In this document: positions 1 through 64,000 of the stretch, in pieces
Layout of the letters: the number at the start of each line of letters is the position of its first letter
How positions within the stretch are numbered: position 1 is the stretch's first letter
From: Limnothrix sp. FACHB-406
GTDB taxonomy: Bacteria; Cyanobacteriota; Cyanobacteriia; CACIAM-69d
Assembly (NCBI RefSeq): GCF_014698235.1
Contig: NZ_JACJSP010000003.1
Span: forward strand, 248,001 to 312,000
Direction: 5' to 3'
DNA length: 64,000 nt
Translations under genes and position numbers: made by a program
Notes under the pieces: generated by a model
Seen by the model: only the letters and a program-made list of their open reading frames with translations
Databases searched by the model: none
What the model was told of the DNA's origin: nothing

Positions 1-44
1 CGCTTGCGCTTGCGATTGGTTCCTTCAAGAGTACGCTTGGTCAT
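1..44 (-). CDS. rpmH: 50S ribosomal protein L34, N-terminal fragment
   Basis: The minus strand reads ATG at 44-42 and then encodes MTKRTLEGTNRKRK before the left edge of the window. This is the conserved start of bacterial L34 (family consensus MTKRTLGGTNRKRKR), a short, very basic protein of the large ribosomal subunit. Only 14 codons are visible, and the rest of the gene lies outside. The upstream spacer (45-277) holds a TTGAAC/TATTTA-like stretch near 160-185 on the minus strand that could belong to its promoter, but this is weak. Confidence 0.85.
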   Translation of the reverse strand, partial: MTKRTLEGTNRKRK

Positions 45-277
45 GGTTGGGCTAGCTCCGAGTGGGCGATTGGCGGACTAAGCGTTGACCAAACGGGAGC
101 GGGGGCGATCGCACGGGAACGGTTCACGGCTGCACCCAACTGCTGTCTGGCTTGGCAGTCCATATAAATAGGTTCAACAAATTTTGCGCCTGTCTAGGTG
201 TTAGAAAGCGCGACTTTCGATGATATCACGAGCCGGTGCGTTGGTCGGAGATCCGCAAGTCGCGCGGGGCCGCGATT

Positions 278-526
278 CTATTGATCGGTGTTGTCGTCGG
301 GATTGCTGGGGGGGCGATCGGGAAAGTAGCCGGTCATTTTGCCCAGCACCAGGCCGCCGATGCCCAACACGCCTTTTTCAAACAGGCCTTTGAAGGTTTG
401 GAACAGTTCGGACTGTTGGGGATTGATCTGAGGCTGGTTGGCCAGGTGGATGGCGGCCCCACCCGAGAGGGCGGTGAACAAAACGGAGACGATCAGCAGT
501 TGTTGATAGATCTGGGGGCGTTTCAT
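278..526 (-). CDS. Small single-span membrane protein, function unknown
   Basis: This 82-residue protein starts at the ATG at 526 (MKRPQIYQQLL). An upstream in-frame start at 556 would add ten unremarkable residues. A hydrophobic stretch at about residues 8-28 (LLIVSVLFTALSGGAAIHL) looks like an uncleaved signal anchor or a signal peptide. A second, glycine-rich weakly hydrophobic segment (GVLGIGGLVLGKMTGYF) follows at about residues 52-68, and the tail is Pro/Asp/Asn-rich. The family was not recognised. The gene shares its strand with rpmH but is separated from it by more than 230 bases, so joint transcription is not evident. It could be a small cyanobacterial hypothetical of the thylakoid or plasma membrane, which is inference only. 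Confidence 0.6.
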   Translation of the reverse strand: MKRPQIYQQLLIVSVLFTALSGGAAIHLANQPQINPQQSELFQTFKGLFEKGVLGIGGLVLGKMTGYFPDRPPSNPDDNTDQ

Positions 527-645
527 GGGAGGTGACTCCGGTGATTTCTGGAACAATTCAAGGATTGCCCGAAATCGCTGAAACGTGGTCTGAGTAAAGT
601 GTCCGGGTTTTGTCAGACTGTCTGATTTTTGTCAAAGACATCGAT

Positions 646-669
646 CGCCCCGGCGAGATCGCCGGGGCG
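646..669. repeat. Perfect GC-rich inverted repeat
   Basis: Two perfect 11-bp arms (CGCCCCGGCGA and its complement) are separated by only two bases. No T-run follows on either strand, so it is not a classical intrinsic terminator. It lies in the 470-bp gene-free stretch 527-996, which also contains the MITE-like repeat at 699-829; nothing else was seen there. Confidence 0.7.
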
Positions 670-698
670 GGTGAGGTCGGTGGGGGCAACGGGTTTCG

Positions 699-829
699 GG
701 CCTGTCGTCATTTCCATCGCCGTAGGGGTTGGGTCTCCCAACCCTAACCTGAGCGATCGCCACAAACCTGTCCACCCCTGGGAACATGCCAGGATCACGG
801 GGACTGGGCGGGGAGACCCCGCCCCTACG
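699..829 (+). repeat. MITE-like element with GTAGGGG termini, copy 1
   Basis: The core at 721-829 begins CGTAGGGGTTGGGTCTCCC and ends with the inverse complement of CGTAGGGGCGGGGTCTCCCC, so its ends are imperfect terminal inverted repeats of about 19 bp. A near-identical copy lies in inverted orientation at 37271-37396. The similarity continues for about 22 bases beyond one terminus (699-720, GGCCTGTCGTCATTTCCATC), so the mobile or conserved unit is longer than the inverted-repeat core. There is no coding capacity. Two copies 36 kb apart in opposite orientation argue for dispersal rather than tandem duplication. Confidence 0.85.
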
Positions 830-996
830 ACTGATCGGTTGGGACAGCGAGATCATTAGGGTTTTGGGCGATTTGACGACAGGGTTTAAATCCCTTGTCT
901 GGGGAAAATAGCCGATCGCGCCTTGTTGCTCGCAGAATGGAGTTGCTTTCCCCCAAAGTCTCGTTGCGCGATCGCCGGTCTCTCAGGATTTAGTTC

Positions 997-1836
997 ATGC
1001 CTTCTCGATCGACTGAGGCGTACCAAACCCAAGCGGTTGATATTCATCCGGCGGCCGATCGCCTGTGGTTTGAGCTGTGGCGATCGCAGTCGATCGAGCA
1101 GCGCTGGCAACGGGTCTGTGGTTTGCAGCGTCAGGGGCGTTGTTTGGCTCTGTGGGCGGCTCGGCAGCGGTTGCCTGCAACGGCGACTGATTTGGCGATC
1201 GCTCAGGAATTTGCGCGGGCGATTTTGGGCGATCGGTTGGGCGATGGTGGTTCGGAGCGGTTGACCTATGGCGGGGATCCCATGACTTGGCAGCAAGATC
1301 AGTCGGCGATTTTGGCTCAACTGCATGAACTGTTTGAGCAGCGATCGATTCCCTACTTGGTGACTGGTGGGCAGGCGGCGATTATTTGGGGTGAGCCACG
1401 GTTTACGACGGATTTGGATATTTTGCTGGCGATCGATGGGGCGCAACTCTCGGCGCTGACCCAAACCCTGGAAGCGGCGGGTTTTTATGTGGCGGAACCG
1501 CTGCACCACACGATCAACATCATCCACCGCGATCGCATTGACAATGCCGATTTGATCCTGTCGCAGCAGACTCCGTTTGAACGTTCTGCGCTGGAGCGGC
1601 GGTATCGGGTGGAAGCGCCGGGGATTCCGGTTCACTACATTGCCACGGCTGAGGATGTGGTGTTGGCGAAGTTGTTGTGGCGGCGCAGTTCCCGATCGGA
1701 AAAGCAGTGGCGGGATTGTTTGGGCATTGTCAAAATTCAGGGCGATCGCCTCGATCGCGCTTATTTGGCGACTTGGGCGGAGCGGCTGAGTTTGGAGGAT
1801 GATTTGCGCGATCTGTTGGCGGCGGGCGGGCTGTAG
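997..1836 (+). CDS. Nucleotidyltransferase-fold protein (AbiEii/MNT-like), apparent fusion
   Basis: The C-terminal 180 residues carry a nucleotidyltransferase-fold signature: VTGGQAAIIWGEPRFTTDLD at about residues 125-144, with the paired acidic residues expected for metal binding (DLD). This resembles the AbiEii-like and 'nucleotidyl transferase' proteins of toxin-antitoxin loci. The first 95 residues (about 20-80: LWFELWRSQSIEQRWQRV and a following LALWAARQRLP) resemble a separate small protein that in many cyanobacteria is encoded just upstream of such nucleotidyltransferases. Here the two appear joined in one frame through a Met at about residue 95 (GGDPMTWQQ). The next gene, a NACHT NTPase, starts 68 bases downstream on the same strand. 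The substrate is unknown. The fold assignment is fairly sure; a role in defence is inference. Confidence 0.7.
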   Translation: MPSRSTEAYQTQAVDIHPAADRLWFELWRSQSIEQRWQRVCGLQRQGRCLALWAARQRLPATATDLAIAQEFARAILGDRLGDGGSERLTYGGDPMTWQQDQSAILAQLHELFEQRSIPYLVTGGQAAIIWGEPRFTTDLDILLAIDGAQLSALTQTLEAAGFYVAEPLHHTINIIHRDRIDNADLILSQQTPFERSALERRYRVEAPGIPVHYIATAEDVVLAKLLWRRSSRSEKQWRDCLGIVKIQGDRLDRAYLATWAERLSLEDDLRDLLAAGGL

Positions 1837-1904
1837 CGGTTGACCCATAGCCGATCGCGCGGGGTTTCTCGCAAAATAGAGGTGGTTCTCCACTCGATCG
1901 CCCC

Positions 1905-4298
1905 ATGAATTTTTACGAACGATCACTACGAGCTACAGCGGTAGGCTGCGAGAAGCTAGCCGAGTCCTTGAAAAAAAGTAATTACACCAAAAGCTCAATT
2001 GGAGATTTTATTCAGTACCGTAAAAGCTCTAGCGAGAAAGGTGATAGAGAAATTAAACAGGTTGGTGTTAAACGCCAGACGATCTCCAAAATGTTTAATG
2101 GACATAAGGTTGATCGCAGAATTTTTCTTGAAGTATGTAAGCTATTGGGGCTGAATTGGCAGGAGATTACCGAGTTAGCAACTAGCGAGCCGCCTGCTCC
2201 GAGCGTGGCATCGGATGCGATCGATGTGGCGTGGGTGCGATCTCAGGTGGAGGCGGACTTGCGGCGGCGGTGCGGCACGATGCGGGTGCTGGATATGGAA
2301 CAGCCGATCGCCCTGGGCACGATTTACACCCAAGTGAATGTGCTGGAAAAGCTGACTGCAAATCAGCGCCTCAGCTCATCGGAATTGCTAGGAAATTTGG
2401 ATGAAATTGAGGAGTTTGATCGATTTTGTCTAGGTAAAGTGCGCCAAGAGAAGATCTCGGGCTTAGATGCTGTTACCCGACATAAAGCGCTGATGGTGTT
2501 GGGTTGGCCGGGTGCGGGTAAAACTACGTTTTTGAAGTATTTGACAATTGCCTGCCTGGATGGAAAATTCTTAGGCAATCTTGTGCCTATCTTTGTCACG
2601 CTCAAAGAGTGGACAGAATTTCCAGGCGAGCCAAATTTACTGAATTTTGTATCTCAGCAGTGGTCAGATTGTGGGATTACCGATTCTGAGTCTGTTTTGC
2701 ATCAATGCCTGAAATATGGTCAAGCTCTGGTCTTGTTGGATGGGCTAGATGAGGTGTTGGCAGCTCATACGGATCGGACGATTCGGGAAATGCGGAACTG
2801 GGTTGATCGTTTTCCCAAAAATCATATTCTTGCCACTTGTCGAATTGCTGCCAAGGAATATACCTTTGAGCGTTTTACTGAAGTAGAGGTGGCAGATTTT
2901 TCGGAAGAACAGATTCAAGAATTTGTTACTAATTGGTTTACTTGTCATCAGGACTTGCCTAAGATCGAACGTTTTCTAGAACGACTAGCAAATGAAGAGC
3001 CAATTTTGGAATTAGCCAGCAATCCGCTGCTGTTGACCTTACTTTGCTTAGTATTTGGTGAGAGTGGTGATTTTCCAGTCAACCGAGCCAAGCTTTATGA
3101 AGAAGGTGTGGATCTGCTGCTGAAGAAGTGGGATGGTAAGCGAAATATTCAGCGAGATCAGGTCTACAAGAATCTATCAATTGGTCGAAAGGAAGATTTG
3201 CTCTCGCAGTTGGCGCTGGCAACCTTTCAAGAGGGGTCTTATTTCTTTGATCAGCGAGTGGCAGAAGAGCAAATTATGGCTTATATCCATAATTTGCCGG
3301 ATGCTAAAGATGATCCAGAAGCCTTGCGGCTAGATAGCGAAGCTATTTTGCGCTCAATTGTGGCTCAACATGGCTTACTGACAGAACGAGCGCGCGGAGT
3401 TTATTCCTTTTCGCATTTGACTTTTCATGAATACTTTGCAGCCAGAGAAATTGTTGATCGTCAAAATTGGCAACTGCTAACTCAACATTTGCTTGATAAA
3501 GCTTGGCGGGAAGTCACCTTACTCGTAGCGGGCAGCGTTCGGCAAGGCGATCAATTAATTCTGACGCTGAAACAAGCTACGGACAATCTGTTGGCTGATG
3601 ATCCACAGTTGCAGGCTGTTTTAGCCTGGTCTACTGAAAAAGCAGCATCGGTAGAAGCGCCTTACAAACCACAAGCAGTAATTGCGTTCTACTCTACCCG
3701 TGCCCTCACTCGTGGTATTGCTTCTGATCTCGCTATAGTCAAGACTTTTGACCTTACTCTTTTTCGTGGGCTTAATTTCGCTATTGATTTTGCTTTCGAT
3801 CAGGCTTTTGCTCTCGCTCTCAATTATGCTCTCGCTCTCAGTCAGGATTCCTCTCCCGATTATGGTCTATCTTGCGAGCAAGTTTTTAATCTCAATCTTA
3901 ATCGCGCTCACGCTCACGCTCGCAATCTGAATAACCAAGACCTAGTAGCCCAACTAACTGCTCTAAAAGGCCAATTGCAGCCTATACGAAGCTCACCTTG
4001 GAAGCAGAGAAAAAAATGGTGGAAAAATGAAGGACAAGACTGGATCAGATCTTTACGAGCTGTGATGATTGAGCATCGCAATATTGGTCATGACTGGCAA
4101 TTTTCTGATCGACAAAAAGAGCTTTTGTGGAAGTATCATGATGCCAATTTGCGATTGGCAGAATGTTTGAATACTGATTGTTATTTGTCCCGAGAAGTGC
4201 GGCAAGACATCGAAGCCACAATGCTGCGCCCGATCGCCCAAATTGAGGCCTACTACGCCGCCAAAGGCAAACCCTATCCACCCGTGCCCAACCCCTAA
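1905..4298 (+). CDS. NACHT-family STAND NTPase with N-terminal HTH
   Basis: This 797-residue protein has an N-terminal helix-turn-helix at about residues 52-92 (VKRQTISKMFNGHKVDRRIF), a NACHT NTPase with Walker A GWPGAGKTT (200-208) and Walker B LVLLDGLDEV (275-284), and then a long helical region. Near the C terminus (about 745-785) is the segment LAECLNTDCYLSREVRQDIE, which recurs at the end of many cyanobacterial NACHT proteins. A low-complexity Ala/Leu/Phe stretch lies at about 615-650. NACHT proteins are signal-sensing switch ATPases, and several bacterial ones protect against phage. Base composition is clearly more AT-rich than the flanking genes, suggesting acquisition by transfer. The stop overlaps the convergent xisI end by 4 bases. 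No separate effector domain (TIR, nuclease) is visible, so the output is unknown. Confidence 0.85.
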   Translation: MNFYERSLRATAVGCEKLAESLKKSNYTKSSIGDFIQYRKSSSEKGDREIKQVGVKRQTISKMFNGHKVDRRIFLEVCKLLGLNWQEITELATSEPPAPSVASDAIDVAWVRSQVEADLRRRCGTMRVLDMEQPIALGTIYTQVNVLEKLTANQRLSSSELLGNLDEIEEFDRFCLGKVRQEKISGLDAVTRHKALMVLGWPGAGKTTFLKYLTIACLDGKFLGNLVPIFVTLKEWTEFPGEPNLLNFVSQQWSDCGITDSESVLHQCLKYGQALVLLDGLDEVLAAHTDRTIREMRNWVDRFPKNHILATCRIAAKEYTFERFTEVEVADFSEEQIQEFVTNWFTCHQDLPKIERFLERLANEEPILELASNPLLLTLLCLVFGESGDFPVNRAKLYEEGVDLLLKKWDGKRNIQRDQVYKNLSIGRKEDLLSQLALATFQEGSYFFDQRVAEEQIMAYIHNLPDAKDDPEALRLDSEAILRSIVAQHGLLTERARGVYSFSHLTFHEYFAAREIVDRQNWQLLTQHLLDKAWREVTLLVAGSVRQGDQLILTLKQATDNLLADDPQLQAVLAWSTEKAASVEAPYKPQAVIAFYSTRALTRGIASDLAIVKTFDLTLFRGLNFAIDFAFDQAFALALNYALALSQDSSPDYGLSCEQVFNLNLNRAHAHARNLNNQDLVAQLTALKGQLQPIRSSPWKQRKKWWKNEGQDWIRSLRAVMIEHRNIGHDWQFSDRQKELLWKYHDANLRLAECLNTDCYLSREVRQDIEATMLRPIAQIEAYYAAKGKPYPPVPNP

Positions 4299-4615
4299 CC
4301 CGCGATCGCAGACAGAGGCGATCGGGGACTCGCGGGCACAAAATCTTCCTCCCGCAACCCCAACTCAATCAGGTCATCGATCAACGTATCCGTGCCGTTC
4401 CACTCCACCCGAATTTGCTCCCCGATCGCCCGTAAATGCACCACCACACTGTGGATGCGATCGTGCCCCGACCACCCCACATTCATCAACAAATAATTCC
4501 CCGTTTCCCCATCACAAACCGCAATCAGCTCCACCCCCCGATCCGTTCGCGCCAACCCCACATACCGCTGAAAAACCGTCTGAATCGCCTGCCGAAAATC
4601 TACATCCCCAGCCAT
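4295..4615 (-). CDS. xisI: XisI-family protein
   Basis: This 106-residue protein has the XisI pattern: a helical N terminus (FRQAIQTVFQRYVGLARTD), a central beta region around NYLLMNVGWSGHDRIHSVVV, then IRVEWNGTDTLIDDLIELG and a closing REEDFV segment. XisI was named as a factor controlling excision of the Nostoc/Anabaena fdxN element, but most genomic copies, including this one, are not next to such an element. It starts inside the end of xisH (16-base overlap, 4600-4615), implying translational coupling. The final residues (ASPRSPLSAIAG) deviate from the usual GF..P...EFAVA-like ending. The pair behaves like a two-gene accessory module, and its biochemical role is unknown. Confidence 0.85.
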   Translation of the reverse strand: MAGDVDFRQAIQTVFQRYVGLARTDRGVELIAVCDGETGNYLLMNVGWSGHDRIHSVVVHLRAIGEQIRVEWNGTDTLIDDLIELGLREEDFVPASPRSPLSAIAG

Positions 4616-5016
4616 TGCAACACCTCCAGCTCAGGATCAAAAATTAGTAACTGAATTTGCTCTCGAATTAACCAACCCTGAATCACTTCTTTTGAAAAAT
4701 ATTCAGAATAAATTTCCTGAGGAACTGCCAAATATAAACGTCTCTCAGGCTCGTCACGCTCTAACAGATAACGATATAAACCATATTGCCCGATCGCTTT
4801 CTGCAATTCAGTAATTGTAGAAACTCCGCCAAGAACCTTAACTTCAACTGCAATCTTTTGAAGTCCCCGTTGAGCTGCCAAAAGCTTTTCAGCGCCCAGA
4901 TCAGCAAATACCAATAGCTCTTGATCGCCCAAGGGCAAGGGATCGTGGGTGATTGTCCAACCATCCTTCTCTAGGGCATTGCGAACAGTGTCATGGTACA
5001 GATCGCGGCGTGACAT
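4600..5016 (-). CDS. xisH: XisH-family protein (nuclease-fold)
   Basis: At 138 residues this has the normal length for XisH. Diagnostic segments are MSRRDLYHDTVRNALEKDGW, ITHDPLPL, FADLGAEKLLAAQRG and KIAVEVKVLGG, followed by LQKAIGQYGLYRYLL. The D..E.K pattern (DLGAEKLLAA...IAVEVKV) fits the PD-(D/E)XK-like endonuclease fold proposed for the family. Homologues are recorded as fdxN-element excision controlling factors and usually sit directly upstream of xisI, as here. Just 5' of its start (5022-5139) is a broken copy of the xisI 3' end, so the locus has undergone duplication and loss. Confidence 0.88.
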   Translation of the reverse strand: MSRRDLYHDTVRNALEKDGWTITHDPLPLGDQELLVFADLGAEKLLAAQRGLQKIAVEVKVLGGVSTITELQKAIGQYGLYRYLLERDEPERRLYLAVPQEIYSEYFSKEVIQGWLIREQIQLLIFDPELEVLQWLGM

Positions 5017-5021
5017 GGCAG

Positions 5022-5139
5022 TTAAAAATCTTCCTCCCGTAACCCCAACTCAATCAGGTCATCGATCAACGTATCCGTCCCGTTCCACTCCACCCGAATT
5101 TTGCGGGTGAAACAGACATAGGCATCCTCCGCAAATGCT
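5022..5139 (-). pseudogene. xisI remnant (C-terminal fragment)
   Basis: On the minus strand this stretch encodes RKIRVEWNGTDTLIDDLIEL followed by GLREEDF and a stop, the same peptide as in the intact xisI at 4295-4615. The DNA is about 95% identical between 5025-5102 and 4341-4413. Upstream the frame continues only as AEDAYVCFT and reaches a stop without a plausible start codon. It lies six bases ahead of xisH, so an earlier xisI-xisH arrangement or tandem duplication has been partly deleted. Confidence 0.8.
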
Positions 5140-5212
5140 GCTCACTCCCAGTCTAGCCGCTGCCATTTCCCGCCCGATACACTAGACAGCAACCACCCCA
5201 CTCGATCGCCCC

Positions 5213-5572
5213 ATGCCACCCTCTGGTCTCTCGGTGACAGAACTCTATCAACGCTTGCAAACCAGCCCCCAAGCGATCGCGCAGTTCTGTGAAAAATGGG
5301 CGATCGTAGAACTAGCGCTGTTTGGGTCTGTATTGCGCTCAGACTTTCGACCGACCGGAGCTGATCCAAGCGATATTGATTTGCTCTATCAAAGCGCCCC
5401 GGAAGCGCACTATGGTTTCAAGTTTTTTGATTTGCAATCAGAACTAGAAAAATTACTGCAACGTAAAGTTGACTTGATTAGTAAAAAGGGACTTGAAATG
5501 AGCCGCAATCCCCTACGTCGCCAAGAGATTCTCAACGCCGCTCAAGTAATTTATAAAGTCTCTAGAGTATAA
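5213..5572 (+). CDS. mntA: MntA-type nucleotidyltransferase antitoxin
   Basis: This 119-residue minimal nucleotidyltransferase has the family signature ALFGSVLRSDF (G38, S39), followed after a spacer by SDIDLLYQ with the metal-binding pair D54 and D56. In type VII toxin-antitoxin systems MntA inactivates HepT by adding AMP units to a tyrosine next to the HEPN active site. The downstream gene is exactly such a HepT, beginning two bases after this stop. The arrangement antitoxin-then-toxin, the lengths and the motifs agree with an intact, functional pair. Confidence 0.9.
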   Translation: MPPSGLSVTELYQRLQTSPQAIAQFCEKWAIVELALFGSVLRSDFRPTGADPSDIDLLYQSAPEAHYGFKFFDLQSELEKLLQRKVDLISKKGLEMSRNPLRRQEILNAAQVIYKVSRV

Positions 5573-5574
5573 AA

Positions 5575-5907
5575 ATGAGCAGAGATCAGCAAGCTATTCT
5601 CGATATCATTGATTCGATTGAACTCATTCAAAACTATACTCGATCGAACAATTGGAGCCAAGCCAGAACGATAGAATATGATGCAGTTATTCGGCGCTTG
5701 ACGATTATTGGTGAAGCGACCAAGCGCCTATCAATGGAGTTTCGCACTAACCATCCGGAAATACCGTGGAAAGCAATGGCTGGGCTACGGGATTTTGTCG
5801 TCCATGAGTATGATGTTATCAATTTGGAAATCATCCAAGATGTGGTGAATTTTGAACTTCCCCAACTGTTACCACTCCTCAACAGTTTGCTAGATGGAGA
5901 ATTCTAA
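5575..5907 (+). CDS. hepT: HepT-type HEPN ribonuclease toxin
   Basis: This 110-residue all-helical HEPN protein carries the RX4HXY motif as RDFVVHEY (R72, H77, Y79). In characterised HepT proteins Arg and His form the RNase centre, and the tyrosine is the residue modified by MntA. The upstream helix contains RRLTIIGEATKRLS, another typical HepT segment. The gene is translationally coupled to mntA. Its 3' end abuts a decayed gene fragment (5907-6030), so it sits at the edge of a rearranged area. The intact motif suggests an active toxin held in check by MntA. Confidence 0.9.
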   Translation: MSRDQQAILDIIDSIELIQNYTRSNNWSQARTIEYDAVIRRLTIIGEATKRLSMEFRTNHPEIPWKAMAGLRDFVVHEYDVINLEIIQDVVNFELPQLLPLLNSLLDGEF

Positions 5908-6030
5908 TTAACCTGAAACAAGACCTTGGGCTGCAACTGATTCAAACCGAAAGCCGCATCGAAATCACCACCGAAGAGCAAGGGGCGATCGTTCGCGGCC
6001 GGATCGATGTGTTGGTGCTGCCCCCACCCC
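5907..6030 (+). pseudogene. Fragment of a decayed cyanobacterial conserved gene
   Basis: The plus strand encodes INLKQDLGLQLIQTESRIEI and then TTEEQGAIVRGRIDVLVLP before running into the REP-like palindrome at 6034. The first part matches the fragment at 11344-11667 (NLKQDFGLQL), with about 28 of 31 bases identical. The second part resembles a downstream region of the same cyanobacterial family, often annotated as 'restriction endonuclease subunit R-like' hypothetical. An internal deletion therefore joined an N-terminal piece to a middle piece. There is no start codon of its own. Confidence 0.6.
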
Positions 6031-6033
6031 CCT

Positions 6034-6062
6034 ATCGTTCCTACGCTTCGCGTGGGAACGAT
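6034..6062. repeat. REP-like palindrome, single unit
   Basis: The sequence ATCGTTCCTACGCTTCGCGTGGGAACGAT is a near-perfect palindrome around a short loop. The same unit (CGTTCCCACGC...GCGTGGGAACG) forms both ends of the three larger composite repeats at 6666, 8758 and 10311. This single copy lies 9 bases beyond the 3' end of the REP-associated transposase gene. Confidence 0.85.
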
Positions 6063-6070
6063 GTCTGTTT

Positions 6071-6601
6071 CTACCAGGGATCGATCGCCACCAGTCCCGT
6101 TTTCCCCAGATAGTTTCGCGCACTGGAATAGCGCCAATCGGCGGGATCGTCAACATAGCCGCGCTTGACGGGATTGTTGTGGATGTAGTCCAGTTTTTCG
6201 CGCATCATGTCATCGCTCAAGATGAGTTCAGCGTGTGAACCTTCCTGCCAGAGTTGATACTCCCGATCGCCCTTATGGGCCGCTTTGGCGAAGGCAAGTT
6301 GTCCCAGCAAAGTTTGGGCGTTATGCCGTTGGAGTAAATCGATCGTTTGTCGAGCGGTGAAGGATTTGAACCGGGCGATACATCGATCGAGTTGGGGAGC
6401 CTGGGCGATGAGATGGAGGTGATTTTCGAGGATGACGTAGCCGTAGAGTTGAAAGCGATCGTTTTGGCGGAGGTATTGCCAACTATCGAAGACGATCGCC
6501 ACGGCTTCGGGTCGCGTGAAGATGGGGAGCCATTGGACGATCGTGCAAGTGAGGAAGTGGGGGCGATCGGGTTCAGTGATGACGTAGCGGCTACGACCCA
6601 T
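6071..6601 (-). CDS. REP-associated tyrosine transposase (RAYT, Y1/IS200-like fold)
   Basis: This 176-residue protein has the single-domain Y1 HUH architecture: HLH at residues 61-63 (ENHLHLIAQ) as the metal-binding HUH motif, and the family block DYIHNNPVKRGYV with the candidate catalytic tyrosine Y139, followed by WRYSSARNYLG. RAYTs are domesticated single-copy relatives of IS200/IS605 transposases that process REP/BIME palindromes as single-stranded DNA. REP-like palindromes flank the gene on both sides (6034-6062 and 6666-6784) and recur at 8.8 and 10.3 kb. This is the expected arrangement for a RAYT with its substrates. It appears full length and intact. Confidence 0.92.
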   Translation of the reverse strand: MGRSRYVITEPDRPHFLTCTIVQWLPIFTRPEAVAIVFDSWQYLRQNDRFQLYGYVILENHLHLIAQAPQLDRCIARFKSFTARQTIDLLQRHNAQTLLGQLAFAKAAHKGDREYQLWQEGSHAELILSDDMMREKLDYIHNNPVKRGYVDDPADWRYSSARNYLGKTGLVAIDPW

Positions 6602-6665
6602 AACCTATATGGTTTCTACTTTTCCCTACTTTACCGTCGATCGCCCCTCTCCATCCCCACCCCCC

Positions 6666-6784
6666 TATCGTTCCCACGCGGAGCGTGGGAATGCTGTGTG
6701 GACGCTCTGCGTCCCGGTGGTGCTGGTGTGCTACGCGACGCGGAGCGTCGGGGCTGCGTTCCCACGCTCTGCGTGGTAACGATA
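6666..6784. repeat. BIME-like composite palindromic repeat, copy A
   Basis: About 119 bp bounded by ATCGTTCCCACGC on the left and GCGTGGTAACGAT on the right. Inside are a second palindromic pair (GGACGCTCTGCGTCCC and GACGCGGAGCGTCGGGG). The whole unit is an imperfect palindrome and is closely similar to 8758-8877 and 10311-10448. It lies between the RAYT start and the terminator of the FGE-like gene. Confidence 0.85.
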
Positions 6785-6785
6785 G

Positions 6786-6815
6786 AAAAAAAATAAAAAA
6801 AGGCGCTAACGCGCC
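6786..6815 (-). terminator. Intrinsic terminator of the DUF4160-DUF2442-FGE operon
   Basis: Read on the minus strand, GGCGC-GTTA-GCGCC (6815-6802) is followed by a long T-rich run (6801-6786, T7ATTTTTTTT). It lies about 35 bases after the stop of the FGE-like gene. The hairpin plus uridine tract is a textbook Rho-independent terminator. Confidence 0.85.
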
Positions 6816-6847
6816 GGAAGAGGGAAAGAGGGAAAAAGAGTAGAGCG

Positions 6848-8203
6848 CTATATAGTTCTGGGGAGAAGAAGCCGAAAACCAATGTAGTAGTTCTGGCGAT
6901 CGCGCGTGTCGTTGCTCCGAAACGCCGAGCGGCAATGCTTCGGGTAGTCGCCCCACGAACCACCACGCAGCAGTTTGGCTGAATTTCCTGAATTTAGTAC
7001 AGCTTTCAAGTATTGCTCATGATTTCCAGAATAAGAATGATTGTCATTATCTATCCAGGCACGACCGTCTGTAGGTGCGCCGTTATAGCTTCCATGCCAG
7101 TCATCCATGCACCACTCCCAAACGTTCCCGTGCATGTGGTGCAAGCCCCAGGCATTGAGCGCTTTTAGGCTGTTTACGGGGACGGTTGTTTGCCGATCTT
7201 TTCCTTTCTGTCCGTTGCCGTAGGTATAGTTGCCGTTGTAGTTGGCGACTTCTGTGGAAAGGGTTGCGCCAAAGTGAAAGGGTGTTTGTGTTCCGGCGCG
7301 GCAGGCATATTCCCATTCGGCTTCGCTGGGCAGTCGGTAGGCTTTGCCGGTGGCTTGGCTGAGGCGAAGACAAAATTCAATGCACTGCTTCCAACTCACT
7401 CGCTCAACGGGGTGATCAGGATTTTTGAAGTTTGATGGGTCGGGATCAAGTTGAATGCTAATTTGATCGAGGTTTGCCACGGCTCGCCACTGGGCTTGGG
7501 TCACGGTGGTGCGGCTCAGGAAGTATTCGGGTAGCGTGACTTGGTGAATGGGGCTTTCAGCGCTGCCTAGTTCCTGTTCGTTGTCCGGTGATCCCATCAT
7601 GAAGTCTCCGGCGGGGATGCGGACAAATTCGAGGTTCAAGCCGCAGGCGGTTTCGATGAAGCCTTGGTTGCTGCCCGATTCTTCTTTCGCGATGCTGCCG
7701 TATGAGTCTAGGGTGATGACCGTGTAGGTGTAGGTTTGGCTGTACCAGCGGTCTCGTTCTGCTTGCTCTTCTTGCTCTTTGGCGGCTTGGGCTGCCCGAC
7801 GATCGGCTTCTTCCTGTGCCTGCCGCTCGGCTTCTCGACGCTTGGCGGCTGCTTCCTGGTCGTTGAGCCGCTTCAGGAGAGCAAAAAATTCCCGATCTAA
7901 GGCGATCGCGCTGGCTTCATCACCCAAACGCCGTAACAAAACCTGCAATCGTTCAATCAGCTTGCCATCTGCACCAACCAGCACTTGACCGAAGGCGGCG
8001 ATCGCCTCGGACATTTCGGCAGTTTCCGACGGTGGATTTCCCCCGCGCCGTTGGGTGATCTCGCGGATCGATCGCTTCAGGTCTGACCTTGTGCGATCGG
8101 GGTCGAGATGGGCGAACTGTTCGGCGATCGTGAGGATGCCATCGAGCAAATAATCCACCTTGGTGGCGGGTTTGGATGGATCAAGAATGGGTAGCTTATT
8201 CAT
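6848..8203 (-). CDS. FGE-sulfatase-domain protein, candidate DGR target
   Basis: This 451-residue protein has a helical N terminus (1-105), a charged coiled coil (about 110-155, with AAAKRREAERQAQEEADRRA), and a formylglycine-generating-enzyme-like, C-type-lectin-fold domain (about 185-450). Family markers are FMMGSPDNE, YRLPSEAEWEYACRAG, MHGNVWEWCMDDW and LLRGGSW. True FGE enzymes need two cysteines after RGGSF; here the first position is Asp (SWGDYPKHC) and only the second Cys remains, so catalysis is unlikely. The last 40 residues (RGGSW...NYYIGFRL) have the pattern of variable regions of diversity-generating retroelements, whose cyanobacterial targets often carry this fold. It follows the DUF2442 gene by 15 bases, forming an operon with it and DUF4160. 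No reverse transcriptase lies in the window. A ligand-binding role is inferred. Confidence 0.85.
   Translation of the reverse strand: MNKLPILDPSKPATKVDYLLDGILTIAEQFAHLDPDRTRSDLKRSIREITQRRGGNPPSETAEMSEAIAAFGQVLVGADGKLIERLQVLLRRLGDEASAIALDREFFALLKRLNDQEAAAKRREAERQAQEEADRRAAQAAKEQEEQAERDRWYSQTYTYTVITLDSYGSIAKEESGSNQGFIETACGLNLEFVRIPAGDFMMGSPDNEQELGSAESPIHQVTLPEYFLSRTTVTQAQWRAVANLDQISIQLDPDPSNFKNPDHPVERVSWKQCIEFCLRLSQATGKAYRLPSEAEWEYACRAGTQTPFHFGATLSTEVANYNGNYTYGNGQKGKDRQTTVPVNSLKALNAWGLHHMHGNVWEWCMDDWHGSYNGAPTDGRAWIDNDNHSYSGNHEQYLKAVLNSGNSAKLLRGGSWGDYPKHCRSAFRSNDTRDRQNYYIGFRLLLPRTI
6862..6972 (-). other. Candidate DGR variable region (VR)
   Basis: This covers the codons for LLRGGSW through IGFR of the FGE-like protein. 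Between constant blocks, variable-looking positions carry codons one or two changes from AAY (GGC, GAC, TAC; CAT; TTT; AGC, AAC, GAC; TAC, TAC), as expected if adenines of a template repeat are mutagenised. The constant frame RGGSW-x3-P-x2-CRSA-x-R...IGFR matches DGR target proteins. No template repeat was found within this window, so the assignment is provisional. Confidence 0.45.
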
Positions 8204-8218
8204 GGTTTTTTGTGGGTA

Positions 8219-8515
8219 TTATCGTTGATCGAGCCAGGCTTGAAGCGATCGTTGACTTTCGCCAGAAGGTTGTCCCAACAAGAGGTTTTTGACGCTGATA
8301 TCTTCGTCGAGATCTGGCCAATAAATGCCGGTTTGGTTCGGAGCAATTTCCCAGCGATCGCGCTCGGCGGGTGAACCGTGGAAGAGGCGGGGATACCAGG
8401 CGATCGGCACAGAAATAATTCGACCATCGGTCAGGGTAACGGTCAGTAATTCATCGGTGAGCGTCAAGCCAAGAATTGGCGGGACTTGGATTATTTCAGT
8501 CGCGAAAGAACTCAT
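8219..8515 (-). CDS. DUF2442 protein
   Basis: This 98-residue protein has the DUF2442 layout: a beta strand pair (LTDELLTVTLTDGRIISVP), then the signature IAWYPRL, then ERDRWEIAPNQTGIYWPDLD and ISVKNLL. DUF2442 genes are typically found next to DUF4160 genes in bacterial genomes, and the pair is suspected to be a toxin-antitoxin-like module. Here DUF4160 is immediately upstream and the two reading frames overlap by 20 bases, indicating translational coupling. The C-terminal tail SGESQRSLQAWLDQR extends slightly beyond the core. Molecular function is not established. Confidence 0.88.
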   Translation of the reverse strand: MSSFATEIIQVPPILGLTLTDELLTVTLTDGRIISVPIAWYPRLFHGSPAERDRWEIAPNQTGIYWPDLDEDISVKNLLLGQPSGESQRSLQAWLDQR

Positions 8516-8732
8516 CCCATTTCTCCATCAAGTCAGGTTGATTGGTTTCGATTAAACGCTGAATACGGTTCAACTCTTTGGCACTGAAGCCTTGGTTGGA
8601 CTGCAATCGGACAGGAACAAGCCAAAATTTTGCCTCATTGTTGCTGGTGCGAACGTGAATATGGGGCGGTTCGTCGTGATCGCCTGCGTAGCAGAAAAAA
8701 CGATAGCCATCAATCCGCAAGAGCGTTGGCAT
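8496..8732 (-). CDS. DUF4160 protein
   Basis: Starting at the ATG at 8732, this 78-residue protein begins MPTLLRIDGYRFFCYAGDHD and continues EPPHIHV, the hallmark of DUF4160 (short proteins with a conserved H-x-H after an acidic/proline segment). An in-frame start at 8768 would run into the palindromic repeat and is less likely. It overlaps the DUF2442 gene by 20 bases. Together they head the operon that ends with the FGE-like gene. A toxin-antitoxin role for the DUF4160/DUF2442 pair is suspected from genomic context in the literature and is not shown by sequence. Confidence 0.85.
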   Translation of the reverse strand: MPTLLRIDGYRFFCYAGDHDEPPHIHVRTSNNEAKFWLVPVRLQSNQGFSAKELNRIQRLIETNQPDLMEKWDEFFRD

Positions 8733-8757
8733 AGTCTTTAGTATGTTGCTGGTCGTT

Positions 8758-8877
8758 ATCGTTCCCACGCTCGGCGTGGGAATGCCGTATGGACGCTCCG
8801 CGTCCCGGTGACAGGAGTAAGAGGGTTACGGGATGCAGAGCGTCGGGGCTGTGTTACCACGCAGAGCGTGGGAACGA
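8758..8877. repeat. BIME-like composite palindromic repeat, copy B
   Basis: It is bounded by ATCGTTCCCACGCTCGGCG on the left and ACGCAGAGCGTGGGAACGAT on the right, with internal GGACGCTCCGCGTCCCGGTG and ATGCAGAGCGTCGGGGC. It closely matches 10311-10448 and 6666-6784. It separates the DUF4160 start from the 3' end of the next minus-strand gene. A partial extra GCGTGGGAAC follows at 8885-8894. Confidence 0.88.
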
Positions 8878-8906
8878 TGGGACGGCGTGGGAACAATGGG
8901 AGGTGT

Positions 8907-10283
8907 TTACAGGGTGTCGAATTGGGCGAGGTTTTCCCAGAAGAGCGATTGCAGTTGTTGAACTAATGACTTTTTGAGCTCGTCATCCTTCACTGAGTCC
9001 AAAATCTCTGGCAGGAGTTGAGGAAGCTGGGGCGGGCGATCATAAAACGAGAGGTAATACAGATCTACTTGCATCATCAGGATGAGATTGCCGATCGTGG
9101 CGAGGAAATCGGCTAATTCTTCAATGTATTTTTCATCATTGACGATGTAGCCATAATCGTGAGTTTCATCAAACATATTCAGCTCACGATCTTCTTCCTC
9201 CCGTTCCAGTGTTTTCAAATTGGCTTCATCAACTGGCCGGCGTTGGGCAATTTCCTCTAAGCTACGGCCGCGATCGATCAACTTCAAACGATCATCCCGC
9301 CATTGCGCCGCATAGCGCTTCGCCGTGGGGTACAGCACATCCTTCCAAGAAATGGAAAACACCTGTTCGTAACTGCTGCCCTCACTGCGGTTGCAGCGAC
9401 CAATGTACAAATCAATATTGTTGCCGTTGAGCTTGCACTCCAGAACGATGACGGGCGCAAAGGGCAGGGCGGTGTGGAGATTGTCGATCGCCGATTTGCC
9501 GCTGAATTGCTTGCTACGCCAACCGTTACCCTGGTAGTTCACCGGATGGGACGAACCCGCACCACACCGATCGCCAAACACCCGGCTGATCGTGTCGGCA
9601 ATCCGATTACTGATGTTGACAAAACCGCGATCGACATTGGCGCGAGGCGACGGTTCGTGTTCCAACGCCAACGGCGAGATCGCCACCAACGGGGGAACCA
9701 CATTTTGGGTTGCATAGTACCGATCATAGGTGTCCCGCAAACTACGCACCGTCACCGTCAGCGGATACACCGCACTCACCTCGCGATCGTCCGCCAGTTC
9801 ACGCTGTCGTATGAAGTGCAGTTCCGCTAACATCAGTTCCTTGGCTTTTTGGAATTCCGCCAGGGCGATGTCGAACTTCATCCGCTTTTCTTGGATGACC
9901 AGATCATGACTCAGGCGCTGAGCAAGGCGGTCATCTTCCCGATCCTGGCGTTCCCGTTCAATCCGGGCGTTAAATTCTATCTGGCGACGCTGTTGCGCTG
10001 CTTGGAAGGCCCGATCAAGATCAGCCCGCGCATCCGCCGCCGCGATCGCCAGACTCTGGAGTCGTTCCTGATGAGCGTGATTTTGCTCTTGCAATCTCAC
10101 GTTCGTCATCAACGTTGCCATGGCGTTTTCGCGCTGCATGTCCGCCGCTTCACGCATTCCCGCTCGCTGTTGATAGCTCGGCGGTGTGAGCCAACTGCTC
10201 GCCCAGCGTCGTGCCTTGTCAAACCAGTTGGTTGATTTTTGCATCTCGCTGCGGGACGAGTCGATCGAAACAAGACTTCCCAT
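8907..10283 (-). CDS. Coiled-coil protein of unknown function
   Basis: The family was not recognised. The 458 residues divide into an N-terminal 45 with two Trp-containing amphipathic stretches (NWFDKARRWASSWL), a long predicted coiled coil at about 46-165 rich in Gln/Arg/Ala/Glu (including RRQIEFNARIERERQDRED), and a mixed alpha/beta region at about 170-340 with a hydrophobic strand APVIVLECKLNGNNIDLYIG. A helical acidic C terminus (about 345-458) follows. No signal peptide or transmembrane segment is seen. The gene lies in a minus-strand array in which every spacer carries one BIME-like repeat. A structural or scaffold role in an accessory system is possible but is inference. Confidence 0.7.
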   Translation of the reverse strand: MGSLVSIDSSRSEMQKSTNWFDKARRWASSWLTPPSYQQRAGMREAADMQRENAMATLMTNVRLQEQNHAHQERLQSLAIAAADARADLDRAFQAAQQRRQIEFNARIERERQDREDDRLAQRLSHDLVIQEKRMKFDIALAEFQKAKELMLAELHFIRQRELADDREVSAVYPLTVTVRSLRDTYDRYYATQNVVPPLVAISPLALEHEPSPRANVDRGFVNISNRIADTISRVFGDRCGAGSSHPVNYQGNGWRSKQFSGKSAIDNLHTALPFAPVIVLECKLNGNNIDLYIGRCNRSEGSSYEQVFSISWKDVLYPTAKRYAAQWRDDRLKLIDRGRSLEEIAQRRPVDEANLKTLEREEEDRELNMFDETHDYGYIVNDEKYIEELADFLATIGNLILMMQVDLYYLSFYDRPPQLPQLLPEILDSVKDDELKKSLVQQLQSLFWENLAQFDTL

Positions 10284-10310
10284 TGGTTTTCGGTTAATTG
10301 AAGGTTGTTG

Positions 10311-10448
10311 ATCGTTCCCACGCTCTGCGTGGGAATGCCGTCTGGACGCTCCGCGTCCCGGTGACAGTGTTTGCAGGGCTAATCAACGGTTACGGGATAC
10401 GCGACGCAGAGCGTCGGGGATGCGTTACCACGCAGAGCGTGGGAACGA
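10311..10448. repeat. BIME-like composite palindromic repeat, copy C
   Basis: About 138 bp from ATCGTTCCCACGCTCTGCGT to the matching inverted end GCAGAGCGTGGGAACGAT, with the same internal palindromes as copies A and B. Its centre holds about 20 more bases than copy B. It lies in the spacer between two minus-strand genes of unknown function, 28 bases upstream of one and 8 bases downstream of the other. Confidence 0.88.
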
Positions 10449-10455
10449 TGAGAAA

Positions 10456-11241
10456 TTAAGCACGGGACAGGTTGAAAATTAATGTCGCGGCTGCCCAGCG
10501 AGCCGAAAGTCCACTCGCAAACAAAGTCGCATCATTGCCGGTTCCCGCATAGGCACAGCCTCCGGGTGTGACATAACCCAAAACATGACCGTTGGCATTC
10601 ACCACCTCTAGATTGCTTTTAAGTGTACCCAGAAGATTTCCCGAACAGTCGTAATACTTATGTCCACTCACCGTGCCAACTTTGCCTCCCCCATAACGAT
10701 GCCAGTAAACATCGCCATCGTCGTAGATCTTGACACTATTATCGTCGCCGGGATGAATTGGGCTAGAACAGGCGGAAGAGTGGGTTTCTAGGCTGTGGGA
10801 AGAAGTGGAATTTGCGAGGAATTCGAGCGATGAAGTAAGGTGTGAATCATGGGTTGATTCGAGCGTGTGGCTGTCATGACCGTGAATCGACGAATCACGG
10901 AAAGGAGAAACGCCACCATGATCGAAGCTTGGATAATCGAGGCTTGGATTCCACGTTGCCGATTCTTGTCCCCAGGCGCGATCATCGTTCAGATTCAGAA
11001 CGTCTGTATGACCCAAGCCATGATTAGCTGTAGTCGGCGGATGCTCTCCGAACCCCAAGGAGGACTCATGAGCTAGTAGATCTGAGGTTAAAAGAGTTGG
11101 GTGTGGATCAGTGATCGGGGAATTGAGATCCAACCCGCTTTGAGTTTGATCATGCTGATGAGTTGGCTCTATAGCAGCATAATCGGCATGACCGTGGGAG
11201 TGGGCGATATGAGCCAAAGCATCATCAAAGGGTGGCTGCAT
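10456..11241 (-). CDS. His/Asp/Ser-rich protein with a short beta-repeat tail
   Basis: The family was not recognised. The start is taken at the ATG at 11241 (MQPPFDDALAHIAHSHGHAD); a GTG at 11253 is the alternative. Residues 1-165 are low-complexity and rich in His, Asp, Ser and Thr (HGHD, THQHDQTQ, SSHSLETHSS), without hydrophobic segments, so probably disordered and possibly metal-binding. The last 90 residues are ordered and contain short strand-turn repeats with Gly/Asn (IYDDGDVYW, GTVSGHKYYDCSGNLLG, VVNANGHVLGYV), ending in a hydrophobic helix (ARWAAATLIFNLS). The 3' end is 8 bases from BIME-like copy C. The ordered tail recalls small beta-flower-like domains; this is a guess. Confidence 0.6.
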   Translation of the reverse strand: MQPPFDDALAHIAHSHGHADYAAIEPTHQHDQTQSGLDLNSPITDPHPTLLTSDLLAHESSLGFGEHPPTTANHGLGHTDVLNLNDDRAWGQESATWNPSLDYPSFDHGGVSPFRDSSIHGHDSHTLESTHDSHLTSSLEFLANSTSSHSLETHSSACSSPIHPGDDNSVKIYDDGDVYWHRYGGGKVGTVSGHKYYDCSGNLLGTLKSNLEVVNANGHVLGYVTPGGCAYAGTGNDATLFASGLSARWAAATLIFNLSRA

Positions 11242-11343
11242 AGCAACGATCACTCAAGCTTTTCTCTCAAGGTAGCTCAAGCTTCCGCGAATATCACACA
11301 GTCGATGATACAAACCAAACCTGATCGATTAACAGCAAGCATC

Positions 11344-11667
11344 ATGATCCAGATTATTGCTGCCCAAGATGTCACCCTTCGGAACCTGAAACAAGACTTT
11401 GGGTTGCAACTGACCGATGATGCCGACTTTTTTCCCGAGTGGCGATCGCCCCAAGCGAGCCTCAGCGCCCTCGAACAACAACTGCTCGATCGCGTCAAAC
11501 AGAACTTTCAAACCCTGCTCGAAGACCCACCCCTGCTCGAAGACGGCGTGAAAATGGTTGTGCTTGCGCCCCTGCGAGGTTTGGGGTCGGGCTATTGCGG
11601 GCGCTGGACGATCACTTCGCGGATCCGTTGCTTACGATCGGGGTCGATCGCCACCAATCGCACATAA
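11344..11667 (+). pseudogene. Truncated copy of a cyanobacterial conserved gene
   Basis: From the ATG at 11344 the frame encodes MIQIIAAQDVTLRNLKQDFG, then LQLTDDADFFPEW, LLDRVKQNFQTLLED and PPLLEDGVKMVVLAPL, the N-terminal 80 residues of a family common in cyanobacteria and often annotated as restriction-endonuclease-related hypothetical proteins. After VVLAPL (about 11575) similarity stops, and the frame continues only as antisense of the Rubisco activase 3' end to a stop at 11667. The body (normally about 200 residues) is missing. A second fragment of the same family lies at 5907-6030. Confidence 0.7.
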
Positions 11668-13016
11668 CAATCCAGGTTTTCCGCCAGGCAGGTTTCCAAC
11701 TTCCCGATCGCCTCGGTTTCCTGGTGCGGTTCCGCCGTTCCGTAGCATTGCCAGGAATTCGCGTTGTAGTGGCGCTTGTCGGCCACCTCGATTCCCAGCC
11801 GGTAGCCGTTGTTGACGATCGGCACAAGCTGCGATCGAATCGTCGGGCCCAAGGGCTGCACCAACTTCGGCCGCTGGCTGCTGCGATATTCCAACTTCGC
11901 TTCCAAATCGGGATTGCCACTCAAGGGCGGCAACTCCGGTTCTAGCTTGGGCCGGGGCACGCCGCTGGGTTTGGCTTCCGGGGCGATCGGTTGGGTTTGG
12001 GTGTGGGTGGCCACGGCCGGCTCGGCGGCGATCGGCTCCGGTTGGGCAGTGGCGCTGTAGGGGCGCGATCGACCCTGTAGCCCGTTGGTTTCGCCTTGGC
12101 CGTTTTGGCTCACCGTTTCGCTGGCGGCATTGGCCTCGCCGTGGGGATTGTAGGCCGCCACCAAGTGCAGCTCCCGAATTCGATCTTGCTCCTTCACCAG
12201 GGCCGCCCCGATCGTCTTCAGTTGCTCCAGGGTCGGTTGCGGTTCTGCAAACTGGGGCAGCGCTTCCTTGGATTTCAGCAGCCGATTCGACACCTGCGCC
12301 AAGCCCGTGTCTTGGATGAACTGCCGCACCAGGTCGTCATAGACCCGCGATTTCATGGCCCCAAAGAAGTCCACGGATTGGTTGGGGAAGGTTTCCACCA
12401 GTTCGGCCACGGCGCGATCGGCCAAACCCAGACCCTCAAACATGCCGCGCACCACCTCCAGCCGTTCCGCCGCCGTCGGTTCCCAATAGAACTTGTCCAT
12501 CCGCCCGTCGCGGATCAGGGGCGCGTAGAGCGTGCCAAAGTCATTGCCCGTGACGATGATCGGAATCCGGCGCACCGGCTCGCTGTCGTAGCTGCCGGGC
12601 AACTGCACGTTGGTGGGGTTGTCGGCAATGTTCATCAGGGTGGCGTTCACCAATTGGGTGTTCACCGTGTATTGGGTCAGGCGATCGAACCGGCCCGCCC
12701 CCGCATCAATATCGTTGATCAGCAGCACGCACATCCGCCCGCGCACCTTCACCATGTCCGAGGCTTCCCGGTAGCGCAACCGCAGCAACCGCGCCGGGTC
12801 GCCCGCGTCGGGGCTTTCCAATTCGCCGCCGGAAATATGCACCGCGTCGATGCCCATTTGCTCAAAGACTAGGTTGCACTGGAAGGTTTTGCCCTCGCCT
12901 TTTTTGCCATGAATGCCCAAAATCAGCGGCACGGGCACACGGGGCAAGTTCAAGAAGTTCTTGACCACATGGACGGCGACTTTCTCGGTGAAGCGGGGCG
13001 AAACGAAGTAGGACAT
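11592..13016 (-). CDS. rca: Rubisco activase with C-terminal SSU-like domain
   Basis: This 474-residue AAA+ protein starts at the ATG at 13016 (MSYFVSPRFTEKVAVHVVKN). Walker A is GIHGKKGEGKT and Walker B LLINDID. The AAA core runs to about residue 290 (IPIIVTGNDFGTLYAPLIRD, arginine-rich RDGRMDKFYWEPT). A Pro/Ala/Glu-rich linker of about 100 residues leads to a C-terminal domain (about 385-470: VPIVNNGYRLGIEVADKRHY, CYVRLVAIDPDRKQRIREVI). This resembles the small-subunit-like (SSUL) repeats of CcmM. In beta-cyanobacteria such activases remove inhibitory sugar phosphates from Rubisco, and the SSUL tail recruits them into carboxysomes. rbcL/rbcS are not adjacent. The 3' end overlaps the tail of a decayed plus-strand gene. 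Confidence 0.95.
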   Translation of the reverse strand: MSYFVSPRFTEKVAVHVVKNFLNLPRVPVPLILGIHGKKGEGKTFQCNLVFEQMGIDAVHISGGELESPDAGDPARLLRLRYREASDMVKVRGRMCVLLINDIDAGAGRFDRLTQYTVNTQLVNATLMNIADNPTNVQLPGSYDSEPVRRIPIIVTGNDFGTLYAPLIRDGRMDKFYWEPTAAERLEVVRGMFEGLGLADRAVAELVETFPNQSVDFFGAMKSRVYDDLVRQFIQDTGLAQVSNRLLKSKEALPQFAEPQPTLEQLKTIGAALVKEQDRIRELHLVAAYNPHGEANAASETVSQNGQGETNGLQGRSRPYSATAQPEPIAAEPAVATHTQTQPIAPEAKPSGVPRPKLEPELPPLSGNPDLEAKLEYRSSQRPKLVQPLGPTIRSQLVPIVNNGYRLGIEVADKRHYNANSWQCYGTAEPHQETEAIGKLETCLAENLDCYVRLVAIDPDRKQRIREVIVQRPQ

Positions 13017-13270
13017 GGTGCGCAACGGAGACAACGGGAACGGCGCAACCCAAGCGCCAGGGCAATTATCGCCTATCCCGTACCCCTCCCCGATCGAACC
13101 CTGATTAGCAATTGTTTTGGGTGCGATCGGGATTGCGATCGGGATGCTGTTGCCGGAACTAACCCACAGATCCCTTGCATCAATCTCCTTGGGAACTCCT
13201 TACGAACTCCTTACGAACAAAGAATCCTGACCGGTCAAGAATAGGAACTAGGAACAAAGAAGTAGACAGT

Positions 13271-14155
13271 ATGGCCGAAATTGCATTTTTGGGATTGGGC
13301 GTGATGGGCAGCGCCATGGCTGCCAACTTGGCCCGGAGTGGAGCAACGGTGCGGGGCTGGAATCGCACGCCCGATCGCCCGACGGTGGCCCAAGCGGCGG
13401 CGGCGGGCGTGACGATCGCTCCCGACTTGGCCGCAGCGGTGGCCGAGGCGGATTTGGTCTTTTCCTGTTTGGGCGATGTGCCCGATGTGCAGCAGGTGTT
13501 GTTGGGAGCGAGCGGCGCGGCAACGGCGGCGCGAACCGGGGCGCTGTTTGTGGATTTCACCACGATCGGGAGTGTGGCCGCAATCGAGCTGGGAACAGCC
13601 TTGCGATCGCTGGGGTTTGGGTTTTTGGATGCGCCGGTTTCCGGGGGAGACGTGGGGGCCCAGCGGGGAACCTTGACGATCATGGTGGGGGGTGAGCTGG
13701 CGGATTTTGAGCGATCGCGCCCTTGGTTGGCTCCCATGGGCCAAACCATTCGCCACTGCGGCCCGATCGGCAGCGGCCAAGCGGTGAAGCTCTGCAACCA
13801 GGTGTTGGCCGCTGGTCACATGCTGGCCCTGTGCGAGGCCCTGCAATTGGCCGCTGCCCAGGATTTGGATCCGCAGTTGGTGATTGAGGTTTGCAGCACC
13901 GGAGCGGCCGGATCTTGGGCCTTGGCGAATTTGGGGCCGAAAATTTTGGCGGAGGATTTGGCCCCGGGCTTTGCGATCGCCCACATGCAAAAGGATTTGC
14001 GTTTGGTGGCGGAAGCTGCCGGTCACTGTGCTTTGCCGGTGACAGAACTGGCAAATCAGATTTTTCAGCAGGTTAGCGCCCTTGACGACGGCCAAGGCGC
14101 ACAACAAGGCACACAAGCAGCGATTCGCGCCTATAAGACAACGATCCCGAAATAA
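13271..14155 (+). CDS. NAD(P)-dependent beta-hydroxyacid dehydrogenase
   Basis: This 294-residue protein starts at the ATG at 13271 (MAEIAFLGLGVMGSAMAANL), giving the Rossmann motif GLGVMG. The substrate-binding block is FLDAPVSGGDVGAQRGTLTI, and the catalytic lysine lies in GSGQAVKLCNQVL. This places it in the 3-hydroxyisobutyrate/6-phosphogluconate dehydrogenase-like superfamily, close to glyoxylate/succinic-semialdehyde reductases (GLYR) and tartronate semialdehyde reductases. The exact substrate cannot be read from sequence; glyoxylate or succinic semialdehyde is plausible in a cyanobacterium. It is divergent from rca, with 254 bases between them, in which ACTCCTTACGA is repeated in tandem (13195-13216). 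Confidence 0.9.
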   Translation: MAEIAFLGLGVMGSAMAANLARSGATVRGWNRTPDRPTVAQAAAAGVTIAPDLAAAVAEADLVFSCLGDVPDVQQVLLGASGAATAARTGALFVDFTTIGSVAAIELGTALRSLGFGFLDAPVSGGDVGAQRGTLTIMVGGELADFERSRPWLAPMGQTIRHCGPIGSGQAVKLCNQVLAAGHMLALCEALQLAAAQDLDPQLVIEVCSTGAAGSWALANLGPKILAEDLAPGFAIAHMQKDLRLVAEAAGHCALPVTELANQIFQQVSALDDGQGAQQGTQAAIRAYKTTIPK

Positions 14156-14213
14156 TTCTGTGCAATTTGAAACCGTAAGCTAAAGTAGACACTCGGTAGG
14201 TTGTTCTATTTTC

Positions 14214-15497
14214 TTGTCAACGTTGGGTTGGCAACCTGTGATCGTGAAATCTGTTGCAAACTCCCTGGTGTCTAGTCCAGCTTCCCCTGGGCGTATCCTG
14301 TGGGGACGGTCGATCGCCCTTGGCGTTGCGGGCACGGCAATCGTGTTAATTGCCCTGCCACTCACGGCCGGCAAGCAAACCCAGCCCAAAACGGAGGCCA
14401 GCACACCCTTGCCGGTGTCGCCTCTCAGTTTTGATTTACCCGGTGATGATGCTTCCCGATCGGGTTCCGGCTCGATCGCGAGTCAGCCAACCGGCGGCAG
14501 CAACGGAGATGTGCCCATTTCGGATCCCTTTGCCGCCAACCTGGAATCCATGGCCACGGTTCCCACCACCAGCGGCGCAGCACCCGGCCAAACCGGTGCT
14601 GCTCCCAACAGCGGCACAGGGGCCACCGGAGGCACAGCCACCGGTAGCCAACCCAACCCAACCCAGTCGGCCCCAGCAGCGGCCCCAACCACCGCCCGTC
14701 CCACGCCGGCCGCTCCGCTGAAACCCAGCAATGCCAAGCCGCCCACTGCGCCACCCACCCGACCGGCTCCCAACGGTCAAACGATGTTTTGGATGGAGCA
14801 GGCTCCCCAGCGGGCGTTTAATTTGCAAAAAGATCTGCCGGTTTATGCCCAAATTTTCCAAAGCCCCACCTCCATGGGTGTGGTGGCTGTGGGCGTGGCC
14901 GAAGGAAACTATCGGTTGATGGTGCAAAACGGCAGTTTGTTTGTGCAGCCCACGCCGAACTATTACGGCCACACGGATCCGGGCAATTTGTCTTGGGGGC
15001 AGCGGGTCACCAACTACGGGGCTTGCAGTGACCAGGGCCGCAGTGGCGGTAACTTGGCCGTGGCCGATCGCGCCTGTGTGGAGCGGTTGTCTGGGCGGTT
15101 GCCCACGGCCCTCACGGATCTGTATGCCGCTGGCATTGATCCCTACGAAGATTTGCAAGCCTTGGTCAACGCGATCGACCTGTATAACCAAGCCAGCCCG
15201 GTTCACTCCCGCTGGTTCCCCCAGGCCTTGGCGATCGCTCGGCGGGGGGGTCTCTCAGGGCTGGAGGCCTATGCTTGGGCCCGAACGGCTTCCTTTTATT
15301 TAGACAGCAACGATCGGTTGGACATCCGCAATGGCACGAACCGGGCTTCGGGCCTGTTGGGCATTTGCTCCCGGGAAGGTCGCGCCGTCACGCAATGGGA
15401 ATGTGTCTATGCGGATCAGGCCCGTCGCGTCCAGGCGATCGCCACTACTTACCAGAGTTTCTTGAAGCTGGCCACCAACAAGAGCCGCCGGAGCTAG
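14214..15497 (+). CDS. Membrane-anchored or secreted protein with Pro/Ala/Thr-rich linker
   Basis: The protein is about 415-427 residues long; the start is unclear (TTG at 14214, GTG at 14238 or 14244; no ATG fits before the hydrophobic segment). An N-terminal hydrophobic helix at about residues 33-52 (IALGVAGTAIVLIALPLTAG) is a signal anchor or signal peptide. Residues 55-190 are low-complexity (Pro, Ala, Thr, Gly, Ser). The conserved-looking C-terminal domain (about 195-425) begins QTMFWMEQAPQRAFNLQKDL and has four cysteines (GACSD, RACVE, GICSR, WECVY) that could form two disulfides, fitting an extracytoplasmic location. The family was not recognised. It lies 58 bases after the dehydrogenase gene, but joint function is not suggested. 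Confidence 0.7.
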   Translation: MSTLGWQPVIVKSVANSLVSSPASPGRILWGRSIALGVAGTAIVLIALPLTAGKQTQPKTEASTPLPVSPLSFDLPGDDASRSGSGSIASQPTGGSNGDVPISDPFAANLESMATVPTTSGAAPGQTGAAPNSGTGATGGTATGSQPNPTQSAPAAAPTTARPTPAAPLKPSNAKPPTAPPTRPAPNGQTMFWMEQAPQRAFNLQKDLPVYAQIFQSPTSMGVVAVGVAEGNYRLMVQNGSLFVQPTPNYYGHTDPGNLSWGQRVTNYGACSDQGRSGGNLAVADRACVERLSGRLPTALTDLYAAGIDPYEDLQALVNAIDLYNQASPVHSRWFPQALAIARRGGLSGLEAYAWARTASFYLDSNDRLDIRNGTNRASGLLGICSREGRAVTQWECVYADQARRVQAIATTYQSFLKLATNKSRRS

Positions 15498-15561
15498 GAG
15501 CTGGCTGGTTTTTGCCCGATCGCTCCATGGATGATTGAGGTGATTGAGGTCACCCTTAGGC

Positions 15562-18500
15562 CTAAACCACTGCCGCCGCTCGATCGCCCGTTAACCGTTC
15601 AATGCTGGCCACCAACTCCGGGGTAACGTGGGGCTTCAGCATATAGTCTGCGGCCCCCAAACTCAGGGCCACCTGTTTATATTGCGTGCCGCTACAGGAA
15701 GTCAGCAGGATCACGGGCACTTGGGCGGCGTTGGGATGCTGGCGGCGGGCGTTTAAGAACTCTAAACCCGTCATGCGCGGCATTTCAATATCAGAAATGA
15801 CGAGATCAATATCGGAGCGCTGCCGAAGCTGGGTCAAGGCTTCCAACCCATCAACCGCTTGCACCACACGATAGCCCTGGCGCTCCAGGGTCAGGGTCAA
15901 AAGGCGGCGCTCGGTGTCGGAATCTTCCACCACCAGCAGGGTTTTGCTGCCTTGGGCGGTGGTGGGACTGTGGGGCGCGATCGGGGCATTGGGCAACTCA
16001 GCGGGCAATTCCGGCGCGATCGCTGGCGGAGCGGCGGGCTGGGGCAACTCCGGAGGCGCGGCAGCAACGATCGGCACGGCCTCGACTTGGGTCAACAGTT
16101 CGTTACCGTCGATCGCCAAGACCATGCGCCCATCGCCCAAAATGGTGCAGCCATAGATGTAGCGCGGGGCGGGCAGGGCTTCCGACAGTTGCCGCAACAC
16201 CAGTTCCTGTTCACCCACAACCCCATCCACCTCGATCGCCACGGGGGTGTCACCGGCATCCATCAACAGCAAGGGCGCGAGGCGATTGCTCAAAAATGGC
16301 GTGATTGCGCCCATGTCCGATCGCAACAGGCCCGGAGCCAAGGAACTGTAGCGCATCAGTTCCGCCAGTTTGCGAATGGGAATGGTGATTTCGGGATCTT
16401 CGCTGCTGGCTCGCCACCGCAAAATTCGCTGTCCCCCGAGCATTTGGGTTTGTTCCGGTTGAGGAATCAGAATTTGGCGGACGCTTTCTGAGGGCAGGGC
16501 GTAGGCCGCGCGATCGGCCTGGCAAACCAACAGGCGAGCGGTCATCAAACTCAGGGGCACGCGCAGAATGAAGGCCGTGCCACGCCCGGGACTCGATTGG
16601 ATGGTGACGGAGCCTTTGAGGGATCGCATTTGCGATCGCACCACATCCAACCCCACGCCGCGCCCAGACAAATCGGTGACTTTATCGGCGGTGGAAAAGC
16701 CCGGCTCAAATAGCAAATCCAAGAGGGCTTGGTCTGAGGCGGTTTGGGCCCGATCGGGCGTGAGCCAACCGCGTTCGATCGCCTTCTGTCGCAGCCGTTG
16801 GGGGTCGATGCCTTTGCCATCGTCGGCCACCCAAATCAACACATGGTTGCCCTGTTGTTGGGCCCGCAGCTCGATCGTCCCTTCGGCGGGTTTGCCCCGA
16901 TCGCGCCGTTCTTCCACCGCTTCAATGCCATGGTCAAAGGCGTTTCGCACCAGGTGCAGCAGGGGATCATAAAGCTGCTCGATCGCCACCTTGTCAATGG
17001 CAACCCGCTCCCCCACCACTCGCAAATGCACCGTTTTGCCATAGCGGGCGCACAGTTGCCGCACCAGGGGCCCGAAGCGATCGAACACGGCCGCCGCCGG
17101 TTGCATTCGGGTATCCATCAAACTGTCGCGCACCTGGCCCAATAATCGGCGTTGTTTGTCGAGGGTGGTGGCCGTTTGTTGGGCATAGCGTTCCACCACT
17201 TCCGCCGTGGAATCTAGCCGCTCGGCGCTGTCGAGGGCCGCATCGATCGACTGTTGCAAAATCAGATCGTTGGCACTGGTGGCGGCGGGAGAACCATTGA
17301 GCGATCGGCGATCGGTGGGACGCTTTTCCAGTCGATCGCGTGCTTCCGCCAGCAGGCGACGGTGTTGGCGCAGACCTTGGCGAAACCGTTCCAGGGCCGA
17401 TCGCAACTGTTCATCCTGCAAACTTTGACGATTTTCATTAATCAACAGCTCCCCCACCAGGTGTTGCAGGGATTGCAGCCGATCGATCTCCACCCGAATC
17501 AGGGGAGTTGGGGTGAGCGGTTTGCTGTCCACCCGTTGCGGTTCCGCCGATCGGGCCGGTTCCGGAGTTCCACGGGGGGCCGTTTCCGCCGTCACCAAAG
17601 GGGCAGGCGGGGAATTGGGCGGGGCCGGAACCGGTGCGGCAACGGGCGCTGGAGCAGGTGCGGCAACCGCAGGCGATCCCCCAGCAATCGGGGGGGCAGG
17701 TGTGGGAGCTGGCGGGGAATCCGTGGTCAGATCCAACGTGCCCTCGGTCAAGTCCAACCACCCGGCCGGCATCTCATCACTGAGATCCATGCTGAGATCC
17801 AACGTGCCCTCGGTCAAATCGCCCAGGTCTCCCGGTTCCGGCTCCTGACCCGCCAGGGCCGCCAATTCCGCCGACACTTCACCGCCTTGGGTGCGATCGC
17901 CCGCCAAAACCGCCTCTTGGGCCGCTTGCCAATTGCTTAACACCGCCTGGGCCACCACCAAGGGCCGATCGCCCTGGTGAGCCACGGCCTGGAGTGCCGC
18001 CTCCGCGATCGCCTGGAACCCCGGCAGCCCCAAGGATTCCCCTAAGCCCGTAAACACCTCCGATTGGGTGGCCACCGTTTCCAAGGCCGCCGGCCCATCC
18101 CCCGCCGCCACCAGCGTCGCCAACTGATCGATCCGCTCCTTCACCCCCGTTTCAAAAATCGACTGCACCAGGTCAAACCCCAGTTCAGCAGAGGTGGGCA
18201 ACTTTTGTTCGCGCTCAAAGCAGTCTCCCAACAGGGTTTGGATCCGGGCAAAGGCATCGATCGCCTGATCCAACACCTCTTGATCGGCCTCCCGTCCCTG
18301 TTCCCATTGGGTGGTCAGGGCCAAGCGCAAACATTCATAGAGCTGAAACAACAGCCCCTCCAGTTCCACCTCCACTTCCGCTTCCGGGTCAAACAGGGCC
18401 CGAAACACGTCCTCCATGTGGTGGGCGATCGTGGAGATGGTTTCCAACCCCACATTGGCGGAAGCCCCCTTCAGGGTGTGGGTGGCACGCATCAGGGCAT

Positions 18501-18624
18501 GGATCCGCTGTTTCGAGGGATCGTCGCGCAGTTGCAACAAATCCGTCTCGATCGATCGCAGCAGGTCTTGGGACTCACTGAGGAAGTATCCGTAGGCTTC
18601 CTCGCGGATGGCGGGATCGAGCAT
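15562..18624 (-). CDS. pixL: CheA-type hybrid histidine kinase (PixL/TaxAY-like)
   Basis: This 1020-residue protein is last in the four-gene phototaxis-type operon. Domains in order: Hpt with phosphoacceptor H49 (MRATHTLKGASANVG); a helical and Pro/Ala-rich linker (about 130-370); a dimerisation region; a HATPase (LLHLVRNAFDHGIEAVEER, ADDGKGID, SGRGVGLDVVRSQM) at about 540-690; a CheW-like domain (about 700-840); a second Pro/Ala linker; and a receiver domain with D945 in LVISDIEMPRMTG and a conserved Lys in MLKPH. Kinase plus receiver in one chain is typical of cyanobacterial PixL and PilL-type CheA proteins. It would receive signals from the upstream MCP through CheW and phosphorylate its own receiver and the PixG-like regulator, which sets type IV pilus motility. 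PixL rather than PilL is preferred because the MCP has photoreceptor-type GAF domains. Confidence 0.88.
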   Translation of the reverse strand: MLDPAIREEAYGYFLSESQDLLRSIETDLLQLRDDPSKQRIHALMRATHTLKGASANVGLETISTIAHHMEDVFRALFDPEAEVEVELEGLLFQLYECLRLALTTQWEQGREADQEVLDQAIDAFARIQTLLGDCFEREQKLPTSAELGFDLVQSIFETGVKERIDQLATLVAAGDGPAALETVATQSEVFTGLGESLGLPGFQAIAEAALQAVAHQGDRPLVVAQAVLSNWQAAQEAVLAGDRTQGGEVSAELAALAGQEPEPGDLGDLTEGTLDLSMDLSDEMPAGWLDLTEGTLDLTTDSPPAPTPAPPIAGGSPAVAAPAPAPVAAPVPAPPNSPPAPLVTAETAPRGTPEPARSAEPQRVDSKPLTPTPLIRVEIDRLQSLQHLVGELLINENRQSLQDEQLRSALERFRQGLRQHRRLLAEARDRLEKRPTDRRSLNGSPAATSANDLILQQSIDAALDSAERLDSTAEVVERYAQQTATTLDKQRRLLGQVRDSLMDTRMQPAAAVFDRFGPLVRQLCARYGKTVHLRVVGERVAIDKVAIEQLYDPLLHLVRNAFDHGIEAVEERRDRGKPAEGTIELRAQQQGNHVLIWVADDGKGIDPQRLRQKAIERGWLTPDRAQTASDQALLDLLFEPGFSTADKVTDLSGRGVGLDVVRSQMRSLKGSVTIQSSPGRGTAFILRVPLSLMTARLLVCQADRAAYALPSESVRQILIPQPEQTQMLGGQRILRWRASSEDPEITIPIRKLAELMRYSSLAPGLLRSDMGAITPFLSNRLAPLLLMDAGDTPVAIEVDGVVGEQELVLRQLSEALPAPRYIYGCTILGDGRMVLAIDGNELLTQVEAVPIVAAAPPELPQPAAPPAIAPELPAELPNAPIAPHSPTTAQGSKTLLVVEDSDTERRLLTLTLERQGYRVVQAVDGLEALTQLRQRSDIDLVISDIEMPRMTGLEFLNARRQHPNAAQVPVILLTSCSGTQYKQVALSLGAADYMLKPHVTPELVASIERLTGDRAAAVV

Positions 18625-18775
18625 AGGGGGCTACCGGAAACGACCTGGTTTTGGTCTGTTGGAAAAACGAACGGGGGTTAAGCAAAGCAGCAACAGGGGG
18701 CATCGGGGGCAACCGAGGCGCAACTCAGGAGCGGCCCGATCACCCCCTGGCGATCGGGGCTAAGGCATTCAGCCG

Positions 18776-21700
18776 TTAGTTGACCTTGAACCGGCCCACA
18801 CTGGCTTGCAGCTCTTGGGACATGGCCAATAGATCCTCAAAGGAAGCGGTCAGGGCCACGGAACTGGAAGAGGTGCGATCGGCGATCGTCGCCACCTCCG
18901 TCATCGTGTGGGCCACCGCTTGGGCCTGTTGGGTTTGGCTGGCGGCGGCTTGGTTAATGCCCTCCACCAACTGGCCAATTTGGGCCGTCACATCCACAAT
19001 TTCGCTCAGGTTCGATCGGGTATCGCTGACCAGATTCGTCCCCGCCACCACCTGCTGAATCCCCGCTTCCATGGCCTGGGCCACCGCCTGGGTTTCCGCC
19101 TGAATCTCTTCCACCAGGGCCGCAATTTCCGTGGTGGCATCGGCCGACTGGCGGGCGAGCGATCGCACTTCATCGGCAACCACCGTGAAGCCACGACCAT
19201 ATTCCCCGGCGCGCGTTGCCTCAATGGCAGCATTCAGCGCCAACAGTTGGGTTTGGGTGGTGAAGTTGCCAATCAGGCTCACGATCTTCGAGATCTTTTG
19301 GGACGATTCGCTCAGGGCCCGAATCTTACGCCCCGTTTCCGCCACCGTGTCCCGAATCGACAGAATGGCATCCACCGTCCGGTTCATGGCTGCATCGCCT
19401 TCCTGGATCGTGTTGGTGGCTCGTTGCACCGCCTGGGTCACCTGCTGGGCGTTTTGGGTCACGTCCGTGCTAGCTTCTGCCATGGTTTGCACCCGCTGCA
19501 CCGCCTCCAGCAGGGCCCGATATTGTTGCTGGGCTTGGTTAGACAGCTCACCAATGGCGCTGGAACTGGTGGTGGAGGTATTGGACACCTTGGCCGCCGT
19601 TTCTTGCAGCTTCACCACAATCTGTCGCAGGCTTTGCAGGGTGTTGTTGTAGGCATCGGCGATCGTGCCCACTTCGTCTTCGGTAATCGGCGCGCGCACG
19701 GTGAGATCCCCTTCCAGGGCGGGCCGCACCGCCATCAGCAGGTTCAGGGCCTTCTGTTGCAGGGCTTCGCGGGCGGCCTTGTCCCGTTGGGCGGCCTCTT
19801 CCACCTGGGCTGATTTCCGCTGCAATTCTGCCAGGGTTTCCGCCTGCTTCAAGGCAATGCCCAACTGTGCCCCCACCTGGGCCACGAATTCCACTTCTGA
19901 GGTTTCCCACTGACGCGGGCCGCTGTTTTGGTAAACCGCCAGCAGCCCCCACAGTCGATCGCCCTGAAAGATCGGGGTAATGGCGTAGGCGCGGGCTTGG
20001 AACCGTTCCAACACACTCAAATAGCAGGGGGTGAACCCGGCTTTGTAGATATCAGGAACCACAAAGCTTTCGCCTCGGGCATAGCGGCCCCCTTCGTTTT
20101 CCTGAAGGTAGGTGTCTCGCACTCGGCCGGCGTTGGCGGGGCGAGCTTGGGTCAAGCTGTTGATGGCTTCGCAATCGCTCATTTCCGTTTGGACACTGCC
20201 ATCGCTGTCGGGAGAGTCCAACAGCCGCAACCAACCGGGGCCGACGGATTCCGCCATGAATTGCCCGCTCCAGTCAGGCTGGAATTGATAGATTCCGACC
20301 CGATCGACCTCCAGAATTTGGCGCAATTCCGTGGTGGTGGTGCGGAAGATGGTGCGGATGTCCAGGGAAGCACGAATTTTGTCGATCGTCGCGGAAATGG
20401 CCTTATTCCGTTCAGCAGATTTTTGGAGCTGGGCCGCTTGGGTTTTGAGCTGTTCCACATACTCGGCCTGTTGCAGGGCCAAGCCCAGTTGGGTTCCCAA
20501 CCGAGACAGAATCTGCCCTTCCAGTTCTTCCCACTGGCGGGAGTTGCTGTTTTGGTAAACCGCCAACAGGCCCCAAAGGTCATTGCCCTTGAAGATCGGG
20601 GCGATCGCGTAGGCCTTGGCCTGGAATTGCTCCAGCAGGTCAAGATAGCAGCGGCTGAAGTTGGCTTGGTAAATGTCGTTGACCAGCAGGGTTTCGCCCT
20701 GGCGATAGCGACCGCCCTGGTTGTCTTGCAAATAGCTGTCTTCGACGCGGGCCAGGGAGCGCCCGCCCCGTCGGTTGTTGCCATCCCGCAGGCCGGCCCC
20801 ATCGCGATCGAGCAGTCGTTGCCAACCGGGGGTGACCGCTTCGGCCACAAACTCACCGCTCCAGTCCGGATCGAACCGGAAGATGCAGGCGCGATCGGCC
20901 TGGAAAATTTGGCGAATTTCCTGGGTGGTGGTGGCAAAGAGGCTGTCAATGTCCAGGGATTCGCGGATTTTGTTCATCACCGTCAGCAGGGCGCGGTCTT
21001 GCTGCACATTGCGCTCAAGCTGTAGTTTTTGATCCTGAAGCTGCTTCAGATATTCCGCCTGTTGCACCGCCACACCCATTTGCTGGCCCATTTGGGTCAC
21101 CAGGTCGGTTTCTTCCGGCTCCCAACTGCGCACCCGATCGTTTTGATAGACCGCCAGCAGTCCCCACAGCTTATCGCTGGCAATCACGGGGGCGATGATG
21201 TAAGCCCGGCATTGGAACTGTTCCAGCAGTTTTAGGTGGCAGGGATCGTAGTCTTGGGTTTGGATGTCCGCCACGGTCAGGGTTTCGCCGTTGATGTAGC
21301 GGCCGCCTTTGGTGCGCTCAAAATAGCTGTCGCGGAAGGTTTTGCCCAACAGCGGTTTCCAGCCCCGACCCACGGATTCCGAGACAAAATCGCCGCTCCA
21401 GTCGTCGCTGAATCGATAGACGGCGGCGCGATCGCACTCCAACAAAATTCGCAGTTCGTCGGTGGTGGTTTGCATAATCGTGGCCAGATCCAGGAATTGG
21501 TGAATCTTGTCCACGATCGTGGCGATCGCCCGTTGGCGGCCCACTTGTTTTTGCAGTTTCTCGATCGCGCTGAGCTGGGCAATGCTGCGGCTCACCTGAT
21601 CGCTGGCATATTTCACCAGCTCCGCTTCCAGGGGACTCCAGGGGCGCGGGCCGCTGTTTTGATAAATGGCCAGCAACCCCCACAGGCGATCGCCCTGGAA

Positions 21701-22306
21701 AACCGGCGCAATCATGTAGGCTCGTCCCTGGAACCGTTCAATGAGCTGCACATGGCAAGCGCTGAGGCCACCGCGATAGATGTCCTCGCATTGGTAGACA
21801 TCCTTGGTGTTGTAGCGGTTGCCTTGGGTGCTTTCAAAGTAGGTGTCGCGGAAGGTGTTCCCCACCAGGGCCATCCAACCGGGGGCCATGGATTCGGTGA
21901 TGAATTCCCCAGTCCAGTCGAAATTGAACCGGTAAATGGCCACCCGATCGGCCGAGAGTTGCAACCGCAATTCTTGGCAAAGCCGCCGCAGCAGCTCATC
22001 CAAACTTTGGCTGTCTTCGATAGTGCGATCGATCCCATCCACCGGTAGGCGGTTCCCGCTGGCCGCTTCCCCATCGGTGGTCACCAGGGCCGTGCCGATC
22101 GACTCCGCAAACTGCTCAATTTGCTCCATCTTTTCCATCACGAATCGATCGGGCCGGCCCGATCGTTCCAACTCCGCCTTCAGGGCATCGACTGCATCTT
22201 GGAAACGGCGCAAATCAGGAGCGGGGCTATGTTCAACGGGGGGAGTGCCGTTGCGGGCCGGGCGATCGTCACGAACCGTGCGCGAAGCATCAAAGTAAGC
22301 AGTCAT
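18776..22306 (-). CDS. pixJ: Methyl-accepting chemotaxis protein with four CBCR-like GAF domains
   Basis: This 1176-residue protein has no transmembrane segment. There are four GAF domains at roughly 95-245, 270-420, 445-630 and 655-835. Each has the pattern [14 protein letters not shown]...[20 protein letters not shown] and a cysteine at the canonical bilin-attachment position of cyanobacteriochromes: SACHVQL, DPCHLKL, SRCYLDL and TPCYLSV. GAF3 and GAF4 have 15-30-residue insertions before that Cys. Then come a HAMP-like segment (about 865-920) and an MCP signalling domain ([20 protein letters not shown]). PixJ/TaxD1 and PtxD sense light for phototaxis with such GAFs. Whether all four bind bilin is unknown; two have Cys-His and two Cys-Tyr. 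The protein feeds the CheA encoded 150 bases downstream. Confidence 0.9.
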
Positions 22307-22691
22307 AGGAATTTAGGCCAGAGAGCAATCGGAAAAACAGAGAGTCAGGGAGCCGTTACCAGTGGGCCCGCCAGGCCGCCAGCCAAGAGACCAGCAACCA
22401 TTCAGCAGTTCCCCATCACGGTGGAAATCACGGCCACACTGGGGCCCTCGGGGCAAGGGGAGCCAAGCAACATCAAGCAAGGGAACGTCAAGCCATGTCC
22501 AAAAACATGAAGCAACATCAAACAATCAAACAAAGTTACAAAGGTTGCAAAAGTTACAAAGGAGCAGAAGCGGATTTGAGCAAAGGTGAGTTGGGAAAAC
22601 AGGCTCAGGACTGGGAAATTTCCCAGCAATGGCGGGGCAGGATTGGCGCGATCGCCCCGAGGGCCAATCCCGATCCCGATGGCCAAGCGTC
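22307..22691 (-). other. Intra-operon spacer with 9-bp direct repeats
   Basis: The 385 bases between the giant cheW-like gene and pixJ hold no gene. Around 22532-22563 the unit GTTACAAAG/GTTGCAAAA/GTTACAAAG is repeated directly in phase, with an AACATCAA(A/G)CAA motif just upstream (22469-22478, 22512-22530). No clear terminator or promoter was seen. The repeats could be a protein-binding site or simple sequence drift. Confidence 0.4.
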
Positions 22692-25600
22692 CTAGCCGGC
22701 CTGTTGGGCGCTGGCCCTGGCGATCGCGCTGGGGTTCAACACCATACTGCTGGCCTCGCTGAGGTAGCCCTGAACAAAGGGCAAGAGCCGATCGGGAAAC
22801 AAACCCGCGCTGGGCGGCTGAACATTTGGAGAATCGTGCCACTCGATATCTTCAATTTGGGGCACGACCAGCCCCAGATTCTGGCCATCACACTCCAGCA
22901 CAATGGCGATGGCGGATGAGGTGGCCGTCAAATCCGGCGCAATGGCCGGGAAACCCACCAACTGGTTAAGGTCGATCGTCCAAATGATTTCACCGCGCCA
23001 GTTGTACACCCCTAAGACCGATTCTGGCATATGTGGCACGGGCAGAATGTCCGTGGCCGCAATTCGCAGCACTTCCCGCACTTCATCGATCGGGAGCAGG
23101 GCCGTATCCTCAAAGCCCAGGTGAAAACGCAGGAAACGCTGGCCATCGGTACTCAGGGCGCTGCCGGCCGACCTGGTGGGCAAGTTCAAAATGGCGGATC
23201 CGTCGCCCTGTTGCAGCCATTGGGTGAGCGGATCCAGGGGGGCGCTGGGTTCCGGCTCCGACGGGGCGATCGGGGCCGGCTCGGCCGCCTCCACCACCGG
23301 CAAGGGCGGTTCCGGCGCGCGAACCGATTCATCCACCAATTCACGAACCGGCGCAGGCTCGAAAGCCACCGCTGCCACCGGAGTCGCAGGCACTTCAGCG
23401 GCGGTGTCGGCGGCTAGGGCTTGGTTAGCAATGTCCACCAGGGCCGCGAATCCTTCATCCCCAAAGAACCCCGAAGGCTCATCGTCGTCATCCCCGAAAA
23501 AGCCCAAGGGTTGATCGTTTTGATCCAAATCTGGCCCCAGATCGGGTTCCGCATCGAAGGCGATGACGGCGGGGGCCTCCGGCAGCGACTCCACCAATTC
23601 CGGCAGCTCCGGCAGCTCCGGCAACGGCTCGGCGGGATCGGGTTCCGGTTCCTCAGGCAAATCCAGAACATCGGCCAACACTGGTAGTGGTTCTGGTAAT
23701 GCCTCTGAGTCGGCCGCTTCAGTCGATTCCGTCAAGGCATGAGATTCGGTGGCCTCAACTACCTCGGTGGGTGCAGCCGCTGCGATCGGCTCGGTGGATG
23801 CCGCTAACTCGGCCGCTGGGACAGATTCAGCAGGTTCCGCAGGGGCGATCGGGACAGGCTCCGGCTCGCGAGGGGCAGCCGACGCGCCATCACCCAAGGA
23901 TTCCGCCAGGGCCAGCAGCGCCGATCGGGGATCGCTGGACTCGGCTAATAACTGCGCCACCAAATTGACCAAACCGCTGCGCTCATCCGAAACAACGGTA
24001 GATTCCGGGGATTGCACCGGTTCGATCGGGTCGGATAATGGTTCGATCGGCTCTGAATTCACCGGCTCTAGGAATTCGGTGAAATTGGCTAGATCATCGG
24101 ATAAATCATCTAAATCATCGGTTGGATCATCTAGATCATCTGACTCAACTTCTTCAGCCAGATCAGTTAATTCAGCTAGATCATCTTCATCAACATTGGT
24201 TGGCTCGATCGGGTCTGATAAATCGGCCAAGTCTGATAAATCATCTGGCTCAACTTCCTCAGCCAAATCAGTTAATTCAGCTAGATCATCTTCCGCTAAT
24301 TCATTGGCTAAGTCGTCGGCCACCACCTCGGGAGAAGCTGACTCGATCGGGTCAGTTACCTCAACGGCCGTTGAATCTAAATTGGCCAAATTCGATAGAT
24401 CAGCCAGATCTGACAAATCGGATAAATCATCGGATAGATCCGAGAGATCCGAGGAATCGATCGCCTCTTCGGGTTCCACCCAATCCAGCGATTCGGATTC
24501 AGCATCTGCTGATTCAGCTAATTCAGCACTCTCTGCCAATTCGTCAACAATTGCGGCCGATTCAGAAATTACTGCCGATTCCGGGTCTGTCGATTCAGTG
24601 GAGGCCGCCGCTGCGGGAGGTGGTTCTGGTGGGGGAGCGATCGGCTCGGGGGCAAAGCCAGCCAAACGGGCGATCGTGGCGATCGCGGCGTTCAGATCCA
24701 AATCGCTGCGATGTTCTGCCAGTTGGGTCAGTTGCGCAATGGTGCTGAGGGCTTCCCGAGGGCTGATGGTTGTGGGTTCTGCAATCAGTTCCGCTGCGGC
24801 TGTGCCAGGTTGTGCGATTTCTGGGTCTGCACTGGCTGGTGGATTGGTTAGATCTTCACCCGCTGGATCTTGATCAAGCAGGCTTAATTCATCATCCAGT
24901 TCATCACCAAATTCATCGCTCGTTAATTCATCATCCAGTTCGTCACTCAGTTCATTGACCGTTGATTCATCACTCAGCTCATCGCTTGTTAATTCATCGC
25001 TCAGTTCATCGCCTGTTGATTCATCGCTCAGTTCATCACCCAGTTCATCGCTCGTTAATTCATCGCCTGTTAATTCATCACTCAGCTCATCACCAAATTC
25101 ATCGCTCGTTAATTCATCACTCAGTTCATTGCCAAATTCATCACTGAGCACATCACCTGTTAACTCAATATTTAGTTCACCAGTCAACTCATCACTGCAT
25201 TGATCGTCAAGTTCATCACTGGTTAATTCATCATTCAGTTCCCCGATCGGGTCAGCCTCTTCCTGAGTGAGTTCTGCAATTTCTGGTGATTCCGGTAGCT
25301 GATCTAGAGTGATTAACTGGTCAGAGTCCTGCGCATCAATCAAATCAGTCGAGTCACTCAATTCATCTGATTCAGTCAAATTCAATTGCAAATCACTGAG
25401 GTCTTGATCGATCGGTTCGGGATCAGTTAGTTCCTGAGTTTCTGGATCAACGATCGTCGAATCCAGTAATTCTGGATTGGGGAATTCTGGATCGGGTAAT
25501 TCCAGATTCGCTGAATCGATCGCAGCTTGCTCTCCTTCATCTAAAGGTTCTGAGGAGGGTTCCGAGGAGGGTTCGGGCGATCGATCTGAAGGGGGTGGTT

Positions 25601-27362
25601 CCGGCGCTGCCACCGGGGGCGGACTGGCCAAGGCACTCAACCGGGCGATCGCCGCCAACGCCGTGTTCACATCCGCGTTGGGATGATGTTCCACCAACTG
25701 CACCAGACTGCTGATTGCGTCGGTCACTTTTTCAGCGATGGTTTTGCTGTTGTCTGAGGCGATCGCAGCCAACACTGTCCCGATCGGCTCTGATTCTGGC
25801 TCTAGCTCTGGCGTTGGGGAAATTTCCGTTGACTCCGTGGGCGGCTCTGCGAGGTCGATCGGGTCGATCGCTGTTTCTCGATCAAAGTCCAGGCTCGCCC
25901 CGTCATCCCCCAATGCGTCAGGGGATTCCAGCAAATCTGCCGTTTCTTGTGCCGCATCTGCCAAGGGATCCAGCAGCTCGGAATCAGCCGCCAACTCGGC
26001 CACCAGTTCCGCCGCTTCATCAATGACTTGATCGATCATTTCGTCGATCATTTCATCAAGCGCGGCATCGCTGGCGAACTCATCAATCGGGTCTTCTGAG
26101 TCGATCGCCGGTTCCACCAAGGTTGGCAGCTCAGGCAAGGAGTCGATCGCCGGTTCCGGTTCTGGAGCTACGGCCTCGGAGCTGGGTTCCGCCATCCCTT
26201 CTTCTTCGATCGCGGCCCAGTCGGCTAACTCTGCTTCGGTGAGGGCCAAGGCATCCGGATCCAGGCTGAGGGTCTCCGGTTCTAGGTCGCTGGTTTCCTC
26301 TGAGGGCAACGAATCTAGGGCATCGATCGCCCCTAAATCCTGTTCATCCACCGCGAAATCGGGTTCCTCGGTTTCTGATGCGAGTTCTGGTGCTGGCTCT
26401 GGCTCTAGCGGTGACTCAACAATCGCCCGCTCTGGTTCTGTGATGGGTTCCGGCTCGGGTGGTGATTCGAGGATTTCCACCGGTTCAACGGCCGGCGCGA
26501 TCGACTCCGCAGCACTTAACTCCGCAGCACTCAACTCGGGAGCTGCCAACGGCGATGGAGCGATCGACCCCACAGCCGTGACCAGAGAAGCGGCGGCCTT
26601 TTCCAGGGTGCTGGCCAAACCCGTCAGGGCGGCCAGGGTGGCTTGCAGTTGGGCTGCTTCAGTGGGAATGGGCAACGGTGGCGTTGGTACTTCTTCCGGC
26701 GTGCTGACTTCCGGCGTGCTGACTTCCGGGGTGATCGGCTCTGGGGCGATCGGGTCTAAATCCGGTCGGTCAAGATCCGTTGCCGCTGACTGATTGCAGT
26801 CCTCGGTTACATCTTCGGTTGTGTCTTCTCCCACCTCGATCGCGGGTTCCGGATCGATCGCGGGTTCCGGTGGGGCCACCGCAACCCCATGACCATTTTG
26901 GGACTCTGGCCCAGCAACACCCGACAGGACAGCCAAGGGCGGATCGCTGATCAAGGCCGCCACCCCATTGGCCATGCTTTGCACCTGGGACTCCAAGAAG
27001 TTGACGATCGGGTCTGCTTCCTGATCGCCACTTTGGCCATAGGGCAAGGGCGGCAAGTCGATGTGATAGCACCATTTGGGCGATCGCTCATCCAGCGCTT
27101 GGCCGCCCACTTTCACCGATTGGATCACAGCCCGGTTCAATCCGGCCACGGCCAAATCCTCGATCGCCGGCTCAACGGTTTCCAAGGCCAAGCGGGCCGA
27201 AGGAGCTTGCTCACTGGCCAGCAGCAGATATAAACATCCCTCCTTCAAGGCCGCCTTCACGGTAATGGTCGGTTCCAGTCGATCGCGAATGAGCAGGGCG
27301 ATCGCCTGGGGATTGGCATCCAAAGCCTGCTGAATCAATGCGGTTTGCTGCTGTGCGTCCAT
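22692..27362 (-). CDS. Giant CheW-like adaptor with acidic low-complexity insert (PixI-like)
   Basis: At 1556 residues this is roughly ten times a normal CheW. Residues 1-105 form a small alpha/beta domain (ALIQQALDANPQAIALLIRD, GCLYLLLASEQAPS) seen at the start of various cyanobacterial proteins. Residues about 1390-1556 are a CheW domain (FLRFHLGFEDTALLPIDEVR, HMPESVLGVYNWRGEIIW, GLVVPQIED). Between them lie over 1,100 residues dominated by Glu, Asp, Ser, Pro, Leu and Ala, with SDELTGDEL-type repeats at about 715-825. Three hydrophobic helical modules are embedded near residues 541-580, 864-903 and 1124-1158, each with an L..(I/L)..L.....D.(R/N).A(L/I)..IA..L pattern. The frame is uninterrupted. 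Position between the PixG-like regulator and PixJ matches pixI/taxW1. The insert probably makes an extended acidic linker or scaffold, which is inference. Confidence 0.85.
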   Translation of the reverse strand: MDAQQQTALIQQALDANPQAIALLIRDRLEPTITVKAALKEGCLYLLLASEQAPSARLALETVEPAIEDLAVAGLNRAVIQSVKVGGQALDERSPKWCYHIDLPPLPYGQSGDQEADPIVNFLESQVQSMANGVAALISDPPLAVLSGVAGPESQNGHGVAVAPPEPAIDPEPAIEVGEDTTEDVTEDCNQSAATDLDRPDLDPIAPEPITPEVSTPEVSTPEEVPTPPLPIPTEAAQLQATLAALTGLASTLEKAAASLVTAVGSIAPSPLAAPELSAAELSAAESIAPAVEPVEILESPPEPEPITEPERAIVESPLEPEPAPELASETEEPDFAVDEQDLGAIDALDSLPSEETSDLEPETLSLDPDALALTEAELADWAAIEEEGMAEPSSEAVAPEPEPAIDSLPELPTLVEPAIDSEDPIDEFASDAALDEMIDEMIDQVIDEAAELVAELAADSELLDPLADAAQETADLLESPDALGDDGASLDFDRETAIDPIDLAEPPTESTEISPTPELEPESEPIGTVLAAIASDNSKTIAEKVTDAISSLVQLVEHHPNADVNTALAAIARLSALASPPPVAAPEPPPSDRSPEPSSEPSSEPLDEGEQAAIDSANLELPDPEFPNPELLDSTIVDPETQELTDPEPIDQDLSDLQLNLTESDELSDSTDLIDAQDSDQLITLDQLPESPEIAELTQEEADPIGELNDELTSDELDDQCSDELTGELNIELTGDVLSDEFGNELSDELTSDEFGDELSDELTGDELTSDELGDELSDESTGDELSDELTSDELSDESTVNELSDELDDELTSDEFGDELDDELSLLDQDPAGEDLTNPPASADPEIAQPGTAAAELIAEPTTISPREALSTIAQLTQLAEHRSDLDLNAAIATIARLAGFAPEPIAPPPEPPPAAAASTESTDPESAVISESAAIVDELAESAELAESADAESESLDWVEPEEAIDSSDLSDLSDDLSDLSDLADLSNLANLDSTAVEVTDPIESASPEVVADDLANELAEDDLAELTDLAEEVEPDDLSDLADLSDPIEPTNVDEDDLAELTDLAEEVESDDLDDPTDDLDDLSDDLANFTEFLEPVNSEPIEPLSDPIEPVQSPESTVVSDERSGLVNLVAQLLAESSDPRSALLALAESLGDGASAAPREPEPVPIAPAEPAESVPAAELAASTEPIAAAAPTEVVEATESHALTESTEAADSEALPEPLPVLADVLDLPEEPEPDPAEPLPELPELPELVESLPEAPAVIAFDAEPDLGPDLDQNDQPLGFFGDDDDEPSGFFGDEGFAALVDIANQALAADTAAEVPATPVAAVAFEPAPVRELVDESVRAPEPPLPVVEAAEPAPIAPSEPEPSAPLDPLTQWLQQGDGSAILNLPTRSAGSALSTDGQRFLRFHLGFEDTALLPIDEVREVLRIAATDILPVPHMPESVLGVYNWRGEIIWTIDLNQLVGFPAIAPDLTATSSAIAIVLECDGQNLGLVVPQIEDIEWHDSPNVQPPSAGLFPDRLLPFVQGYLSEASSMVLNPSAIARASAQQAG

Positions 27363-27962
27363 CGCCCACGTTCTCCCACATCCAAAAACCCAATTTTTAA
27401 TTGGCCGTCCTGGCCCGCCTCGGCTGACGCTTCAGCCGGAACCCGGCCATGGTGCAGGCCCCGGCCCATGAACAATCCATGGTTCAGTGTCCCGAACCCG
27501 ATTATTTCTCTCAATTCCAGGCCCCACGGGCCCAATGGCAACCCCAATCGCACACCCTGATCATTGCCGGACTGATGCCTAATCACTGGTTGATCAATTC
27601 AATTAGCTGGGATTGGTAGCTGGGATTGGCTTGATCATCGGTTGGGTCATTGCTTAGGACATCGGTTGGATCAGTAGTTTTAACTTGCCCCGATCGCCCC
27701 TGTTTGATATCGATCTCGCAGCTTTCAAATTGTCAATTTCCTGCAAGAATTGTGGTTTTTTGTTGATGAACCTCAAGCTGAACCTCAATCCCAATTCAGT
27801 GCAAATGAGACTCAATCGGCTTGATTTTTCATGGCTTACCGATCCATCTGTTACATCCGTCTGTCTCAACGGATGAACTTAAACCCCAATCCCCACATAG
27901 TCCCCACATACAATTCCCACATCCCGATCGAGCGTAGGTGGCAACCCCATACAATCCTTTCT
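27363..27962. other. 600-bp gene-free spacer in the phototaxis operon
   Basis: No convincing gene is present between the giant cheW-like gene and the PixG-like gene; short open frames here lack family features and ribosome binding sites. A run of similar 9-12-base units (CCCCACATA, CCCACATAC, CCCACATCC) lies at 27890-27925. The size leaves room for an internal promoter for the downstream three genes, but none can be named with confidence. Confidence 0.5.
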
Positions 27963-29453
27963 CTATTGTTTCGCCAAAACTCCAAATTCATAGCGATTGT
28001 TGAGCATTTCTTCACCGAGTAAGTATCGATTCAGGGGGCCGGCGTTGTTGGGTTGAATGCCAGCGGCGGGGGCCGGATGCCAGCCACCACCATTGCGCGG
28101 CGGTGTGGGGAGGGTGCCTGCGGTTGTTGGCGAGGGTTGTGGTCGTTGGGAATTGTCCTGGGGTGGCGGTTGCAATCGATCGGGCAAATATTGCTGAAGC
28201 AGCGCAGCCACCTTTTCCAGGCGCAGAGGCTTGGGCACAAACACCGAAGCCCCAACCAGCTTGGCCCGCACCCGGTCGATCGCCCCGCGATTACTGGTGA
28301 CAATCGCGATCAGCACATTGGCCAACAGGTTCACCCGTCGCAACTGGGTACAAAGCTCATAGCCATTCACAATCGGCATCACCAAATCCAGCAACACCAT
28401 ATCTGGTCGCTGCTCGATCGCCGCCGCCAAGGCCCTTGTCGCCTCCGTGATATGCACAAACCGACAACCCAAACGATGCACCACAGGGCGCAGCAGCTTG
28501 CCCACCATCGGATCATCGTCAATCAACATCACCAAGGGCTGTTCAGAGTTGGGGGCTTGGGTTGCTGGAGTGGGCTGGGGTGTTGGGGTCTGGGTCGCCG
28601 CCGGCCCACCCGATCGCCCTGGAGCAGTGGCGGCTCTGTCCCGGGGCGCTGCGGACTGTGGGGGCTTAACTGGCGCTGCTTGCGGCGTGAACAGCAAATT
28701 CAGCACCGTATCCGCCGGGCGATCGTCCAAGGGCAGAAAATCCAAGCCCCCACGCTCCACCAAGTGATGCAGCAGATGCACGACGATCGACATGGGCTGT
28801 TTCATCACCAGCGAGACATCCCAGGTCGATCGTTGACCATTCAGCAACGGAGCCAACGTTAAAAACGTCGATCGGTCATTTTGAGTTGTTGCGGACGGAG
28901 ACCAATCCAACTGGGCCAACTGCGGCGCGCGATCGGCCTGCTCTGGCGACAACCCCACCGACTCCCACCGTTGCAGCAACTTCACCACCGACTGCATCAC
29001 CGCCAACAGGGCCTCACTGCCGAGCAACTGTTGCGCCACCGCCCGCGTGTCCGGCAAAGCGGGCACATACTTATCCCAGTGAGACACCACCGTGGGATCA
29101 CTCGCCGCCGCAAACAGCACCTCCTGAGCCACCGACTCCAGCACCGAGTGCAACTGGGCCGGTGTGACTTGGCCCGCCAACAGCGCCGTCGCCAACCACC
29201 ACACCTCCCATAGGGGCCGTGCCGTTTCCGTCAGCGGAACCGGCTGCAAATTCACCCCCGATCGCTTCAGGGCCCGTTGCCAACGGCGAATCCGAAACTG
29301 CTCATCGATCGCCCACAACAAGCGACCCTGCAAAAAAATCAAGCGCCAGCGACTCGGCCCCCGCTCCAGCACCAACACCCCCGAAGCCCGTCGCTGCACC
29401 ACCGTCGCCAGCGTCCGCGACACCTTTGTCCATCCCGTTGCTGCTTCAGTCAT
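27963..29453 (-). CDS. pixG: PatA/PixG-type response regulator
   Basis: The start is the ATG at 29453 (MTEAATGWTKVSRTLATVVQ), giving 496 residues. The N-terminal half (about 1-265) is a PATAN/DUF4388-like region (RASGVLVLERGPSRWRLIFL, GRLLWAIDEQF) found in PatA, PixG and PilG proteins. After a Pro/Ala/Thr-rich linker, a receiver domain (about 305-430) has LIDDDPMVG, the phosphoacceptor D356 in MVLLDLVMP and the switch Lys in VPKPL. An unusual extra C-terminal tail of about 70 residues (Pro/Asn-rich, ending LNNRYEFGVLAKQ) follows. It is the first gene of the operon and the likely output regulator controlling type IV pilus-based movement. A separate PixH-like single-receiver gene, normally next, is absent. 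Confidence 0.85.
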   Translation of the reverse strand: MTEAATGWTKVSRTLATVVQRRASGVLVLERGPSRWRLIFLQGRLLWAIDEQFRIRRWQRALKRSGVNLQPVPLTETARPLWEVWWLATALLAGQVTPAQLHSVLESVAQEVLFAAASDPTVVSHWDKYVPALPDTRAVAQQLLGSEALLAVMQSVVKLLQRWESVGLSPEQADRAPQLAQLDWSPSATTQNDRSTFLTLAPLLNGQRSTWDVSLVMKQPMSIVVHLLHHLVERGGLDFLPLDDRPADTVLNLLFTPQAAPVKPPQSAAPRDRAATAPGRSGGPAATQTPTPQPTPATQAPNSEQPLVMLIDDDPMVGKLLRPVVHRLGCRFVHITEATRALAAAIEQRPDMVLLDLVMPIVNGYELCTQLRRVNLLANVLIAIVTSNRGAIDRVRAKLVGASVFVPKPLRLEKVAALLQQYLPDRLQPPPQDNSQRPQPSPTTAGTLPTPPRNGGGWHPAPAAGIQPNNAGPLNRYLLGEEMLNNRYEFGVLAKQ

Positions 29454-29474
29454 CGATGGACACTCCCAATCCAA

Positions 29475-30893
29475 CCCATTGACCCATTTGACCCATGGCT
29501 AATTGATCACGACGCTCCCGTCGTCCTCAAATAATCATTCGAGAATCATTCACCAGTCACCGATTCCTCAGACCATTCATCGATCCCATTCATCGATCGC
29601 TGGCCAATTCCTTGGCCCTGGACTCACACCCCCAATTCCACCCTGATCGTCCTTAATGCTCCCTTGCGAACCTTAATGACAGTCATGAAACCAACCTTCA
29701 ACCCAATGGCAACCGCTGCGCCAGTTTTGCCCAAAGACCTGAAGCTTTACGACAGGCCCCGCAAAATTGGCACAGTAGTTTGATCTTGGTCTTGAGTCAG
29801 TTTTCAGGGAATTTCTGCCGCTGTAAAACTGATTCCGTCTGGGCGATAGATTCCTGAGTGATGGTCAACTTTGCTCGCCAAATTGCTTGATTTTGCTAAT
29901 CAATGGCGATGAACCCAAAGCCGATGTGAATGTTATGTATTAATTGATACTCCAAGTTCACCTCCTACTGAACTGATTTGAGAACAGGTTGAGCAAGCTC
30001 AAACGTTGTCGTGGTCTACAAACAGTCGCCTAGCAGCAATCGGGAAATTTACCGAAGAAATGGCGAGAGTTAACCCAGAGATCATGAGGACATATTCAAT
30101 TATTAAATAATAACTTAATTGATTTCAAACGGTTATTAACTTTTCTTGATGATCGTGTTGGCTTCGGATCTGCTCTCTCGCGTCTTTCGCAGACTAAAAC
30201 CGCTCCTCAGAACAGTTTAGGACTTGCCGGCTAACATATGAATGATTGGTATTTTTAATCCACTGGTTGCTTGGATGTTTACCAGATCTGTCTTTAAGAA
30301 ATTTTAGATTTTTTTCATGTTTACAAAAATCACTCATGATCAAGCGATCGCTCGACCCACTCAGGGAATAATTCTCAAGAGATTAATCACCCAAAAGTAA
30401 TTGAATGATTTAGAAAAAATTCCCAAGAAATATTGATTCTATTAATTTTTTGCGCATTTAAACCCACCAACAAGTCAAGCTACCGCATAACTTGTTGCGC
30501 CTAATTAGCAAATCATGAATGGAACTTTATTCCATGCGATCGCAACTCTGGTCAGTTTAAGTTTTCACCAATGCTGCCAAGGTCTAAAACAATGACGAAA
30601 AGTGTTTTTTCAGAAAGCTGACCAAGCGTCAATTTTGACACTCTGGTCGCGACTGGGGCAGATTGACCAGCAAAATGCGGTCGATATGCTCAAAATTCCG
30701 CCAAAATGAGCCGATTGGCATTTTTCGATCATTCCCAGGTTTTTCTTTGCATCCTGCCACTTTATTCAACCTTCAAAGATTGGTCGGAAAGCGAAGGAAT
30801 TGTGGAGCAATGATGAAGGAGATCGCTAATTTTGGGTCATTTAGGGCATTTTGAATGAGACCCCAATTCAACTTCTCATCATTCAACTTCTCA
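29475..30893. other. 1.4-kb AT-richer region without recognisable genes
   Basis: This stretch has clearly lower GC and almost no HIP1 sites (one near 30344 and one at 30538) compared with its surroundings. Only short, featureless frames occur, the longest about 63 codons at 30663-30854, with no family match. It begins with short CATT-rich direct repeats (ATTCATCGATCCCATTCATCGATCGC at 29575-29600, shown here only as location) and ends with repeated CAACTTCTCATCA (30869-30896). The part next to 29475 should hold the promoter of the phototaxis operon. The rest may be decayed DNA or contain an undetected non-coding RNA. Confidence 0.5.
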
Positions 30894-32795
30894 TCAATCG
30901 GTGGCGGGGGCTGTGGCGGCAAGGATCCCATTAGCCACGGCATAGCCCCGGGGGGTGATCACCTTGCCGCTGTGGGTGAAGGTGCTGGCGTTGCCAATTA
31001 AAACGACGGTGAGCATATCAATCGCCTGTAAATCAACCGTAGCCAAGGTGGCAATGGTGATTTGTTCGTCGGGCCGGTGGAGCGATCGAGCCAGAACCAC
31101 GGGGGTTTCGGGCGATCGCTTGGCTCGCAAAATCTCGAAGGCCGTTTCAATTTGGGTTTGGCGCGTTTGCGATCGGGGGTTATACAACGCCACCACAAAG
31201 TCTCCGGCCGCCGCCGCCTGCAACCGCTGCACAATGACGGGCCAGGGCGTGAGCAAGTCCGACAGGGAAATGGCGCAAAAATCATGCATCAGGGGCGCAC
31301 CCACGCGGGCGGCGGCCGCTTGCAGGGCCGTGATGCCGGGCAACACTTCCACCTGTGGAGTCTGGCCGTCCCAATGGCGGGCCGCCAAACATTCCAACAC
31401 CAGCCCGGCCATGGCATAAATTCCACAGTCGCCGGAGGAAACCACAGCCACCCTTAGCCCCCGTTCCGCCAGGTCGATCGCCCGTTCAGCACGCTGCTTT
31501 TCGCGGGTGATGGGGCTGCCTTCAATGATTTGCCCCGGATGCAACAGGGGGCGCAGCAGGTCTAGGTAGAGTTGATAGCCAATGATTACGTCGCACTGGC
31601 TGAGGGCGGCGCGGGCGGCGGGGGTGAGCTGATCCAAGGAGCCGGGGCCCGTACCAATCAGCCACAGCTTGCCCAGGTGGGGGGTATATTCCCGATCGGC
31701 CCGGGCCAGGGCGATCGTGCAAGCGCCGGAGCCGCCGTTGGGGGCCCGAAACACCTGTTTTTCCCGGATCAGTTCGGCTCCGTCGGCCGCCAACCGGGCC
31801 GCCGCTTCCGCCACCGAGGGCGTGCCCACTTCTGAGCGCACCACCTCCGAAGGGTTGGGTACGGCGATCGGGGCTAGGGCGGCGGCGGTGAACCAACGGG
31901 CGGCCAGATCGAGCCGATCGACCAAAGCCAGCAAACCCACCTCATCCTGTTTCAGGTCGATCGAACCCATCCCGGCGATCGCCTCCGGAGCCAAATCCGC
32001 TTCCTCCAATACTTGGGCCAAGGCCGCTGCCATCTGACCTTCGGGGGTGTAACGCTCACAACCAATGCCAACCCAAAGGGTGCGCGGATGCCAGGCCACG
32101 GCGGGCAAGGGCAAGGGCGGCAAGGGGCGATCGCTAATCCAAACGATCGCCCGCAAATTGGGGGGCAACTCGTCCAAATCCACCAAGTCCGCTTCCGACA
32201 GGAGCACAAAGGGGTGAAACTCCGGCAACTCCTCAATCCACAGATTCCAGCCGCAGGTTTGCACCACGCCCACGGTCTCGAACCGGGCGATCGCGCTGGC
32301 CACCCCCAGCCAATCCCCTTGGCCCCGTCGCCAACCGTAGCGATCGCCCAACAGATCGATCGCCGGGAGCTGCTGCCCTTCGGCGGCACTGGTAATCACC
32401 GGCTCCACCGCCAACAGTCCCGCCACCTGCCGGGTCAAGGCATCAGCCCCGCCCAAATGTCCCCCACAAAGGCTGATCACATGGTGACCCGTTTCATCAA
32501 CCACCACCACGGCCGGATCGGTGCGTTTGTCTTGCAAATGGGGGGCGATCGCCCGCACCGTGGCCCCCACCGCCAACACAAAAATCAGCGGTTGCCCCGC
32601 CGCCCAGCGATCGGCCACCAGGGCCCGAAAGTCTTCGTAGGTGCGAAGGGCATTCTGGGAACCCGCCGCCGCACTGCCCCGGGCCGAATCCTTCGTCCAA
32701 ATCACGGAGCCGGGCAGTCCCGCTTGGATTTGTTGGGCCAACCGCAGACCGCGAGGCGTGGGCGCTAGGATGGCAACGGAAGGGCGATCGCTCAT
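30894..32795 (-). CDS. cbiG-cobJ: Fused cobalt-precorrin-5A hydrolase / precorrin-3B C17-methyltransferase
   Basis: This 633-residue bifunctional cobalamin-synthesis protein has two parts. The N-terminal part (1-365) is CbiG: CbiG-N (VAILAPTPRGLRLAQQI, VLAVGATVRAIAPHL, VDETGHHVISLCGGHLGGAD), a mid region, and CbiG-C (IAGMGSIDLKQDEVGLLAL, EVVRSEVGTPSVAEAAA). The C-terminal part (about 375-630) is CobJ/CbiH: LWLIGTGPGSLDQLTPAARA, VVSSGDCGIYAMAGLVLE, VEVLPGITALQAAAARVGAP and TVVLIGNAST, all methyltransferase SAM/substrate motifs. The fusion is common in cyanobacteria, which make pseudocobalamin. The two steps are ring contraction with C17 methylation and opening of the delta-lactone with loss of acetaldehyde. 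No B12 riboswitch was recognised in the 66-base divergent spacer upstream. Confidence 0.95.
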   Translation of the reverse strand: MSDRPSVAILAPTPRGLRLAQQIQAGLPGSVIWTKDSARGSAAAGSQNALRTYEDFRALVADRWAAGQPLIFVLAVGATVRAIAPHLQDKRTDPAVVVVDETGHHVISLCGGHLGGADALTRQVAGLLAVEPVITSAAEGQQLPAIDLLGDRYGWRRGQGDWLGVASAIARFETVGVVQTCGWNLWIEELPEFHPFVLLSEADLVDLDELPPNLRAIVWISDRPLPPLPLPAVAWHPRTLWVGIGCERYTPEGQMAAALAQVLEEADLAPEAIAGMGSIDLKQDEVGLLALVDRLDLAARWFTAAALAPIAVPNPSEVVRSEVGTPSVAEAAARLAADGAELIREKQVFRAPNGGSGACTIALARADREYTPHLGKLWLIGTGPGSLDQLTPAARAALSQCDVIIGYQLYLDLLRPLLHPGQIIEGSPITREKQRAERAIDLAERGLRVAVVSSGDCGIYAMAGLVLECLAARHWDGQTPQVEVLPGITALQAAAARVGAPLMHDFCAISLSDLLTPWPVIVQRLQAAAAGDFVVALYNPRSQTRQTQIETAFEILRAKRSPETPVVLARSLHRPDEQITIATLATVDLQAIDMLTVVLIGNASTFTHSGKVITPRGYAVANGILAATAPATD

Positions 32796-32861
32796 GGGTT
32801 GGGTGCCAGGAAGAGACAGGACTTTTCAGCTTACCGACTGAGGGGCGAGGGTGATTGAACT

Positions 32862-34832
32862 GTGAGTAAAAAAACTAGCACCTACGGATGGGTGGCCACG
32901 ATCGGCTGGGTGATGGTGGCGGGCTGTGCGGTTCAGGCGGAAGCCCCCCGATCGGATCAATCCTCCCGATCGGCTCAATCCTCACCCGAACAGCGATCGC
33001 CCAACCCCAGCCCGATCGCCACCAACGTCCCGATCGTCCCGCCCGACGGAACCAACCCTTGGCCCGCCGAGTGGGAAGCGGCCTACCAAGCTCGGGGACG
33101 GGCCCTCATTGCCCAATTTGCCAACCCCAAAACCTACGGCAATGGCTATTTTGAAAATGAGAAAAAGTCCTATCCCAAGGCCATGCTGGACTTTTTGGCG
33201 GGCAACCGCGATCGGGCGATCGCCTTCCTGCAAAAACCCGACCCGATCCCCAGCAGCACCGAACATACCCTTGGCATTGATTTCTATCCCGCCTTCACCC
33301 TGAAGGGGCAGGTGCGCAAATATTTTTATTTTGGGCAATTTCTCGATCCGGCCTATCGCGATCGGATGAAGCAGGGAGCCGCCCTCTGGACAAAGTTAGA
33401 TCCCCTGAAGCAGTTTTTCAGCACCCCGCAGCCCTTTTGGAATCGATCGCGCGATAACTGCATCACCTGGGTAGATTGCCGCAACACCGATAATTTGCGA
33501 TCGATGCGAGAAACGGCCGTTTATCTGTTTGCCATGGAAGCCGGCAACCGAGAAACCGCCGCCATTTACCGCGATCGCCTGCAAAGTTTCGCCCGCAATC
33601 TTTACAAAATTGGTCAGGGAGAATGGGACTCGGAAACCTACTGGGGCCACACGTTCACCGCCTGGCTGAATCTTTACGACTTTGCGCCGGAACCGGAAAT
33701 GCGGGCCACTGCCAAGGCCGCCCTGGATTGGTTAAGCATCACCGGAGCGTTGAAATATTGGCGCGGCGGCTTTGGGGGCCCCAGCAAACGCGACGCTAGC
33801 AAGGGAAATGCGCCCTTGACGGCTTTGGCGAGCAAACTACTGAATTTATATTTTGGGGAGGCGATCGCCCCGGATCCGGATCCCGACCCCGATGGTGTTC
33901 ATGCCCTCACCAGTGGTTACCGACCGCCGGCCGTGGCGGTGGCCCTGGCCCGCAAACGGTTCGATCACCCCCAAGAGGTGTTTGCGGGCAAACCCACCTA
34001 TGAACATTGGAAACCGGGCGCGCGCGATCGCCCCTTGTATTACGAAACGCTCTACTTTGGCCGCACCTTCCAATTGGGCAGCCTGGCCCAAGGGTCGATC
34101 GATGATGTAAACGGTTTTAAACTGCTAGCCACCCACCCCAGCCGGGGCGTGGATTACCTGCTGGCCGGTTCCGGGGTGAATCCCGAGAAAATTTCTACCC
34201 ACCACCAACCGGACACCCACGACGCGATCGGGCAGTTTGGGCCCCTGTTGGTGTGGCTGAATGACGGGCGGGCCCCGTTTCAGTGGAGTTTGCCCCAAGC
34301 GGCCGCCAGCGAAACGGCCCAAACCGCCGCCGGTCAGCCGGTTTTGTTTTGGCAGTTGGCCGAAACTTGGATTGCCATTTACCCGATCGGGCTGACGCTG
34401 CCCCAGGTAAACAACAGCGAAACGACCAAGCTACAAAAGCGCTATCCCACGGATCAACTGTGGGTAGCTCGCCCCGATCGACCTGCCGGAACCCTCACGG
34501 GCTGGGCCATGGAAGTTGGGGAACCGGGAACTAATCAGAATTTCGCTGCGTTTCGGGCGGCGGTGTTGGGGCGATCGCGCTGGGTTGTGAACCAAAACAC
34601 GGTCACTTTCACCGGTTCCCAAGGCGATCAACTGGCCGTGACCCAACGGGGGCCCGATCGCCCCGTTGTGAGACGCAACGGGGAAAAGCTCGATTGGGGC
34701 CAGTTTGCGGCCTATCGATCGCGCAACCCAGCCCGCCCCGATCGACCGCTGATCACCCAAGATTGGGAAGGGGGAACCCTCCGCGTGATCGTTGGTGAGC
34801 AAACCTGGACAGGCTCCGCTCCCGATCGCTAG
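32862..34832 (+). CDS. Lipoprotein of unknown function, all-helical core
   Basis: The GTG start at 32862 is chosen because it begins a short signal peptide ending in the lipobox VAGC (IGWVMVAGCAVQAEA; Cys at about residue 22). A Ser/Pro-rich linker follows to about residue 60. The mature 590-residue protein has a helix-rich middle (ETYWGHTFTAWLNLYDF, AKAALDWLSITGALKYWRGG, ALASKLLNLYFGEAI) reminiscent of (alpha/alpha)6-barrel enzymes such as heparinase/alginate-lyase-like proteins. A beta-rich C terminus (LAVTQRGPDRPVVRRNGEKL, DWEGGTLRVIVGEQTW) would also suit that architecture. No catalytic residues can be assigned. Location would be a membrane facing the periplasm. A polysaccharide-processing role is a weak inference. 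Confidence 0.75.
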   Translation: MSKKTSTYGWVATIGWVMVAGCAVQAEAPRSDQSSRSAQSSPEQRSPNPSPIATNVPIVPPDGTNPWPAEWEAAYQARGRALIAQFANPKTYGNGYFENEKKSYPKAMLDFLAGNRDRAIAFLQKPDPIPSSTEHTLGIDFYPAFTLKGQVRKYFYFGQFLDPAYRDRMKQGAALWTKLDPLKQFFSTPQPFWNRSRDNCITWVDCRNTDNLRSMRETAVYLFAMEAGNRETAAIYRDRLQSFARNLYKIGQGEWDSETYWGHTFTAWLNLYDFAPEPEMRATAKAALDWLSITGALKYWRGGFGGPSKRDASKGNAPLTALASKLLNLYFGEAIAPDPDPDPDGVHALTSGYRPPAVAVALARKRFDHPQEVFAGKPTYEHWKPGARDRPLYYETLYFGRTFQLGSLAQGSIDDVNGFKLLATHPSRGVDYLLAGSGVNPEKISTHHQPDTHDAIGQFGPLLVWLNDGRAPFQWSLPQAAASETAQTAAGQPVLFWQLAETWIAIYPIGLTLPQVNNSETTKLQKRYPTDQLWVARPDRPAGTLTGWAMEVGEPGTNQNFAAFRAAVLGRSRWVVNQNTVTFTGSQGDQLAVTQRGPDRPVVRRNGEKLDWGQFAAYRSRNPARPDRPLITQDWEGGTLRVIVGEQTWTGSAPDR

Positions 34833-34849
34833 ATCAAGCAATCGCGCAA

Positions 34850-35569
34850 TCAGGGCGACTCGCGCAAAACATAACCAACCCCCCGCAAGGTGTGGATCAG
34901 GCGAGGGCGCTGGGCCATTTCTAATTTGATCCGCAAGGCTCGGATATAGACTTCCACGATGTTAGATTCGCCGCCAAAGTTATTGCCCCAAACGGATTCC
35001 AACAGTCGATCGCGCGAAATCACCTGACGCGGATGGCGCAACAAAAACTCGAGTAAATCAAACTCCTTGGCCGTTAAGTCCACCCGATCGCCCCCGCGTT
35101 GCACCTCCCTGGTTAGCGGATTCAGGGTCAAATCTGCCAGGGTGATTTGATCGGGTTCGTGGGGCGAAACTCGCCGCAAATGGGCCCGCACCCGCGCCAA
35201 CAGCTCCGCAATGCTGAAGGGTTTCACCACATAATCATCCGCGCCCGCATTCAAGCCCGTGACCCGATCGAGAATTTCATCCCGGGCCGTCAGCAGAATA
35301 ATGGGGGCCTGTAAGCCCGTTTCCCGCAACCGCAAACAAAGATCCAAGCCCGACAGCCCCGGCAACATCCAATCCAAAATCAACAGATCCGGCGACGGGT
35401 GCGATCGGGCGGCGTTCAGCCCCTCCAGTCCTGTGGTTGCCACGGTTACCCCGTAGCCCTCCAGTTCCAATTCTCCCGCCACAAATCGCGCCAAATTGGC
35501 ATCATCTTCCACCACCAGAATTCGGGCTGTGGGGGGATTAAGCTTCAAGGGTGAAACCATAGTGGCCAT
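34850..35569 (-). CDS. OmpR/PhoB-family response regulator
   Basis: This is 239 residues from the ATG at 35569; a second in-frame ATG at 35560 (MVSPLKLNPPTARILVVEDD) is also possible. The receiver domain has acidic pocket VEDD, phosphoacceptor Asp in LLILDWMLPG, Thr in LLTARD and Lys in VVKPFS. The winged-helix DNA-binding domain (about 140-236) ends LRIKLE...LIHTLRGVGYVLRE, typical of OmpR/PhoB/RppA-like proteins. The kinase gene is immediately upstream: its TGA at 35575-35573 is followed directly by TTGATG, so translation is coupled. Target genes are unknown. Confidence 0.93.
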   Translation of the reverse strand: MATMVSPLKLNPPTARILVVEDDANLARFVAGELELEGYGVTVATTGLEGLNAARSHPSPDLLILDWMLPGLSGLDLCLRLRETGLQAPIILLTARDEILDRVTGLNAGADDYVVKPFSIAELLARVRAHLRRVSPHEPDQITLADLTLNPLTREVQRGGDRVDLTAKEFDLLEFLLRHPRQVISRDRLLESVWGNNFGGESNIVEVYIRALRIKLEMAQRPRLIHTLRGVGYVLRESP

Positions 35570-35572
35570 CAA

Positions 35573-37174
35573 TCACGAATTGATCAATTGATCAACGGAT
35601 GAATCGGATGCAGAGGACATGTGCCAGCGAGGAAGTCTGATCGTGAAGGTGCTGCCCAGGCCCGGTTGCGATTGCAGATCGATGCGGCCGCCCATTCCTT
35701 CCACGGCTCCCTTGGCGATCGCCAGGCCCAAACCCGTGCCATCGCGCGATCGGGTCATTTCATCTTCGCCCCGATAGAAGCGCTCAAAAACCCGGCCTTG
35801 TTGATCCGGAGGAATGCCCATCCCGCGATCGCGCACTTCGATGGCGGTCCAGCCCGCTTGATAGCTCAGTTGCAGGGTTACGGGCTGCTCGGGGGCGGAA
35901 TATTTCACGGCATTGTCCAGCAAATTCCGAATGGCGCGGGTCAGACGATCGCGGTCAGCCAAAACCACCACATCCTCCGCCACCAAATGCAAATGAATGG
36001 GCCGATCGCAGGCCAGCCGTTGCCAATCCGTCACCTCTGACAGCAGGGTATTAAGGACGATCGGCGCTTGCCGCAAGTGGAGTTGCCGATTGTCAATGCG
36101 GGCCAGATCTAACAAATCCTGCAACATGCGCACGGTGCGATCGGCCTCCGCTTCCGCCGTGGTCAAGGCTTGCAACTGATAGTCATTCAGGTTGGTGCTG
36201 CGCCGCAGGAGGCTTTGCAAATAACCCAGCACCACCGTGAGCGGGGTGCGCAGTTCATGGGAAACATTGCCCACAAATTGTCGTTGTTGCTCCCAAGAAC
36301 GCGACAGCCGCGCCAACATCTCATTAAAGGCTTGGGCTAGGCCCCGAACTTCATCGGGGGCCCCTTGCAACTCCAGGCGGGCCCCGGCCAAGTCATCGGC
36401 AGAAACGGCGCTGGCCACTTGGCTCATGGTGGCCAAGGGCAGGAGGGCTAAGCGAATTCGCCGCCCGATCGCCCCCAGTGCAACCACCATGGCTAAACCA
36501 TTCACCAACCACAGCAGCCGCAAACTGCCATGGAGCTTGTGCCAATCATGGCTCACGTCTTGGGCAAAGTAGACCCGCCCGATCGCCCGGCCCCGTACCG
36601 TCAAGGGCTGCTCGCATAAAACCCAAACTCGGCCATCGCGGTGAACAATGGTCAACCGTTGGGCAGCGGCCGGTAAAGACTGCACCAAATTTCGGACGAT
36701 TTGATAATTCTGATCATCTTTGGGTTGGGCCAGCAAGCGCCCTTGATCATCGGTGACCCAAGCTAACAGCCCCGCCATGGCCACCTTATCGATGGTGGTG
36801 GTTAATCCGCTGGCTAGCCCCTCGTGCTGATCGTAGAGGGCCAGTTCCTCGGGAAAGCGCTGGGAAATATAACTGAGGGTTTGCTTGTGGGCGGTGGCGA
36901 GGGTCTGTTCCATTTGCCAGGTGGACCAAAGGGCCGCCGTGCTCAGGCTCAAGACCGCGATCGCCCCTAATTCAAGGGTGAGTCGCCCCTGCAACGATGA
37001 CCACCGCCAGCCCGATCGACCCAATAGCCCCGATCGATCGCCCGGGGCGGGTTGCGGGGAGATCGCGTCAGTCCCTCGCTCGGGCAGAGTTGGGGTTGCG
37101 GTTTGGGGCGATCGCTGGGAGGGCTTAGACCTCCAATGGGCAATCCTTCCCCGAAGCACTTGAGTGAACAGCAT
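35573..37174 (-). CDS. Membrane sensor histidine kinase
   Basis: This 533-residue protein begins with about 60 Pro/Arg-rich cytoplasmic residues. Then come TM1 (about 68-88, LGAIAVLSLSTAALW), a periplasmic sensor of about 135 residues, TM2 (about 225-243, LLWLVNGLAMVVALGAIG), a HAMP domain, HisKA with H in NVSHELRTPLT, and HATPase with NLLDNAVKYS, RDRGMGIP and GTGLGLAIAK. It is the partner of the adjacent OmpR-type regulator. The periplasmic domain (TTTIDKVAMAGLLAWVTDDQ, VWVLCEQPLTVRG) looks like a PAS/dCache-type fold, and its ligand is unknown. The long N-terminal tail before TM1 is a little unusual. Confidence 0.93.
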   Translation of the reverse strand: MLFTQVLRGRIAHWRSKPSQRSPQTATPTLPERGTDAISPQPAPGDRSGLLGRSGWRWSSLQGRLTLELGAIAVLSLSTAALWSTWQMEQTLATAHKQTLSYISQRFPEELALYDQHEGLASGLTTTIDKVAMAGLLAWVTDDQGRLLAQPKDDQNYQIVRNLVQSLPAAAQRLTIVHRDGRVWVLCEQPLTVRGRAIGRVYFAQDVSHDWHKLHGSLRLLWLVNGLAMVVALGAIGRRIRLALLPLATMSQVASAVSADDLAGARLELQGAPDEVRGLAQAFNEMLARLSRSWEQQRQFVGNVSHELRTPLTVVLGYLQSLLRRSTNLNDYQLQALTTAEAEADRTVRMLQDLLDLARIDNRQLHLRQAPIVLNTLLSEVTDWQRLACDRPIHLHLVAEDVVVLADRDRLTRAIRNLLDNAVKYSAPEQPVTLQLSYQAGWTAIEVRDRGMGIPPDQQGRVFERFYRGEDEMTRSRDGTGLGLAIAKGAVEGMGGRIDLQSQPGLGSTFTIRLPRWHMSSASDSSVDQLINS

Positions 37175-37270
37175 GGGAACCTTTGCCTCAGGGTCGCTTT
37201 CCCAGTTTAAACCCGTTCCAACAGGCCGATCGGGACTTGCTGAAACGGGTTAGGGCCTCATGGGTTTAAT

Positions 37271-37396
37271 CGTAGGGGCGGGGTCTCCACGCCCAGCCCC
37301 TGTGATCCCGGTTCCAGGGCTGGGCGGGGTTGTGGCGATCGCTCGGGTTAGGGTTGGGAGACCCAACCCCTACGGCGATGGAAATGACGACAGGCC
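37271..37396 (-). repeat. MITE-like element with GTAGGGG termini, copy 2
   Basis: The inverted counterpart of 699-829. It begins CGTAGGGGCGGGGTCTCC and its other terminus is GGAGACCCAACCCCTACG, followed by the same extra flank (GCGATGGAAATGACGACAGG) seen in copy 1. It lies between the kinase gene start and the 3' end of argG. About 90% of positions match copy 1 when one is inverted. Confidence 0.85.
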
Positions 37397-37478
37397 ATCA
37401 AGCCCCTTGCCCCCTACGATCTTCAGGGCGGAATCAGAGTTTCAGACCATAGGGTCTCAGGCAATTCACCAGCGAGTC

Positions 37479-38684
37479 CTAGCCTTGGCGCAGTTTTTCT
37501 GACCAAACCCGTGTCGGCAGACCCCAAACATAAATGAAGCCCTCGGCGGCCTTGTGGTCAAATTCATCATCAGACCCGTAGGTGGCCAGCTCCGGCGTGT
37601 AAAGACTCTGCTCGGACTTGCGACCGACGATCGCCGCATTGCCCTTGAACAGCTTGATCCGCACCGTGCCGGTTACCCGCTTTTGGGTTTCGTTGATGAA
37701 TCCGTCCAGCGCCGCCTTCAAGGGGCTGTACCAGAGACCGTTGTAGATCAGTTGGCTGTAGGTTTCTTCAATGCCGCGCTTGTAGTGGCTCACATCAGCG
37801 GTCAGGGTCAGGCTCTCCAGATCCCGATGGGCGGCGATCAGCACCGACAGGGCCGGCACTTCATAGATTTCGCGGGACTTAATCCCCACCAGGCGGTTTT
37901 CCACCATGTCGATCCGGCCGATGCCGTGGTTGCCGACGCGGGTGTTGAGTTCCTCAATCAGGGAGATCGAGTCCAAGGTGCGGCCGTCCAGGGTGACCGG
38001 CGTGCCCGCTTCAAAGCCAATTTCCACGTAGTCCGGCTCATCCGGCGTGTCGGCGATCGCCTTGGTCATCAGGTAAATTTCTTCCGGCGGCTCCGTCCAG
38101 GGATCCTCAAGGGGGCCCGCTTCAATGCTGCGGCCCAGCAGGTTGCGATCGATGCTGAAGGGCGACTTTTTCTTCACGGGCGCGGGAATCCCGAACTTTT
38201 CCCCGTAGGCGATCGTTTCTTCGCGGCTGAAGCCCCACTCGCGAGCGGGAGCCAACACCTTAATGGTGGGGTCGAGGGCCGCGATCGCCACATCAAACCG
38301 CACTTGGTCGTTGCCCTTGCCCGTGCAACCGTGGGCTACCGCGTCTGCGCCATATTCCGCCGCCGCCTCCACGAGCGCCTTGGCAATCAGCGGGCGCGCC
38401 AGGGCCGTTGAAAGGGGATAGCGGTTTTCGTAAAGGGCATTGGCCCGCAGGGCCGGGAACGCATAATCCTGCACGAACTCGGCCCGCAGATCCGCCACCA
38501 GCGAAGTACTGGCTCCGGAGTCGAGGGCTTTTTGCTTGATGGGGCCCAGTTCGTCGCCTTGCCCTAAGTCGGCGGCCAGGGTAATGACTTCTTCAACGCC
38601 CCATTCCTGCATCAGGTAGGGAATGCAAACGGAGGTATCCACACCGCCGGAGTAGGCGAGGACAACTTTCTTGGCGCGACCCAT
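37479..38684 (-). CDS. argG: Argininosuccinate synthase
   Basis: This 401-residue protein has the length typical of bacterial ArgG. The N-terminal PP-loop [18 protein letters not shown] binds ATP. Other conserved segments include [35 protein letters not shown] and [20 protein letters not shown]. The enzyme joins citrulline and aspartate, with ATP cleaved to AMP and PPi, in the penultimate step of arginine synthesis, in the cytoplasm. The gene stands alone on the minus strand; its neighbours are unrelated in pathway. In cyanobacteria arginine also feeds cyanophycin, a link with the nearby nitrogen genes that is only circumstantial. Confidence 0.98.
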
Positions 38685-38917
38685 GTATTTTGCTCAAGCT
38701 GCGAGAAAACAACCCCATATTGTAGGCACGGCCCGGGCGATCGCAACGGTCAGTTAGCGTACCAACTTTGAGGACTTCTTGACTTTGGAGTGGCTTGGGA
38801 ATGATTTTGGAGGGATTTTGCAGGGTTGGCATCGATGGCTGGGCGATGGGGCCGTAACCGAAAATGGCTCATTGGTTTTTTAATGAGTCCCCCCAATTAG
38901 CGCCCTGATTCGCCGCC

Positions 38918-39226
38918 CTAGAGCTTGGCTTGATAGTCATCGATCGCCTGATAAAGCCGCTCCACCTCCCGATCGGGAATGAAATCCAACAGGGGAATCG
39001 ATCGCTTGCCGGCCCCAATTTCGATCGCCATTTCCCCTAACAAAGCGGTCAGCTTGGCACGGCTGAAGGTGCGATCGAGCAAGAGGGGATAGATTTTTTC
39101 AGCGAGGGCACTGTGCAAATGGGCATGGGCCAAATCGAGATGCCATTTGGCAATGTCCAGATAGGCCACATCGCCAATCTCTGCGGCCAAGGTTTCGATC
39201 GCTTCATTACTGACAGATTTCGACAT
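38918..39226 (-). CDS. DUF3181 family protein
   Basis: This 102-residue soluble, mostly helical protein begins MSKSVSNEAIETLAAEIGDV and continues YLDIAKWHLDLAHAHLHSAL, ending FIPDREVERLYQAIDDY. These match the small cyanobacterium-specific DUF3181 family. Function is unknown. It lies 36 bases downstream of narB on the same strand, so it is probably co-transcribed with nitrate reductase. No cofactor-binding motif is seen. Confidence 0.8.
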   Translation of the reverse strand: MSKSVSNEAIETLAAEIGDVAYLDIAKWHLDLAHAHLHSALAEKIYPLLLDRTFSRAKLTALLGEMAIEIGAGKRSIPLLDFIPDREVERLYQAIDDYQAKL

Positions 39227-39262
39227 TTCAGCACCTGCGGTTGAGTTGGATCACTTGCAGAC

Positions 39263-41401
39263 TTAATTATCCAGATTGCTGGGCGGTGAGGCCAGCTTTT
39301 GCAACTGAACAGCACATGCCTTCAGTTCCGGTTCAAAGGAGTCGGGACAAGCTTCCGGGTGGGTGAGGGCGTTGGCTTCGGCCCCGTCACCCCACAGGGA
39401 TCCCCAATGCATGGGCACAAACACGGTTCCCGGCGCGATCGCCCGGGTCACCTTGGCCGGAAACCGCCCATCGCCCCGGCGCGACTTCACCGCCACCCAG
39501 TCGCCCTCCTGGATGCCCAGGGGTTCCGCATCCTTGGGGTGAATTTCGATGAAGGGATTCGGGTGCAGCTTTTTGATTTTTTCAATCCGACCGGTGCGGG
39601 TTTGGGTGTGCCAATGGCCATAGAGCCGGCCTACGGTCAACACGAGGGGATAGGCCGCATCGGGTGGTTCCGCCAGCCCGCGCGAGTGAACCGCCAGAAA
39701 TTGAGCCCGCCGATCGGGAGTATGGAATTGTCCATCGGTATACAACCGCTTGGTGGGGGCTGGCTGCAAAGGGTCGATCGCCCCATCCGCCGGAAAAGGC
39801 CATTGTTGGGGGCCAGCGGTTCTGAGCCGATCGTGACTCAAACCGGTCATGTCGCAAGGGCGGCCTCGGGTCAATTGCACAAATTCGCCGTAAACCTCCG
39901 CTGAGGATTGGAACCAAAACTGCTCCCGGAAGCCAAGTCGCCGGCCCACCTCCGCAAAGATGGCCCAATCTTCCTTGGCTTCTCCCGGAGGGGGCTGAAA
40001 CGCCTGGGAAAGGGTCACCATCCGCTCAGAATTGGTCATCGTGCCGGTTTTTTCGCTCCATTGGGTGGCGGGCAGCAGCAAATGAGCAAAGGCACTGGTT
40101 TCCGTGGGGTAATAGGCTTCTTGATAAATCGTGAAGGGCGATCGACTCAGGGCGGCTTTGGTGCGGTTCAGGTCGGGAAAACTAACGGCGGGATTGGTGG
40201 CCGCAATCCACAACAGGCCCACCGCTCCCGCCTCCAGCCCTTCCACAATTTCCCAGGCGGCCCGGCCCGGTGTTGGGGAAATGCGACCCGGGGGCAGGTT
40301 CCAAAAATCCTCCACTTCGGCCCGGTGCTGGGGATTGGTCACGGAGCGATAGCCCGGCAGCAACCGCGACAAACCGCCGGCCTCGCGGCCGCCCATGGCG
40401 TTGGGCTGGCCGGTCAGGGAAAAGGGCCCCGCGCCCGGTTTGCCCATTTGCCCCGTCAGCAGGTGCAGGTTAATGATGCTGCGAACTTTAGCTGTGCCTT
40501 CGGAGGATTGGTTAATGCCCATAGACCAAAGGGACAAGACCCGATCGCTCTGGGCCCAAATTCGCGCCGCTGCCTCGATCGACTCCACCGCAATGCCGCA
40601 TTGCTCGGCCACGCGATCGGGCGGGTAATGTTGCAGCAAATCTTCGTAGGCTGCGAAGCCGCCCGTGTGGGCTTCGATATAGGCGCGATCGATCTGATCC
40701 CACTTCAGCAGCAGGTGGGCCATGCCGTTCAGTAAGTCGATGTCAGTGCCGGGGCGAATGGGCAAATGGAGATCGGCCACCTGGCCCGTTTCGGTGCAGC
40801 GGGGATCCACCACCACCAATCGCACCCGATCGGGGTTGGCCTTGTGGTGTTTGCGGAACCGGTTAAAGACGATCGGGTGACATTCGGCTGTATTGGTCCC
40901 GATCGCGAACAGGCAATCCGTCAGTTCCAAATCGTCATAGCTACAGGGGGGCCCGTCGGCCCCGAAGCTGCGTAAGTAGCCCGAGACGGCGGAAGACATG
41001 CAAAGCCGCGAATTGGCATCAAAATTGTTGGTTCCCAGGCAACCCTTGATCAGTTTTTGGGCCGTGTAGTAATCCTCCGTGACAAACTGCCCGGAGCCAT
41101 ACATACAAAGGCCGTCGGGCCCTTGGTTGGCCAAAACGGTTTGGATGCGATGCACGATCGCCTCAAAGGCCTCATCCCAACTAATCCGCTGAAAGTCTTG
41201 ATCCAAAGCGGATCGCCACATGGGGTACAGCAGCCGATCGCGGTCGATCGACTCCAAAATCGTTGCCCCTTTTACGCAAACCATACCTTGGCTGGAAGGA
41301 TGGGCCCGATCGCCCCGCACCTTCAGCCCCGCCGGCCCTTGCACCACTTCCAAACCACACCCCACGCCGCAGTAGGGACAAACGGTTCTGACAGATTCCA
41401 T
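39263..41401 (-). CDS. narB: Ferredoxin-dependent nitrate reductase
   Basis: This 712-residue molybdopterin enzyme carries an N-terminal [4Fe-4S] motif, [12 protein letters not shown], with the fourth Cys in GMVCVKGAT. Other markers are [20 protein letters not shown] (with the conserved Cys that ligates Mo), [20 protein letters not shown] and a C-terminal molydopterin dinucleotide-binding domain ([19 protein letters not shown]). It reduces nitrate to nitrite with electrons from ferredoxin, on the cytoplasmic face. It is the last gene of the nirA-nrtABCD-narB cluster but is separated from nrtD by 234 bases that include an intrinsic terminator. It may therefore be transcribed partly by read-through and partly from its own promoter. 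Confidence 0.97.
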
Positions 41402-41496
41402 GGATTAATTAAAACAACCTCTAAGTTGCGAATACGTTTACGTTGTGAAAATAAGTCAAGCCGCAGCTAGGCAACGATCCCAGCGGGCCATGAGTC

Positions 41497-41518
41497 AAAA
41501 AAATGCCCCTGGCGGGGC
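41497..41518 (-). terminator. Intrinsic terminator between nrtD and narB
   Basis: On the minus strand GCCCC-GCCA-GGGGC (41518-41505) is followed by ATTTTTTT (41504-41497). It lies about 120 bases after the nrtD stop and about 95 bases before the narB start. It would lower narB expression relative to the transporter genes. Confidence 0.8.
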
Positions 41519-41635
41519 GTTGAGCTGAATGTTGAACTGAGCATTGAGCTGAGGAGAGAGGCCCATGAGGCCAATTAAGCGCCGATCGCGTAGGAACCGA
41601 TCGCGTAAGAGCCGATCGGGGGCCAACCCTCAGCC

Positions 41636-42478
41636 CTATTCCGCCGCGTCATCGTGGGCATAGCGGTTATAAAGGAAGTCGAGTGCGTAGTTGCGCAGCT
41701 CGTAATATTTGGGATCTTCCAAAAGTCGGGCCCGATCGCGCGGTCGGGGGAACGGAATATCCATCACCTCTCCAATCTTGGCAGCGGGGCCATTGGTCAT
41801 CATCACCAATCGATCGGACAGGTAGAGCGCCTCATCAATGTCATGGGTGATCATCAACACCGTGACCTGATTTTCCCGCCAAATTTGCAGCAACTCGTCT
41901 TGCAACTCTTCGCGGGTGATGGGATCCAACGCTCCAAAGGGTTCATCCAGAATCAACACCTTGGGGCAAATGGCCAGGGCCCGGGCGATCGACACCCGCT
42001 GTTTCATCCCCCCGGAAATTTCCGCCGGCCGCTTGTGAATTGCTTCACTCAGCCCCACCATCTCCAAATATTTCAGGGCCAATTGCCGCTGTGCTTCCTT
42101 GGGTTGGGTGGTGTAAACGGCTTTCACCGCCAACAACACATTTTCCAAAACGGTTTTCCAGGGCAGCAGGGCATAGTTTTGGAACACCACCATCCGATCG
42201 GGGCCGGGCCGAGTGATTCGCTGCTGCTCTAGGCGCACTTCACCGGCCGTCGGTTCCGCAAAGCCCGAAACCATGTTCAATAGGGTGGACTTGCCGCAAC
42301 CCGAGTGACCAATCACCGAAACAAATTCACCTTCGGCTACCCGCAAGTTGACCCCATCCAGCACGGGGTATGGCCCCTTGGGCGTTTGATAGACCTTGGA
42401 AACTTGGTCAATCACCAAAAAATCGGGTTCCGCTGCGACAACCATGGGCGGGACGGTTTGAGAAGAGAGGGTTTGCAT
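41636..42478 (-). CDS. nrtD: Nitrate ABC transporter ATP-binding protein NrtD
   Basis: This 280-residue single-domain ABC ATPase has Walker [10 protein letters not shown], signature [15 protein letters not shown], Walker [13 protein letters not shown] and H-loop MITHDIDEA. It pairs with the ATPase half of NrtC on the NrtB permease. The C terminus ([20 protein letters not shown]) has the tail usual in NrtD/SsuB/TauB-type proteins. It lies 84 bases after nrtC. The four-gene order nrtABCD is the classical cyanobacterial nitrate/nitrite uptake system of the plasma membrane. Confidence 0.97.
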
Positions 42479-42562
42479 AGGATTGCCAGGGCTGAGGAAG
42501 GGGTCGATCGAGTCAGAGGATGAAGAGTTGGGGCGATCGGCATCGGGCCACAGGCGGGCCCC

Positions 42563-44578
42563 TTAGCTAGGAGAAACGGAGCAGCTAAAGATTTCATCGA
42601 CCCGAATTTCGGCCACACGGATATTGCGTTTAATCGCCAGGTTGTCGAGGTAGTCGATCGGGCGATCGGGGTCAAAGGTTTGGCCGTCAAACAGGACGAT
42701 CGGCTTGCGGTCTAATTCCACCTCCGGCAGTCCCAAATTGCGAGCCGCAGTCAGATAGGTGGCCGTCGGGTTCACCCGTTCCATCACCTCCACCCAATTG
42801 CGGGGGAAGGGCGTAATTTCCCAGCGGGCCATCTGGGCCAGGGTCCAAAGGGACTGTACCGCGTCGGGACAGGCCGATCGGCTCACAAAGAACTGATGGA
42901 AGGTGTAAAGCGCTTGGGCCTCGGAACCATCACCCCGATCGAGCGGCGACAGGAACCCGGGCGAAATCATCTCCACCGGCAGCCCCACATAGTCGGGGCG
43001 GGCCAAAATTTCCAACACCTCAGCCCGGTTGCGATGATCATCGCAATATTCACAGGCCTCCAGCAGGGCCGTCAGCAGGGCCGCATGGGTATTGGGATAG
43101 GCCTGGGCCCAATCTTCCCGCACCCCCAGCACTTTTTCCACATGACCCGGGAACAGGTCAAGATCCGTGGCCATGATTTGACCAATGCCCTCTTGCACGG
43201 CTCGGGAGTTCCAAGGCTCTCCGACGCAATAGCCGTCAATGTTGCCCGCCTTCAGGTTCGAGACCATCTGCGGCGGCGGCACGGTGGCCAAGCTGATATC
43301 CCAATCGGGGTCAATGCCGCCGGAGGCGAACCAATGCCGCAGCAACAGGTTGTGCATGGAAGCCGGATGCACCATGGCAAAGGTGTGAACCTTGTCCGGA
43401 TCCCGCTCAATCAAACTCTTGAAGGTGGCCAGGTCATTCACGCCCTGTTCGATCAGGCGTTTGCCCCAGGTGATGGCGTTGCCGTTGCGGGACAGCACCA
43501 TGGAGGCTTGGATTGGCACGGGTTCGCTTTCGCTGCTGCCCAGGGTCATGGCCAAGGGCATTCCGGTCACCATTTGGGCCGCGTCGAGCTGGCCGCTGGC
43601 GACTCCATGGGCGATCGATTTCCAATTGGGTTTGCGCTGAAGGGTGACCTGCTCTAGACCGTGCTTGGCAAAGAATCCCTTTTCCCGGGCGATCGCCAGG
43701 GGCGCACAGTCAGTGAGGGGAATGAAACCCAGCTCCAAGTTGACCTTTTCCAGGCCATTGCCGGCCGCCACCACAGGGGCCGCCACTTTCCGTTTCTTGG
43801 AACGTTTTTGTTGATTGAGGAAGTAAACGATTTCGTTGCGCAGGCTGTAGTAGCTGGGATGGTTCACCACGTCCATGCGGCTGCGGGGACGGGGAATATC
43901 CACCTCCAGAATTTGCCCCACATGGGCGGCGGGGCCAGTGGTTAGCATCACCACCCGATCGCTCAGGAGCAAGGCTTCGTCCACATCGTGGGTCACCATC
44001 ACGCAGGTGACATGGCTCTCTTCGCAAATGCGCATCAGTTGCTCTTGGAGGCCGCCCCGGGTCAGGGCATCCAAGGCCCCGAAGGGTTCATCGAGCAACA
44101 ACACTTGGGGACGGGTGGCCAGGGCCCGGGCGATCGCCACCCGCTGTTTCATGCCGCCGGACAGTTCGCCGGGAAGCTTATCGGCCGCGTGGGCCAACCC
44201 CACGAGCTGAATATTCTCTTCCACGATCGCCCGCCGCTCTTCCTTGGGCAGATTCTTAAGCACCGTGTTGACGGCCAGGGCGATGTTGTCGCGGACGGTT
44301 TTCCAGGGCAACAGGGAGTAGTTTTGGAACACCACCATCCGATCGGGCCCCGGGGCTTCGATTTGGCGACCGTTCAAGATGGCCCCGCCACTGGTGGGGC
44401 GATCGAGGCCCGCAATGATGTTCAGCAGGGTGGACTTGCCGCAGCCGGAGTGACCAATCAGGGAAATAAATTCCCCTTGCTTGATCTCAACGTTGATGTT
44501 TTGGAGCGCAATGTAGCGATCGCCCCCCGGCAGCGGAAAGATTTTGTCAACGTGATCGATTTCCAAAAAAGGAGTCAT
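42563..44578 (-). CDS. nrtC: Nitrate transporter ATPase with regulatory NrtA-like domain, NrtC
   Basis: This 671-residue protein is in two parts. Residues 1-255 are an ABC ATPase (Walker [10 protein letters not shown], signature [15 protein letters not shown], Walker [13 protein letters not shown]). After a basic linker (QQKRSKKRKVAAP), residues about 280-660 resemble the substrate-binding protein NrtA (LGFIPLTDCAPLAIAREKGF, GNIDGYCVGEPWNSRAVQEG). In characterised cyanobacteria this cytoplasmic C-terminal domain mediates ammonium-triggered inhibition of nitrate uptake. Length and fusion are standard for NrtC. Confidence 0.97.
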   Translation of the reverse strand: MTPFLEIDHVDKIFPLPGGDRYIALQNINVEIKQGEFISLIGHSGCGKSTLLNIIAGLDRPTSGGAILNGRQIEAPGPDRMVVFQNYSLLPWKTVRDNIALAVNTVLKNLPKEERRAIVEENIQLVGLAHAADKLPGELSGGMKQRVAIARALATRPQVLLLDEPFGALDALTRGGLQEQLMRICEESHVTCVMVTHDVDEALLLSDRVVMLTTGPAAHVGQILEVDIPRPRSRMDVVNHPSYYSLRNEIVYFLNQQKRSKKRKVAAPVVAAGNGLEKVNLELGFIPLTDCAPLAIAREKGFFAKHGLEQVTLQRKPNWKSIAHGVASGQLDAAQMVTGMPLAMTLGSSESEPVPIQASMVLSRNGNAITWGKRLIEQGVNDLATFKSLIERDPDKVHTFAMVHPASMHNLLLRHWFASGGIDPDWDISLATVPPPQMVSNLKAGNIDGYCVGEPWNSRAVQEGIGQIMATDLDLFPGHVEKVLGVREDWAQAYPNTHAALLTALLEACEYCDDHRNRAEVLEILARPDYVGLPVEMISPGFLSPLDRGDGSEAQALYTFHQFFVSRSACPDAVQSLWTLAQMARWEITPFPRNWVEVMERVNPTATYLTAARNLGLPEVELDRKPIVLFDGQTFDPDRPIDYLDNLAIKRNIRVAEIRVDEIFSCSVSPS

Positions 44579-44646
44579 GGTGTTGTGCGATCGGTGTTGT
44601 GCGATCGAGGAGTGAGTTATCCAAAGCTATGCCCAAACTTCGCCCG

Positions 44647-45486
44647 TTAGCGGCGTTCCGGCGGCACGGCAATGCTGCCCAAAAAAGCCACGAATCGATC
44701 GAGCAACAGCCCCACCAAGCCCACAAAAATCAACGCCAGGATAATTTCACTGGTCAGGGAGCTGTTATAGGCATCCCAGATGAAGAACCCAATGCCAACA
44801 CCGCCCACCAGCATTTCCGCCGCCACAATGGCCAACCAGGACAGCCCAACGCCAATCCGCAGACCCGTGAAAACATAGGGAACCGTGGCCGGAAACAGCA
44901 CGTTCAGGAAATATTCCACTCGCCCCAAACGCAGCACCCGGGCCACGTTTTTGTAGTCTTGGGGCACTTGCTGCACACCGGTTACCGTGTTCAGCAAAAC
45001 CGGCCAAACTGCTGTAATGAAAATTACAAACAGCGCCGCCGATTGGTTATTTTTCAAGGCTTCCAAGGAAATGGGCAGCCAAGCCAATGGCGGGATGGTT
45101 CGTAAGAGTTGAAAGACCGGATCCAGTGCGTCATAGATCAGCGGGTTGCTGCCGATCAGAATGCCCACTAAAACCCCAATAATTGCTGCCGCTGAAAAGC
45201 CAATCGCCACCCGCTGCAAGCTGGCCATTAAGTGCCAAAAAATGCCCACATCGGTGCTGTTGGGATCCGTGCGATCGAACGCACCCACAATCAATTCCTG
45301 GGTGTCGCCAAACACTTCCAGGGGCCCCGGCAAGGGTGCTCCGGGAATTGAGCAAATTGCCTGCCAAGCCACCAAGCAAATGAGCGTTCCCACAATGGCC
45401 GCAATCACTTTGCGGGCATTTTTCTTAGACAGCGGCACAAAACGAATAATCGAATCAACGAGCGAACTAGAACTACTTGCAGCCAT
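44647..45486 (-). CDS. nrtB: Nitrate ABC transporter permease NrtB
   Basis: The protein is 279 residues from the ATG at 45486 (MAASSSSSLVDSIIRFVP); the TTG nine bases upstream is less likely. Several transmembrane helices are visible (VIAAIVGTLICLVAWQAIC, VAIGFSAAAIIGVLVGILIG, AALFVIFITAVWPVLLNTVT, IGVGLSWLAIVAAEMLVGG, ILALIFVGLVGLLLDRFV). The permease EAA-type loop follows LAWLPISLEALKNNQ. It forms the membrane channel of the nitrate importer. It is separated by an unusually long 348-base spacer from nrtA, fitting stronger expression of the binding protein than of the permease. Confidence 0.96.
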   Translation of the reverse strand: MAASSSSSLVDSIIRFVPLSKKNARKVIAAIVGTLICLVAWQAICSIPGAPLPGPLEVFGDTQELIVGAFDRTDPNSTDVGIFWHLMASLQRVAIGFSAAAIIGVLVGILIGSNPLIYDALDPVFQLLRTIPPLAWLPISLEALKNNQSAALFVIFITAVWPVLLNTVTGVQQVPQDYKNVARVLRLGRVEYFLNVLFPATVPYVFTGLRIGVGLSWLAIVAAEMLVGGVGIGFFIWDAYNSSLTSEIILALIFVGLVGLLLDRFVAFLGSIAVPPERR

Positions 45487-45834
45487 GGTGGTCAAACCTG
45501 AGTGTGATTAAATCCTCAATCGATCGTTGAGCATTCGATGGGCATTCGATGGGCATTCAAGTTGTCAGCCTGAGTCGATCGTTGCGCTTGCTCGCAGATG
45601 GCTGAAACCCTCCAACAACGGCTCATTCTCGATGAGATTATCAAGCCTGATCAAATGATTTGATTCAGGCGACTGACCCAGGAATTTTGATCGGGCAATC
45701 TCGATCGGGCAGTCGCAGTCTAATCTCGATCGAGAGAAACCGTTGCTGGTGGCTTCAGCCCTCCCTTCAATATGGCAATCATTCCTGAATGAAAGGTTTT
45801 GATTGCCTGACAACATTCGATTCAGAACCCAGCC
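45487..45834 (-). other. nrtA-nrtB spacer with a stem-loop
   Basis: This 348-base spacer has no gene. Shortly after the nrtA stop, GGCAATCA (45774-45781) pairs with TGATTGCC (45800-45807) around an 18-base loop. With no T-run after it, a role in protecting the nrtA mRNA end or partial attenuation is more likely than full termination. At 45531-45552 the 11-mer GCATTCGATGG occurs twice in tandem. Confidence 0.5.
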
Positions 45835-47175
45835 CTAGGCTTTCAGGGCCTTGATCTTCAGACCATCGAGATAGGCCTTGGGATTTTCCGGATCAAACTT
45901 CACCCCATCAAAGAAGGTTTCCACCCCGCGCGACGTATCCTTGGGAATTTCCGCCTCGGGCACACCCAGCGCCTTAGCTGCCTCGCGCCAAATGTCTTCC
46001 CGGTTGACCTGATCCACCAAAGCTTTCGTGTCGGTGTTTTCCGGCAAGTAACCCCAGCGAATGTCTTCCGTGACAAACCACAGGTCATGGCTCTTGAAGG
46101 GATAGGAGGCGAAGTCTGCCCAGAATTTCATGGCCAGCGGGAATTTTTCTTCCTTACGCCCATCACCAAAGTCGATCGTGCCTTGGGAGCGACCCAAGAT
46201 ATCTTCCGCCTTGATCTTCAGCCACTCGCGCTTGCTGATGATGTCGCACATTTCGGCAATGTTTTCGGGCTTGTCGCACCACATTTGTGCTTCCAGCACT
46301 GCCATGGTCAGGGCTTTGGTGGCGTTCGGGTTCTTTTCCACCCAATCGGCACGCATCGCAAAGGCCTTTTCCGGGTGATCTTTCCACAGTTCACCGGTCA
46401 CCAAGGCCGAGAAACCCAGCTTTTGGGATACCGTTTGGGCATTCCAAGGCTCACCCACGCAGAAGGCTTCCATGGTTCCGGTCTTGATGTTGGCCACCAT
46501 TTGCGGCGGCGGAACCACAATCACCGACACATCCTTGTTGGGATCAATGCCACCGGATGCCAACCAGTAGCGCATCCATAAATCGTGTGTTCCTCCGGGG
46601 AAGGTGACGGCCACTTTCACATCTTTGCCACCGGACTTTGCTTTAGCCAGAGCTGCTTTGAAAGGTTGGTTGTCAAGACCGATTTTTTGACCAAGATAGT
46701 CTTTGCTGAGGGAAATAGCCTGACCGTTGGTATTTAAACGGGCCAAGATGTTCATCGGCACGGGTTTTTTCGTGACCTTGCCGGTGGTCATCAGGTAAGG
46801 AATTGGGGAAAGAATATGCGCACCATCAATCCCGTTCCCGGCCGATCCCAATTCCAGGTTGTCGCGAGTGGCGGCCCAAGAGGCTTGCTTGACCACTTCC
46901 ACATCGGGCATTCCGTATTTGGCGAAGAGGCCCTTTTCCTTGGCGATGATCAAGGGGGCCGCGTCGGTGAGGGCAATGAAACCGAGCTTGGCTTTGGTTA
47001 CTTCCGGCGGGGCGATCGAGGCGGCCGGCGAAGGGCTGCCCCCGGCGGAGTCGCCACCGGCCGGGCTGCTGGCGGCCTGGTTGCCACCTCCGGCAGCACA
47101 ACCATGGATCGCAACGGTGGCTCCGGCAGCGGTGGCGGCGGTGAACAAAAACTTGCGGCGAGAAAAGCTGCTCAT
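45835..47175 (-). CDS. nrtA: Nitrate-binding lipoprotein NrtA
   Basis: The start is the ATG at 47175 (MSSFSRRKFLFTAATAAGAT), giving 446 residues; the frame stays open further upstream, but that part overlaps the nirA end and lacks sense. The N terminus combines a Tat-like RRKF motif with a lipobox ending at Cys (AIHGCAAGG), followed by a Gly/Ser/Pro linker. The binding domain includes LGFIALTDAAPLIIAKEKGL, AFCVGEPWNAQTVS and YLPENTDTKALVDQV. NrtA captures nitrate and nitrite with high affinity at the outer face of the plasma membrane. It lies 91 bases downstream of nirA. Confidence 0.97.
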   Translation of the reverse strand: MSSFSRRKFLFTAATAAGATVAIHGCAAGGGNQAASSPAGGDSAGGSPSPAASIAPPEVTKAKLGFIALTDAAPLIIAKEKGLFAKYGMPDVEVVKQASWAATRDNLELGSAGNGIDGAHILSPIPYLMTTGKVTKKPVPMNILARLNTNGQAISLSKDYLGQKIGLDNQPFKAALAKAKSGGKDVKVAVTFPGGTHDLWMRYWLASGGIDPNKDVSVIVVPPPQMVANIKTGTMEAFCVGEPWNAQTVSQKLGFSALVTGELWKDHPEKAFAMRADWVEKNPNATKALTMAVLEAQMWCDKPENIAEMCDIISKREWLKIKAEDILGRSQGTIDFGDGRKEEKFPLAMKFWADFASYPFKSHDLWFVTEDIRWGYLPENTDTKALVDQVNREDIWREAAKALGVPEAEIPKDTSRGVETFFDGVKFDPENPKAYLDGLKIKALKA

Positions 47176-47266
47176 GGTTGCTGAGTTTGAAGGTAAAGAG
47201 GGGGAGTCAACGATCGGGGAGGATCGAGTGGTGTGTTGGGTGTTGGGAGCTAAGGGCCGGGTTGGG

Positions 47267-48823
47267 TTACGCCTCGGCCAGGGCGGGAGATTTGCGCTCG
47301 GCTTGGAAATGCTCCACCAGCAAGTCCACCAGCACATCATTCAGGTCTTCGCAGGGAATGCCTTTCATGACCCGATCGCCCAAGTGGGCCTCCTTGCCCA
47401 CCTTGCCGCCGAGGAAAATGTCCACGGCCTCAACGGTTTTGCCGTCCTTGCGGGCCTTGCTGCCCATCAAGCCGATGTCGGCCACTTGGGGCTGGCCGCA
47501 GGAGTTGGGGCAGCCGGTCCAGTGAATTCGCACTGGCCGAGGCAGCTTGACCCGATCGGTGACGGCTTGGGCCACGGCCAGAGCACGCTGTTTGGTTTCA
47601 ATCAGCGCAAAGTTGCAAAACTGCGACCCCGTGCAAGAAACCAGTTCCCGCACGAGGGGAGCCGGGGCGATCGAAAAGGTTTTCAAAAGCGGCTCTTGGG
47701 TAAAAACCGCTAACCGGGAATCGGGAATGTTGGGAATGATCACGTTTTGCTCAACGGTGAAGCGCAGTTCACCGCTGCCGTAGATATCCGCCAACCGCGC
47801 CAGGTCAAACATTTGGCGCGCATTCAGCCGGCCCACGGGAATGTGTAACCCGGCATAGTTGAGGCCCACTTGCTTTTGGGCGTGGATGCCGATGTGGTCG
47901 CGTTTGTCCCAGCAATACTCATCCTGCTCGGCGGCGGCAATCAAGGGAAATCCCAGTTGCTTTTCGACAACGGCGCGGAATTTTTCAATTCCCCACTCGT
48001 CAATCAGCCACATCAACCGAGATTTTTGGCGGTTGGCGCGGGGGCCGTGATCCCGATAGACCACCAAGATCGCTTCGCAGAGGGACACCACATCGCGTGG
48101 ATCCACCCAGGCATTGAGGGGAATGGCGGGGGCCACGCGGCTGGCGGAAAAGAACCCGCCCACCACCACGTTGAACCCAAGCTTGCCGTCTTTGTAGGCG
48201 GGGATGAAGGCGATGTCGTTAATTTCGGCGTGAACCGAGTTGTCGCGGCTGCCGTCGATCGCGATGTTGAATTTGCGGGGCAGGTTAGTGAAGCTGGGGT
48301 TGCCATCACCGTTGTTGGTGATCATGTCCTGCACTTTGCGCACCAGCCCCCGGGTGTCGATCAACTCGTCGGCATCAATGCCGGCCACGGGGGAGCCGGT
48401 GATGTTGCGCACGTTGTCCATGCCCGATTGGATGCTGGTGAGGCCGGCGCGATCGAGCTGTTGGAAAATTTCAGGAATGTCATCCAACCGAATTCCGCGT
48501 AGTTGCAGGTTTTGGCGGGTGGTGATGTCGGCGCTGCCATCGTCGCCGTAGCGCTCAACGATGCTGGCGAGGACGCGCAGTTGGCCGCTGGTGCAAATGC
48601 CGTGGGGCAACCGCATCCGCAACATGAACTTTCCGGGAGTGACCGGGCGAAAGAACACCCCTAGCCACTTCAAACGGTGATTCAAGTCATCTTCGGGGAG
48701 GTTTTCCCAGCCCAAGCGGGCAAAGGTGGCGAGTTCGTGTTTAACTTGCAGTCCGTCTTTTTCGGCTTTGAATTTCTCAAACTTGGTGAGTTTGGAACTT
48801 GCCGGGGCGATCGCTTGAGCCAT
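47267..48823 (-). CDS. nirA: Ferredoxin-nitrite reductase
   Basis: This 518-residue protein starts at the ATG at 48823 (MAQAIAPASSKLTKFEKFKA); a TTG 21 bases upstream is less likely. Siroheme/[4Fe-4S] ligands appear as CTGSQFCN and HWTGCPNSCGQ, the two-cysteine-pair pattern of plant-type nitrite reductase. Conserved parts also include FMLRMRLPHGICTSGQLRVL and TTRQNLQLRGI. It reduces nitrite to ammonium with six electrons from ferredoxin. It is the first gene of the nitrate cluster, and its promoter contains an NtcA box and an NtcB-type site, so it should be induced when ammonium is absent and nitrate or nitrite is present. Confidence 0.97.
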   Translation of the reverse strand: MAQAIAPASSKLTKFEKFKAEKDGLQVKHELATFARLGWENLPEDDLNHRLKWLGVFFRPVTPGKFMLRMRLPHGICTSGQLRVLASIVERYGDDGSADITTRQNLQLRGIRLDDIPEIFQQLDRAGLTSIQSGMDNVRNITGSPVAGIDADELIDTRGLVRKVQDMITNNGDGNPSFTNLPRKFNIAIDGSRDNSVHAEINDIAFIPAYKDGKLGFNVVVGGFFSASRVAPAIPLNAWVDPRDVVSLCEAILVVYRDHGPRANRQKSRLMWLIDEWGIEKFRAVVEKQLGFPLIAAAEQDEYCWDKRDHIGIHAQKQVGLNYAGLHIPVGRLNARQMFDLARLADIYGSGELRFTVEQNVIIPNIPDSRLAVFTQEPLLKTFSIAPAPLVRELVSCTGSQFCNFALIETKQRALAVAQAVTDRVKLPRPVRIHWTGCPNSCGQPQVADIGLMGSKARKDGKTVEAVDIFLGGKVGKEAHLGDRVMKGIPCEDLNDVLVDLLVEHFQAERKSPALAEA

Positions 48824-48931
48824 AGTTACCAGCGAGGGGGTCAATGCCGGTGGGTAAAAACTTCTGACCGCTGGCCGAGGCCAGGGAGTATTCGGTCAGA
48901 AGTTGTAGTTGCTAGAGCTGAGAATGGGCAA

Positions 48932-48973
48932 ATGCTAGCGATCGCGCCTCAGGGCTTTTGTAATCCAAGTTAC
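48932..48973 (-). promoter_or_regulatory. NtcA-activated promoter of nirA
   Basis: The sequence GTAACTTGGATTAC (minus strand, 48973-48960) fits the NtcA consensus GTAN8TAC exactly. It is followed after 22 bases by TAGCAT (48937-48932), which fits the -10 consensus TAN3T. This is the canonical class II NtcA promoter layout, with the box replacing a -35 element. The -10 lies about 110 bases from the nirA ATG, giving a leader of about 100 bases. Confidence 0.9.
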
Positions 48974-49011
48974 AAAAAACTTTACAGAATCCGTTTCAAG
49001 CATGAATTTCA

Positions 49012-49024
49012 TGCAATTTCTGCA
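49012..49024 (-). promoter_or_regulatory. Putative NtcB binding site
   Basis: TGCAATTTCTGCA is a perfect TGCA-N5-TGCA dyad, the LysR-type motif described for NtcB upstream of nirA operons. It lies 38 bases upstream of the NtcA box. A second partial dyad CATGAATTTCATG overlaps it at 49001-49013. NtcB enhances expression in response to nitrite. Confidence 0.7.
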
Positions 49025-49053
49025 TTTAAGCACCCGTGAGCCGCTCGATTCCG

Positions 49054-49083
49054 CCCCGATCGCCCCGATCGCCCCGATCGCCC
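49054..49083. repeat. Tandem CGATCGCCC repeat
   Basis: Three and a half copies of the 9-bp unit CCCGATCGC lie in tandem between the nirA upstream region and the porin terminator. The unit contains the HIP1 core CGATCG. Such slippage-prone repeats are likely length-variable between strains. Confidence 0.75.
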
Positions 49084-49095
49084 AGTCAGCCACCC

Positions 49096-49143
49096 CAAAA
49101 ACAGCCGATCGCCTCGGCCCAAAACTGAACCAGGCGATCGGCT
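49096..49143 (-). terminator. Intrinsic terminator of the downstream porin gene
   Basis: On the minus strand AGCCGATCGCCT (49143-49132) and AGGCGATCGGCT (49114-49103) form a perfect 12-bp stem with a 17-base loop. The stem is followed by GTTTTTGGGG (49102-49093). It lies 46 bases after the stop of the porin gene that ends at 49189. It shields the nitrate promoter region from read-through. Confidence 0.75.
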
Positions 49144-49188
49144 CCCAACACAGGCAAAACCCTTAGAAAAAACCTCAGAACGCAGAAC

Positions 49189-50817
49189 TTAGAACGCAAA
49201 GGTAGTGCGCACCACGCCCACCACCTGCATACCGTTGTCCTCATCATGTTCCGGGTTCACAATCACGATCACGCCCGGCGTGATGGCGATGTTATCCGTC
49301 AGCCGGTGGCGGTAGAGGGCTTCCACATGCAACGACGTGTCCCGATCCTCGCGGCTGGCCAAGTCGTTGCGCGTGGTTTTCGGCGGCATCCCGAAGATAA
49401 TCCCGCCCACATTGCCCTCCTTGAACAAGTCCGGGAAAGCCATCGTGACGGCCCAAGTCCAGATATCCGCATTGGCCCCCCGATCGCCCCCTGATTTGGC
49501 CTCGGCATCCGTATAAGCTACCCAACCGGACAAATTGAAACGGGGACTGAATTGCACCGCACCGATCAACCCGTAGGAATTGGCCGCAGTATCCACCCGA
49601 TCGAACGGCCGTTGGGCAAAGGCGCTGCCGATGTTGTCCGTAATGTTCACATCCGCTTCATCGAAATAGGTGTGGGTGAAGGTGAAGCCAATGCTGGTGC
49701 TGGGGGTGGGTTGATAGAGCAATTGCCCCAAAATGCCATAGCTGCCATTGAACAGCCCCGCCTCATCATCCGGGCTGCTGGCCCGAGGCGCACGGTAGGC
49801 CACATCGGCCGACCAATGTTGATTAAAACGATGCTGAATTCCCACACCGGGGCCGCGCAACCCGCGATAGATCGAGCTATAGCGCCCAAATCGGGACAGG
49901 GCCCCAGAACTGTCACTCCGCAGGTATACGTTCAGGGGATCCGTGATCCCATCCGTGCCGTGGCCATTGGCAATTAACCAGGCCCGCGTTTGATCGCCCA
50001 AGGGAAAGCGGTAGTACAAATCCCCCAACCGGAGCTGGCCGCCACTGTTGCCGTCAAAGCCCAGGCGGGTCATGCTGGTTCCCGTCAAGTCGCCATCGAT
50101 CGGGAGAATGTTGTTGCTTTGTAGCCGCACCCGCAACTCGTCTTTTCCGGTAAAGCTGGTGTTGAAATTCAGCCGCACCCAATAGGCAAAGGTGGCGTTG
50201 TAGTCCAAATCGCCGCCGCCCGCCTTTTCGTCGCCCCACACATCAGCTAGGGCAAACATGGCCTCGGATTGGAGCTTGGTGGCCGGCGAAAAGCGATTGG
50301 CTTCCAGTTCTGCCGTGCGGGCTTCCAGGGCATCCACCCGCCCCCGCAGGCCGGCCAACTCCGCCGCGAATTCCTCTTGCAGTTTTTGCAATTTCCGCAG
50401 ATCTTCCTTGGCAGCAAGCGGATCGGTGGCGGACTTGATTAGCTCATTGATCCGATCGAGGCAGGCATTCAACCCGGCGGCGAACTCATAGCGACTGAGG
50501 GGCCGGTTGCCCTTAAATGTGCCATCGGGATAACCAGCAATGCAGCCATAGCGCTCCACCAAGGATTGCAGCGCCTGAAATGCCCAATCGGTGGGTTGCA
50601 CATCCGAGAGTTGCGAAACGGCGGTGACCTGGGCCAGGTCATCCGTGCCTAAGGGATCCGTGCCCAGCAGGTCGGCTTCGGTGGCCACCGTGGGGCGATC
50701 GTCCAAGGTCAGCAGGGGAATTTCCGAGGCGATCGCCCCCGTAGGTATTCCCAAAATCAGGGTCAAAAGAGGCAACAGAGCGGAGCTAGAGAGTAGTGGC
50801 AGAAAACGATGGGTCAT
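49189..50817 (-). CDS. SLH-domain OprB-family outer-membrane porin (copy 1)
   Basis: This 542-residue protein has a signal peptide (LLPLLTLILGIPTGAIASEI), an SLH domain (about 65-125: VQPTDWAFQALQSLVERYGC, AGYPDGTFKGNRPLSRYEFA), a coiled coil (about 130-175) and a C-terminal beta barrel ending in aromatic Phe (VGVVRTTFAF). This is the standard cyanobacterial SomA/'iron uptake porin' architecture, anchored to peptidoglycan by the SLH domain. It is a tandem paralogue of the next gene (50986-52614), with exactly equal length. The first roughly 175 codons are almost identical in DNA, while the barrels diverge at many positions. The spacer (50818-50985) has a short TGAGCCGCAG tandem repeat. Confidence 0.93.
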   Translation of the reverse strand: MTHRFLPLLSSSALLPLLTLILGIPTGAIASEIPLLTLDDRPTVATEADLLGTDPLGTDDLAQVTAVSQLSDVQPTDWAFQALQSLVERYGCIAGYPDGTFKGNRPLSRYEFAAGLNACLDRINELIKSATDPLAAKEDLRKLQKLQEEFAAELAGLRGRVDALEARTAELEANRFSPATKLQSEAMFALADVWGDEKAGGGDLDYNATFAYWVRLNFNTSFTGKDELRVRLQSNNILPIDGDLTGTSMTRLGFDGNSGGQLRLGDLYYRFPLGDQTRAWLIANGHGTDGITDPLNVYLRSDSSGALSRFGRYSSIYRGLRGPGVGIQHRFNQHWSADVAYRAPRASSPDDEAGLFNGSYGILGQLLYQPTPSTSIGFTFTHTYFDEADVNITDNIGSAFAQRPFDRVDTAANSYGLIGAVQFSPRFNLSGWVAYTDAEAKSGGDRGANADIWTWAVTMAFPDLFKEGNVGGIIFGMPPKTTRNDLASREDRDTSLHVEALYRHRLTDNIAITPGVIVIVNPEHDEDNGMQVVGVVRTTFAF

Positions 50818-50985
50818 GGGTTAGTCCTCAATAATTGCCAAGCGGTTGCGGGGAGATTGACTGAGCCGCAGTGAGCCGCAGTGAGCTGTTGCCCAGAAAA
50901 AGCTGGCTCCCCGTCAATGATTCACCTCTGCTACTTTCAAAAAGCCGGATCAGGTATTTACGCTGAATGGCCACACCGGATTTAG

Positions 50986-52614
50986 TTAGAAAGAGAACAC
51001 GGTGCGCACCACACCCACCACTTGGGTCTCGTTATCGTTGTTGTGCTCCGGGTTAAAAATCGCAATCACACCGGGCGTAATGGCAATGTTGTCCGTGAGC
51101 TGGTGGTAGTAGAGCGCCTCCAGGTGGAACGAGGTATCGCGATCTTCGCGGCTGTCCACATCGTTTTGGGTGGTCTTCGGCGGCATCCCGAAAATAATCC
51201 CGCCCAAGTTGCCTTCCTTAAACAGATCCGGAAAAGCCATCGTGACGGCCCAATTCCAAATGTCGGCATTGGCTCCCCGATCGTTGCCCGATTTGGCTTT
51301 AGCATCGGTGTAGCCCACCCAGCCGGACAGGTTGAAACGCGGACTAAATTGCACCGAGCCGATCAACCCATAGGAGTTGGCCAACGTATCAACCCGATTA
51401 AAGGGCCGTTGGGCAAAGGCACTGCCCACGCCGTCCGTGATGTTCACGTCGGCTTCGTCAAAGTAGGTGTGGGCGAAGGTGAAGCCAATGCCAGCGCTTT
51501 TGCTGGGCTGATATAGGATTTGGCCCAAAATGCCGTAGCTGCCGTTGAACAGGCCCGCTTCATCATCCGGGTTGCTGCCCTGGGGCGCACGGTAGGCCAG
51601 ATCCACCGACCACCGATCGCTAAAGTCATGTTCGATCGCAACCCCGGGGCCGCGCACACTGCGGTAGATCGAACTAAAGCGACCAAACCGCGACAGGGAA
51701 CCGGCACTGTCACTGCGCAGAAACGAATTCAACGGATCGGCAATGCCGTCAGTTCCCTGACCGCTGGCAATCAGCCACATATGGGTTTTGTGCCCGATCG
51801 GGAAGCGATAGTGCAAATCGTCCAATCGAAACCGATTGTTGCTGTTGCCATCAAAAGACAGGCGGGTCATGCTGGTTCCGGTCACGGCCCCATCGATCGG
51901 GATGATGTTGTTGCTTTGCAGCCGCACCCGCAACTCGTCTTTTCCGGTAAAGCTGGTGTTGAAATTCAGCCGCGCTCGGTAAGAAAACGTGGTGTTGTAA
52001 TCCAAGTCACCGTCGCCGGCCCGCCCATTGCCAAATACGTCATCCAAGGCAAAAATCACTTCGCCTTTCAGCTTGGTGGTGGTCGAAAACTGGTTCGCTT
52101 CCAGTTCCGAAGCGCGGGCTTCCAATGAATCCACCCGACCGCGCAGGGCTGCCAGTTCCGCCGCGAATTCCTCTTGCAGTTTTTGCAATTTCCGCAGGTC
52201 TTCCTTGGTCGCAAGCGGATCGGTGGCGGACTTGATTAGCTCATTGATTCGATCGAGGCAGGCATTCAACCCGGCGGCGAATTCATAGCGACTGAGGGGC
52301 CGGTTGCCCTTGAACGTGCCATCGGGATAACCGGCAATGCAGCCATAGCGCTCCACCAAGGATTGCAGCGCCTGAAATGCCCAATCGGTGGGTTGCACAT
52401 CCGAGAGTTGCGAAACGGCGGTGACTTGGGCCAGGTCATCCGTGCCTAAGGGATCCGTGCCCAGCAGGTCAGCTTCGGTGGCCACCGTCGGGCGATCGTC
52501 CAAGGTCAGCAGGGGAATTTCCGAGGCGATCGCCCCCGTGGGTATTCCCAAAATCAGGGCTAAAAAAGGCAGCAGTGAATAATGAGCGAGTCGTGGAGCA
52601 AAGGGATGAATCAT
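50986..52614 (-). CDS. SLH-domain OprB-family outer-membrane porin (copy 2)
   Basis: This 542-residue porin is a paralogue of copy 1, with signal peptide, SLH domain, coiled coil (TKEDLRKLQKLQEEFAAELA) and barrel ending VGVVRTVFSF. It is upstream of copy 1 on the same strand. Differences concentrate in the barrel (for example GDEKAGGGDLDYN in copy 1 and GNGRAGDGDLDYN here) and in the first 14 residues. The identical 5' portion suggests recent duplication or gene conversion restricted to the periplasmic module. It allows diffusion of small solutes or inorganic ions; specificity is not readable. Confidence 0.93.
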   Translation of the reverse strand: MIHPFAPRLAHYSLLPFLALILGIPTGAIASEIPLLTLDDRPTVATEADLLGTDPLGTDDLAQVTAVSQLSDVQPTDWAFQALQSLVERYGCIAGYPDGTFKGNRPLSRYEFAAGLNACLDRINELIKSATDPLATKEDLRKLQKLQEEFAAELAALRGRVDSLEARASELEANQFSTTTKLKGEVIFALDDVFGNGRAGDGDLDYNTTFSYRARLNFNTSFTGKDELRVRLQSNNIIPIDGAVTGTSMTRLSFDGNSNNRFRLDDLHYRFPIGHKTHMWLIASGQGTDGIADPLNSFLRSDSAGSLSRFGRFSSIYRSVRGPGVAIEHDFSDRWSVDLAYRAPQGSNPDDEAGLFNGSYGILGQILYQPSKSAGIGFTFAHTYFDEADVNITDGVGSAFAQRPFNRVDTLANSYGLIGSVQFSPRFNLSGWVGYTDAKAKSGNDRGANADIWNWAVTMAFPDLFKEGNLGGIIFGMPPKTTQNDVDSREDRDTSFHLEALYYHQLTDNIAITPGVIAIFNPEHNNDNETQVVGVVRTVFSF

Positions 52615-53167
52615 CAGAAATTCCTAGGCGTTTCCTGTGGAGCTAGCGGGTAACGATTCTGTAGGGCTAGCTGGCAGGTAGAATTCGCAGTCAACGCACG
52701 AGCACCCAAAACAGAAATCTTCAGATTCATAACCTATGGCGAATTCAGATGTCATCCCAAATTCTGCTGATTTCTACCCTCAAACTCCTTAATTCTTGGT
52801 TCGCGTTCTAATTTCAGATCGGTCAATTTTTTTGATTATTTCTGATTTTTTCCCTTTGTCAAATACCACCTTTCTGACTGTTTGTGCCTCCTTGGCAGAT
52901 ATTTGACCATCGTTGATCGTGATGGATTGCAGATCCCGATCGCGTATCAATTCAGACAGGGCGATCCAGAGATCCGCTGGGCGATTGGAGCCGCTGAGCT
53001 GCCACCGGGCGATCGAGTCATGGAGGCGAATTCATAGGCGATAATGGGGGAGACTCTGTACTGAAATTGCCGTCAAGCCACCCTGATCGATTGTCTGCCC
53101 GCCTTTGCAAACAGGCCCGGCCGCCAATCCGTCAGGGCGGCTTGATTTGTGTCTCTACCGGTTGGCT
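52615..53167. other. Divergent intergenic region, porin / ABC exporter
   Basis: The 553 bases between the divergent porin copy 2 and ABC exporter genes contain no recognisable gene. The central part (52730-52920) is AT-richer, with T-tracts (TCAATTTTTTTGATTATTTCTG at about 52826-52847, noted by location), and is the likely site of promoters in both directions. No Fur-box-like dyad was convincing. Confidence 0.5.
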
Positions 53168-54994
53168 ATGACTGCGAATCTTGCTGCTGCGCAAACCCCG
53201 TCCGATCGCCGCTCTGAAACTGACTGGCGGCTTTTTTTGCGACTGGTACCCTACGCCCGTCGCAGCGGCAAGCTGCTGATTGTGTCACTGATTTTGTTGC
53301 TGCCCTTGTCCTTGGGCAATGCGTTGCAGCCAATTTTGGTGGGTCAAGCCATCTCGCTGATTCGGGGCGAGGCCAGCGCTTGGGATTTTCTGGAAGCGAT
53401 GCCCCTGCGATCGGGTCTGAACACCGTGGGGCTGTTGGTGTTGGTGACGGTGGCAGTGCGGTTGGCGCTCCAAGGGCTTCAGGGCTACTTGGTGCAGGAA
53501 GTGGGCCAACGGATCACGGCGGATATTCGCAATGATTTATTCGATCATGTGACCGCGCTGGCCATGCGCTTTTTCGATCGCACGCCCGTGGGTCGGTTGA
53601 TTACCCGCCTAACCAGCGACGTGGATGCCTTAGGTGAGGTTTTCTCCACGGGCGCGATCGGGATTGTGAGCGATCTGTTGTCGATCGTGGTGTTGGTGGC
53701 CACCATGTTGACCCTGCAATGGCAATTGGCCTTATTGCTGTTGCTGATGTTGATCCCGATCGCGGGGGCCATTGTTTATTTCCAAGGGGAATTTCGGAAA
53801 GCCAACTATCGGGCCCGCGAGCGGTTATCGGATTTGAATTCGATGCTGCAAGAGAATCTGGTGGGCGTGAATGTGGTGCAATTGTTCCGTCGAGAACGCT
53901 ACAACGCCAAACAGTTTCGGAAAACCAACCAAGACTATATTCACGAAGTCGATCGCACCATCTTTTTTGACTCGGCCGTTTCAGCCACCTTGGAGTGGAT
54001 TTCCCTGGTCGCGATCGCCGGGGTGCTTTGGTATGGCGGCGCATTGGTGGCGGGCAAAACGATCGAGTTTGGAACCTTGGCGGCTTTCATTCTCTTTGCC
54101 CAACGGATGTTTGATCCCTTGCGAGAATTTGCCGAAAAATTCACCGCCATTCAAGCGGGATTCACCGCCATTGAACGAATTAACGGAATCTTCTCGGAGC
54201 CGATCGAAATCCAAGACCCGCCCAAGGTTGATCGCGCCCAATTTGCCAGCCTGAAAACCCGTGGTGAAATTCGCTTTGAGCATGTTTCCTTTGGCTACAA
54301 ATCCGATGAAATTGTGCTCCACGACCTAGACTTCACCATCCATCCCGGCGAAAAAGTGGCCTTCGTGGGGCCCACGGGCGCGGGCAAATCTTCAATCATC
54401 CGGCTACTCAGCCGTTTGTATGAAGTCACCGAAGGGCGAATTTTGCTGGATGGCGTGGACATTCGCGACATGGCCCAGGCTGATTTGCGCCGAGAATTAG
54501 GGATTATTTTGCAAGATGGATTTCTCTTTTCCGGCGACGTAAAAAGCAACATTACCCTCGGGGAAAATTACAGCCTGACCGAGGTGCAAGCCGCCGCCGA
54601 ACGAGTCAGCATTGATGAATTTATCCGGCAATTACCCCAAGGATATGATTCGGAATTGCGTGAGCGCGGCACTAATTTATCGGGCGGTCAAAAGCAGCTT
54701 TTGGCCTTTGCACGGGTGGCCATTCGAGAACCCAAAGTACTGATTTTGGATGAAGCTACGTCCAGTTTGGATGTGGCAACAGAAGCGGTTATTCAAGCAG
54801 CGGTCGATCGAATGATGCGCGATCGCACGGCAATTATTATTGCCCACCGGCTCTCGACCATTCGCAATGTCGATCGCATCTTTGCCCTCAAACGGGGTCG
54901 TTTGGCGGAGTCTGGAACCCACGATCAATTGATGGCTTTGGATGGTCTTTATGCCAGCCTTTATCGATTGCAAATGCTGGGGGCAGATGTTTAG
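53168..54994 (+). CDS. ABC exporter, fused permease and ATPase (half transporter)
   Basis: This 608-residue protein starts at the ATG at 53168 (MTANLAAAQTPSDRRSETDW). A type IV exporter membrane domain with about six TM helices (53250-54200; e.g. LLIVSLILLLPLSLGNALQ, LLSIVVLVATMLTLQWQLAL) is followed by an ATPase with Walker A GPTGAGKSS, Q-loop ILQDGFLFSG, signature LSGGQKQ, Walker B VLILDEAT and H-loop AHRLSTI. It would act as a homodimer or heterodimer exporting lipid, peptide or drug from the cytoplasm (MsbA/LmrA/YheH type). Substrate is not assignable. A HIP1-based hairpin without T-run lies 19 bases after the stop (55013-55041). Confidence 0.93.
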   Translation: MTANLAAAQTPSDRRSETDWRLFLRLVPYARRSGKLLIVSLILLLPLSLGNALQPILVGQAISLIRGEASAWDFLEAMPLRSGLNTVGLLVLVTVAVRLALQGLQGYLVQEVGQRITADIRNDLFDHVTALAMRFFDRTPVGRLITRLTSDVDALGEVFSTGAIGIVSDLLSIVVLVATMLTLQWQLALLLLLMLIPIAGAIVYFQGEFRKANYRARERLSDLNSMLQENLVGVNVVQLFRRERYNAKQFRKTNQDYIHEVDRTIFFDSAVSATLEWISLVAIAGVLWYGGALVAGKTIEFGTLAAFILFAQRMFDPLREFAEKFTAIQAGFTAIERINGIFSEPIEIQDPPKVDRAQFASLKTRGEIRFEHVSFGYKSDEIVLHDLDFTIHPGEKVAFVGPTGAGKSSIIRLLSRLYEVTEGRILLDGVDIRDMAQADLRRELGIILQDGFLFSGDVKSNITLGENYSLTEVQAAAERVSIDEFIRQLPQGYDSELRERGTNLSGGQKQLLAFARVAIREPKVLILDEATSSLDVATEAVIQAAVDRMMRDRTAIIIAHRLSTIRNVDRIFALKRGRLAESGTHDQLMALDGLYASLYRLQMLGADV

Positions 54995-55141
54995 CAATGG
55001 CTTGATTTTGCTGGGCGATCGGTGATTTTGTGCGATCGCCCGGCCCCAACCCCCCAACAACCCCTGCGTAATCCCTGCCACCGAGCTAATCGACGTTGTA
55101 AAACAGAGACAGATTAGACCAATCCCACGGGAGTTTAAGTG

Positions 55142-57082
55142 ATGGAACCGTTGGCAATGGGCGCAGCGGAGATCGGGGTGTTGATGTTGAAAAAATCGGC
55201 AGAAACCACCAGCGAACTGTTAACCAAGGAAGTTCTAGAGCCGATCTTGCCCCAAATCCGCACGGCGGTGGGTGCTTTGGCAGCTCCGGTGCGCGATCGG
55301 GTGGCGGCCCTGGGCGATCGGGTGGCGGCGCGGCTCCCGGCGGCCAATCTGGACAATCCGTTCGATGATCTGACGCTGTTGGAGGCGATCGTGGTGGAAG
55401 AAACGGCCGATCCGGCGGTGGCGGCCACTGTGAACGAGGTGGTGAGCAGCTTACCGGCGATCAACATCAAAATCGATCAGCGAAAGGCTGGCATGATGTT
55501 CAACGATCCAGCCGAGCAGGGGGTAGCAACTGCCTTTGAGTTAAGCTGGCAAGCCCTGAGCCAGGAAGCACAACGGCTGGCGGTGTTGTTGGGTTGTTTT
55601 GGGCCGGCTCCGGTGTTGTGGGATTGGGTGCAGGGCTGTTTGCCCAACGACGATGAGGAAGCGCTGGAGGCAGCGCGGGCGGAATTGGTGCGGCTGAGTT
55701 TGTTGGAACAGTTGGGCGATGGGCAATATGGCCTGCATCCGCTAATTCGGGAGTTTTTTGCAGCCCAGCGATCAGACTGGCCTGAAGGCGAGGCCCTGCA
55801 ACAGGCGTTTTTGGGGCAGATGGTGAGCGTGGCGCAAACGGTTCCCTATGGGGTGACGCTGGCGGACTTGGAGCGCACCCGCCCCGCCTGGCCGCATTTG
55901 GCAACAGCAGCGGCGGCCAGTGGCGAGATTAATGATGACGATTGTGGTTGGCCCTTCACAGCCCTGGCGCGGCTGGCTGAGGGGCAGGGTCTCTGGGCCG
56001 AAGCCGAACAGCACTGGAGCGACCGCTTGAGCACTACCGAACGCCGCTTTGGCCCTGACCATCCCGACACCGCCACCAGCCTCAACAACTTGGCAGGACT
56101 CTACTATTCCCAGGGACGGTACGAGGCAGCAGAACCCCTCTATCGGCGATCTCTGGGCATTAGTGAGCGAGTGCTGGGAGCCGACCATCCCGAAACCGCC
56201 CAAAGCCTTAACAACCTGGCAGGACTCTACTATTTCCAGGGACGGTACGAGGCGGCGGAACCCCTCTTGCGGCGATCTCTGGAAATCCGTGAGCGAGTGC
56301 TGGGAGCCGACCATCCCGACACCGCAATCAGCCTCAACAACTTGGCAAATCTCTACAAATCCCAGGGACGTTACGAGGCAGCGGAACCCCTCCACTGGCG
56401 ATCTCTGGAAATCTGTGAGCGAGTGCTGGGAGCCGACCATCCCGACACCTCCGCCAGCCTCAACAACTTGGCAAACCTCTACAAATCCCAGGGACGTTAC
56501 GAAGCAGCGGAACCCCTCTACTGGCGATCTCTGGAAATCTGTGAGCGAGTGCTGGGAGCCGACCATCCCGACACCGCCACCAGCCTCAACAACTTGGCAA
56601 ACCTCTACCGATCCCAGGGACGTTACGAGGCAGCGGAACCCCTCTACCAGCGATCTCTGGAAATCTGGGAGCGAGTGCTGGGAGCCGACCATCCCAACAC
56701 TGCCGCCAGCCTCAACAACTTGGCGGTACTCTACCAAGCCCAGGGACAGTACGAGGCAGCGGAACCCCTCTACCGGCGATCGCTGGAAATCCGTGAGCAA
56801 GTGCTGGGAGCCGACCATCCCGACACCGCCATTAGCCAGGGCAATTTGGGGCAACTATATATGGCTCTAGAACGCTACTCAGAAGCAGAGAGCTTATTGC
56901 TTCTGGCCTTCAAGACTTTTCAGGACGCTCTCAATCCTGATCATCCCTACGTCAAAGAAACCGTGCGCCGCTTGAATGTTTTGGTGCAAACCGTCCTCCA
57001 AGCCGATCGCACCGCCGACCTCTCCGACCACCCCCTCACCCAATCCCTCCGACAACAACTCACCACCCCACCAAACCCGTAG
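55142..57082 (+). CDS. Kinesin-light-chain-type TPR protein lacking its NB-ARC domain
   Basis: The protein is 646 residues from the ATG at 55142 (a GTG sits directly before it). The N-terminal 45 residues (LAMGAAEIGVLMLKKSAETT) and the segment at about 130-210 (AFELSWQALSQEAQRLAVLL, GLHPLIREFFAAQ) match the effector-associated start and the winged-helix that follows the NTPase in cyanobacterial NB-ARC-TPR proteins. No Walker A or B motif lies between them, so the NTPase appears deleted. Seven 42-residue TPRs follow (about 300-600), with the consensus SLNNLA.LY.SQGRYEAAEP and LGADHPDTA. The near-identical repeats at DNA level indicate recent expansion. It is likely a protein-protein interaction scaffold, or a broken relic of a STAND switch. 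Confidence 0.85.
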   Translation: MEPLAMGAAEIGVLMLKKSAETTSELLTKEVLEPILPQIRTAVGALAAPVRDRVAALGDRVAARLPAANLDNPFDDLTLLEAIVVEETADPAVAATVNEVVSSLPAINIKIDQRKAGMMFNDPAEQGVATAFELSWQALSQEAQRLAVLLGCFGPAPVLWDWVQGCLPNDDEEALEAARAELVRLSLLEQLGDGQYGLHPLIREFFAAQRSDWPEGEALQQAFLGQMVSVAQTVPYGVTLADLERTRPAWPHLATAAAASGEINDDDCGWPFTALARLAEGQGLWAEAEQHWSDRLSTTERRFGPDHPDTATSLNNLAGLYYSQGRYEAAEPLYRRSLGISERVLGADHPETAQSLNNLAGLYYFQGRYEAAEPLLRRSLEIRERVLGADHPDTAISLNNLANLYKSQGRYEAAEPLHWRSLEICERVLGADHPDTSASLNNLANLYKSQGRYEAAEPLYWRSLEICERVLGADHPDTATSLNNLANLYRSQGRYEAAEPLYQRSLEIWERVLGADHPNTAASLNNLAVLYQAQGQYEAAEPLYRRSLEIREQVLGADHPDTAISQGNLGQLYMALERYSEAESLLLLAFKTFQDALNPDHPYVKETVRRLNVLVQTVLQADRTADLSDHPLTQSLRQQLTTPPNP

Positions 57083-57182
57083 GGGCGCATCGCCATGCGC
57101 CCTCCGATACGCGAGATTTCCGCCAACCAATTCGTATCAAGCGATCAATCCTGGCGGAGGGCGTACAGCGGTACGCCCCTAC
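57079..57182. repeat. GTAGGGGCG palindromic repeat, copy 1
   Basis: This 104-bp unit starts GTAGGGGCGCATCGCCATGC and ends GCGGTACGCCCCTAC, so the termini are inverted repeats. Inner blocks GCGCCCTCC and GGAGGGCG also pair. It overlaps the TPR stop codon. Three related units lie at 57666-58012. Confidence 0.85.
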
Positions 57183-57243
57183 CCGACCTCGCCGCCGCCC
57201 GCCCGATCGCCCCCATAAATCCAGACACCCCAGAGATCGTTTT

Positions 57244-57582
57244 ATGGACACCTCAGCGTACCTAAACATTCTCGAAGCCACCGTACAGGACTACCACGAC
57301 TGGGCAAACCGAGCCGCCAGCGACACTGATGAAAACTGCCTGATTATCGATCGCGATCGGGGCTACTGCCTGTGGCTATGCATCGGTTGGAAAAACCGCA
57401 AACGCATCGAAAAAACCATGATTTTCGCTCGCCTCAAAAACGGCAAAATCTGGATCGAAACCGACGAAACCGCCGACGGCATCGCCACCGACCTGATGCG
57501 AGCTGGCATTCCCAACACCGATATTGTCCTTGGTTTCCTTGCCCCCGAAGAGCGTCCCCTCTCCGAATTCGCGGTGGCATGA
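57244..57582 (+). CDS. Orphan XisI-family protein
   Basis: This 112-residue protein has the full XisI pattern: N-terminal LNILEATVQDYHDW, the central RGYCLWLCIGWKNRKRI, then FARLKNGKIWIETDETADGI and the classical ending IPNTDIVLGFLAPEERPLSE-FAVA. It is more typical at its C terminus than the xisI at 4.3 kb, and the two are clearly not recent duplicates. No xisH is adjacent. It is flanked on both sides by a duplicated stretch of about 175 bases consisting of the TPR gene's 3' end plus a palindromic repeat, so it lies within a rearranged or inserted segment. Function as an orphan is unknown. Confidence 0.85.
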   Translation: MDTSAYLNILEATVQDYHDWANRAASDTDENCLIIDRDRGYCLWLCIGWKNRKRIEKTMIFARLKNGKIWIETDETADGIATDLMRAGIPNTDIVLGFLAPEERPLSEFAVA

Positions 57583-57596
57583 AGCAAGCAATCTCG

Positions 57597-57668
57597 CGCC
57601 GCCGAACTCTCCGACCACCCCCTCACCCAATCCCTCCTGCAACAACTCACCACCCAACCCAACCCGTA
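57597..57668 (+). pseudogene. Duplicated 3' end of the TPR gene
   Basis: This stretch repeats the last 24 codons of the TPR gene (57010-57082): LSDHPLTQSLLQQLTTQPNP and a stop, compared with LSDHPLTQSLRQQLTTPPNP in the intact gene. The palindromic repeat follows in both places. Reading frame and stop are preserved but there is no body, so it is a relic of a second TPR gene or of a segmental duplication. Confidence 0.8.
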
Positions 57669-58012
57669 GGGGCGCATCGCCATGCGCCCTCCGATACGCG
57701 AGATCTCCGCAAACCAATTCGGTTCCAGCGATCAATCCTGGCGGAGGGCGTACAGCGGTCCGCCCCTACCCATGCGGGAAAACCGATTCTTGTGGGACCA
57801 CATCGCCATGCGCCCTCCGATACGCGAGATCTCCGCAAACCAATTCGGTTCCAGCGATCAATCCTGGCGGAGGGCGTACAGCGGTACGCCCCTACCCATG
57901 CGGGAAAATCGATTCTTGTGGGGCCACATCGCCATGCGCCCTCTGATATGCGAGATCTCCGCAAACCAATTCATTTCAAGCGATCGCCCCTAGTAGAGGA
58001 CGTACAGCGGCC
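57666..58012. repeat. Tandem array of GTAGGGGCG palindromic repeat, 126-bp period
   Basis: Three units start at 57666, 57792 and 57918, exactly 126 bases apart. Each has a palindromic unit of about 104 bp (GCATCGCCATGCGCCCTCCG to GGCGGAGGGCGTACAGCGG) and a 22-base spacer (CATGCGGGAAAA.CGATTCTTG). The third unit is degenerate after 57960. Later units have GTGGG(A/G)CCA in place of GTAGGGGCG at the left end. The array fills most of the 482-base gap between xisI and the Uma2 gene. It is not a CRISPR: units are too long and too few. Confidence 0.88.
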
Positions 58013-58064
58013 ATTGGCTGCAACTTTCTGCACCCTTCCGTGTCGGCCGCTCCTTCGCTGGAAA

Positions 58065-58823
58065 CTACCCTTCAGCCTGCCATTGCTGAAGTAACCAAGC
58101 GCTGACCTGGCCGTGGTCGGCCTCGCGCGATCGCCGCAGGGCTTCTTCAAGAATGTCCAAACTCAGGCCCGGCAACACGATCGATTCTTGGATCCGCCGA
58201 CTGCCGCGCTCAATAATTTCAAACCCGAGGATCAGCGCCTCCGCCACATTCACAACCCAATATTCCCGCACGCCCAAATCTTCATAGAGCAAGCGTTTGC
58301 GCCCACAGTCATCGGGCAAGGTGCTATCGGAAATTTCGATCGCCAAGTCCGGCGGCGGCAACTGATCCAAGTCCACAATCTTGGTTTCCCAGTCCAGCGA
58401 TCCCACCCGATCGCCCACATATAGGGAAATATCAGGTTGCGCTTCTCTCAGGCCGGTTTTGCGGTAGGTGCAATTGTCGTGGACATCCACCCGCAGATCA
58501 CGAAGCGCAGCAAACAGTAACGTCGCGTAAATTGCGATCGAATGGTCACGGGAGTGGGGGTTTCCGACGGGAGACATTTCGAGCCTCATCATTCCGTCGT
58601 GATAATAACCTTTTGTTTTCTCACTGGCTTGGGCGATCGCTTGCTGATATATCTCCCAATCTGCCTTTTGCCAGTCATCGGGTGAGTCTCTGGCAATCAC
58701 ATCGCCCCCTTCAACCAGTTCGGTTGCCGGTGTGGCGGCCAACGATTGAGGCTGGTCAGATGCAGCAGCCCCAGCGGCAGTCCTAGCAATTGTTGTGGAG
58801 CGGTTGGGCCGGATGGCAACCAT
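58065..58823 (-). CDS. Uma2-family (DUF820) endonuclease-fold protein
   Basis: The protein is 252 residues from the ATG at 58823; a TTG nine bases upstream is also in frame. After about 45 variable residues the Uma2 domain shows GYYHDGMMRLEMSPVGNPHS, then REAQPDISLYVGDR and PPDLAIEISDSTL with the acidic residues of the PD-(D/E)XK core, and KRLLYEDLGVREYWVVN with the conserved Lys/Tyr. Uma2 proteins are extremely numerous in cyanobacteria, and their targets are largely unknown. The gene sits beside the 126-bp repeat array. Confidence 0.92.
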   Translation of the reverse strand: MVAIRPNRSTTIARTAAGAAASDQPQSLAATPATELVEGGDVIARDSPDDWQKADWEIYQQAIAQASEKTKGYYHDGMMRLEMSPVGNPHSRDHSIAIYATLLFAALRDLRVDVHDNCTYRKTGLREAQPDISLYVGDRVGSLDWETKIVDLDQLPPPDLAIEISDSTLPDDCGRKRLLYEDLGVREYWVVNVAEALILGFEIIERGSRRIQESIVLPGLSLDILEEALRRSREADHGQVSAWLLQQWQAEG

Positions 58824-59181
58824 GGCGGGCAAGTGGGGGCGATCGACTGTTTGGATTTTAGCAATCTCTCCGTTCAGACAGAATCAGACAGGATTGGTTC
58901 TCCGAGCCTGCCACCATTCAGCCTGAGCGATTGATCCAGTTCGGTGAAAAAATTCCCCACCCTTGCCCCGCCCATTCGATCGCTGGATCCGCGATCGGCG
59001 GAGCGATCCCCTTGGGCGATCGATTGCAGACATGAACTTAACTTTTTGAAACAAATCGTAATCATTAGAAAAAACGATTGGTCACTGTATGTAAAGTTTA
59101 TTAAACTAAAACCAGGTGAGTAATTATCCCTACCTACTCCTCATCGAGTTCATACCCGACCTTTGCAGCCGGGTGGAGTCA
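58824..59181 (+). promoter_or_regulatory. Upstream region of ndhD1
   Basis: This 358-base region has no gene. The last 150 bases before ndhD are AT-rich (CTTAACTTTTTGAAACAAAT, GTAAAGTTTATTAAACTAAA), consistent with a promoter. GGTGGAG four bases before the ATG at 59182 is a good ribosome binding site and decides the ndhD start. Confidence 0.5.
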
Positions 59182-60786
59182 ATGGACGCAACATTTCCCT
59201 GGTTAAGTTTGATTACGCTGCTGCCTTTGGTGGCGGCACTGCCAATTCCCTTCCTGCCCGATCGCGACGGAAAAACAATCCGTTGGTATGCGCTGGCAGT
59301 GGGCATTGTGGAGTTGGCCCTGATTTCCTACACCTGCTTCGGGCAGTTTGATTTCACCAACACTGAGTTTCAACTGGCGGAAACCTACGCTTGGTTACCG
59401 CAAATTGGCTTGAACTGGTCTTTGGCGATCGATGGCATCTCCATGCCGCTGGTGGCCCTGACCGGTTTGGTCACCACCCTGGCGATCGGCGCTTCCTGGA
59501 ATGTCACCAAGAAACCCCGCCTGTTCTACACCCTGCTGCTGGCCATGTACAGCGCTCAGCTTGGGGTGTTTGTTTCCAAAGACCTACTCCTGTTCTTCTT
59601 GATGTGGGAACTGGAGTTAGTACCGGTCTACCTGCTGATTTCAATTTGGGGTGGTGCGAAGCGCCGTTACGCTGCCACTAAGTTCATTCTCTACACGGCT
59701 CTTGCTTCCCTGTTCATCTTGGTGGCGGCGCTGGCCATGGCCTTCTCGGGCGGCCCGGTCACCTTTGATATGGATGCCTTGGGGCTGAAGAACTACTCCC
59801 TGACGGCGGAACTCCTGCTTTATGCGGCTTTCTCGATCGCCTTCTTGGTGAAGCTGCCCGCCTTCCCGGGTCACACCTGGTTGCCCGATGCCCACGGTGA
59901 AGCGCCCACGCCCGTTTCCATGCTGCTGGCCGGTGTGCTGCTGAAGATGGCGGGCTATGGCTTGATTCGGATGAATATGGAGATGCTGCCGAACGCGCAC
60001 ATCTACTTTGCGCCGGTTTTGGCGATCCTGGGTGTGGTGAACATCATCTACGGTGCGCTGAACGCCTTTGCCCAACGGAATCTGAAGCGACGGATTGCCT
60101 ACTCGTCAATGTCCCACATGGGCTTTGTGTTGCTGGGGATTGCTTCCTTCACCGATGTGGGTCTGAGCGGCGCGGTGCTGCAAATGGTGTCCCACGGGTT
60201 GATTGCGGCGGCGATGTTCTTCCTGACGGGCGTAACCTACGAGCGCACCCACACCCTCTCGATCGACGACATGGGCGGCATTGGGCAAAAGATGCCCCGC
60301 ACCTTCGCGCTGTTTGTGGCGACGACCATGGCTTCTTTGGCCCTGCCCGGTATGAGCGGTTTTGTGGGTGAGCTGACGGTGTTCCTTGGCTTAACCACCA
60401 GCGAAGTCTATAGCGCTCCGTTCCGGGCCACGGTGGTGGTGTTGGCGGCGGTGGGCGTGATTCTCTCGGCGGTTTATCTGCTGTCGATGCTGCGGGAAAT
60501 TTTCTACGGCAAGGAGAATACGGCTCTGACTGAAGTGAATTGGTCGGATCTGAAGCTGCGGGAACTGGCGATCGCCCTGGTGTTGTTGGCCCCGATCGTG
60601 GGTGTGGGTATCTATCCCAAGCTGGCGACCCAAACCTATGAAATGAAGTCAACGGAAGTGGCTAGCCGAGTGCGGAGCAGCTTCGCGATCGTGGCAAAGG
60701 CCCAGGATTCCCGATTCTACTCGGCGGTGCTGAATGCTCCAAAGCTGGCGGATACGGAGTTGGCGGCATCGGTACGCACCAACTAA
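59182..60786 (+). CDS. ndhD1: NDH-1 (NADPH/ferredoxin dehydrogenase) subunit D
   Basis: The protein is 534 residues from the ATG at 59182 ([20 protein letters not shown]), preceded by a strong Shine-Dalgarno; the open frame extends upstream to a GTG at 59116 but without family similarity. About 14 TM helices are present. NuoM-type signatures include [40 protein letters not shown], and [20 protein letters not shown], including the Glu and Lys residues of the antiporter-like proton path. ThNdhD pumps protons in thylakoid NDH-1 complexes used for respiration and cyclic electron flow. D1/D2-type (respiratory/cyclic) is favoured over the CO2-uptake D3/D4 type from the N terminus and absence of ndhF3/cupA neighbours, but this is moderate. 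Confidence 0.95.
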
Positions 60787-60878
60787 GGATCGCTAGCTAA
60801 GGGTCTCTAGCGAAGGCTCTCAATGTTGCCCCTGAAGGGGTGACGAACCCCTGACAAATCTCGATGAGATGATTCCAT

Positions 60879-60917
60879 AATCCCGATTTTTCCTGGTGGA
60901 GAATCGGGATTTTGTTT
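60879..60917 (+). terminator. Intrinsic terminator downstream of ndhD1
   Basis: AATCCCGATT (60879-60888) pairs with AATCGGGAT (60902-60910), and the stem is followed by TTTTGTTTT. It lies about 95 bases after the ndhD stop. It separates ndhD from tsaE. Confidence 0.85.
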
Positions 60918-61061
60918 TGATCACCAATCAGCAGCCGTGCGATTCTGAGTTGATGGAATTCCACAGCGATAGTTTTACAGATACCGTTGACTTACCCCTT
61001 GATTAATCCCTTGGGGTTTCCTGGTAATGGTTTTCTTTGGCAACCCGGCGACTTTGGTGCA

Positions 61062-61565
61062 ATGACTCTGGAATTCTTTTTGGCAGATGCGACTGCGACC
61101 CAAGCCCTGGGCCGGGCGATCGGGCAGATCTTGCGGCCCGGTGCGGTGATCCTGCTGGATGGAGAGTTGGGAGCCGGCAAAACAACGCTGGTGCAAGGTT
61201 TGGCGGCGGGGCTGGGCATTGCGGAGCCGGTGGTGAGTCCCACCTTTGTGCTGGTGAATGAGTATTTGGAGGGGGCGATTCCGCTGTATCACTTTGACCT
61301 CTATCGGTTGAGTCCAGAAGAGGTGGAGCCGCTGGCCCTGGAGCAATATTGGGAAGGGGGCGAGGTGGCTGCGGGAATTGTGGCGATCGAGTGGTCGGAG
61401 CGGTTGCCGGAACTGCCGATCGATTATCTCCAAGTGGCCTTGCGATCGGGCATGACGGGCCGTCAGGTGTTGATTGAGGTGGTGGGTGAAGTGCCGGGCT
61501 GGAACCCTCGACATCTTGAAGATCTTTGCGCAAATTTGGGCGGACTCACGCTGAATCAGGAATGA
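61062..61565 (+). CDS. tsaE: tRNA threonylcarbamoyladenosine biosynthesis ATPase TsaE
   Basis: The protein is 167 residues from the ATG at 61062 (MTLEFFLADATATQALGRAI), the normal length; in-frame starts upstream add 25 residues of no sense. The P-loop is GELGAGKTTLVQG. Other family blocks are VVSPTFVLVNEY, LYHFDLYRLS and VAIEWSERLPELP. TsaE is the ATPase that assists TsaB/TsaD in forming the t6A37 modification of tRNAs reading ANN codons. The C-terminal 25 residues (NPRHLEDLCANLGGLTLNQE) extend a little beyond the core. It is a single gene between ndhD and the GGDEF protein. Confidence 0.95.
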   Translation: MTLEFFLADATATQALGRAIGQILRPGAVILLDGELGAGKTTLVQGLAAGLGIAEPVVSPTFVLVNEYLEGAIPLYHFDLYRLSPEEVEPLALEQYWEGGEVAAGIVAIEWSERLPELPIDYLQVALRSGMTGRQVLIEVVGEVPGWNPRHLEDLCANLGGLTLNQE

Positions 61566-61687
61566 TGGAGGGTGGGCGCTGGTCTGTGGCGAGGTGAACT
61601 GTGAGTGAATGCGATTTCCTCATCTCCGATGCTCCTGTGGCGTTCCCGTCCTGGATAACTTGATCAACTCAGTGGGTAAGCCAACCG

Positions 61688-63070
61688 GTGACGCGCTTCT
61701 CTAGTCCGCCGATCAACTGGAATCGATCGCTGCCAACCAAAGTCGGTGCGGCAGTGTTTTTAAGTGTTTTGGGGGGCTGGTTTCTGTGGGCGAGTTGGGA
61801 GCCGTTTCCCTTGGCCAAGGTGGCGAGCTGGGCCTTGGCTGTCAGTCTTTTAACGGGAATGACTGCGGCTTGGATTTGTAGTCGGGCCTTGGACTCCATC
61901 CGCCTTGCTTGGGTGCTGTTGAGCTGTTTGGATCAGGAGTCTTCCTTTACGGGGGGTTTGGCGGCGAAGGTCAGCGCCCTGACGCAATTGGACGATCAGG
62001 ATGATTGTGCGCAGTTTGTGCGGCTCACCAGTCGCTTGCTGGTGCGGTATGGCGATCGATTGCAGTTTTTGGAGCGACAACGATTAGCCCTGGAAAGTTG
62101 GCTCCATGAACATCGCGATCGACTGATTTTGATGGAAGCGGAACAGGAAAAATTGCAAGTGGCCCTCGCCCAGGCCCAAGACCGAATTCGACAGTTGGAA
62201 GGCGTTGATCTGGAAACGGGTTTGGCGAATCATCATCGCTTTTATGAAGCGTTGCAGCACACTTGGCAACAGGCGCTGCGATCGGAACAGGTGCTATCGA
62301 TTGTGGCCTGCGAGGTGGATCATTTGGCGGATTGGGTGAATCTCCAAGGCGAGGCCTTTGGTCAACAAACGATCCACAATCTGGCAACGGTCTTAAAACA
62401 ACAGGTGCAGCGCAGTTCTGATGTGGTTGGCCGCGATCGGGGCGATCGATTCTTGATTCTGCTGCCCAACACCGACTCGATCGGCGCTTTGGCCGTCGCG
62501 GAATCGATTCGCCATCAGTTCAATCGCTGCACGACTCAGCAGGCCATGACTCCCACGGCTCACCATTGGCCAAGCCACTACGATGAGGCTCCGGCTTCTC
62601 CTTGGGCTGCCGGTTCGTCTTTGCATTTGGATATGGATTTTCCCCCAACGCGCGATCGGCCCCGGAGCAACTCCAACACCGCCAATGACCGGGTTCATGC
62701 TGGGCAAGAGGCATCCAGACCGATCAATACCAACACTAATGTTGGCAATGTTGGCAATGTCGGCATCGATGCCAGCGCAGATTTAGCCGATGCGTTCTTG
62801 GTCACTGGTTCTGAGGCTGCAATGGCTGCTGAAGTGGCCCCTGAAGTCTCTTCCGAAGTCCCTGCCGGAGCACCAATGGATCGCTCCCCATCCGCCCAGG
62901 AGCCGATCCCAATCGCTGGCGGAGAAGTGACCCTATCCTTAGGCATTGGCACGTTAGTACCTGACCTCCAGCAACTGCCCGATGCGGCCGTGCGATCGGC
63001 TTTGCGGGCCCTTGAGCGGGCCCGTCGGCATGGGGGGAATTGCGTTGAGATGGACGGGCTGGAATATTAA
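61688..63070 (+). CDS. Degenerate GGDEF protein with internal low-complexity insert
   Basis: The start is GTG at 61688 (VTRFSSPPINWNRSLP), giving 460 residues. Two hydrophobic segments (about 18-36, VGAAVFLSVLGGWFLWASW; about 44-63, ALAVSLLTGMTAAWICS) anchor it in the membrane. A coiled coil at about 115-175 leads into a GGDEF fold that begins GVDLETGLANHHRFYEAL. The active-site loop reads VGRDRGDRFLILLP, so RGDRF replaces GGDEF: the first Gly and the Glu are lost, and diguanylate cyclase activity is unlikely. After RHQFNRCT an insert of about 130 residues (Ser/Ala/Asn-rich, with GNVGNVG repeats) splits the domain before the final strand EVTLSLGIGTLVPD. It could be a c-di-GMP effector or a structural relic. 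Confidence 0.8.
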   Translation: MTRFSSPPINWNRSLPTKVGAAVFLSVLGGWFLWASWEPFPLAKVASWALAVSLLTGMTAAWICSRALDSIRLAWVLLSCLDQESSFTGGLAAKVSALTQLDDQDDCAQFVRLTSRLLVRYGDRLQFLERQRLALESWLHEHRDRLILMEAEQEKLQVALAQAQDRIRQLEGVDLETGLANHHRFYEALQHTWQQALRSEQVLSIVACEVDHLADWVNLQGEAFGQQTIHNLATVLKQQVQRSSDVVGRDRGDRFLILLPNTDSIGALAVAESIRHQFNRCTTQQAMTPTAHHWPSHYDEAPASPWAAGSSLHLDMDFPPTRDRPRSNSNTANDRVHAGQEASRPINTNTNVGNVGNVGIDASADLADAFLVTGSEAAMAAEVAPEVSSEVPAGAPMDRSPSAQEPIPIAGGEVTLSLGIGTLVPDLQQLPDAAVRSALRALERARRHGGNCVEMDGLEY

Positions 63071-63080
63071 CCCGGTTGTT

Positions 63081-63119
63081 GGTTGTATTAGCTGGTTGTA
63101 TTGACTGGTTGTATTGGCT
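63081..63119. repeat. 13-bp tandem repeat
   Basis: Three copies of GGTTGTATT(A/G)(G/A)CT lie in direct tandem just after the GGDEF gene stop, with a degenerate fourth (GGTTTCGTTCGTT). No function can be assigned. Confidence 0.8.
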
Positions 63120-63278
63120 GGTTTCGTTCGTTGATTCTGTCTGCTGATTTTTTGTGGGTTTGGTTGGTCTCGGTCTGGCTCTGTTGATCCCTTGGTATAG
63201 ATTGGGGTAATCGATGGATTGGAGTAATCAGCAGTTAAGTTATGGCTACGATCGCATAGTTCAGATGGTGTGTTAGCA

Positions 63279-64000
63279 GTGAATCGCAATTGGTGGATCG
63301 CAGGCACGGTCGCGTTTAGCTTAGGTCTTGGCATTGGGGTTGTGACCGATCGCCAATGGCAAAAGGCCCTCGGTCTCGGAGCCATTGCCCTGTCCGGTGC
63401 AGCGGCGATCACCGCCTTAACGCCCGATCGCTCCCGATCGCAGTCCGAACCCTGGGATCCTCGCCTCAGGGAAACCATCTCCCCCGAATATGCCAACTGG
63501 TTACCCAGCGATCGCCGCCCACCAACCATCAACCCGCCCCTCAGCAGCGACCTCGCCAGCGCCTTGCGTGTGGAGGTCGATCGCCTCGAACGAGAACTAG
63601 AGCAATCCCTCACCCGTAAGCAGCAACTCGAAGCCGTGATTGGTGTTCTGCGCAAGGAAAAAGAAGCAATTCAGTCCCAAATTGATGAAGGCAGCGGCCG
63701 AACGCAGAAGGTCTATCGCGTTTTGGCTGATTTGGAAACCCAGCGCCAGCAACTCGAAGACAAAATTGCTCAGCATCAAACTCAACTAGCCAATCTTGAC
63801 AGTCGCAAGGCAAGCATGGAGCGCGACCTTGCTCAGGTCGATCGACTGCGCGCCGAAACAATTGCCCTAGAACAAGAGGCCCAAGAACGCCAAGCCAACC
63901 TCAGCAACCTCCGCCAGCGAGAACAAACCCTCCTTAACAACTGCACCAGCCTTGAGGCCCAAGCGGCCGAACTCAGCGAGCGCACGGCCACCCTCACGCG
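63279..64000 (+). CDS. Membrane-anchored coiled-coil protein, 5' part
   Basis: From the GTG at 63279 the frame is open to the right edge (240 codons) without a stop. The N terminus, VNRNWWIAGTVAFSLGLGIG and a second hydrophobic stretch (ALGLGAIALSGAAAITALT), form one or two TM helices. A Pro/Arg/Ser-rich linker (about 60-110) follows. From about residue 112 there is a long heptad-rich coiled coil rich in Gln, Glu, Leu and Arg (e.g. VDRLERELEQSLTRKQQLEA, LETQRQQLEDKIAQHQTQLA). The family was not recognised; it could be a myosin-tail-like structural or septal protein. The true length is unknown because the gene is cut by the window end. Confidence 0.75.
   Translation, partial: MNRNWWIAGTVAFSLGLGIGVVTDRQWQKALGLGAIALSGAAAITALTPDRSRSQSEPWDPRLRETISPEYANWLPSDRRPPTINPPLSSDLASALRVEVDRLERELEQSLTRKQQLEAVIGVLRKEKEAIQSQIDEGSGRTQKVYRVLADLETQRQQLEDKIAQHQTQLANLDSRKASMERDLAQVDRLRAETIALEQEAQERQANLSNLRQREQTLLNNCTSLEAQAAELSERTATLT

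Follow-up and report, generated by a model that had tools for sequence, protein, structure and literature searches.

The variable proteins of cyanobacterial diversity-generating retroelements (DGRs), as well as their paralogs, carry a C-terminal C-type-lectin/FGE module, and their genes have the variable region (VR) at the 3' end (Vallota-Eastman et al., 2020; PMC7517822). For filamentous cyanobacteria, ligand-binding receptors of this type have been proposed to act as antigen sensors or signalling inputs (PMC10907252; PMC7517822). Efficient homing in phage BPP-1 requires a hairpin located 3' of the VR (PMC3240598). The DhiT/DhiA toxin-antitoxin system of Dickeya pairs a DUF4160 with a DUF2442 protein (PMC8198452).

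Features of these systems occur side by side in Limnothrix sp. FACHB-406. The stretch of 64,000 nucleotides analysed here (the window) contains a gene at 6848-8203 (minus strand; the FGE gene) encoding a protein of 451 amino acids, which its Pfam match, predicted model and Foldseek search assign to the FGE/C-type-lectin fold and which we classify as a candidate orphan DGR-type variable protein. The first-pass annotation of this DNA had taken it for a receptor that is diversified at present. We consider it very likely that the gene is, instead, a horizontally acquired and now frozen DGR target.

Results

The FGE protein and its family

The proposed FGE fold was confirmed by a match of the Pfam profile PF03781 (FGE-sulfatase) to residues 192-446 of the 6848-8203 reading frame (E 8e-48), and by the predicted structure (mean pLDDT 85), which recovered PvdO, the Treponema denticola protein TvpA (2y3c, at rank 3) and FGEs in a Foldseek search of the PDB. 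The C-terminal C-type-lectin/FGE domain, a trait of cyanobacterial DGR variable proteins, is present. The first-pass annotation had proposed that Asp replaces the first catalytic Cys of true FGEs. The alignments obtained with true FGEs did not cover the motif of the two copper-binding active-site cysteines and thus gave no confirmation; among 25 relatives, C424 is invariant and position 419 lies outside the conserved columns. The N-terminal residues 1-155 (7739-8203, minus strand) have no Pfam family and are predicted to form a helical region with a long coiled-coil helix. Helices are predicted at residues 15-29, 38-51, 60-74, 80-92 and 98-153, with pLDDT near 60 over residues 1-100; the last is a single long helix and agrees with the coiled coil noted earlier. 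A tblastn search with residues 1-165 returned no relatives among the compared loci, and N-terminal matches from residues 59-84 (Limnothrix and others) were set aside as coiled-coil similarity.

In a comparison set of one genome per species, relatives of the FGE protein are found in 41 of 59 related genomes and reverse transcriptases (RTs), detected by the profile PF00078, in 28 of the 59. A subset of these RTs adjoins the best FGE relatives; their profile match starts near position 8, and the GxxTSQ and YSDD motifs are present in Limnothrix sp. CACIAM 69d (G001), which belongs to the same genus. Scanning for repeats with mismatches at the adenines of one copy gave template repeat (TR)/VR pairs at 11 loci, plus L111 in another run, with 10-18 A mismatches compared to 0-3 others. 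In CACIAM 69d, target, RT and TR are consecutive and the repeats differ by 14 A mismatches and one other, the latter being the IMH difference (TR AGCACTCTT, VR AGGACTCTT). Of 79 sampled family members, 40 reside in genomes with a DGR RT and 38 in genomes without a detected one. The hallmarks of a DGR target claimed in the first-pass annotation hold up in that relatives adjoin DGR-type RTs with true TR/VR pairs and the VR and tail of the FGE gene fit this pattern; the comparison supports membership of the FGE protein in the cyanobacterial DGR-target family.

The RNA located 3' of cyanobacterial DGR TRs has a conserved structure of its own (L101:5571-5692 and 11 similar loci; alignment A2, covariance model R1), in which the IMH* CTCTTC is base-paired to a GAAGAG ~45 nt further on, and two covarying hairpins follow. 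In the alignment of 12 loci, 98.2% of the cells are paired and 11 pairs show two-sided changes, with control values of 5.3 on shuffling and 3-5 on sliding. Rfam 15 holds no matching family and our own model was built instead. At two loci the VR of an FGE gene runs directly into template-type RNA, namely at L193 (~2846-2969; G010:C1:3876345-3876468) and downstream of the L105 gene ending at 5553 (minus strand). G010 is a single-contig genome without an RT match and template-type RNA therefore outlives the RT. In Spirulina subsalsa FACHB-351 (L192; G059:C86), a template RNA at 8640-8763, with a TR reading RGGSWNNNPINCRSANRNHNQRDNINNNLGFR, lies 6 kb from a kinase-FGE target (1124-2935); no DGR RT is found in 13 kb and the genome holds only an RT of non-DGR type. 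This Spirulina template (NNNPINC) was rejected as the source of the VR of L071 (PKYC; see below) on the basis of a codon mismatch.

Codon-position footprint in the variable region

The DGR-like C-terminal block singled out in the first-pass annotation, RGGSWGDYPKHCRSAFRSNDTRDRQNYYIGFR, corresponds to residues 413-444 (RGGSW...IGFR; 6872-6967, minus strand) and gives gap-free alignments with 10 template repeats. At 11 of 11 positions that are typically AAY in the DGR templates of relatives, the FGE gene has an NNY codon (GGC, GAC, TAC, CAT, TTT, AGC, AAC, GAC, AAC, TAC and TAC). As proof of DGR origin this count is nearly uninformative, because most of the residues concerned (D, Y, H, N and F) are encoded by NNY codons only. 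A genuine DGR footprint is shown by stronger tests, namely the codon comparison with the closest relative, its calibration on other gene pairs and the tail behind the stop codon, all described below. Compared to 10 TRs of equal length, all of which belong to relatives and none of which is the template of the FGE gene itself, the VR mismatches at 39-52% of template adenines versus 10-21% of the other first and second positions.

A test independent of any template compares the FGE gene with L071, the kinase-FGE gene of Spirulina subsalsa that is its closest relative (57-60% at the amino acid level). Between the two genes, the 13 variable codons differ 10, 6 and 1 times at codon positions 1, 2 and 3, respectively, which is the raised variation that the first-pass annotation had asked for, whereas the 19 fixed VR codons differ 1, 1 and 9 times and the remaining 248 codons of the gene 79, 41 and 148 times. 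Where both genes have an NNY codon, 11 of 12 variable codons retain the third base, versus 55 of 104 codons elsewhere (p 0.012); this footprint draws on 13 codons compared with a single close relative, and the choice of variable codons was made partly in view of the L071 alignment. Calibration on other gene pairs used a fixed list of 11 template positions, on which the FGE gene and L071 score 8, 6 and 1. Pairs with a DGR-linked member gave 8, 6, 0 (G001-G002), 7, 8, 1 (G026) and 8, 8, 1 (G001-G004). The inversion was absent from the RT-less pairs G027-G043 (1, 6, 9) and G003-G003 (9, 7, 8), and the footprint was weaker in two remote pairs of DGR genomes (G001-G004 remote). The close RT-less orthologs G058-G007, which come from fragmentary assemblies, show no change in the VR while the body of the gene has diverged, which is the pattern that a frozen receptor should give. 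Read from its codons, the VR of the FGE gene is marked by past diversification.

A DGR-type tail downstream of the stop codon

At the 3' end of the VR lies a partly degenerate IMH-like motif (CCCAGAACT; 6854-6862, minus strand), which was compared with the VR (CCCAGGACTCTT) and TR (CCCAGCACTCTT) of relatives; the site reads CCCAGAACTATA in the FGE gene. Immediately 3' of the stop codon lies a pyrimidine tract (6816-6847, minus strand; 94% C+T), which is near-identical in L071, and next to it a GC-rich hairpin, GGCGC-GTTA-GCGCC, followed by a T-rich run (6802-6815, minus strand). The hairpin is analogous to that of DGR targets, but the loop is GRNA in BPP-1 (PMC3240598) and different in the FGE gene and its relatives. 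It also reads as an intrinsic terminator and, together with the T-rich sequence, could act as one. The tails of the FGE gene and L071 align almost without mismatch, the coding bodies being 64% identical at the DNA level.

Pyrimidine tract and hairpin together were found in 33 of 79 FGE-family genes: 22 of the 40 genes in genomes with a DGR RT, 10 of the 38 in genomes without, and the FGE gene itself. Such tails are absent from all 93 other open reading frames of the window and from 157 neighbouring ones (161 minus four hits that were FGE genes sampled twice), and occur at 33 of 20,000 random window positions.

Search for a retroelement in the genome

The assembly comprises 4.50 Mb in 38 contigs and is rated 100% complete. 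PF00078 gave no match in this genome at E<=1, and neither did the DGR RT protein of CACIAM 69d at E<=10. The VR used as a DNA query found only itself and no template repeat, nor did a repeat search inside the 64 kb window list one. The template-RNA model R1, which is positive in 13 of 59 relatives (CACIAM 69d at 2.4e-25), gave no matches in the genome under strict or lax filters. Hence, the assembly lacks both components of a complete DGR, the RT and an adenine-bearing template repeat, and the genome-wide check proposed in the first-pass annotation, a template repeat beside a DGR RT, came out negative on both counts. With RT, template and template RNA absent, nothing in the assembly can diversify the FGE gene, and the earlier view of a receptor under present diversification is not sustained. 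One gene for a PF05635 four-helix-bundle protein, on another contig, was not taken as avd; it adjoins a methyltransferase-like gene and no DGR parts are found there.

A variable island

A block of ~7 kb (4290-11415) is missing at the syntenic site of CACIAM 69d, whose sequence jumps from window position 4285 to ~11416 and whose right flank is 92% identical. The block contains XisH, MntA/HepT, a RAYT, the FGE operon and two unassigned open reading frames. In a tree calculated without the VR, the FGE gene groups with L071 (100/99), apart from other Limnothrix FGE genes, and DGR-linked members are scattered among unlinked ones (28 changes over four labels). Horizontal gain of the FGE gene within a variable island would be the simpler reading of these data; loss of the block in CACIAM 69d is possible.

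Other features of the region include a nuclease-like gene, which is intact in CACIAM 69d (L185:15145-15756) and present as pieces at both island ends in the window (5907-6021 and 11342-11575), with a short duplicated stretch, NLKQD-GLQL; in the syntenic comparison the pieces map to 5940-6020 and 11413-11575. A REP-associated tyrosine transposase (6071-6601) scores over the cut-off of NF047646, and a copy with 56% identity adjoins the DGR locus L124. The repeat search also showed that REP/BIME-like palindromic repeats flank the DUF4160-DUF2442-FGE operon, one 3' of it (6655-6787) and one 5' of it (8746-8882); with the related copy at 10299-10453 and a further one at 6022-6067, they are the likely palindromes of this transposase. 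A gene at 1905-4298, also present in CACIAM 69d, encodes a NACHT protein with an NCH2 domain and weak matches to the antiphage protein EruA and to PADLOC PDC-S60. Further away, a tandem array of 126-nt repeats occupies 55931-58010, with central copies ~84-87% alike.

The DUF4160/DUF2442 gene pair

Upstream of the FGE gene and on the same strand, a DUF2442 protein (8219-8515, minus strand; PF10387, E 6.7e-19) constitutes a candidate DhiA-type antitoxin, and its gene ends 15 nt 5' of the FGE start. It overlaps by 20 nt with the gene for a DUF4160 protein (8496-8732, minus strand; PF13711, E 3.9e-20), a candidate DhiT-type toxin, so that the pair shows the overlapping arrangement of DUF4160 and DUF2442 genes used to define DhiTA. 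The DUF4160 protein scores 27.6 bits with NF048015 (toxin_DhiT), under the cut-off of 100. No such pair was found near other FGE genes among the compared loci, and PADLOC recognised neither the FGE protein nor the two DUF proteins. Of the operon and conflict module proposed in the first-pass annotation, same-strand adjacency with DUF4160/DUF2442 is retained, while the absence of the pair beside other FGE genes argues against the module. The FGE protein and the DhiT/DhiA-type pair might be functionally linked, given their gene order.

Discussion

We infer for the FGE gene past diversification in another host, transfer, present freezing and a receptor role. The 3' end of the gene would formerly have been rewritten by mutagenic retrohoming, with A-to-N changes at the AAY codons of a template repeat, and retrohoming would have entered through the IMH, helped by the downstream hairpin. 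Synteny and tree suggest that the gene reached a Limnothrix-like genome in a variable island. Given that this genome lacks a DGR RT and template, the ligand-binding face would now be fixed and subject to ordinary mutation only. By analogy to described DGR targets, the protein is probably a ligand-binding receptor and a putative antigen sensor or signalling input. Its N-terminal helical and coiled-coil part probably oligomerises or transmits binding, and output via the co-directional DhiT/DhiA-type pair is possible.

Other readings have to be weighed against a frozen target. The FGE gene could still be active if an RT and a template were provided in trans from DNA that the assembly lacks, such as a plasmid. 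The third bases of the VR look fresh (1 of 13 changed relative to L071), the hairpin tail is intact, remote DGR targets are common in cyanobacteria, whose DGRs also reside on plasmids (PMC7517822), and, as the assembly is a draft of 38 contigs, an unassembled plasmid could carry both components. Still, we regard this as highly unlikely for a genome rated complete with neither RT nor template RNA and for a gene with a degenerate IMH-like motif. It is scarcely credible that the protein is an ordinary member of the fold never touched by a DGR, with the look of its VR reflecting the fold's surface-loop pattern. While RGGSW...RSA.R...GFR is a frame common to the whole fold, being present in PvdO and PorK as well, and 38 of the 79 sampled family members come from genomes without a detected DGR RT, the inverted codon-position footprint is matched by DGR-linked pairs and absent from two RT-less pairs, and the DGR-type tail is not only present but specific to the family.

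Compatible with the orphan-target reading, as its downstream half, would be a conflict module that has the DhiT/DhiA-type pair as its effector and uses the frozen lectin-like domain to sense phage or another antigen. The overlapping, same-strand gene order, the nearby MntA/HepT, XisH and NACHT genes, and the proposal of DGR targets as antigen sensors (PMC10907252) speak for such a module; no pair beside other compared FGE genes and no PADLOC match for either partner speak against it, and we consider it unlikely. We also entertain, as a quite unlikely extension, that DGR targets are portable: receptor genes would move among cyanobacteria as part of defence islands, unaccompanied by RT or template, keep IMH, pyrimidine tract and hairpin, and be diversified again by an RT and matching template arriving later, for example on a plasmid.

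Returning to the frozen orphan target, the locus shows that the target of a DGR is recognisable even where the retroelement is missing, by two template-free tests based on the inverted codon-position footprint and on the tail downstream of the stop codon. With 38 family members lacking a detected DGR RT in their genomes and 40 having one, frozen targets may therefore be as common as live ones, and would constitute a natural experiment on selection after diversification ends. For the strain as assembled, the reading of the locus as an active adaptive receptor is removed.

How does the FGE gene compare to known systems? With the cyanobacterial variable proteins (PMC7517822) it shares, in addition to the C-terminal module, variable N-terminal partner domains and scattered remote paralogs; it differs in that its genome lacks RT and template, and in having an N-terminal helical coiled coil rather than a kinase, caspase or TIR domain. 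The Clade-5 DGR targets, putative antigen sensors, are likewise FGE/CLec proteins encoded near NACHT and conflict genes (Dore et al., 2024; PMC10907252), but no MoxR/VMAP/vWA ternary system is found beside the FGE gene, which appears to be a frozen target. TvpA is a DGR variable protein of FGE-like fold, yet only ~23% identical. The neighbouring genes resemble Dickeya DhiT/DhiA in domain pair and overlap (PMC8198452), whereas the NF048015 match is below the cut-off and their toxin-antitoxin role is putative. A literature search on orphan or remnant DGR regions found none; PMC7517822 nonetheless describes one paralog, all3226 of Nostoc sp. PCC 7120, a variable protein that retains traces of TR-VR homology and has no RT in its vicinity. 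Nostoc keeps DGRs elsewhere in its genome, in contrast to the genome studied here, which lacks them. Targets retained at a distance from an RT are thus already known (all3226; PMC7517822) and the novelty of our finding is modest, but the FGE gene adds a well-documented case.

What the first reader, a model, noticed from the sequence alone, without database searches (positions are those of the whole stretch)
6848..11241. Minus-strand accessory array of unknown proteins, each separated by a BIME-like repeat
The coiled-coil protein (8907-10283), the His/Asp/Ser-rich protein (10456-11241) and the DUF4160-DUF2442-FGE operon all point the same way. Two of the three have no recognised family. A long helical scaffold, a metal-ligand-rich disordered protein with a small beta tail and a possibly diversified binder could form one undescribed system.
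Basis: inference. Interest (0 to 1): 0.52.

Follow-up and report, generated by a model that had tools for sequence, protein, structure and literature searches.

The report
Split sensor protein and its partner
Three neighbouring cyanobacterial genes that looked unrelated are the pieces of one two-gene cassette: a binding protein that other cyanobacteria keep in one piece, and in some genomes mutate on purpose with a retroelement, appears here cut in two by a repeat and a toxin-antitoxin pair, still beside its usual histidine- and aspartate-rich partner gene.

Summary
The array is real, and three of its proteins belong together. (1) The 458-aa protein is a module without a Pfam name, normally the N-terminal half of larger proteins; 18 of 45 relatives inspected also carry an FGE domain. 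A profile of module plus tail maps collinearly onto the window: positions 2-269 on the 458-aa protein, 290-366 on the start of the FGE protein. The two genes are one ancestral protein, split by a BIME and a DhiTA-like DUF4160-DUF2442 pair. (2) The 262/265-aa protein has an Asp/His-rich disordered leader and a beta-flower-like tail; its relatives lie upstream of module genes. Partners with such leaders, some with other tails, occur at 14 of 46 module loci, against 4 of 281 neighbouring genes. (3) Module-FGE proteins are targets of diversity-generating retroelements (DGR) at 4 of 18 loci tested, one of them beside the beta-flower partner. The window's genome has no reverse transcriptase and no template repeat. 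(4) The repeats belong with an adjacent REP-associated transposase. Best reading: an orphaned, split DGR-type sensor with a candidate effector; sensing and effector action are inferred, and a decaying relic is the main rival.

The parts
10456..11253 (-). partner gene, 265 aa from GTG (262 aa from ATG at 11241)
   Evidence: relatives lie directly upstream of module genes, same strand
10768..11253 (-). Asp/His-rich disordered leader of the partner (residues 1-162)
   Evidence: first 140 residues 12.1% His, 10.7% Asp; pLDDT mostly under 50
10462..10740 (-). beta-flower-like C-terminal domain of the partner (residues about 172-264)
   Evidence: Bflower_2, E 1.1e-5, below cut-off; nine strands then a helix, block pLDDT 72-95
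10311..10449 (.). BIME (pair of REP hairpins) between partner and 458-aa gene
8907..10283 (-). N-terminal piece of the split sensor: 458 aa, long helix plus module
9798..10172 (-). long predicted helix (residues 38-162)
8946..9767 (-). unnamed module, profile positions 2-269 of 385 (residues 173-446)
8758..8878 (.). BIME in the seam, ending 28 nt past the stop codon of the 458-aa gene; a partial repeat fills 8885-8901
8496..8732 (-). DUF4160, DhiT-like toxin, in the seam
8219..8515 (-). DUF2442, DhiA-like antitoxin, overlapping DUF4160
6848..8203 (-). C-terminal piece of the split sensor: 451 aa, tail plus coiled coil plus FGE domain
7823..8137 (-). tail of the module at the N-terminus of the FGE protein (residues 23-127)
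6866..7630 (-). FGE-sulfatase (C-type-lectin-like) domain
6851..6976 (-). region laid out like a DGR variable region (RGGSW...GFR); no template repeat in this genome
6802..6815 (-). hairpin with T-run after the FGE gene; similar arrangement after three of four Planktothrix-type genes
6665..6785 (.). BIME after the FGE gene
6071..6601 (-). REP-associated tyrosine transposase, likely source of the BIMEs
6032..6062 (.). single REP on the other side of the transposase gene

Best explanation
The locus is a split and orphaned member of an undescribed two-gene cassette of cyanobacteria. Gene 1 (265 aa) has a disordered Asp/His-rich leader and an exchangeable C-terminal domain, here beta-flower-like. 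Gene 2 is a receptor: long helix, unnamed module, helical tail, then a sensing end, in many relatives an FGE domain of C-type-lectin fold that a DGR can hypermutate. In the window a BIME and a DhiTA-like toxin-antitoxin pair sit exactly between module and tail, so the receptor is made as two chains of 458 and 451 residues. The C-terminal chain starts 15 nt behind the antitoxin gene, so it is probably co-transcribed with the pair. The genome has no reverse transcriptase and no template, so the binding surface is frozen. Proposed mechanism (inferred): the FGE end binds an invader or non-self protein; the module, possibly oligomerised through its coiled coil, passes this to the partner held by its leader; the partner's C-terminal domain acts on the cell, a beta-flower perhaps on the membrane, a C39-like peptidase elsewhere by cleavage. 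Shown: gene order, split point, DGR targeting in relatives, partner association. Inferred: complex formation, function, and that the two halves still work together.
For: Split: the profile of 20 modules (the FGE protein not among them; the 458-aa protein is) matches the 458-aa protein over positions 2-269 and the FGE protein over 290-366 (11.7 bits, E 7.8e-6 for two targets). A tail-only profile from 19 relatives gives the FGE N-terminus (residues 1-155) 19.6 bits; 0 of 4420 reported shuffles (5000 made) reach that, best 11.4; reversed -0.3. With that profile the 11 other FGE proteins are under 0 bits and the best of 270 neighbouring proteins has 4.1. One-piece counterparts: 18 of 45 relatives carry module and FGE domain together (16 by motif, of which L050's is in two overlapping frames, plus L053 and L127 by BLAST and, for L053, Pfam); L187 has module-tail-FGE without TPR. 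Partner: direct search finds the 265-aa protein in 3 of 291 genomes, own included, always upstream of a module gene; all 3 loci of the genome-contig scan have the pair, one being the same genome as L040; profile search adds L050 and L185 (L185 passes the Pfam cut-off, 40.6 against 38). Asp/His-rich upstream partner: 15 of 46 loci pass, one judged false (L055), so 14; background 4 of 281; Fisher 4.6e-11 computed on the 15. With His and Asp both at least 7%: 13, and none of the 4 background genes. DGR: L132 has partner, module-FGE, bAvd (PF22296), reverse transcriptase (PF00078) and a template repeat with A at 12 of 16 mismatches; L050 13 of 16 (p 1.1e-7); L115 11 of 15 in the core (p 1.5e-5) with reverse transcriptase; L053 16 of 17 against a remote template in the same genome.
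Against: No experiment and no close relative with the same split. The tail match is short and modest in bits. 9 of 18 module-FGE genes have no Asp/His-rich partner. 14 of 18 module-FGE genes show no template repeat in the stretch scanned. Loci are not independent: four Planktothrix-type loci and the near-identical L053/L127 pair. The leader is recognised by composition, not alignment. The module's fold is unresolved (model pLDDT 67; best PDB Z 7.2, within the noise stated by the tool). No enzymatic or toxic activity of any partner is known here.
Confidence: 0.6

Rival explanations
1. A decaying relic: insertion broke the receptor gene, the retroelement was lost, and what remains is not functional.
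For: No reverse transcriptase, no template; other module-FGE genes also look broken (L042 with a separate FGE fragment, L050 in two overlapping frames); two same-genus genomes lack the module.
Against: Both halves are long intact frames and the FGE domain is complete (profile 4-254 of 255); the partner gene is intact.
Confidence: 0.25
2. Two separate genes are the original state and relatives fused them.
For: FGE domains occur with many N-terminal parts (TIR by Pfam; caspase-like and kinase-like by eye), so fusion is common.
Against: The split falls inside the module-tail unit that is contiguous in relatives ending in WD40, TPR, GTPase or FGE; foreign genes and a BIME lie in the seam.
Confidence: 0.06
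3. Chance neighbours brought together by repeats: the genes share only an array of BIMEs.
For: BIMEs and a REP transposase are really there; the neighbourhood also holds other probable toxin-antitoxin genes.
Against: Same gene order in relatives whose loci lack this palindrome pattern (eight loci); the tail of the module sits on the FGE protein; all direct relatives of the 265-aa protein sit beside module-FGE genes.
Confidence: 0.04
4. The FGE protein is an enzyme and the His/Asp-rich partner a metal-binding or storage protein it modifies.
For: The leader is 12% His and 11% Asp; the domain is named FGE-sulfatase.
Against: The domain in relatives is hypermutated at its C-terminal loop, which an active site there would hardly tolerate; partner tails vary from beta-flower to peptidase-like to helices.
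Confidence: 0.05

Closest known systems
Cyanobacterial DGR variable proteins with C-terminal C-type-lectin/FGE domain (PMC7517822, passages seen)
   Same: C-terminal CLec-type domain joined to a signalling or repeat N-terminus; variable region in its C-terminal part; remote and orphan copies reported
   Different: The module and the Asp/His-rich partner gene were not mentioned in the passages seen; the window's protein is in two pieces and its genome has no reverse transcriptase
FGS/FGE-centred conflict systems (PMC7159879, PMC8195603, PMC10907252; passages seen)
   Same: Hypermutable FGS/FGE sensor tied to effectors such as peptidase, TIR, caspase, with adaptor domains and DGR components
   Different: No STAND NTPase, vWA/MoxR or EAD domain was found by Pfam in the window's four array genes; the linking part is an unnamed module and the candidate effector carries an Asp/His-rich leader
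Beta-flower proteins PF21784-PF21786, Tubby clan (PMC10584680, passages seen)
   Same: Predicted small beta-barrel followed by a C-terminal helix; weak structural match to 1zxu (Z 4.1) and 2fim (Z 2.7)
   Different: The window's domain is below the Pfam cut-off and sits behind a 160-residue Asp/His-rich leader
DhiTA toxin-antitoxin, DUF4160/DUF2442 (PMC8198452, passages seen)
   Same: Toxin gene first, overlapping antitoxin gene, same two domains
   Different: Far below the DhiT equivalog cut-off (26.9 against 100 bits)
REP/RAYT elements (recalled; NCBIfam NF047646)
   Same: REP-associated tyrosine transposase flanked by palindromic REPs arranged as BIMEs
   Different: The 7 palindrome sites of this genome (up to two mismatches) all lie within 4.5 kb around this gene, one weaker copy elsewhere

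Membership tests
DGR target (variable protein) | C-terminal C-type-lectin-fold domain with variable loop | tested here: met
   FGE-sulfatase E 8e-48; loop aligns with variable and template repeats of G042 and G243
DGR target (variable protein) | template repeat in the genome with adenine-biased mismatches | tested here: not met
   only one copy of the FGE 3' end in the genome; met in relatives L050, L115, L132, L053
DGR target (variable protein) | reverse transcriptase in the genome | tested here: not met
   PF00078: 0 matches in own genome, controls ring
Module family defined here (module plus tail) | matches both parts of the 385-position profile in order | tested here: met
   2-269 on the 458-aa protein, 290-366 on the FGE protein
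Beta-flower (Bflower_2, PF21785) | Pfam gathering score | tested here: not met
   25.7 bits against 38; relative L185 reaches 40.6
Beta-flower (Bflower_2, PF21785) | short-strand beta-barrel enclosing a C-terminal helix | tested here: inconclusive
   nine strands then a helix, block pLDDT 72-95; Tubby-like 1zxu Z 4.1, 83 aligned, rmsd 4.1
DhiTA toxin-antitoxin | DUF4160 followed by overlapping DUF2442 | tested here: met
DhiTA toxin-antitoxin | DhiT equivalog score | tested here: not met
   26.9 against 100 bits
DhiTA toxin-antitoxin | toxicity and neutralisation | not testable with these tools
   needs expression
REP-associated tyrosine transposase | NF047646 above cut-off and flanking REPs | tested here: met
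   106.3 against 80 bits; REPs at 6032-6062 and 6665-6785

The most novel reading that the evidence does not exclude
An undescribed class of two-gene immune or kin-recognition cassette: Asp/His-rich leader proteins are a family of effectors with swapped C-terminal domains (beta-flower acting on membranes, C39-like peptidase, short helical tails), docked through the leader onto a new receptor module whose sensing end is hypermutated by a retroelement; in the window it has been turned into a fixed, two-chain receptor whose C-terminal chain is expressed with a toxin-antitoxin pair.
Probability: 0.35. Interest if true: 0.78.

Novelty: new variant of a known kind. Interest (0 to 1): 0.6.

Why it matters
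DGR-diversified FGE receptors in multicellular bacteria have few known outputs. A partner gene that travels with one branch of them, has a recognisable leader and swaps its C-terminal domain is a direct lead to the effector side. The split copy gives a natural two-chain version in which the binding of the halves can be tested.

Tried and rejected
Active DGR in the window's genome: rejected (no PF00078 match; no second copy of the FGE 3' end). Window variable loop as a product of the G042 template: rejected, 35 mismatches of which 13 at template A.

Pfam, NCBIfam and PADLOC on the 458-aa protein: no family at usable significance (PADLOC best E 0.058). Profile of the module against PDB sequences: best E 0.019, to a designed protein. 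Model of the 458-aa protein: pLDDT 67; Foldseek nothing at E 0.001; best VIA-align Z 7.2, to FlgT and TolB, within the tool's noise range. Beta-flower model: Foldseek nothing at E 0.001; VIA-align best Z 4.1.

Rfam and tRNA scans of the window: nothing. Promoter scan: as many as in shuffles. Pfam on the C39-like partners L042 and L054: no peptidase match even at E 10; L184 none at 0.1. So 'C39-like' is a reading by eye of a Cys-Gly and His pattern (recalled, from no call). That L055's upstream gene is an aminopeptidase is likewise by eye.

This window's palindrome pattern in eight relatives' loci: none. Papers: searches showed no description of the module or of the Asp/His-rich partner in listings or in the passages read; supplements and figures were not available.

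Full report
Observation. The ORFs, strands and repeats are as described. The palindrome occurs 10 times in the window against 0 expected. In the whole genome the pattern with up to two mismatches has 7 places, all between 6038 and 10445 of the window, plus one weaker copy on another contig. The reason lies next door: 6071-6601 encodes a REP-associated tyrosine transposase (106.3 bits, cut-off 80).

The 458-aa protein. It has no Pfam, NCBIfam or PADLOC family. A search of 291 genomes of the phylum finds relatives in 29, own included, nearly all as part of proteins of 700-1170 residues. After the matching module these go on into WD40 repeats, TPR, a GTPase domain, CobW, or TPR-coiled coil-FGE. 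A profile of the module in 388 genomes of the class finds 33, own included.

The split. In relatives the module is followed without a break by a helical tail. In the window the 458-aa frame stops where the tail should go on, and the tail is found at the start of the FGE protein: profile positions 2-269 and 290-366 of 385. Controls: 0 of 4420 reported shuffles reach the score (5000 made; the rest were below reporting); 11 other FGE proteins are under 0 bits; 270 neighbouring proteins are at most 4.1 bits. L187 is a one-piece module-tail-FGE protein without TPR, 47% identical to the window's FGE protein over 290 columns. The seam holds a BIME (8758-8878), ending 28 nt after the stop codon with a partial repeat between, then DUF4160 and DUF2442. 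In Dickeya this pair is the toxin-antitoxin system DhiTA, toxin first and overlapping (PMC8198452, passages seen); in the window order and overlap are the same, the DhiT score far below the equivalog cut-off. The FGE start codon lies 15 nt behind DUF2442.

The partner. The 265-aa protein is found in 3 of 291 genomes, own included. In the two others it lies directly upstream of a module-TPR-FGE gene, same strand, with different outer neighbours. A scan of genome contigs gives three Planktothrix-type loci, all with the pair; one is the same genome as L040. The Bflower_2 profile adds G036, again upstream of a module-FGE gene; the other Bflower_2 matches were weak or in other classes and not beside a module gene found here. 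Looking upstream of 46 module loci, 15 have an Asp/His-rich gene by threshold; I discount L055 as a housekeeping gene, leaving 14; 4 of 281 other genes pass (Fisher 4.6e-11 on the 15). The 14 come from about eight genera (handles; Planktothrix types account for four). Their C-terminal domains differ: beta-flower (window, L040, L043, L050, L132, L133, L185), C39-like with a beta-flower-like end (L042, L184; the latter's end by eye), C39-like (L054), helical by eye (L053, L127, L058, L203). L190 has an Asp-rich 523-aa gene that misses the threshold. By type: FGE 9 of 18, WD40 0 of 13 by motif, the other 14 relatives 4, and the window itself (with L053 and L127 moved to FGE on BLAST and Pfam evidence). 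Thus 9 of 18 FGE types have no such partner.

Diversification. Of 18 module-FGE genes tested, 4 have template repeats with adenine bias: L050 (13 of 16), L115 (11 of 15 in the core, reverse transcriptase adjacent), L132 (12 of 16, with bAvd and reverse transcriptase) and L053 (16 of 17, template at another place of the same genome); 14 show none in the stretch scanned. A same-genus genome, G042, has a caspase-like FGE protein (by eye) with reverse transcriptase and template (14 of 15 mismatches at A). The window's own genome has neither and only one FGE gene at E 1e-10. In one search the Planktothrix variable region has further copies in G155 and G253, not followed up.

Structure. The 458-aa model shows one long helix (38-162), then an alpha/beta part and helices, pLDDT 67; no PDB match stands above noise. 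The 265-aa model is disordered to about residue 162, then nine strands and a helix, block pLDDT 72-95, much as described for beta-flowers (PMC10584680, passages seen); 1zxu and 2fim, Tubby-like, appear at Z 4.1 and 2.7, low scores.

Mechanism. Published work proposes that DGR-diversified FGE/FGS proteins are sensors or effectors in conflict systems of multicellular bacteria (PMC7159879, PMC8195603, PMC10907252; passages seen). By analogy I read the module gene as sensor and the partner as candidate effector. That is inference. What is shown is anatomy: order, split point, template repeats in relatives, association. A relic is the strongest rival (0.25).

Novelty. The kind, DGR-type FGE sensors, is known. 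The module, its Asp/His-rich partner and the split form did not appear in the searches and passages listed. Hence a new variant of a known kind.

Noticed in passing
window 1905-4298 (+): A 797-aa NACHT-NCH2 protein (NLR-like) with a weak HTH match and a weak match to PADLOC candidate PDC-S60, a few kb from the locus.
   Followed up: no
window 5213-5907 (+): A nucleotidyltransferase-like ORF (by eye) followed by a HepT-like ORF (PF01934), a probable second toxin-antitoxin pair.
   Followed up: no
window 4340-4416 and 5025-5101: A 77-base direct repeat, 97% identical, in a pair of genes that look like xisI/xisH (by eye, recalled).
   Followed up: no
window 5910-5940 and 11383-11413: A 31-base repeat (94%) just outside either end of the block; both lie in what look like truncated genes.
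   Followed up: partly
window 11592-13034 (-): Rubisco activase with a C-terminal small-subunit-like domain (PF21228, PF00101).
   Followed up: no
L054 1773-3131, 3804-4634, 4653-6923: TIR-FGE gene, then a C39-like Asp/His-leader gene, then a module-TPR gene, all in one direction.
   Followed up: no
L058 3553-7068: Module fused to a GTPase domain (MMR_HSR1/IIGP-like) with an extremely His-rich partner upstream (19% His in the first 140 residues).
   Followed up: no
L042 3893-4312; L050 5547-6392 and 3427-5556: Module-FGE genes that look broken in these assemblies (separate FGE fragment; two overlapping frames).
   Followed up: no
window 6790-6848 and downstream of L043, L131, L132: A pyrimidine-rich tract, a GCGCG-type hairpin and a T-run follow the FGE stop codon in the window and in three of four Planktothrix-type loci; terminator or retrohoming hairpin.
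   Followed up: partly
L120 4022-7679; L122 5425-7552: Tandem FGE genes in two genomes of the same family as the window's; no reverse transcriptase by PF00078 in G133, one in G042.
   Followed up: no

Follow-up and report, generated by a model that had tools for sequence, protein, structure and literature searches.

Chemosensory arrays are usually pictured as rigid lattices in which CheW is a small wedge. A gene of Limnothrix sp. FACHB-406 that encodes a CheW protein of 1556 residues raises the question of whether such a giant adaptor is real and, if so, what its length might be for. We examined it within a window of 64,000 nucleotides (contig NZ_JACJSP010000003.1, positions 248,001 to 312,000), and all coordinates refer to that window. 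The gene is a single frame of 1556 codons on the minus strand, with its ATG at 27362 and its stop at 22692. An earlier reading of the window, made from the sequence only, had placed the gene at 22692-27362 without giving a strand; those coordinates stand, and the minus strand is now established. The frame and a Pfam match likewise bear out the unbroken 1556-residue frame with a C-terminal CheW domain. The encoded protein consists of an N-terminal alpha/beta domain, a polyacidic linker of ~1,270 residues, and the CheW domain (Table 1).

Table 1. Features of the giant CheW gene and of its operon neighbors
Feature	Window coordinates	Residues	Strand	Basis
Giant CheW (PixI-type adaptor), 1556 aa	22692..27362		-	Open frame; Pfam CheW; purifying selection; 6/6 order genomes
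N-terminal alpha/beta domain, no Pfam entry	27048..27362	1-105	-	Predicted confident fold; dN/dS 0.05
Polyacidic, mostly disordered linker	23235..27047	106-1376	-	Composition; charge-hydropathy; K/R depletion
Hydrophobic island M0	26565..26654	237-266	-	Identical in G001; G003-G005 have a similar segment in a comparable place
Helical-hairpin hydrophobic module M1 (predicted)	25617..25751	538-582	-	Homologous to M2
SDEL/DELT tandem repeat array	24884..25129	~745-826	-	Tandem Repeats Finder
Helical-hairpin hydrophobic module M2 (predicted)	24639..24773	864-908	-	100% identical in G001
Hydrophobic island M3	23883..23999	1122-1160	-	Kept in G001 and G002
Hydrophobic single-helix island M4	23403..23468	1299-1320	-	Similar segment in G003 and G005
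W-L-x-x-G motif directly before CheW domain	23205..23234	1377-1386	-	Common to short orthologues
CheW domain	22725..23138	1409-1546	-	Pfam match; 71-100% identity across order; groups with PixI-type CheW
PatA/PixG-like response regulator (DUF4388 + receiver)	27963..29474		-	Pfam
PixJ-type receptor: four GAF (cyanobacteriochrome-like) + MCP signalling domain, no membrane segment	18776..22306		-	
PixL-type CheA (Hpt, HATPase, CheW-like, receiver)	15562..18624		-	Pfam

Exactly one giant was present in each of the six genomes of the order that were examined, which are mostly drafts (the present genome and five designated G001 to G005). The proteins are 1556, 1586, 1390, 1321, and 1826 residues long in five of these genomes. 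In the draft genome G002, one frameshift within a Glu-Pro-rich stretch splits the gene (L070:9595-14239) in two, leaving frames of 916 and 634 residues that overlap. The linker is 1,030 to 1,520 residues long in all six genomes, that of G004 including 33 unread residues, and the CheW domains of the giants are 71 to 100% identical. The split gene in G002 is what a mis-assembly or frameshift joining separate genes might look like, but the probability of such an artefact is negligible, and fusion through mis-assembly is ruled out, by six separate assemblies with the frame open in five, indels between close pairs that are all whole codons, an acidic composition that is alike in all six, and one giant per order genome. 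The grounds for doubt raised from the sequence only, namely a frameshift, an assembly collapse in the repeats, or the absence of the insert from relatives, do not apply, because comparable inserts are present in all close relatives. These inserts also support the earlier description of a CheW-like array adaptor with a long flexible acidic chain and embedded hydrophobic modules. No paper on giant CheW proteins was recognized in searches of the open-licence literature, in which Limnothrix and phototaxis occurred together in just two papers, as co-mentions.

CheW was the sole Pfam family in the giant (residues 1410-1546, 75.6 bits, E 3.9e-21, curated cut-off 23.5) when matches at E values up to 1 were considered; the chain contained neither a kinase nor a receptor domain. 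In a CheW-domain tree whose deep split is weakly supported (44/79), the giants formed one clade (99/98) placed among the PixI-type rows, apart from Hmp-type (HmpC-type) CheW and from the CheA P5 domains, which formed their own clade (99/99). The tree took in three CheA P5 domains from the same genome and left out ParP sequences. The receptor-contact groove of T. maritima CheW is hydrophobic, and we take its residues to be L14, V27, I30, and V33; when the giant was aligned to that protein, V27 and I30 fell on Val or Ile, V33 was beside a gap, and L14 lay beyond the aligned part. The motif that precedes the CheW domain reads WLQQG, WLDQG, or WFEQG in the giants and WLKSG, WLESG, or WLDSV in short orthologues. 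By its CheW match, its place in the tree, and the operon described below, the giant is accepted as a member of the PixI-type CheW family, with exceptional size. PixI-type CheW proteins of the Synechocystis pix/tax1 and Nostoc ptx loci likewise have a CheW domain, hold the same place in the operon, and are the nearest sequence relatives, but they are ~160 to 310 residues long, in contrast to the 1,321 to 1,826 residues of the giants with their polyacidic insert.

The surroundings of the gene are those of a phototaxis operon. The order PatA-like regulator, giant CheW, GAF-MCP receptor, and CheA is kept in G001 to G004. There was no PixH-like gene and no Rfam match to an RNA element within the ~600-base gap (27363-27962) that separates the regulator from the giant CheW, the place of pixH in Synechocystis. 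The GAF domains of the receptor match solved PixJ photosensor domains and, as their sequences read, each bears a Cys followed by His or Tyr at its bilin site; the search pattern catches three, and the first reads SACHVQLIE. A membrane segment was looked for in the receptor and none was found, so that this receptor appears soluble, in contrast to Synechocystis PixJ1, which has two membrane segments (PMC4758948).

The nearest orthologues outside the order (L079-L082, L111; 286 to 312 residues) consist of the N-domain and a CheW domain, joined by a short linker that bears a W-L-x-S-G-like motif, with no insert. Because these short proteins hold both end domains, the insert arose by expansion of a linker of ~10 to 30 residues between domains that were already joined. 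The best listed matches to the giants' CheW profile outside the order were frames of 289 to 313 residues. A search of cyanobacteria for long CheW proteins, as had been suggested, recovered giants in all six order genomes and, among the ~150 matches listed, none outside the order longer than 409 residues.

The composition of the linker is extreme. Over residues 106 to 1378 it contains 27.1% Asp plus Glu, 1.3% Lys plus Arg, 11.8% Pro, and 9.3% Ser, with a net charge of -329, in agreement with the more than 1,100 Asp/Glu/Ser/Pro-rich residues first noticed between the two domains. In a charge-hydropathy plot, a form of the disorder prediction that had been proposed, the linker comes out disordered and both ends folded, save for folded-like islands that sliding windows place around residues 222-296, 529-579, 856-925, 1125-1189, and 1307-1358. 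SDEL-type repeats had been claimed at 24895-25210, and Tandem Repeats Finder detected arrays nearby, at 24884-25129. The SDEL/DELT array is 70% identical to that of G001 and variable in length.

Between the window and G001, dN/dS was 0.34 in the linker, against 0.05 in the N-domain and 0.00 in the CheW part, and gaps were always whole codons. The linker value between G003 and G005 was 0.17, which is approximate since dS is near saturation. Single-base nonsynonymous differences that involve Lys or Arg were rare in the linker, at 2 of 119 between the window and G001 (12.5 to 13 expected) and 2 of 141 between G003 and G005 (15 to 17 expected), a depletion of about sevenfold in two independent pairs (p 2e-4 to 4e-6). 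Across the six orthologues the net charge ranges from -292 to -425, or -0.24 to -0.30 per residue, and the proline content of the linker from 4% to 17%. Because Lys and Arg are depleted and charge per residue is steady while proline is variable, the chain is upheld as a polyanion, not as a fixed sequence. These results demonstrate that the linker is under selection for negative charge and against positive residues, and such selection supports a functional scaffold or tether. The earlier interpretation, a scaffold that might phase-separate the array at the cell pole or bind basic pilus motor proteins, is therefore partly supported. A PixI-type adaptor has been lengthened about tenfold throughout the Limnothrix order, with a chain selected against positive charge. 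The whole order has put roughly 300 to 400 negative charges on every phototaxis-array adaptor and has kept them.

Five hydrophobic islands interrupt this chain. The sequence-only reading had described three similar modules. All three positions (M1, M2, and M3) hold, whereas similarity could be shown for M1 and M2 only, and two further islands, M0 and M4, had been overlooked. A profile built from M2 alone finds M1 (22 bits, E 6e-7; the best score among 700 block-shuffled proteins was 8.7 bits) and single or double copies in three distant orthologues (22 to 28 bits). The M2-type module is kept in G003 and G005 and occurs twice in G004. A profile built from M3 alone finds neither M1 nor M2 and matches only M3 itself within the genus. 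Therefore, among the three claimed modules, M1 and M2 alone are considered homologous. AlphaFold2 predicts a helix-turn-helix hairpin for the M1/M2 family with moderate confidence (pLDDT ~80 over the helices, pTM 0.42). Searches of the same genome and of 386 cyanobacterial genomes gave no significant match to the M1/M2 module outside giant CheW proteins (marginal matches at E 0.004 to 0.009). Against Pfam, PDB sequences, and PDB folds, the modules matched nothing of weight. The possibility that the modules are copies of the helical hairpin of the N-domain was ruled out (hhalign probability 0.2%). The searches also gave no match of weight to a module elsewhere in the genome or phylum that might serve as a docking partner.

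AlphaFold2 predicts a fold for the N-domain with pLDDT above 90 over residues ~10 to 100 and the topology a-a-b-b-a-b-b. There was no significant match among PDB folds and no Pfam or PDB-sequence match of weight; resemblance to ring-building and KH-like folds was set aside as weak (E above 0.1). Of 291 cyanobacterial genomes sampled, 41 contained relatives of the N-domain, in tandem or, as their sequences read, joined to kinase, ankyrin, TPR, ATPase-like, or SGNH-like parts or to membrane segments (loci including L119-L126). Thus, the N-terminal cyanobacterial alpha/beta domain proposed earlier is predicted to be present, but it is a promiscuous cyanobacterial domain found in many other proteins and not specific to the phototaxis system. 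It seems to be an interaction domain of general use. In two proteins of other cyanobacteria (L118:1228-4725 and L120:1473-4334), neither of which has a Pfam family, the N-domain is followed by an acidic chain of ~700 to 950 residues and a membrane segment.

A PixI-type adaptor that has been rebuilt as a tether-scaffold for a cytosolic photoreceptor array is the explanation we hold most likely, tentatively and at a little less than an even chance, because the giant has a ParP-like plan and an acidic chain that recalls those of HubP/FimV and PopZ. The CheW domain would take its place in the ring that receptor tips form with CheA, and the N-domain, already present in the short ancestor, would bind a putative partner. 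The polyanionic chain of 1,000 to 1,500 residues would hold the two ends of the adaptor far apart yet joined, and the hydrophobic helical islands may provide several weak docking or self-association sites per adaptor. Given a receptor without membrane segments, the adaptor would draw the cytosolic array together as a loose charged cluster and keep it near its partner, for example, pili at a septum or pole. Array insertion, tethering, clustering, and location of the giant are what we infer, and the maintenance of islands within an otherwise disordered chain is consistent with these roles.

In ParP of Vibrio the N-terminal domain binds ParC, the long linker is proline-rich, and the C-terminal CheW/P5-like domain becomes part of the core unit (PMC5706961). 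The giant has in common with ParP an N-terminal partner domain, a long linker, and a C-terminal SH3/CheW-like array domain, and ParP shows, by analogy, that such a plan can work (PMC5706961). However, the array domain of ParP is nearer to CheA P5, whereas that of the giant is a PixI-type CheW and its linker is polyacidic; no homology is claimed. Membership in ParP was rejected, since the tree places the giant's array domain among PixI-type CheW sequences and away from the three CheA P5 domains of its own genome. HubP/FimV has a very long acidic cytoplasmic chain that is like the giant's linker in composition, varies greatly in length among relatives, holds imperfect acidic repeats in HubP, and may be required for array placement (PMC12918733). 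The giant is not a member of that family, because it has no LysM or FimV/TPR domain (Pfam) and no membrane segment. The PopZ linker of Caulobacter, in which negative charge tunes condensate mobility, has a net charge per residue of -0.28, within the range of the giants, but it is only 78 residues long with 23 to 29% proline (PMC9512792). There was no PopZ C-terminal oligomerisation domain in the giant (Pfam, only CheW at E up to 1), and membership in PopZ is likewise rejected.

Several observations weigh against a tether-scaffold. The N-domain occurs in unrelated proteins, like-charge repulsion opposes self-association of such chains, and the giant was found only in one small order (six genomes). 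Furthermore, a Synechocystis pixI mutant kept positive phototaxis, unlike other mutants of the locus, and the adaptor function may for that reason be partly dispensable (PMC4758948).

Another possibility, which we consider unlikely but still a contender, is that the chain is an electrostatic brush or spacer without a specific client. The ~330 negative charges per adaptor would maintain the solubility of the cytosolic array and prevent it from mixing with the second, Hmp-type array or entering the nucleoid, and the islands would only compact the chain. Selection that acts on charge more than on sequence, a constant net charge per residue while length and proline vary, and a soluble receptor all speak for it, and Myxococcus arrays can be positioned relative to the nucleoid (PMC6952110). 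However, sequence conservation in M0, M2, M4, and the motif next to CheW is well above that of the remaining linker, which a pure brush does not require.

It is also conceivable, but improbable, that the chain acts as bait that binds basic partners, such as pilus motors or regulators, through complex coacervation, in line with the binding of basic pilus motor proteins suggested in the earlier reading. The extreme negative charge with depletion of Lys and Arg fits this idea, but the operon contains nothing strikingly basic; its CheA and receptor have about 10% Lys plus Arg and 13 to 14% Asp plus Glu.

Quite improbable, too, is that an unimportant linker grew in a largely neutral way through tandem duplications, which the cell tolerates since an acidic disordered chain does no harm. 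The variable length of the repeat arrays, the numerous in-frame indels, and the linker dN/dS of 0.34 in the closest pair might be explained in this way. However, dN/dS is well below 1, positive charges are strongly depleted in both independent pairs, islands are conserved, and 1,030 to 1,520 linker residues have been retained in all six genomes.

Should the chain serve to position or cluster the array, the giant would be a built-in organiser for cyanobacterial phototaxis, converging on ParP and HubP in one protein, and the short and giant orthologues would provide a clean natural comparison for the study of acidic disordered chains in bacterial signalling clusters. It is possible, but rather unlikely, that the adaptor is its own organiser. 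A single polypeptide would then combine array insertion by its CheW domain with partner binding and with a selected polyanionic chain of several islands, and array assembly itself would nucleate a condensate that positions a cytosolic array for light sensing with no need of ParP, ParC, or HubP.

Long acidic chains also occur elsewhere in chemosensory systems. In the second, Hmp/Pil-type CheA of the same genome (L138:2080-7557 on contig C22, minus strand; 1825 residues), the phosphotransfer and dimerisation regions are separated by a long linker that is likewise acidic. There the acidic chain is on the kinase, whereas in the giant it is on the adaptor, and homology of the linkers is not claimed. 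The Hmp/Pil-type receptor (L138:8056-12093) is likewise acidic, with 18% Asp plus Glu, and a CheA of another family (L074) has 2209 residues with 22% Asp plus Glu.
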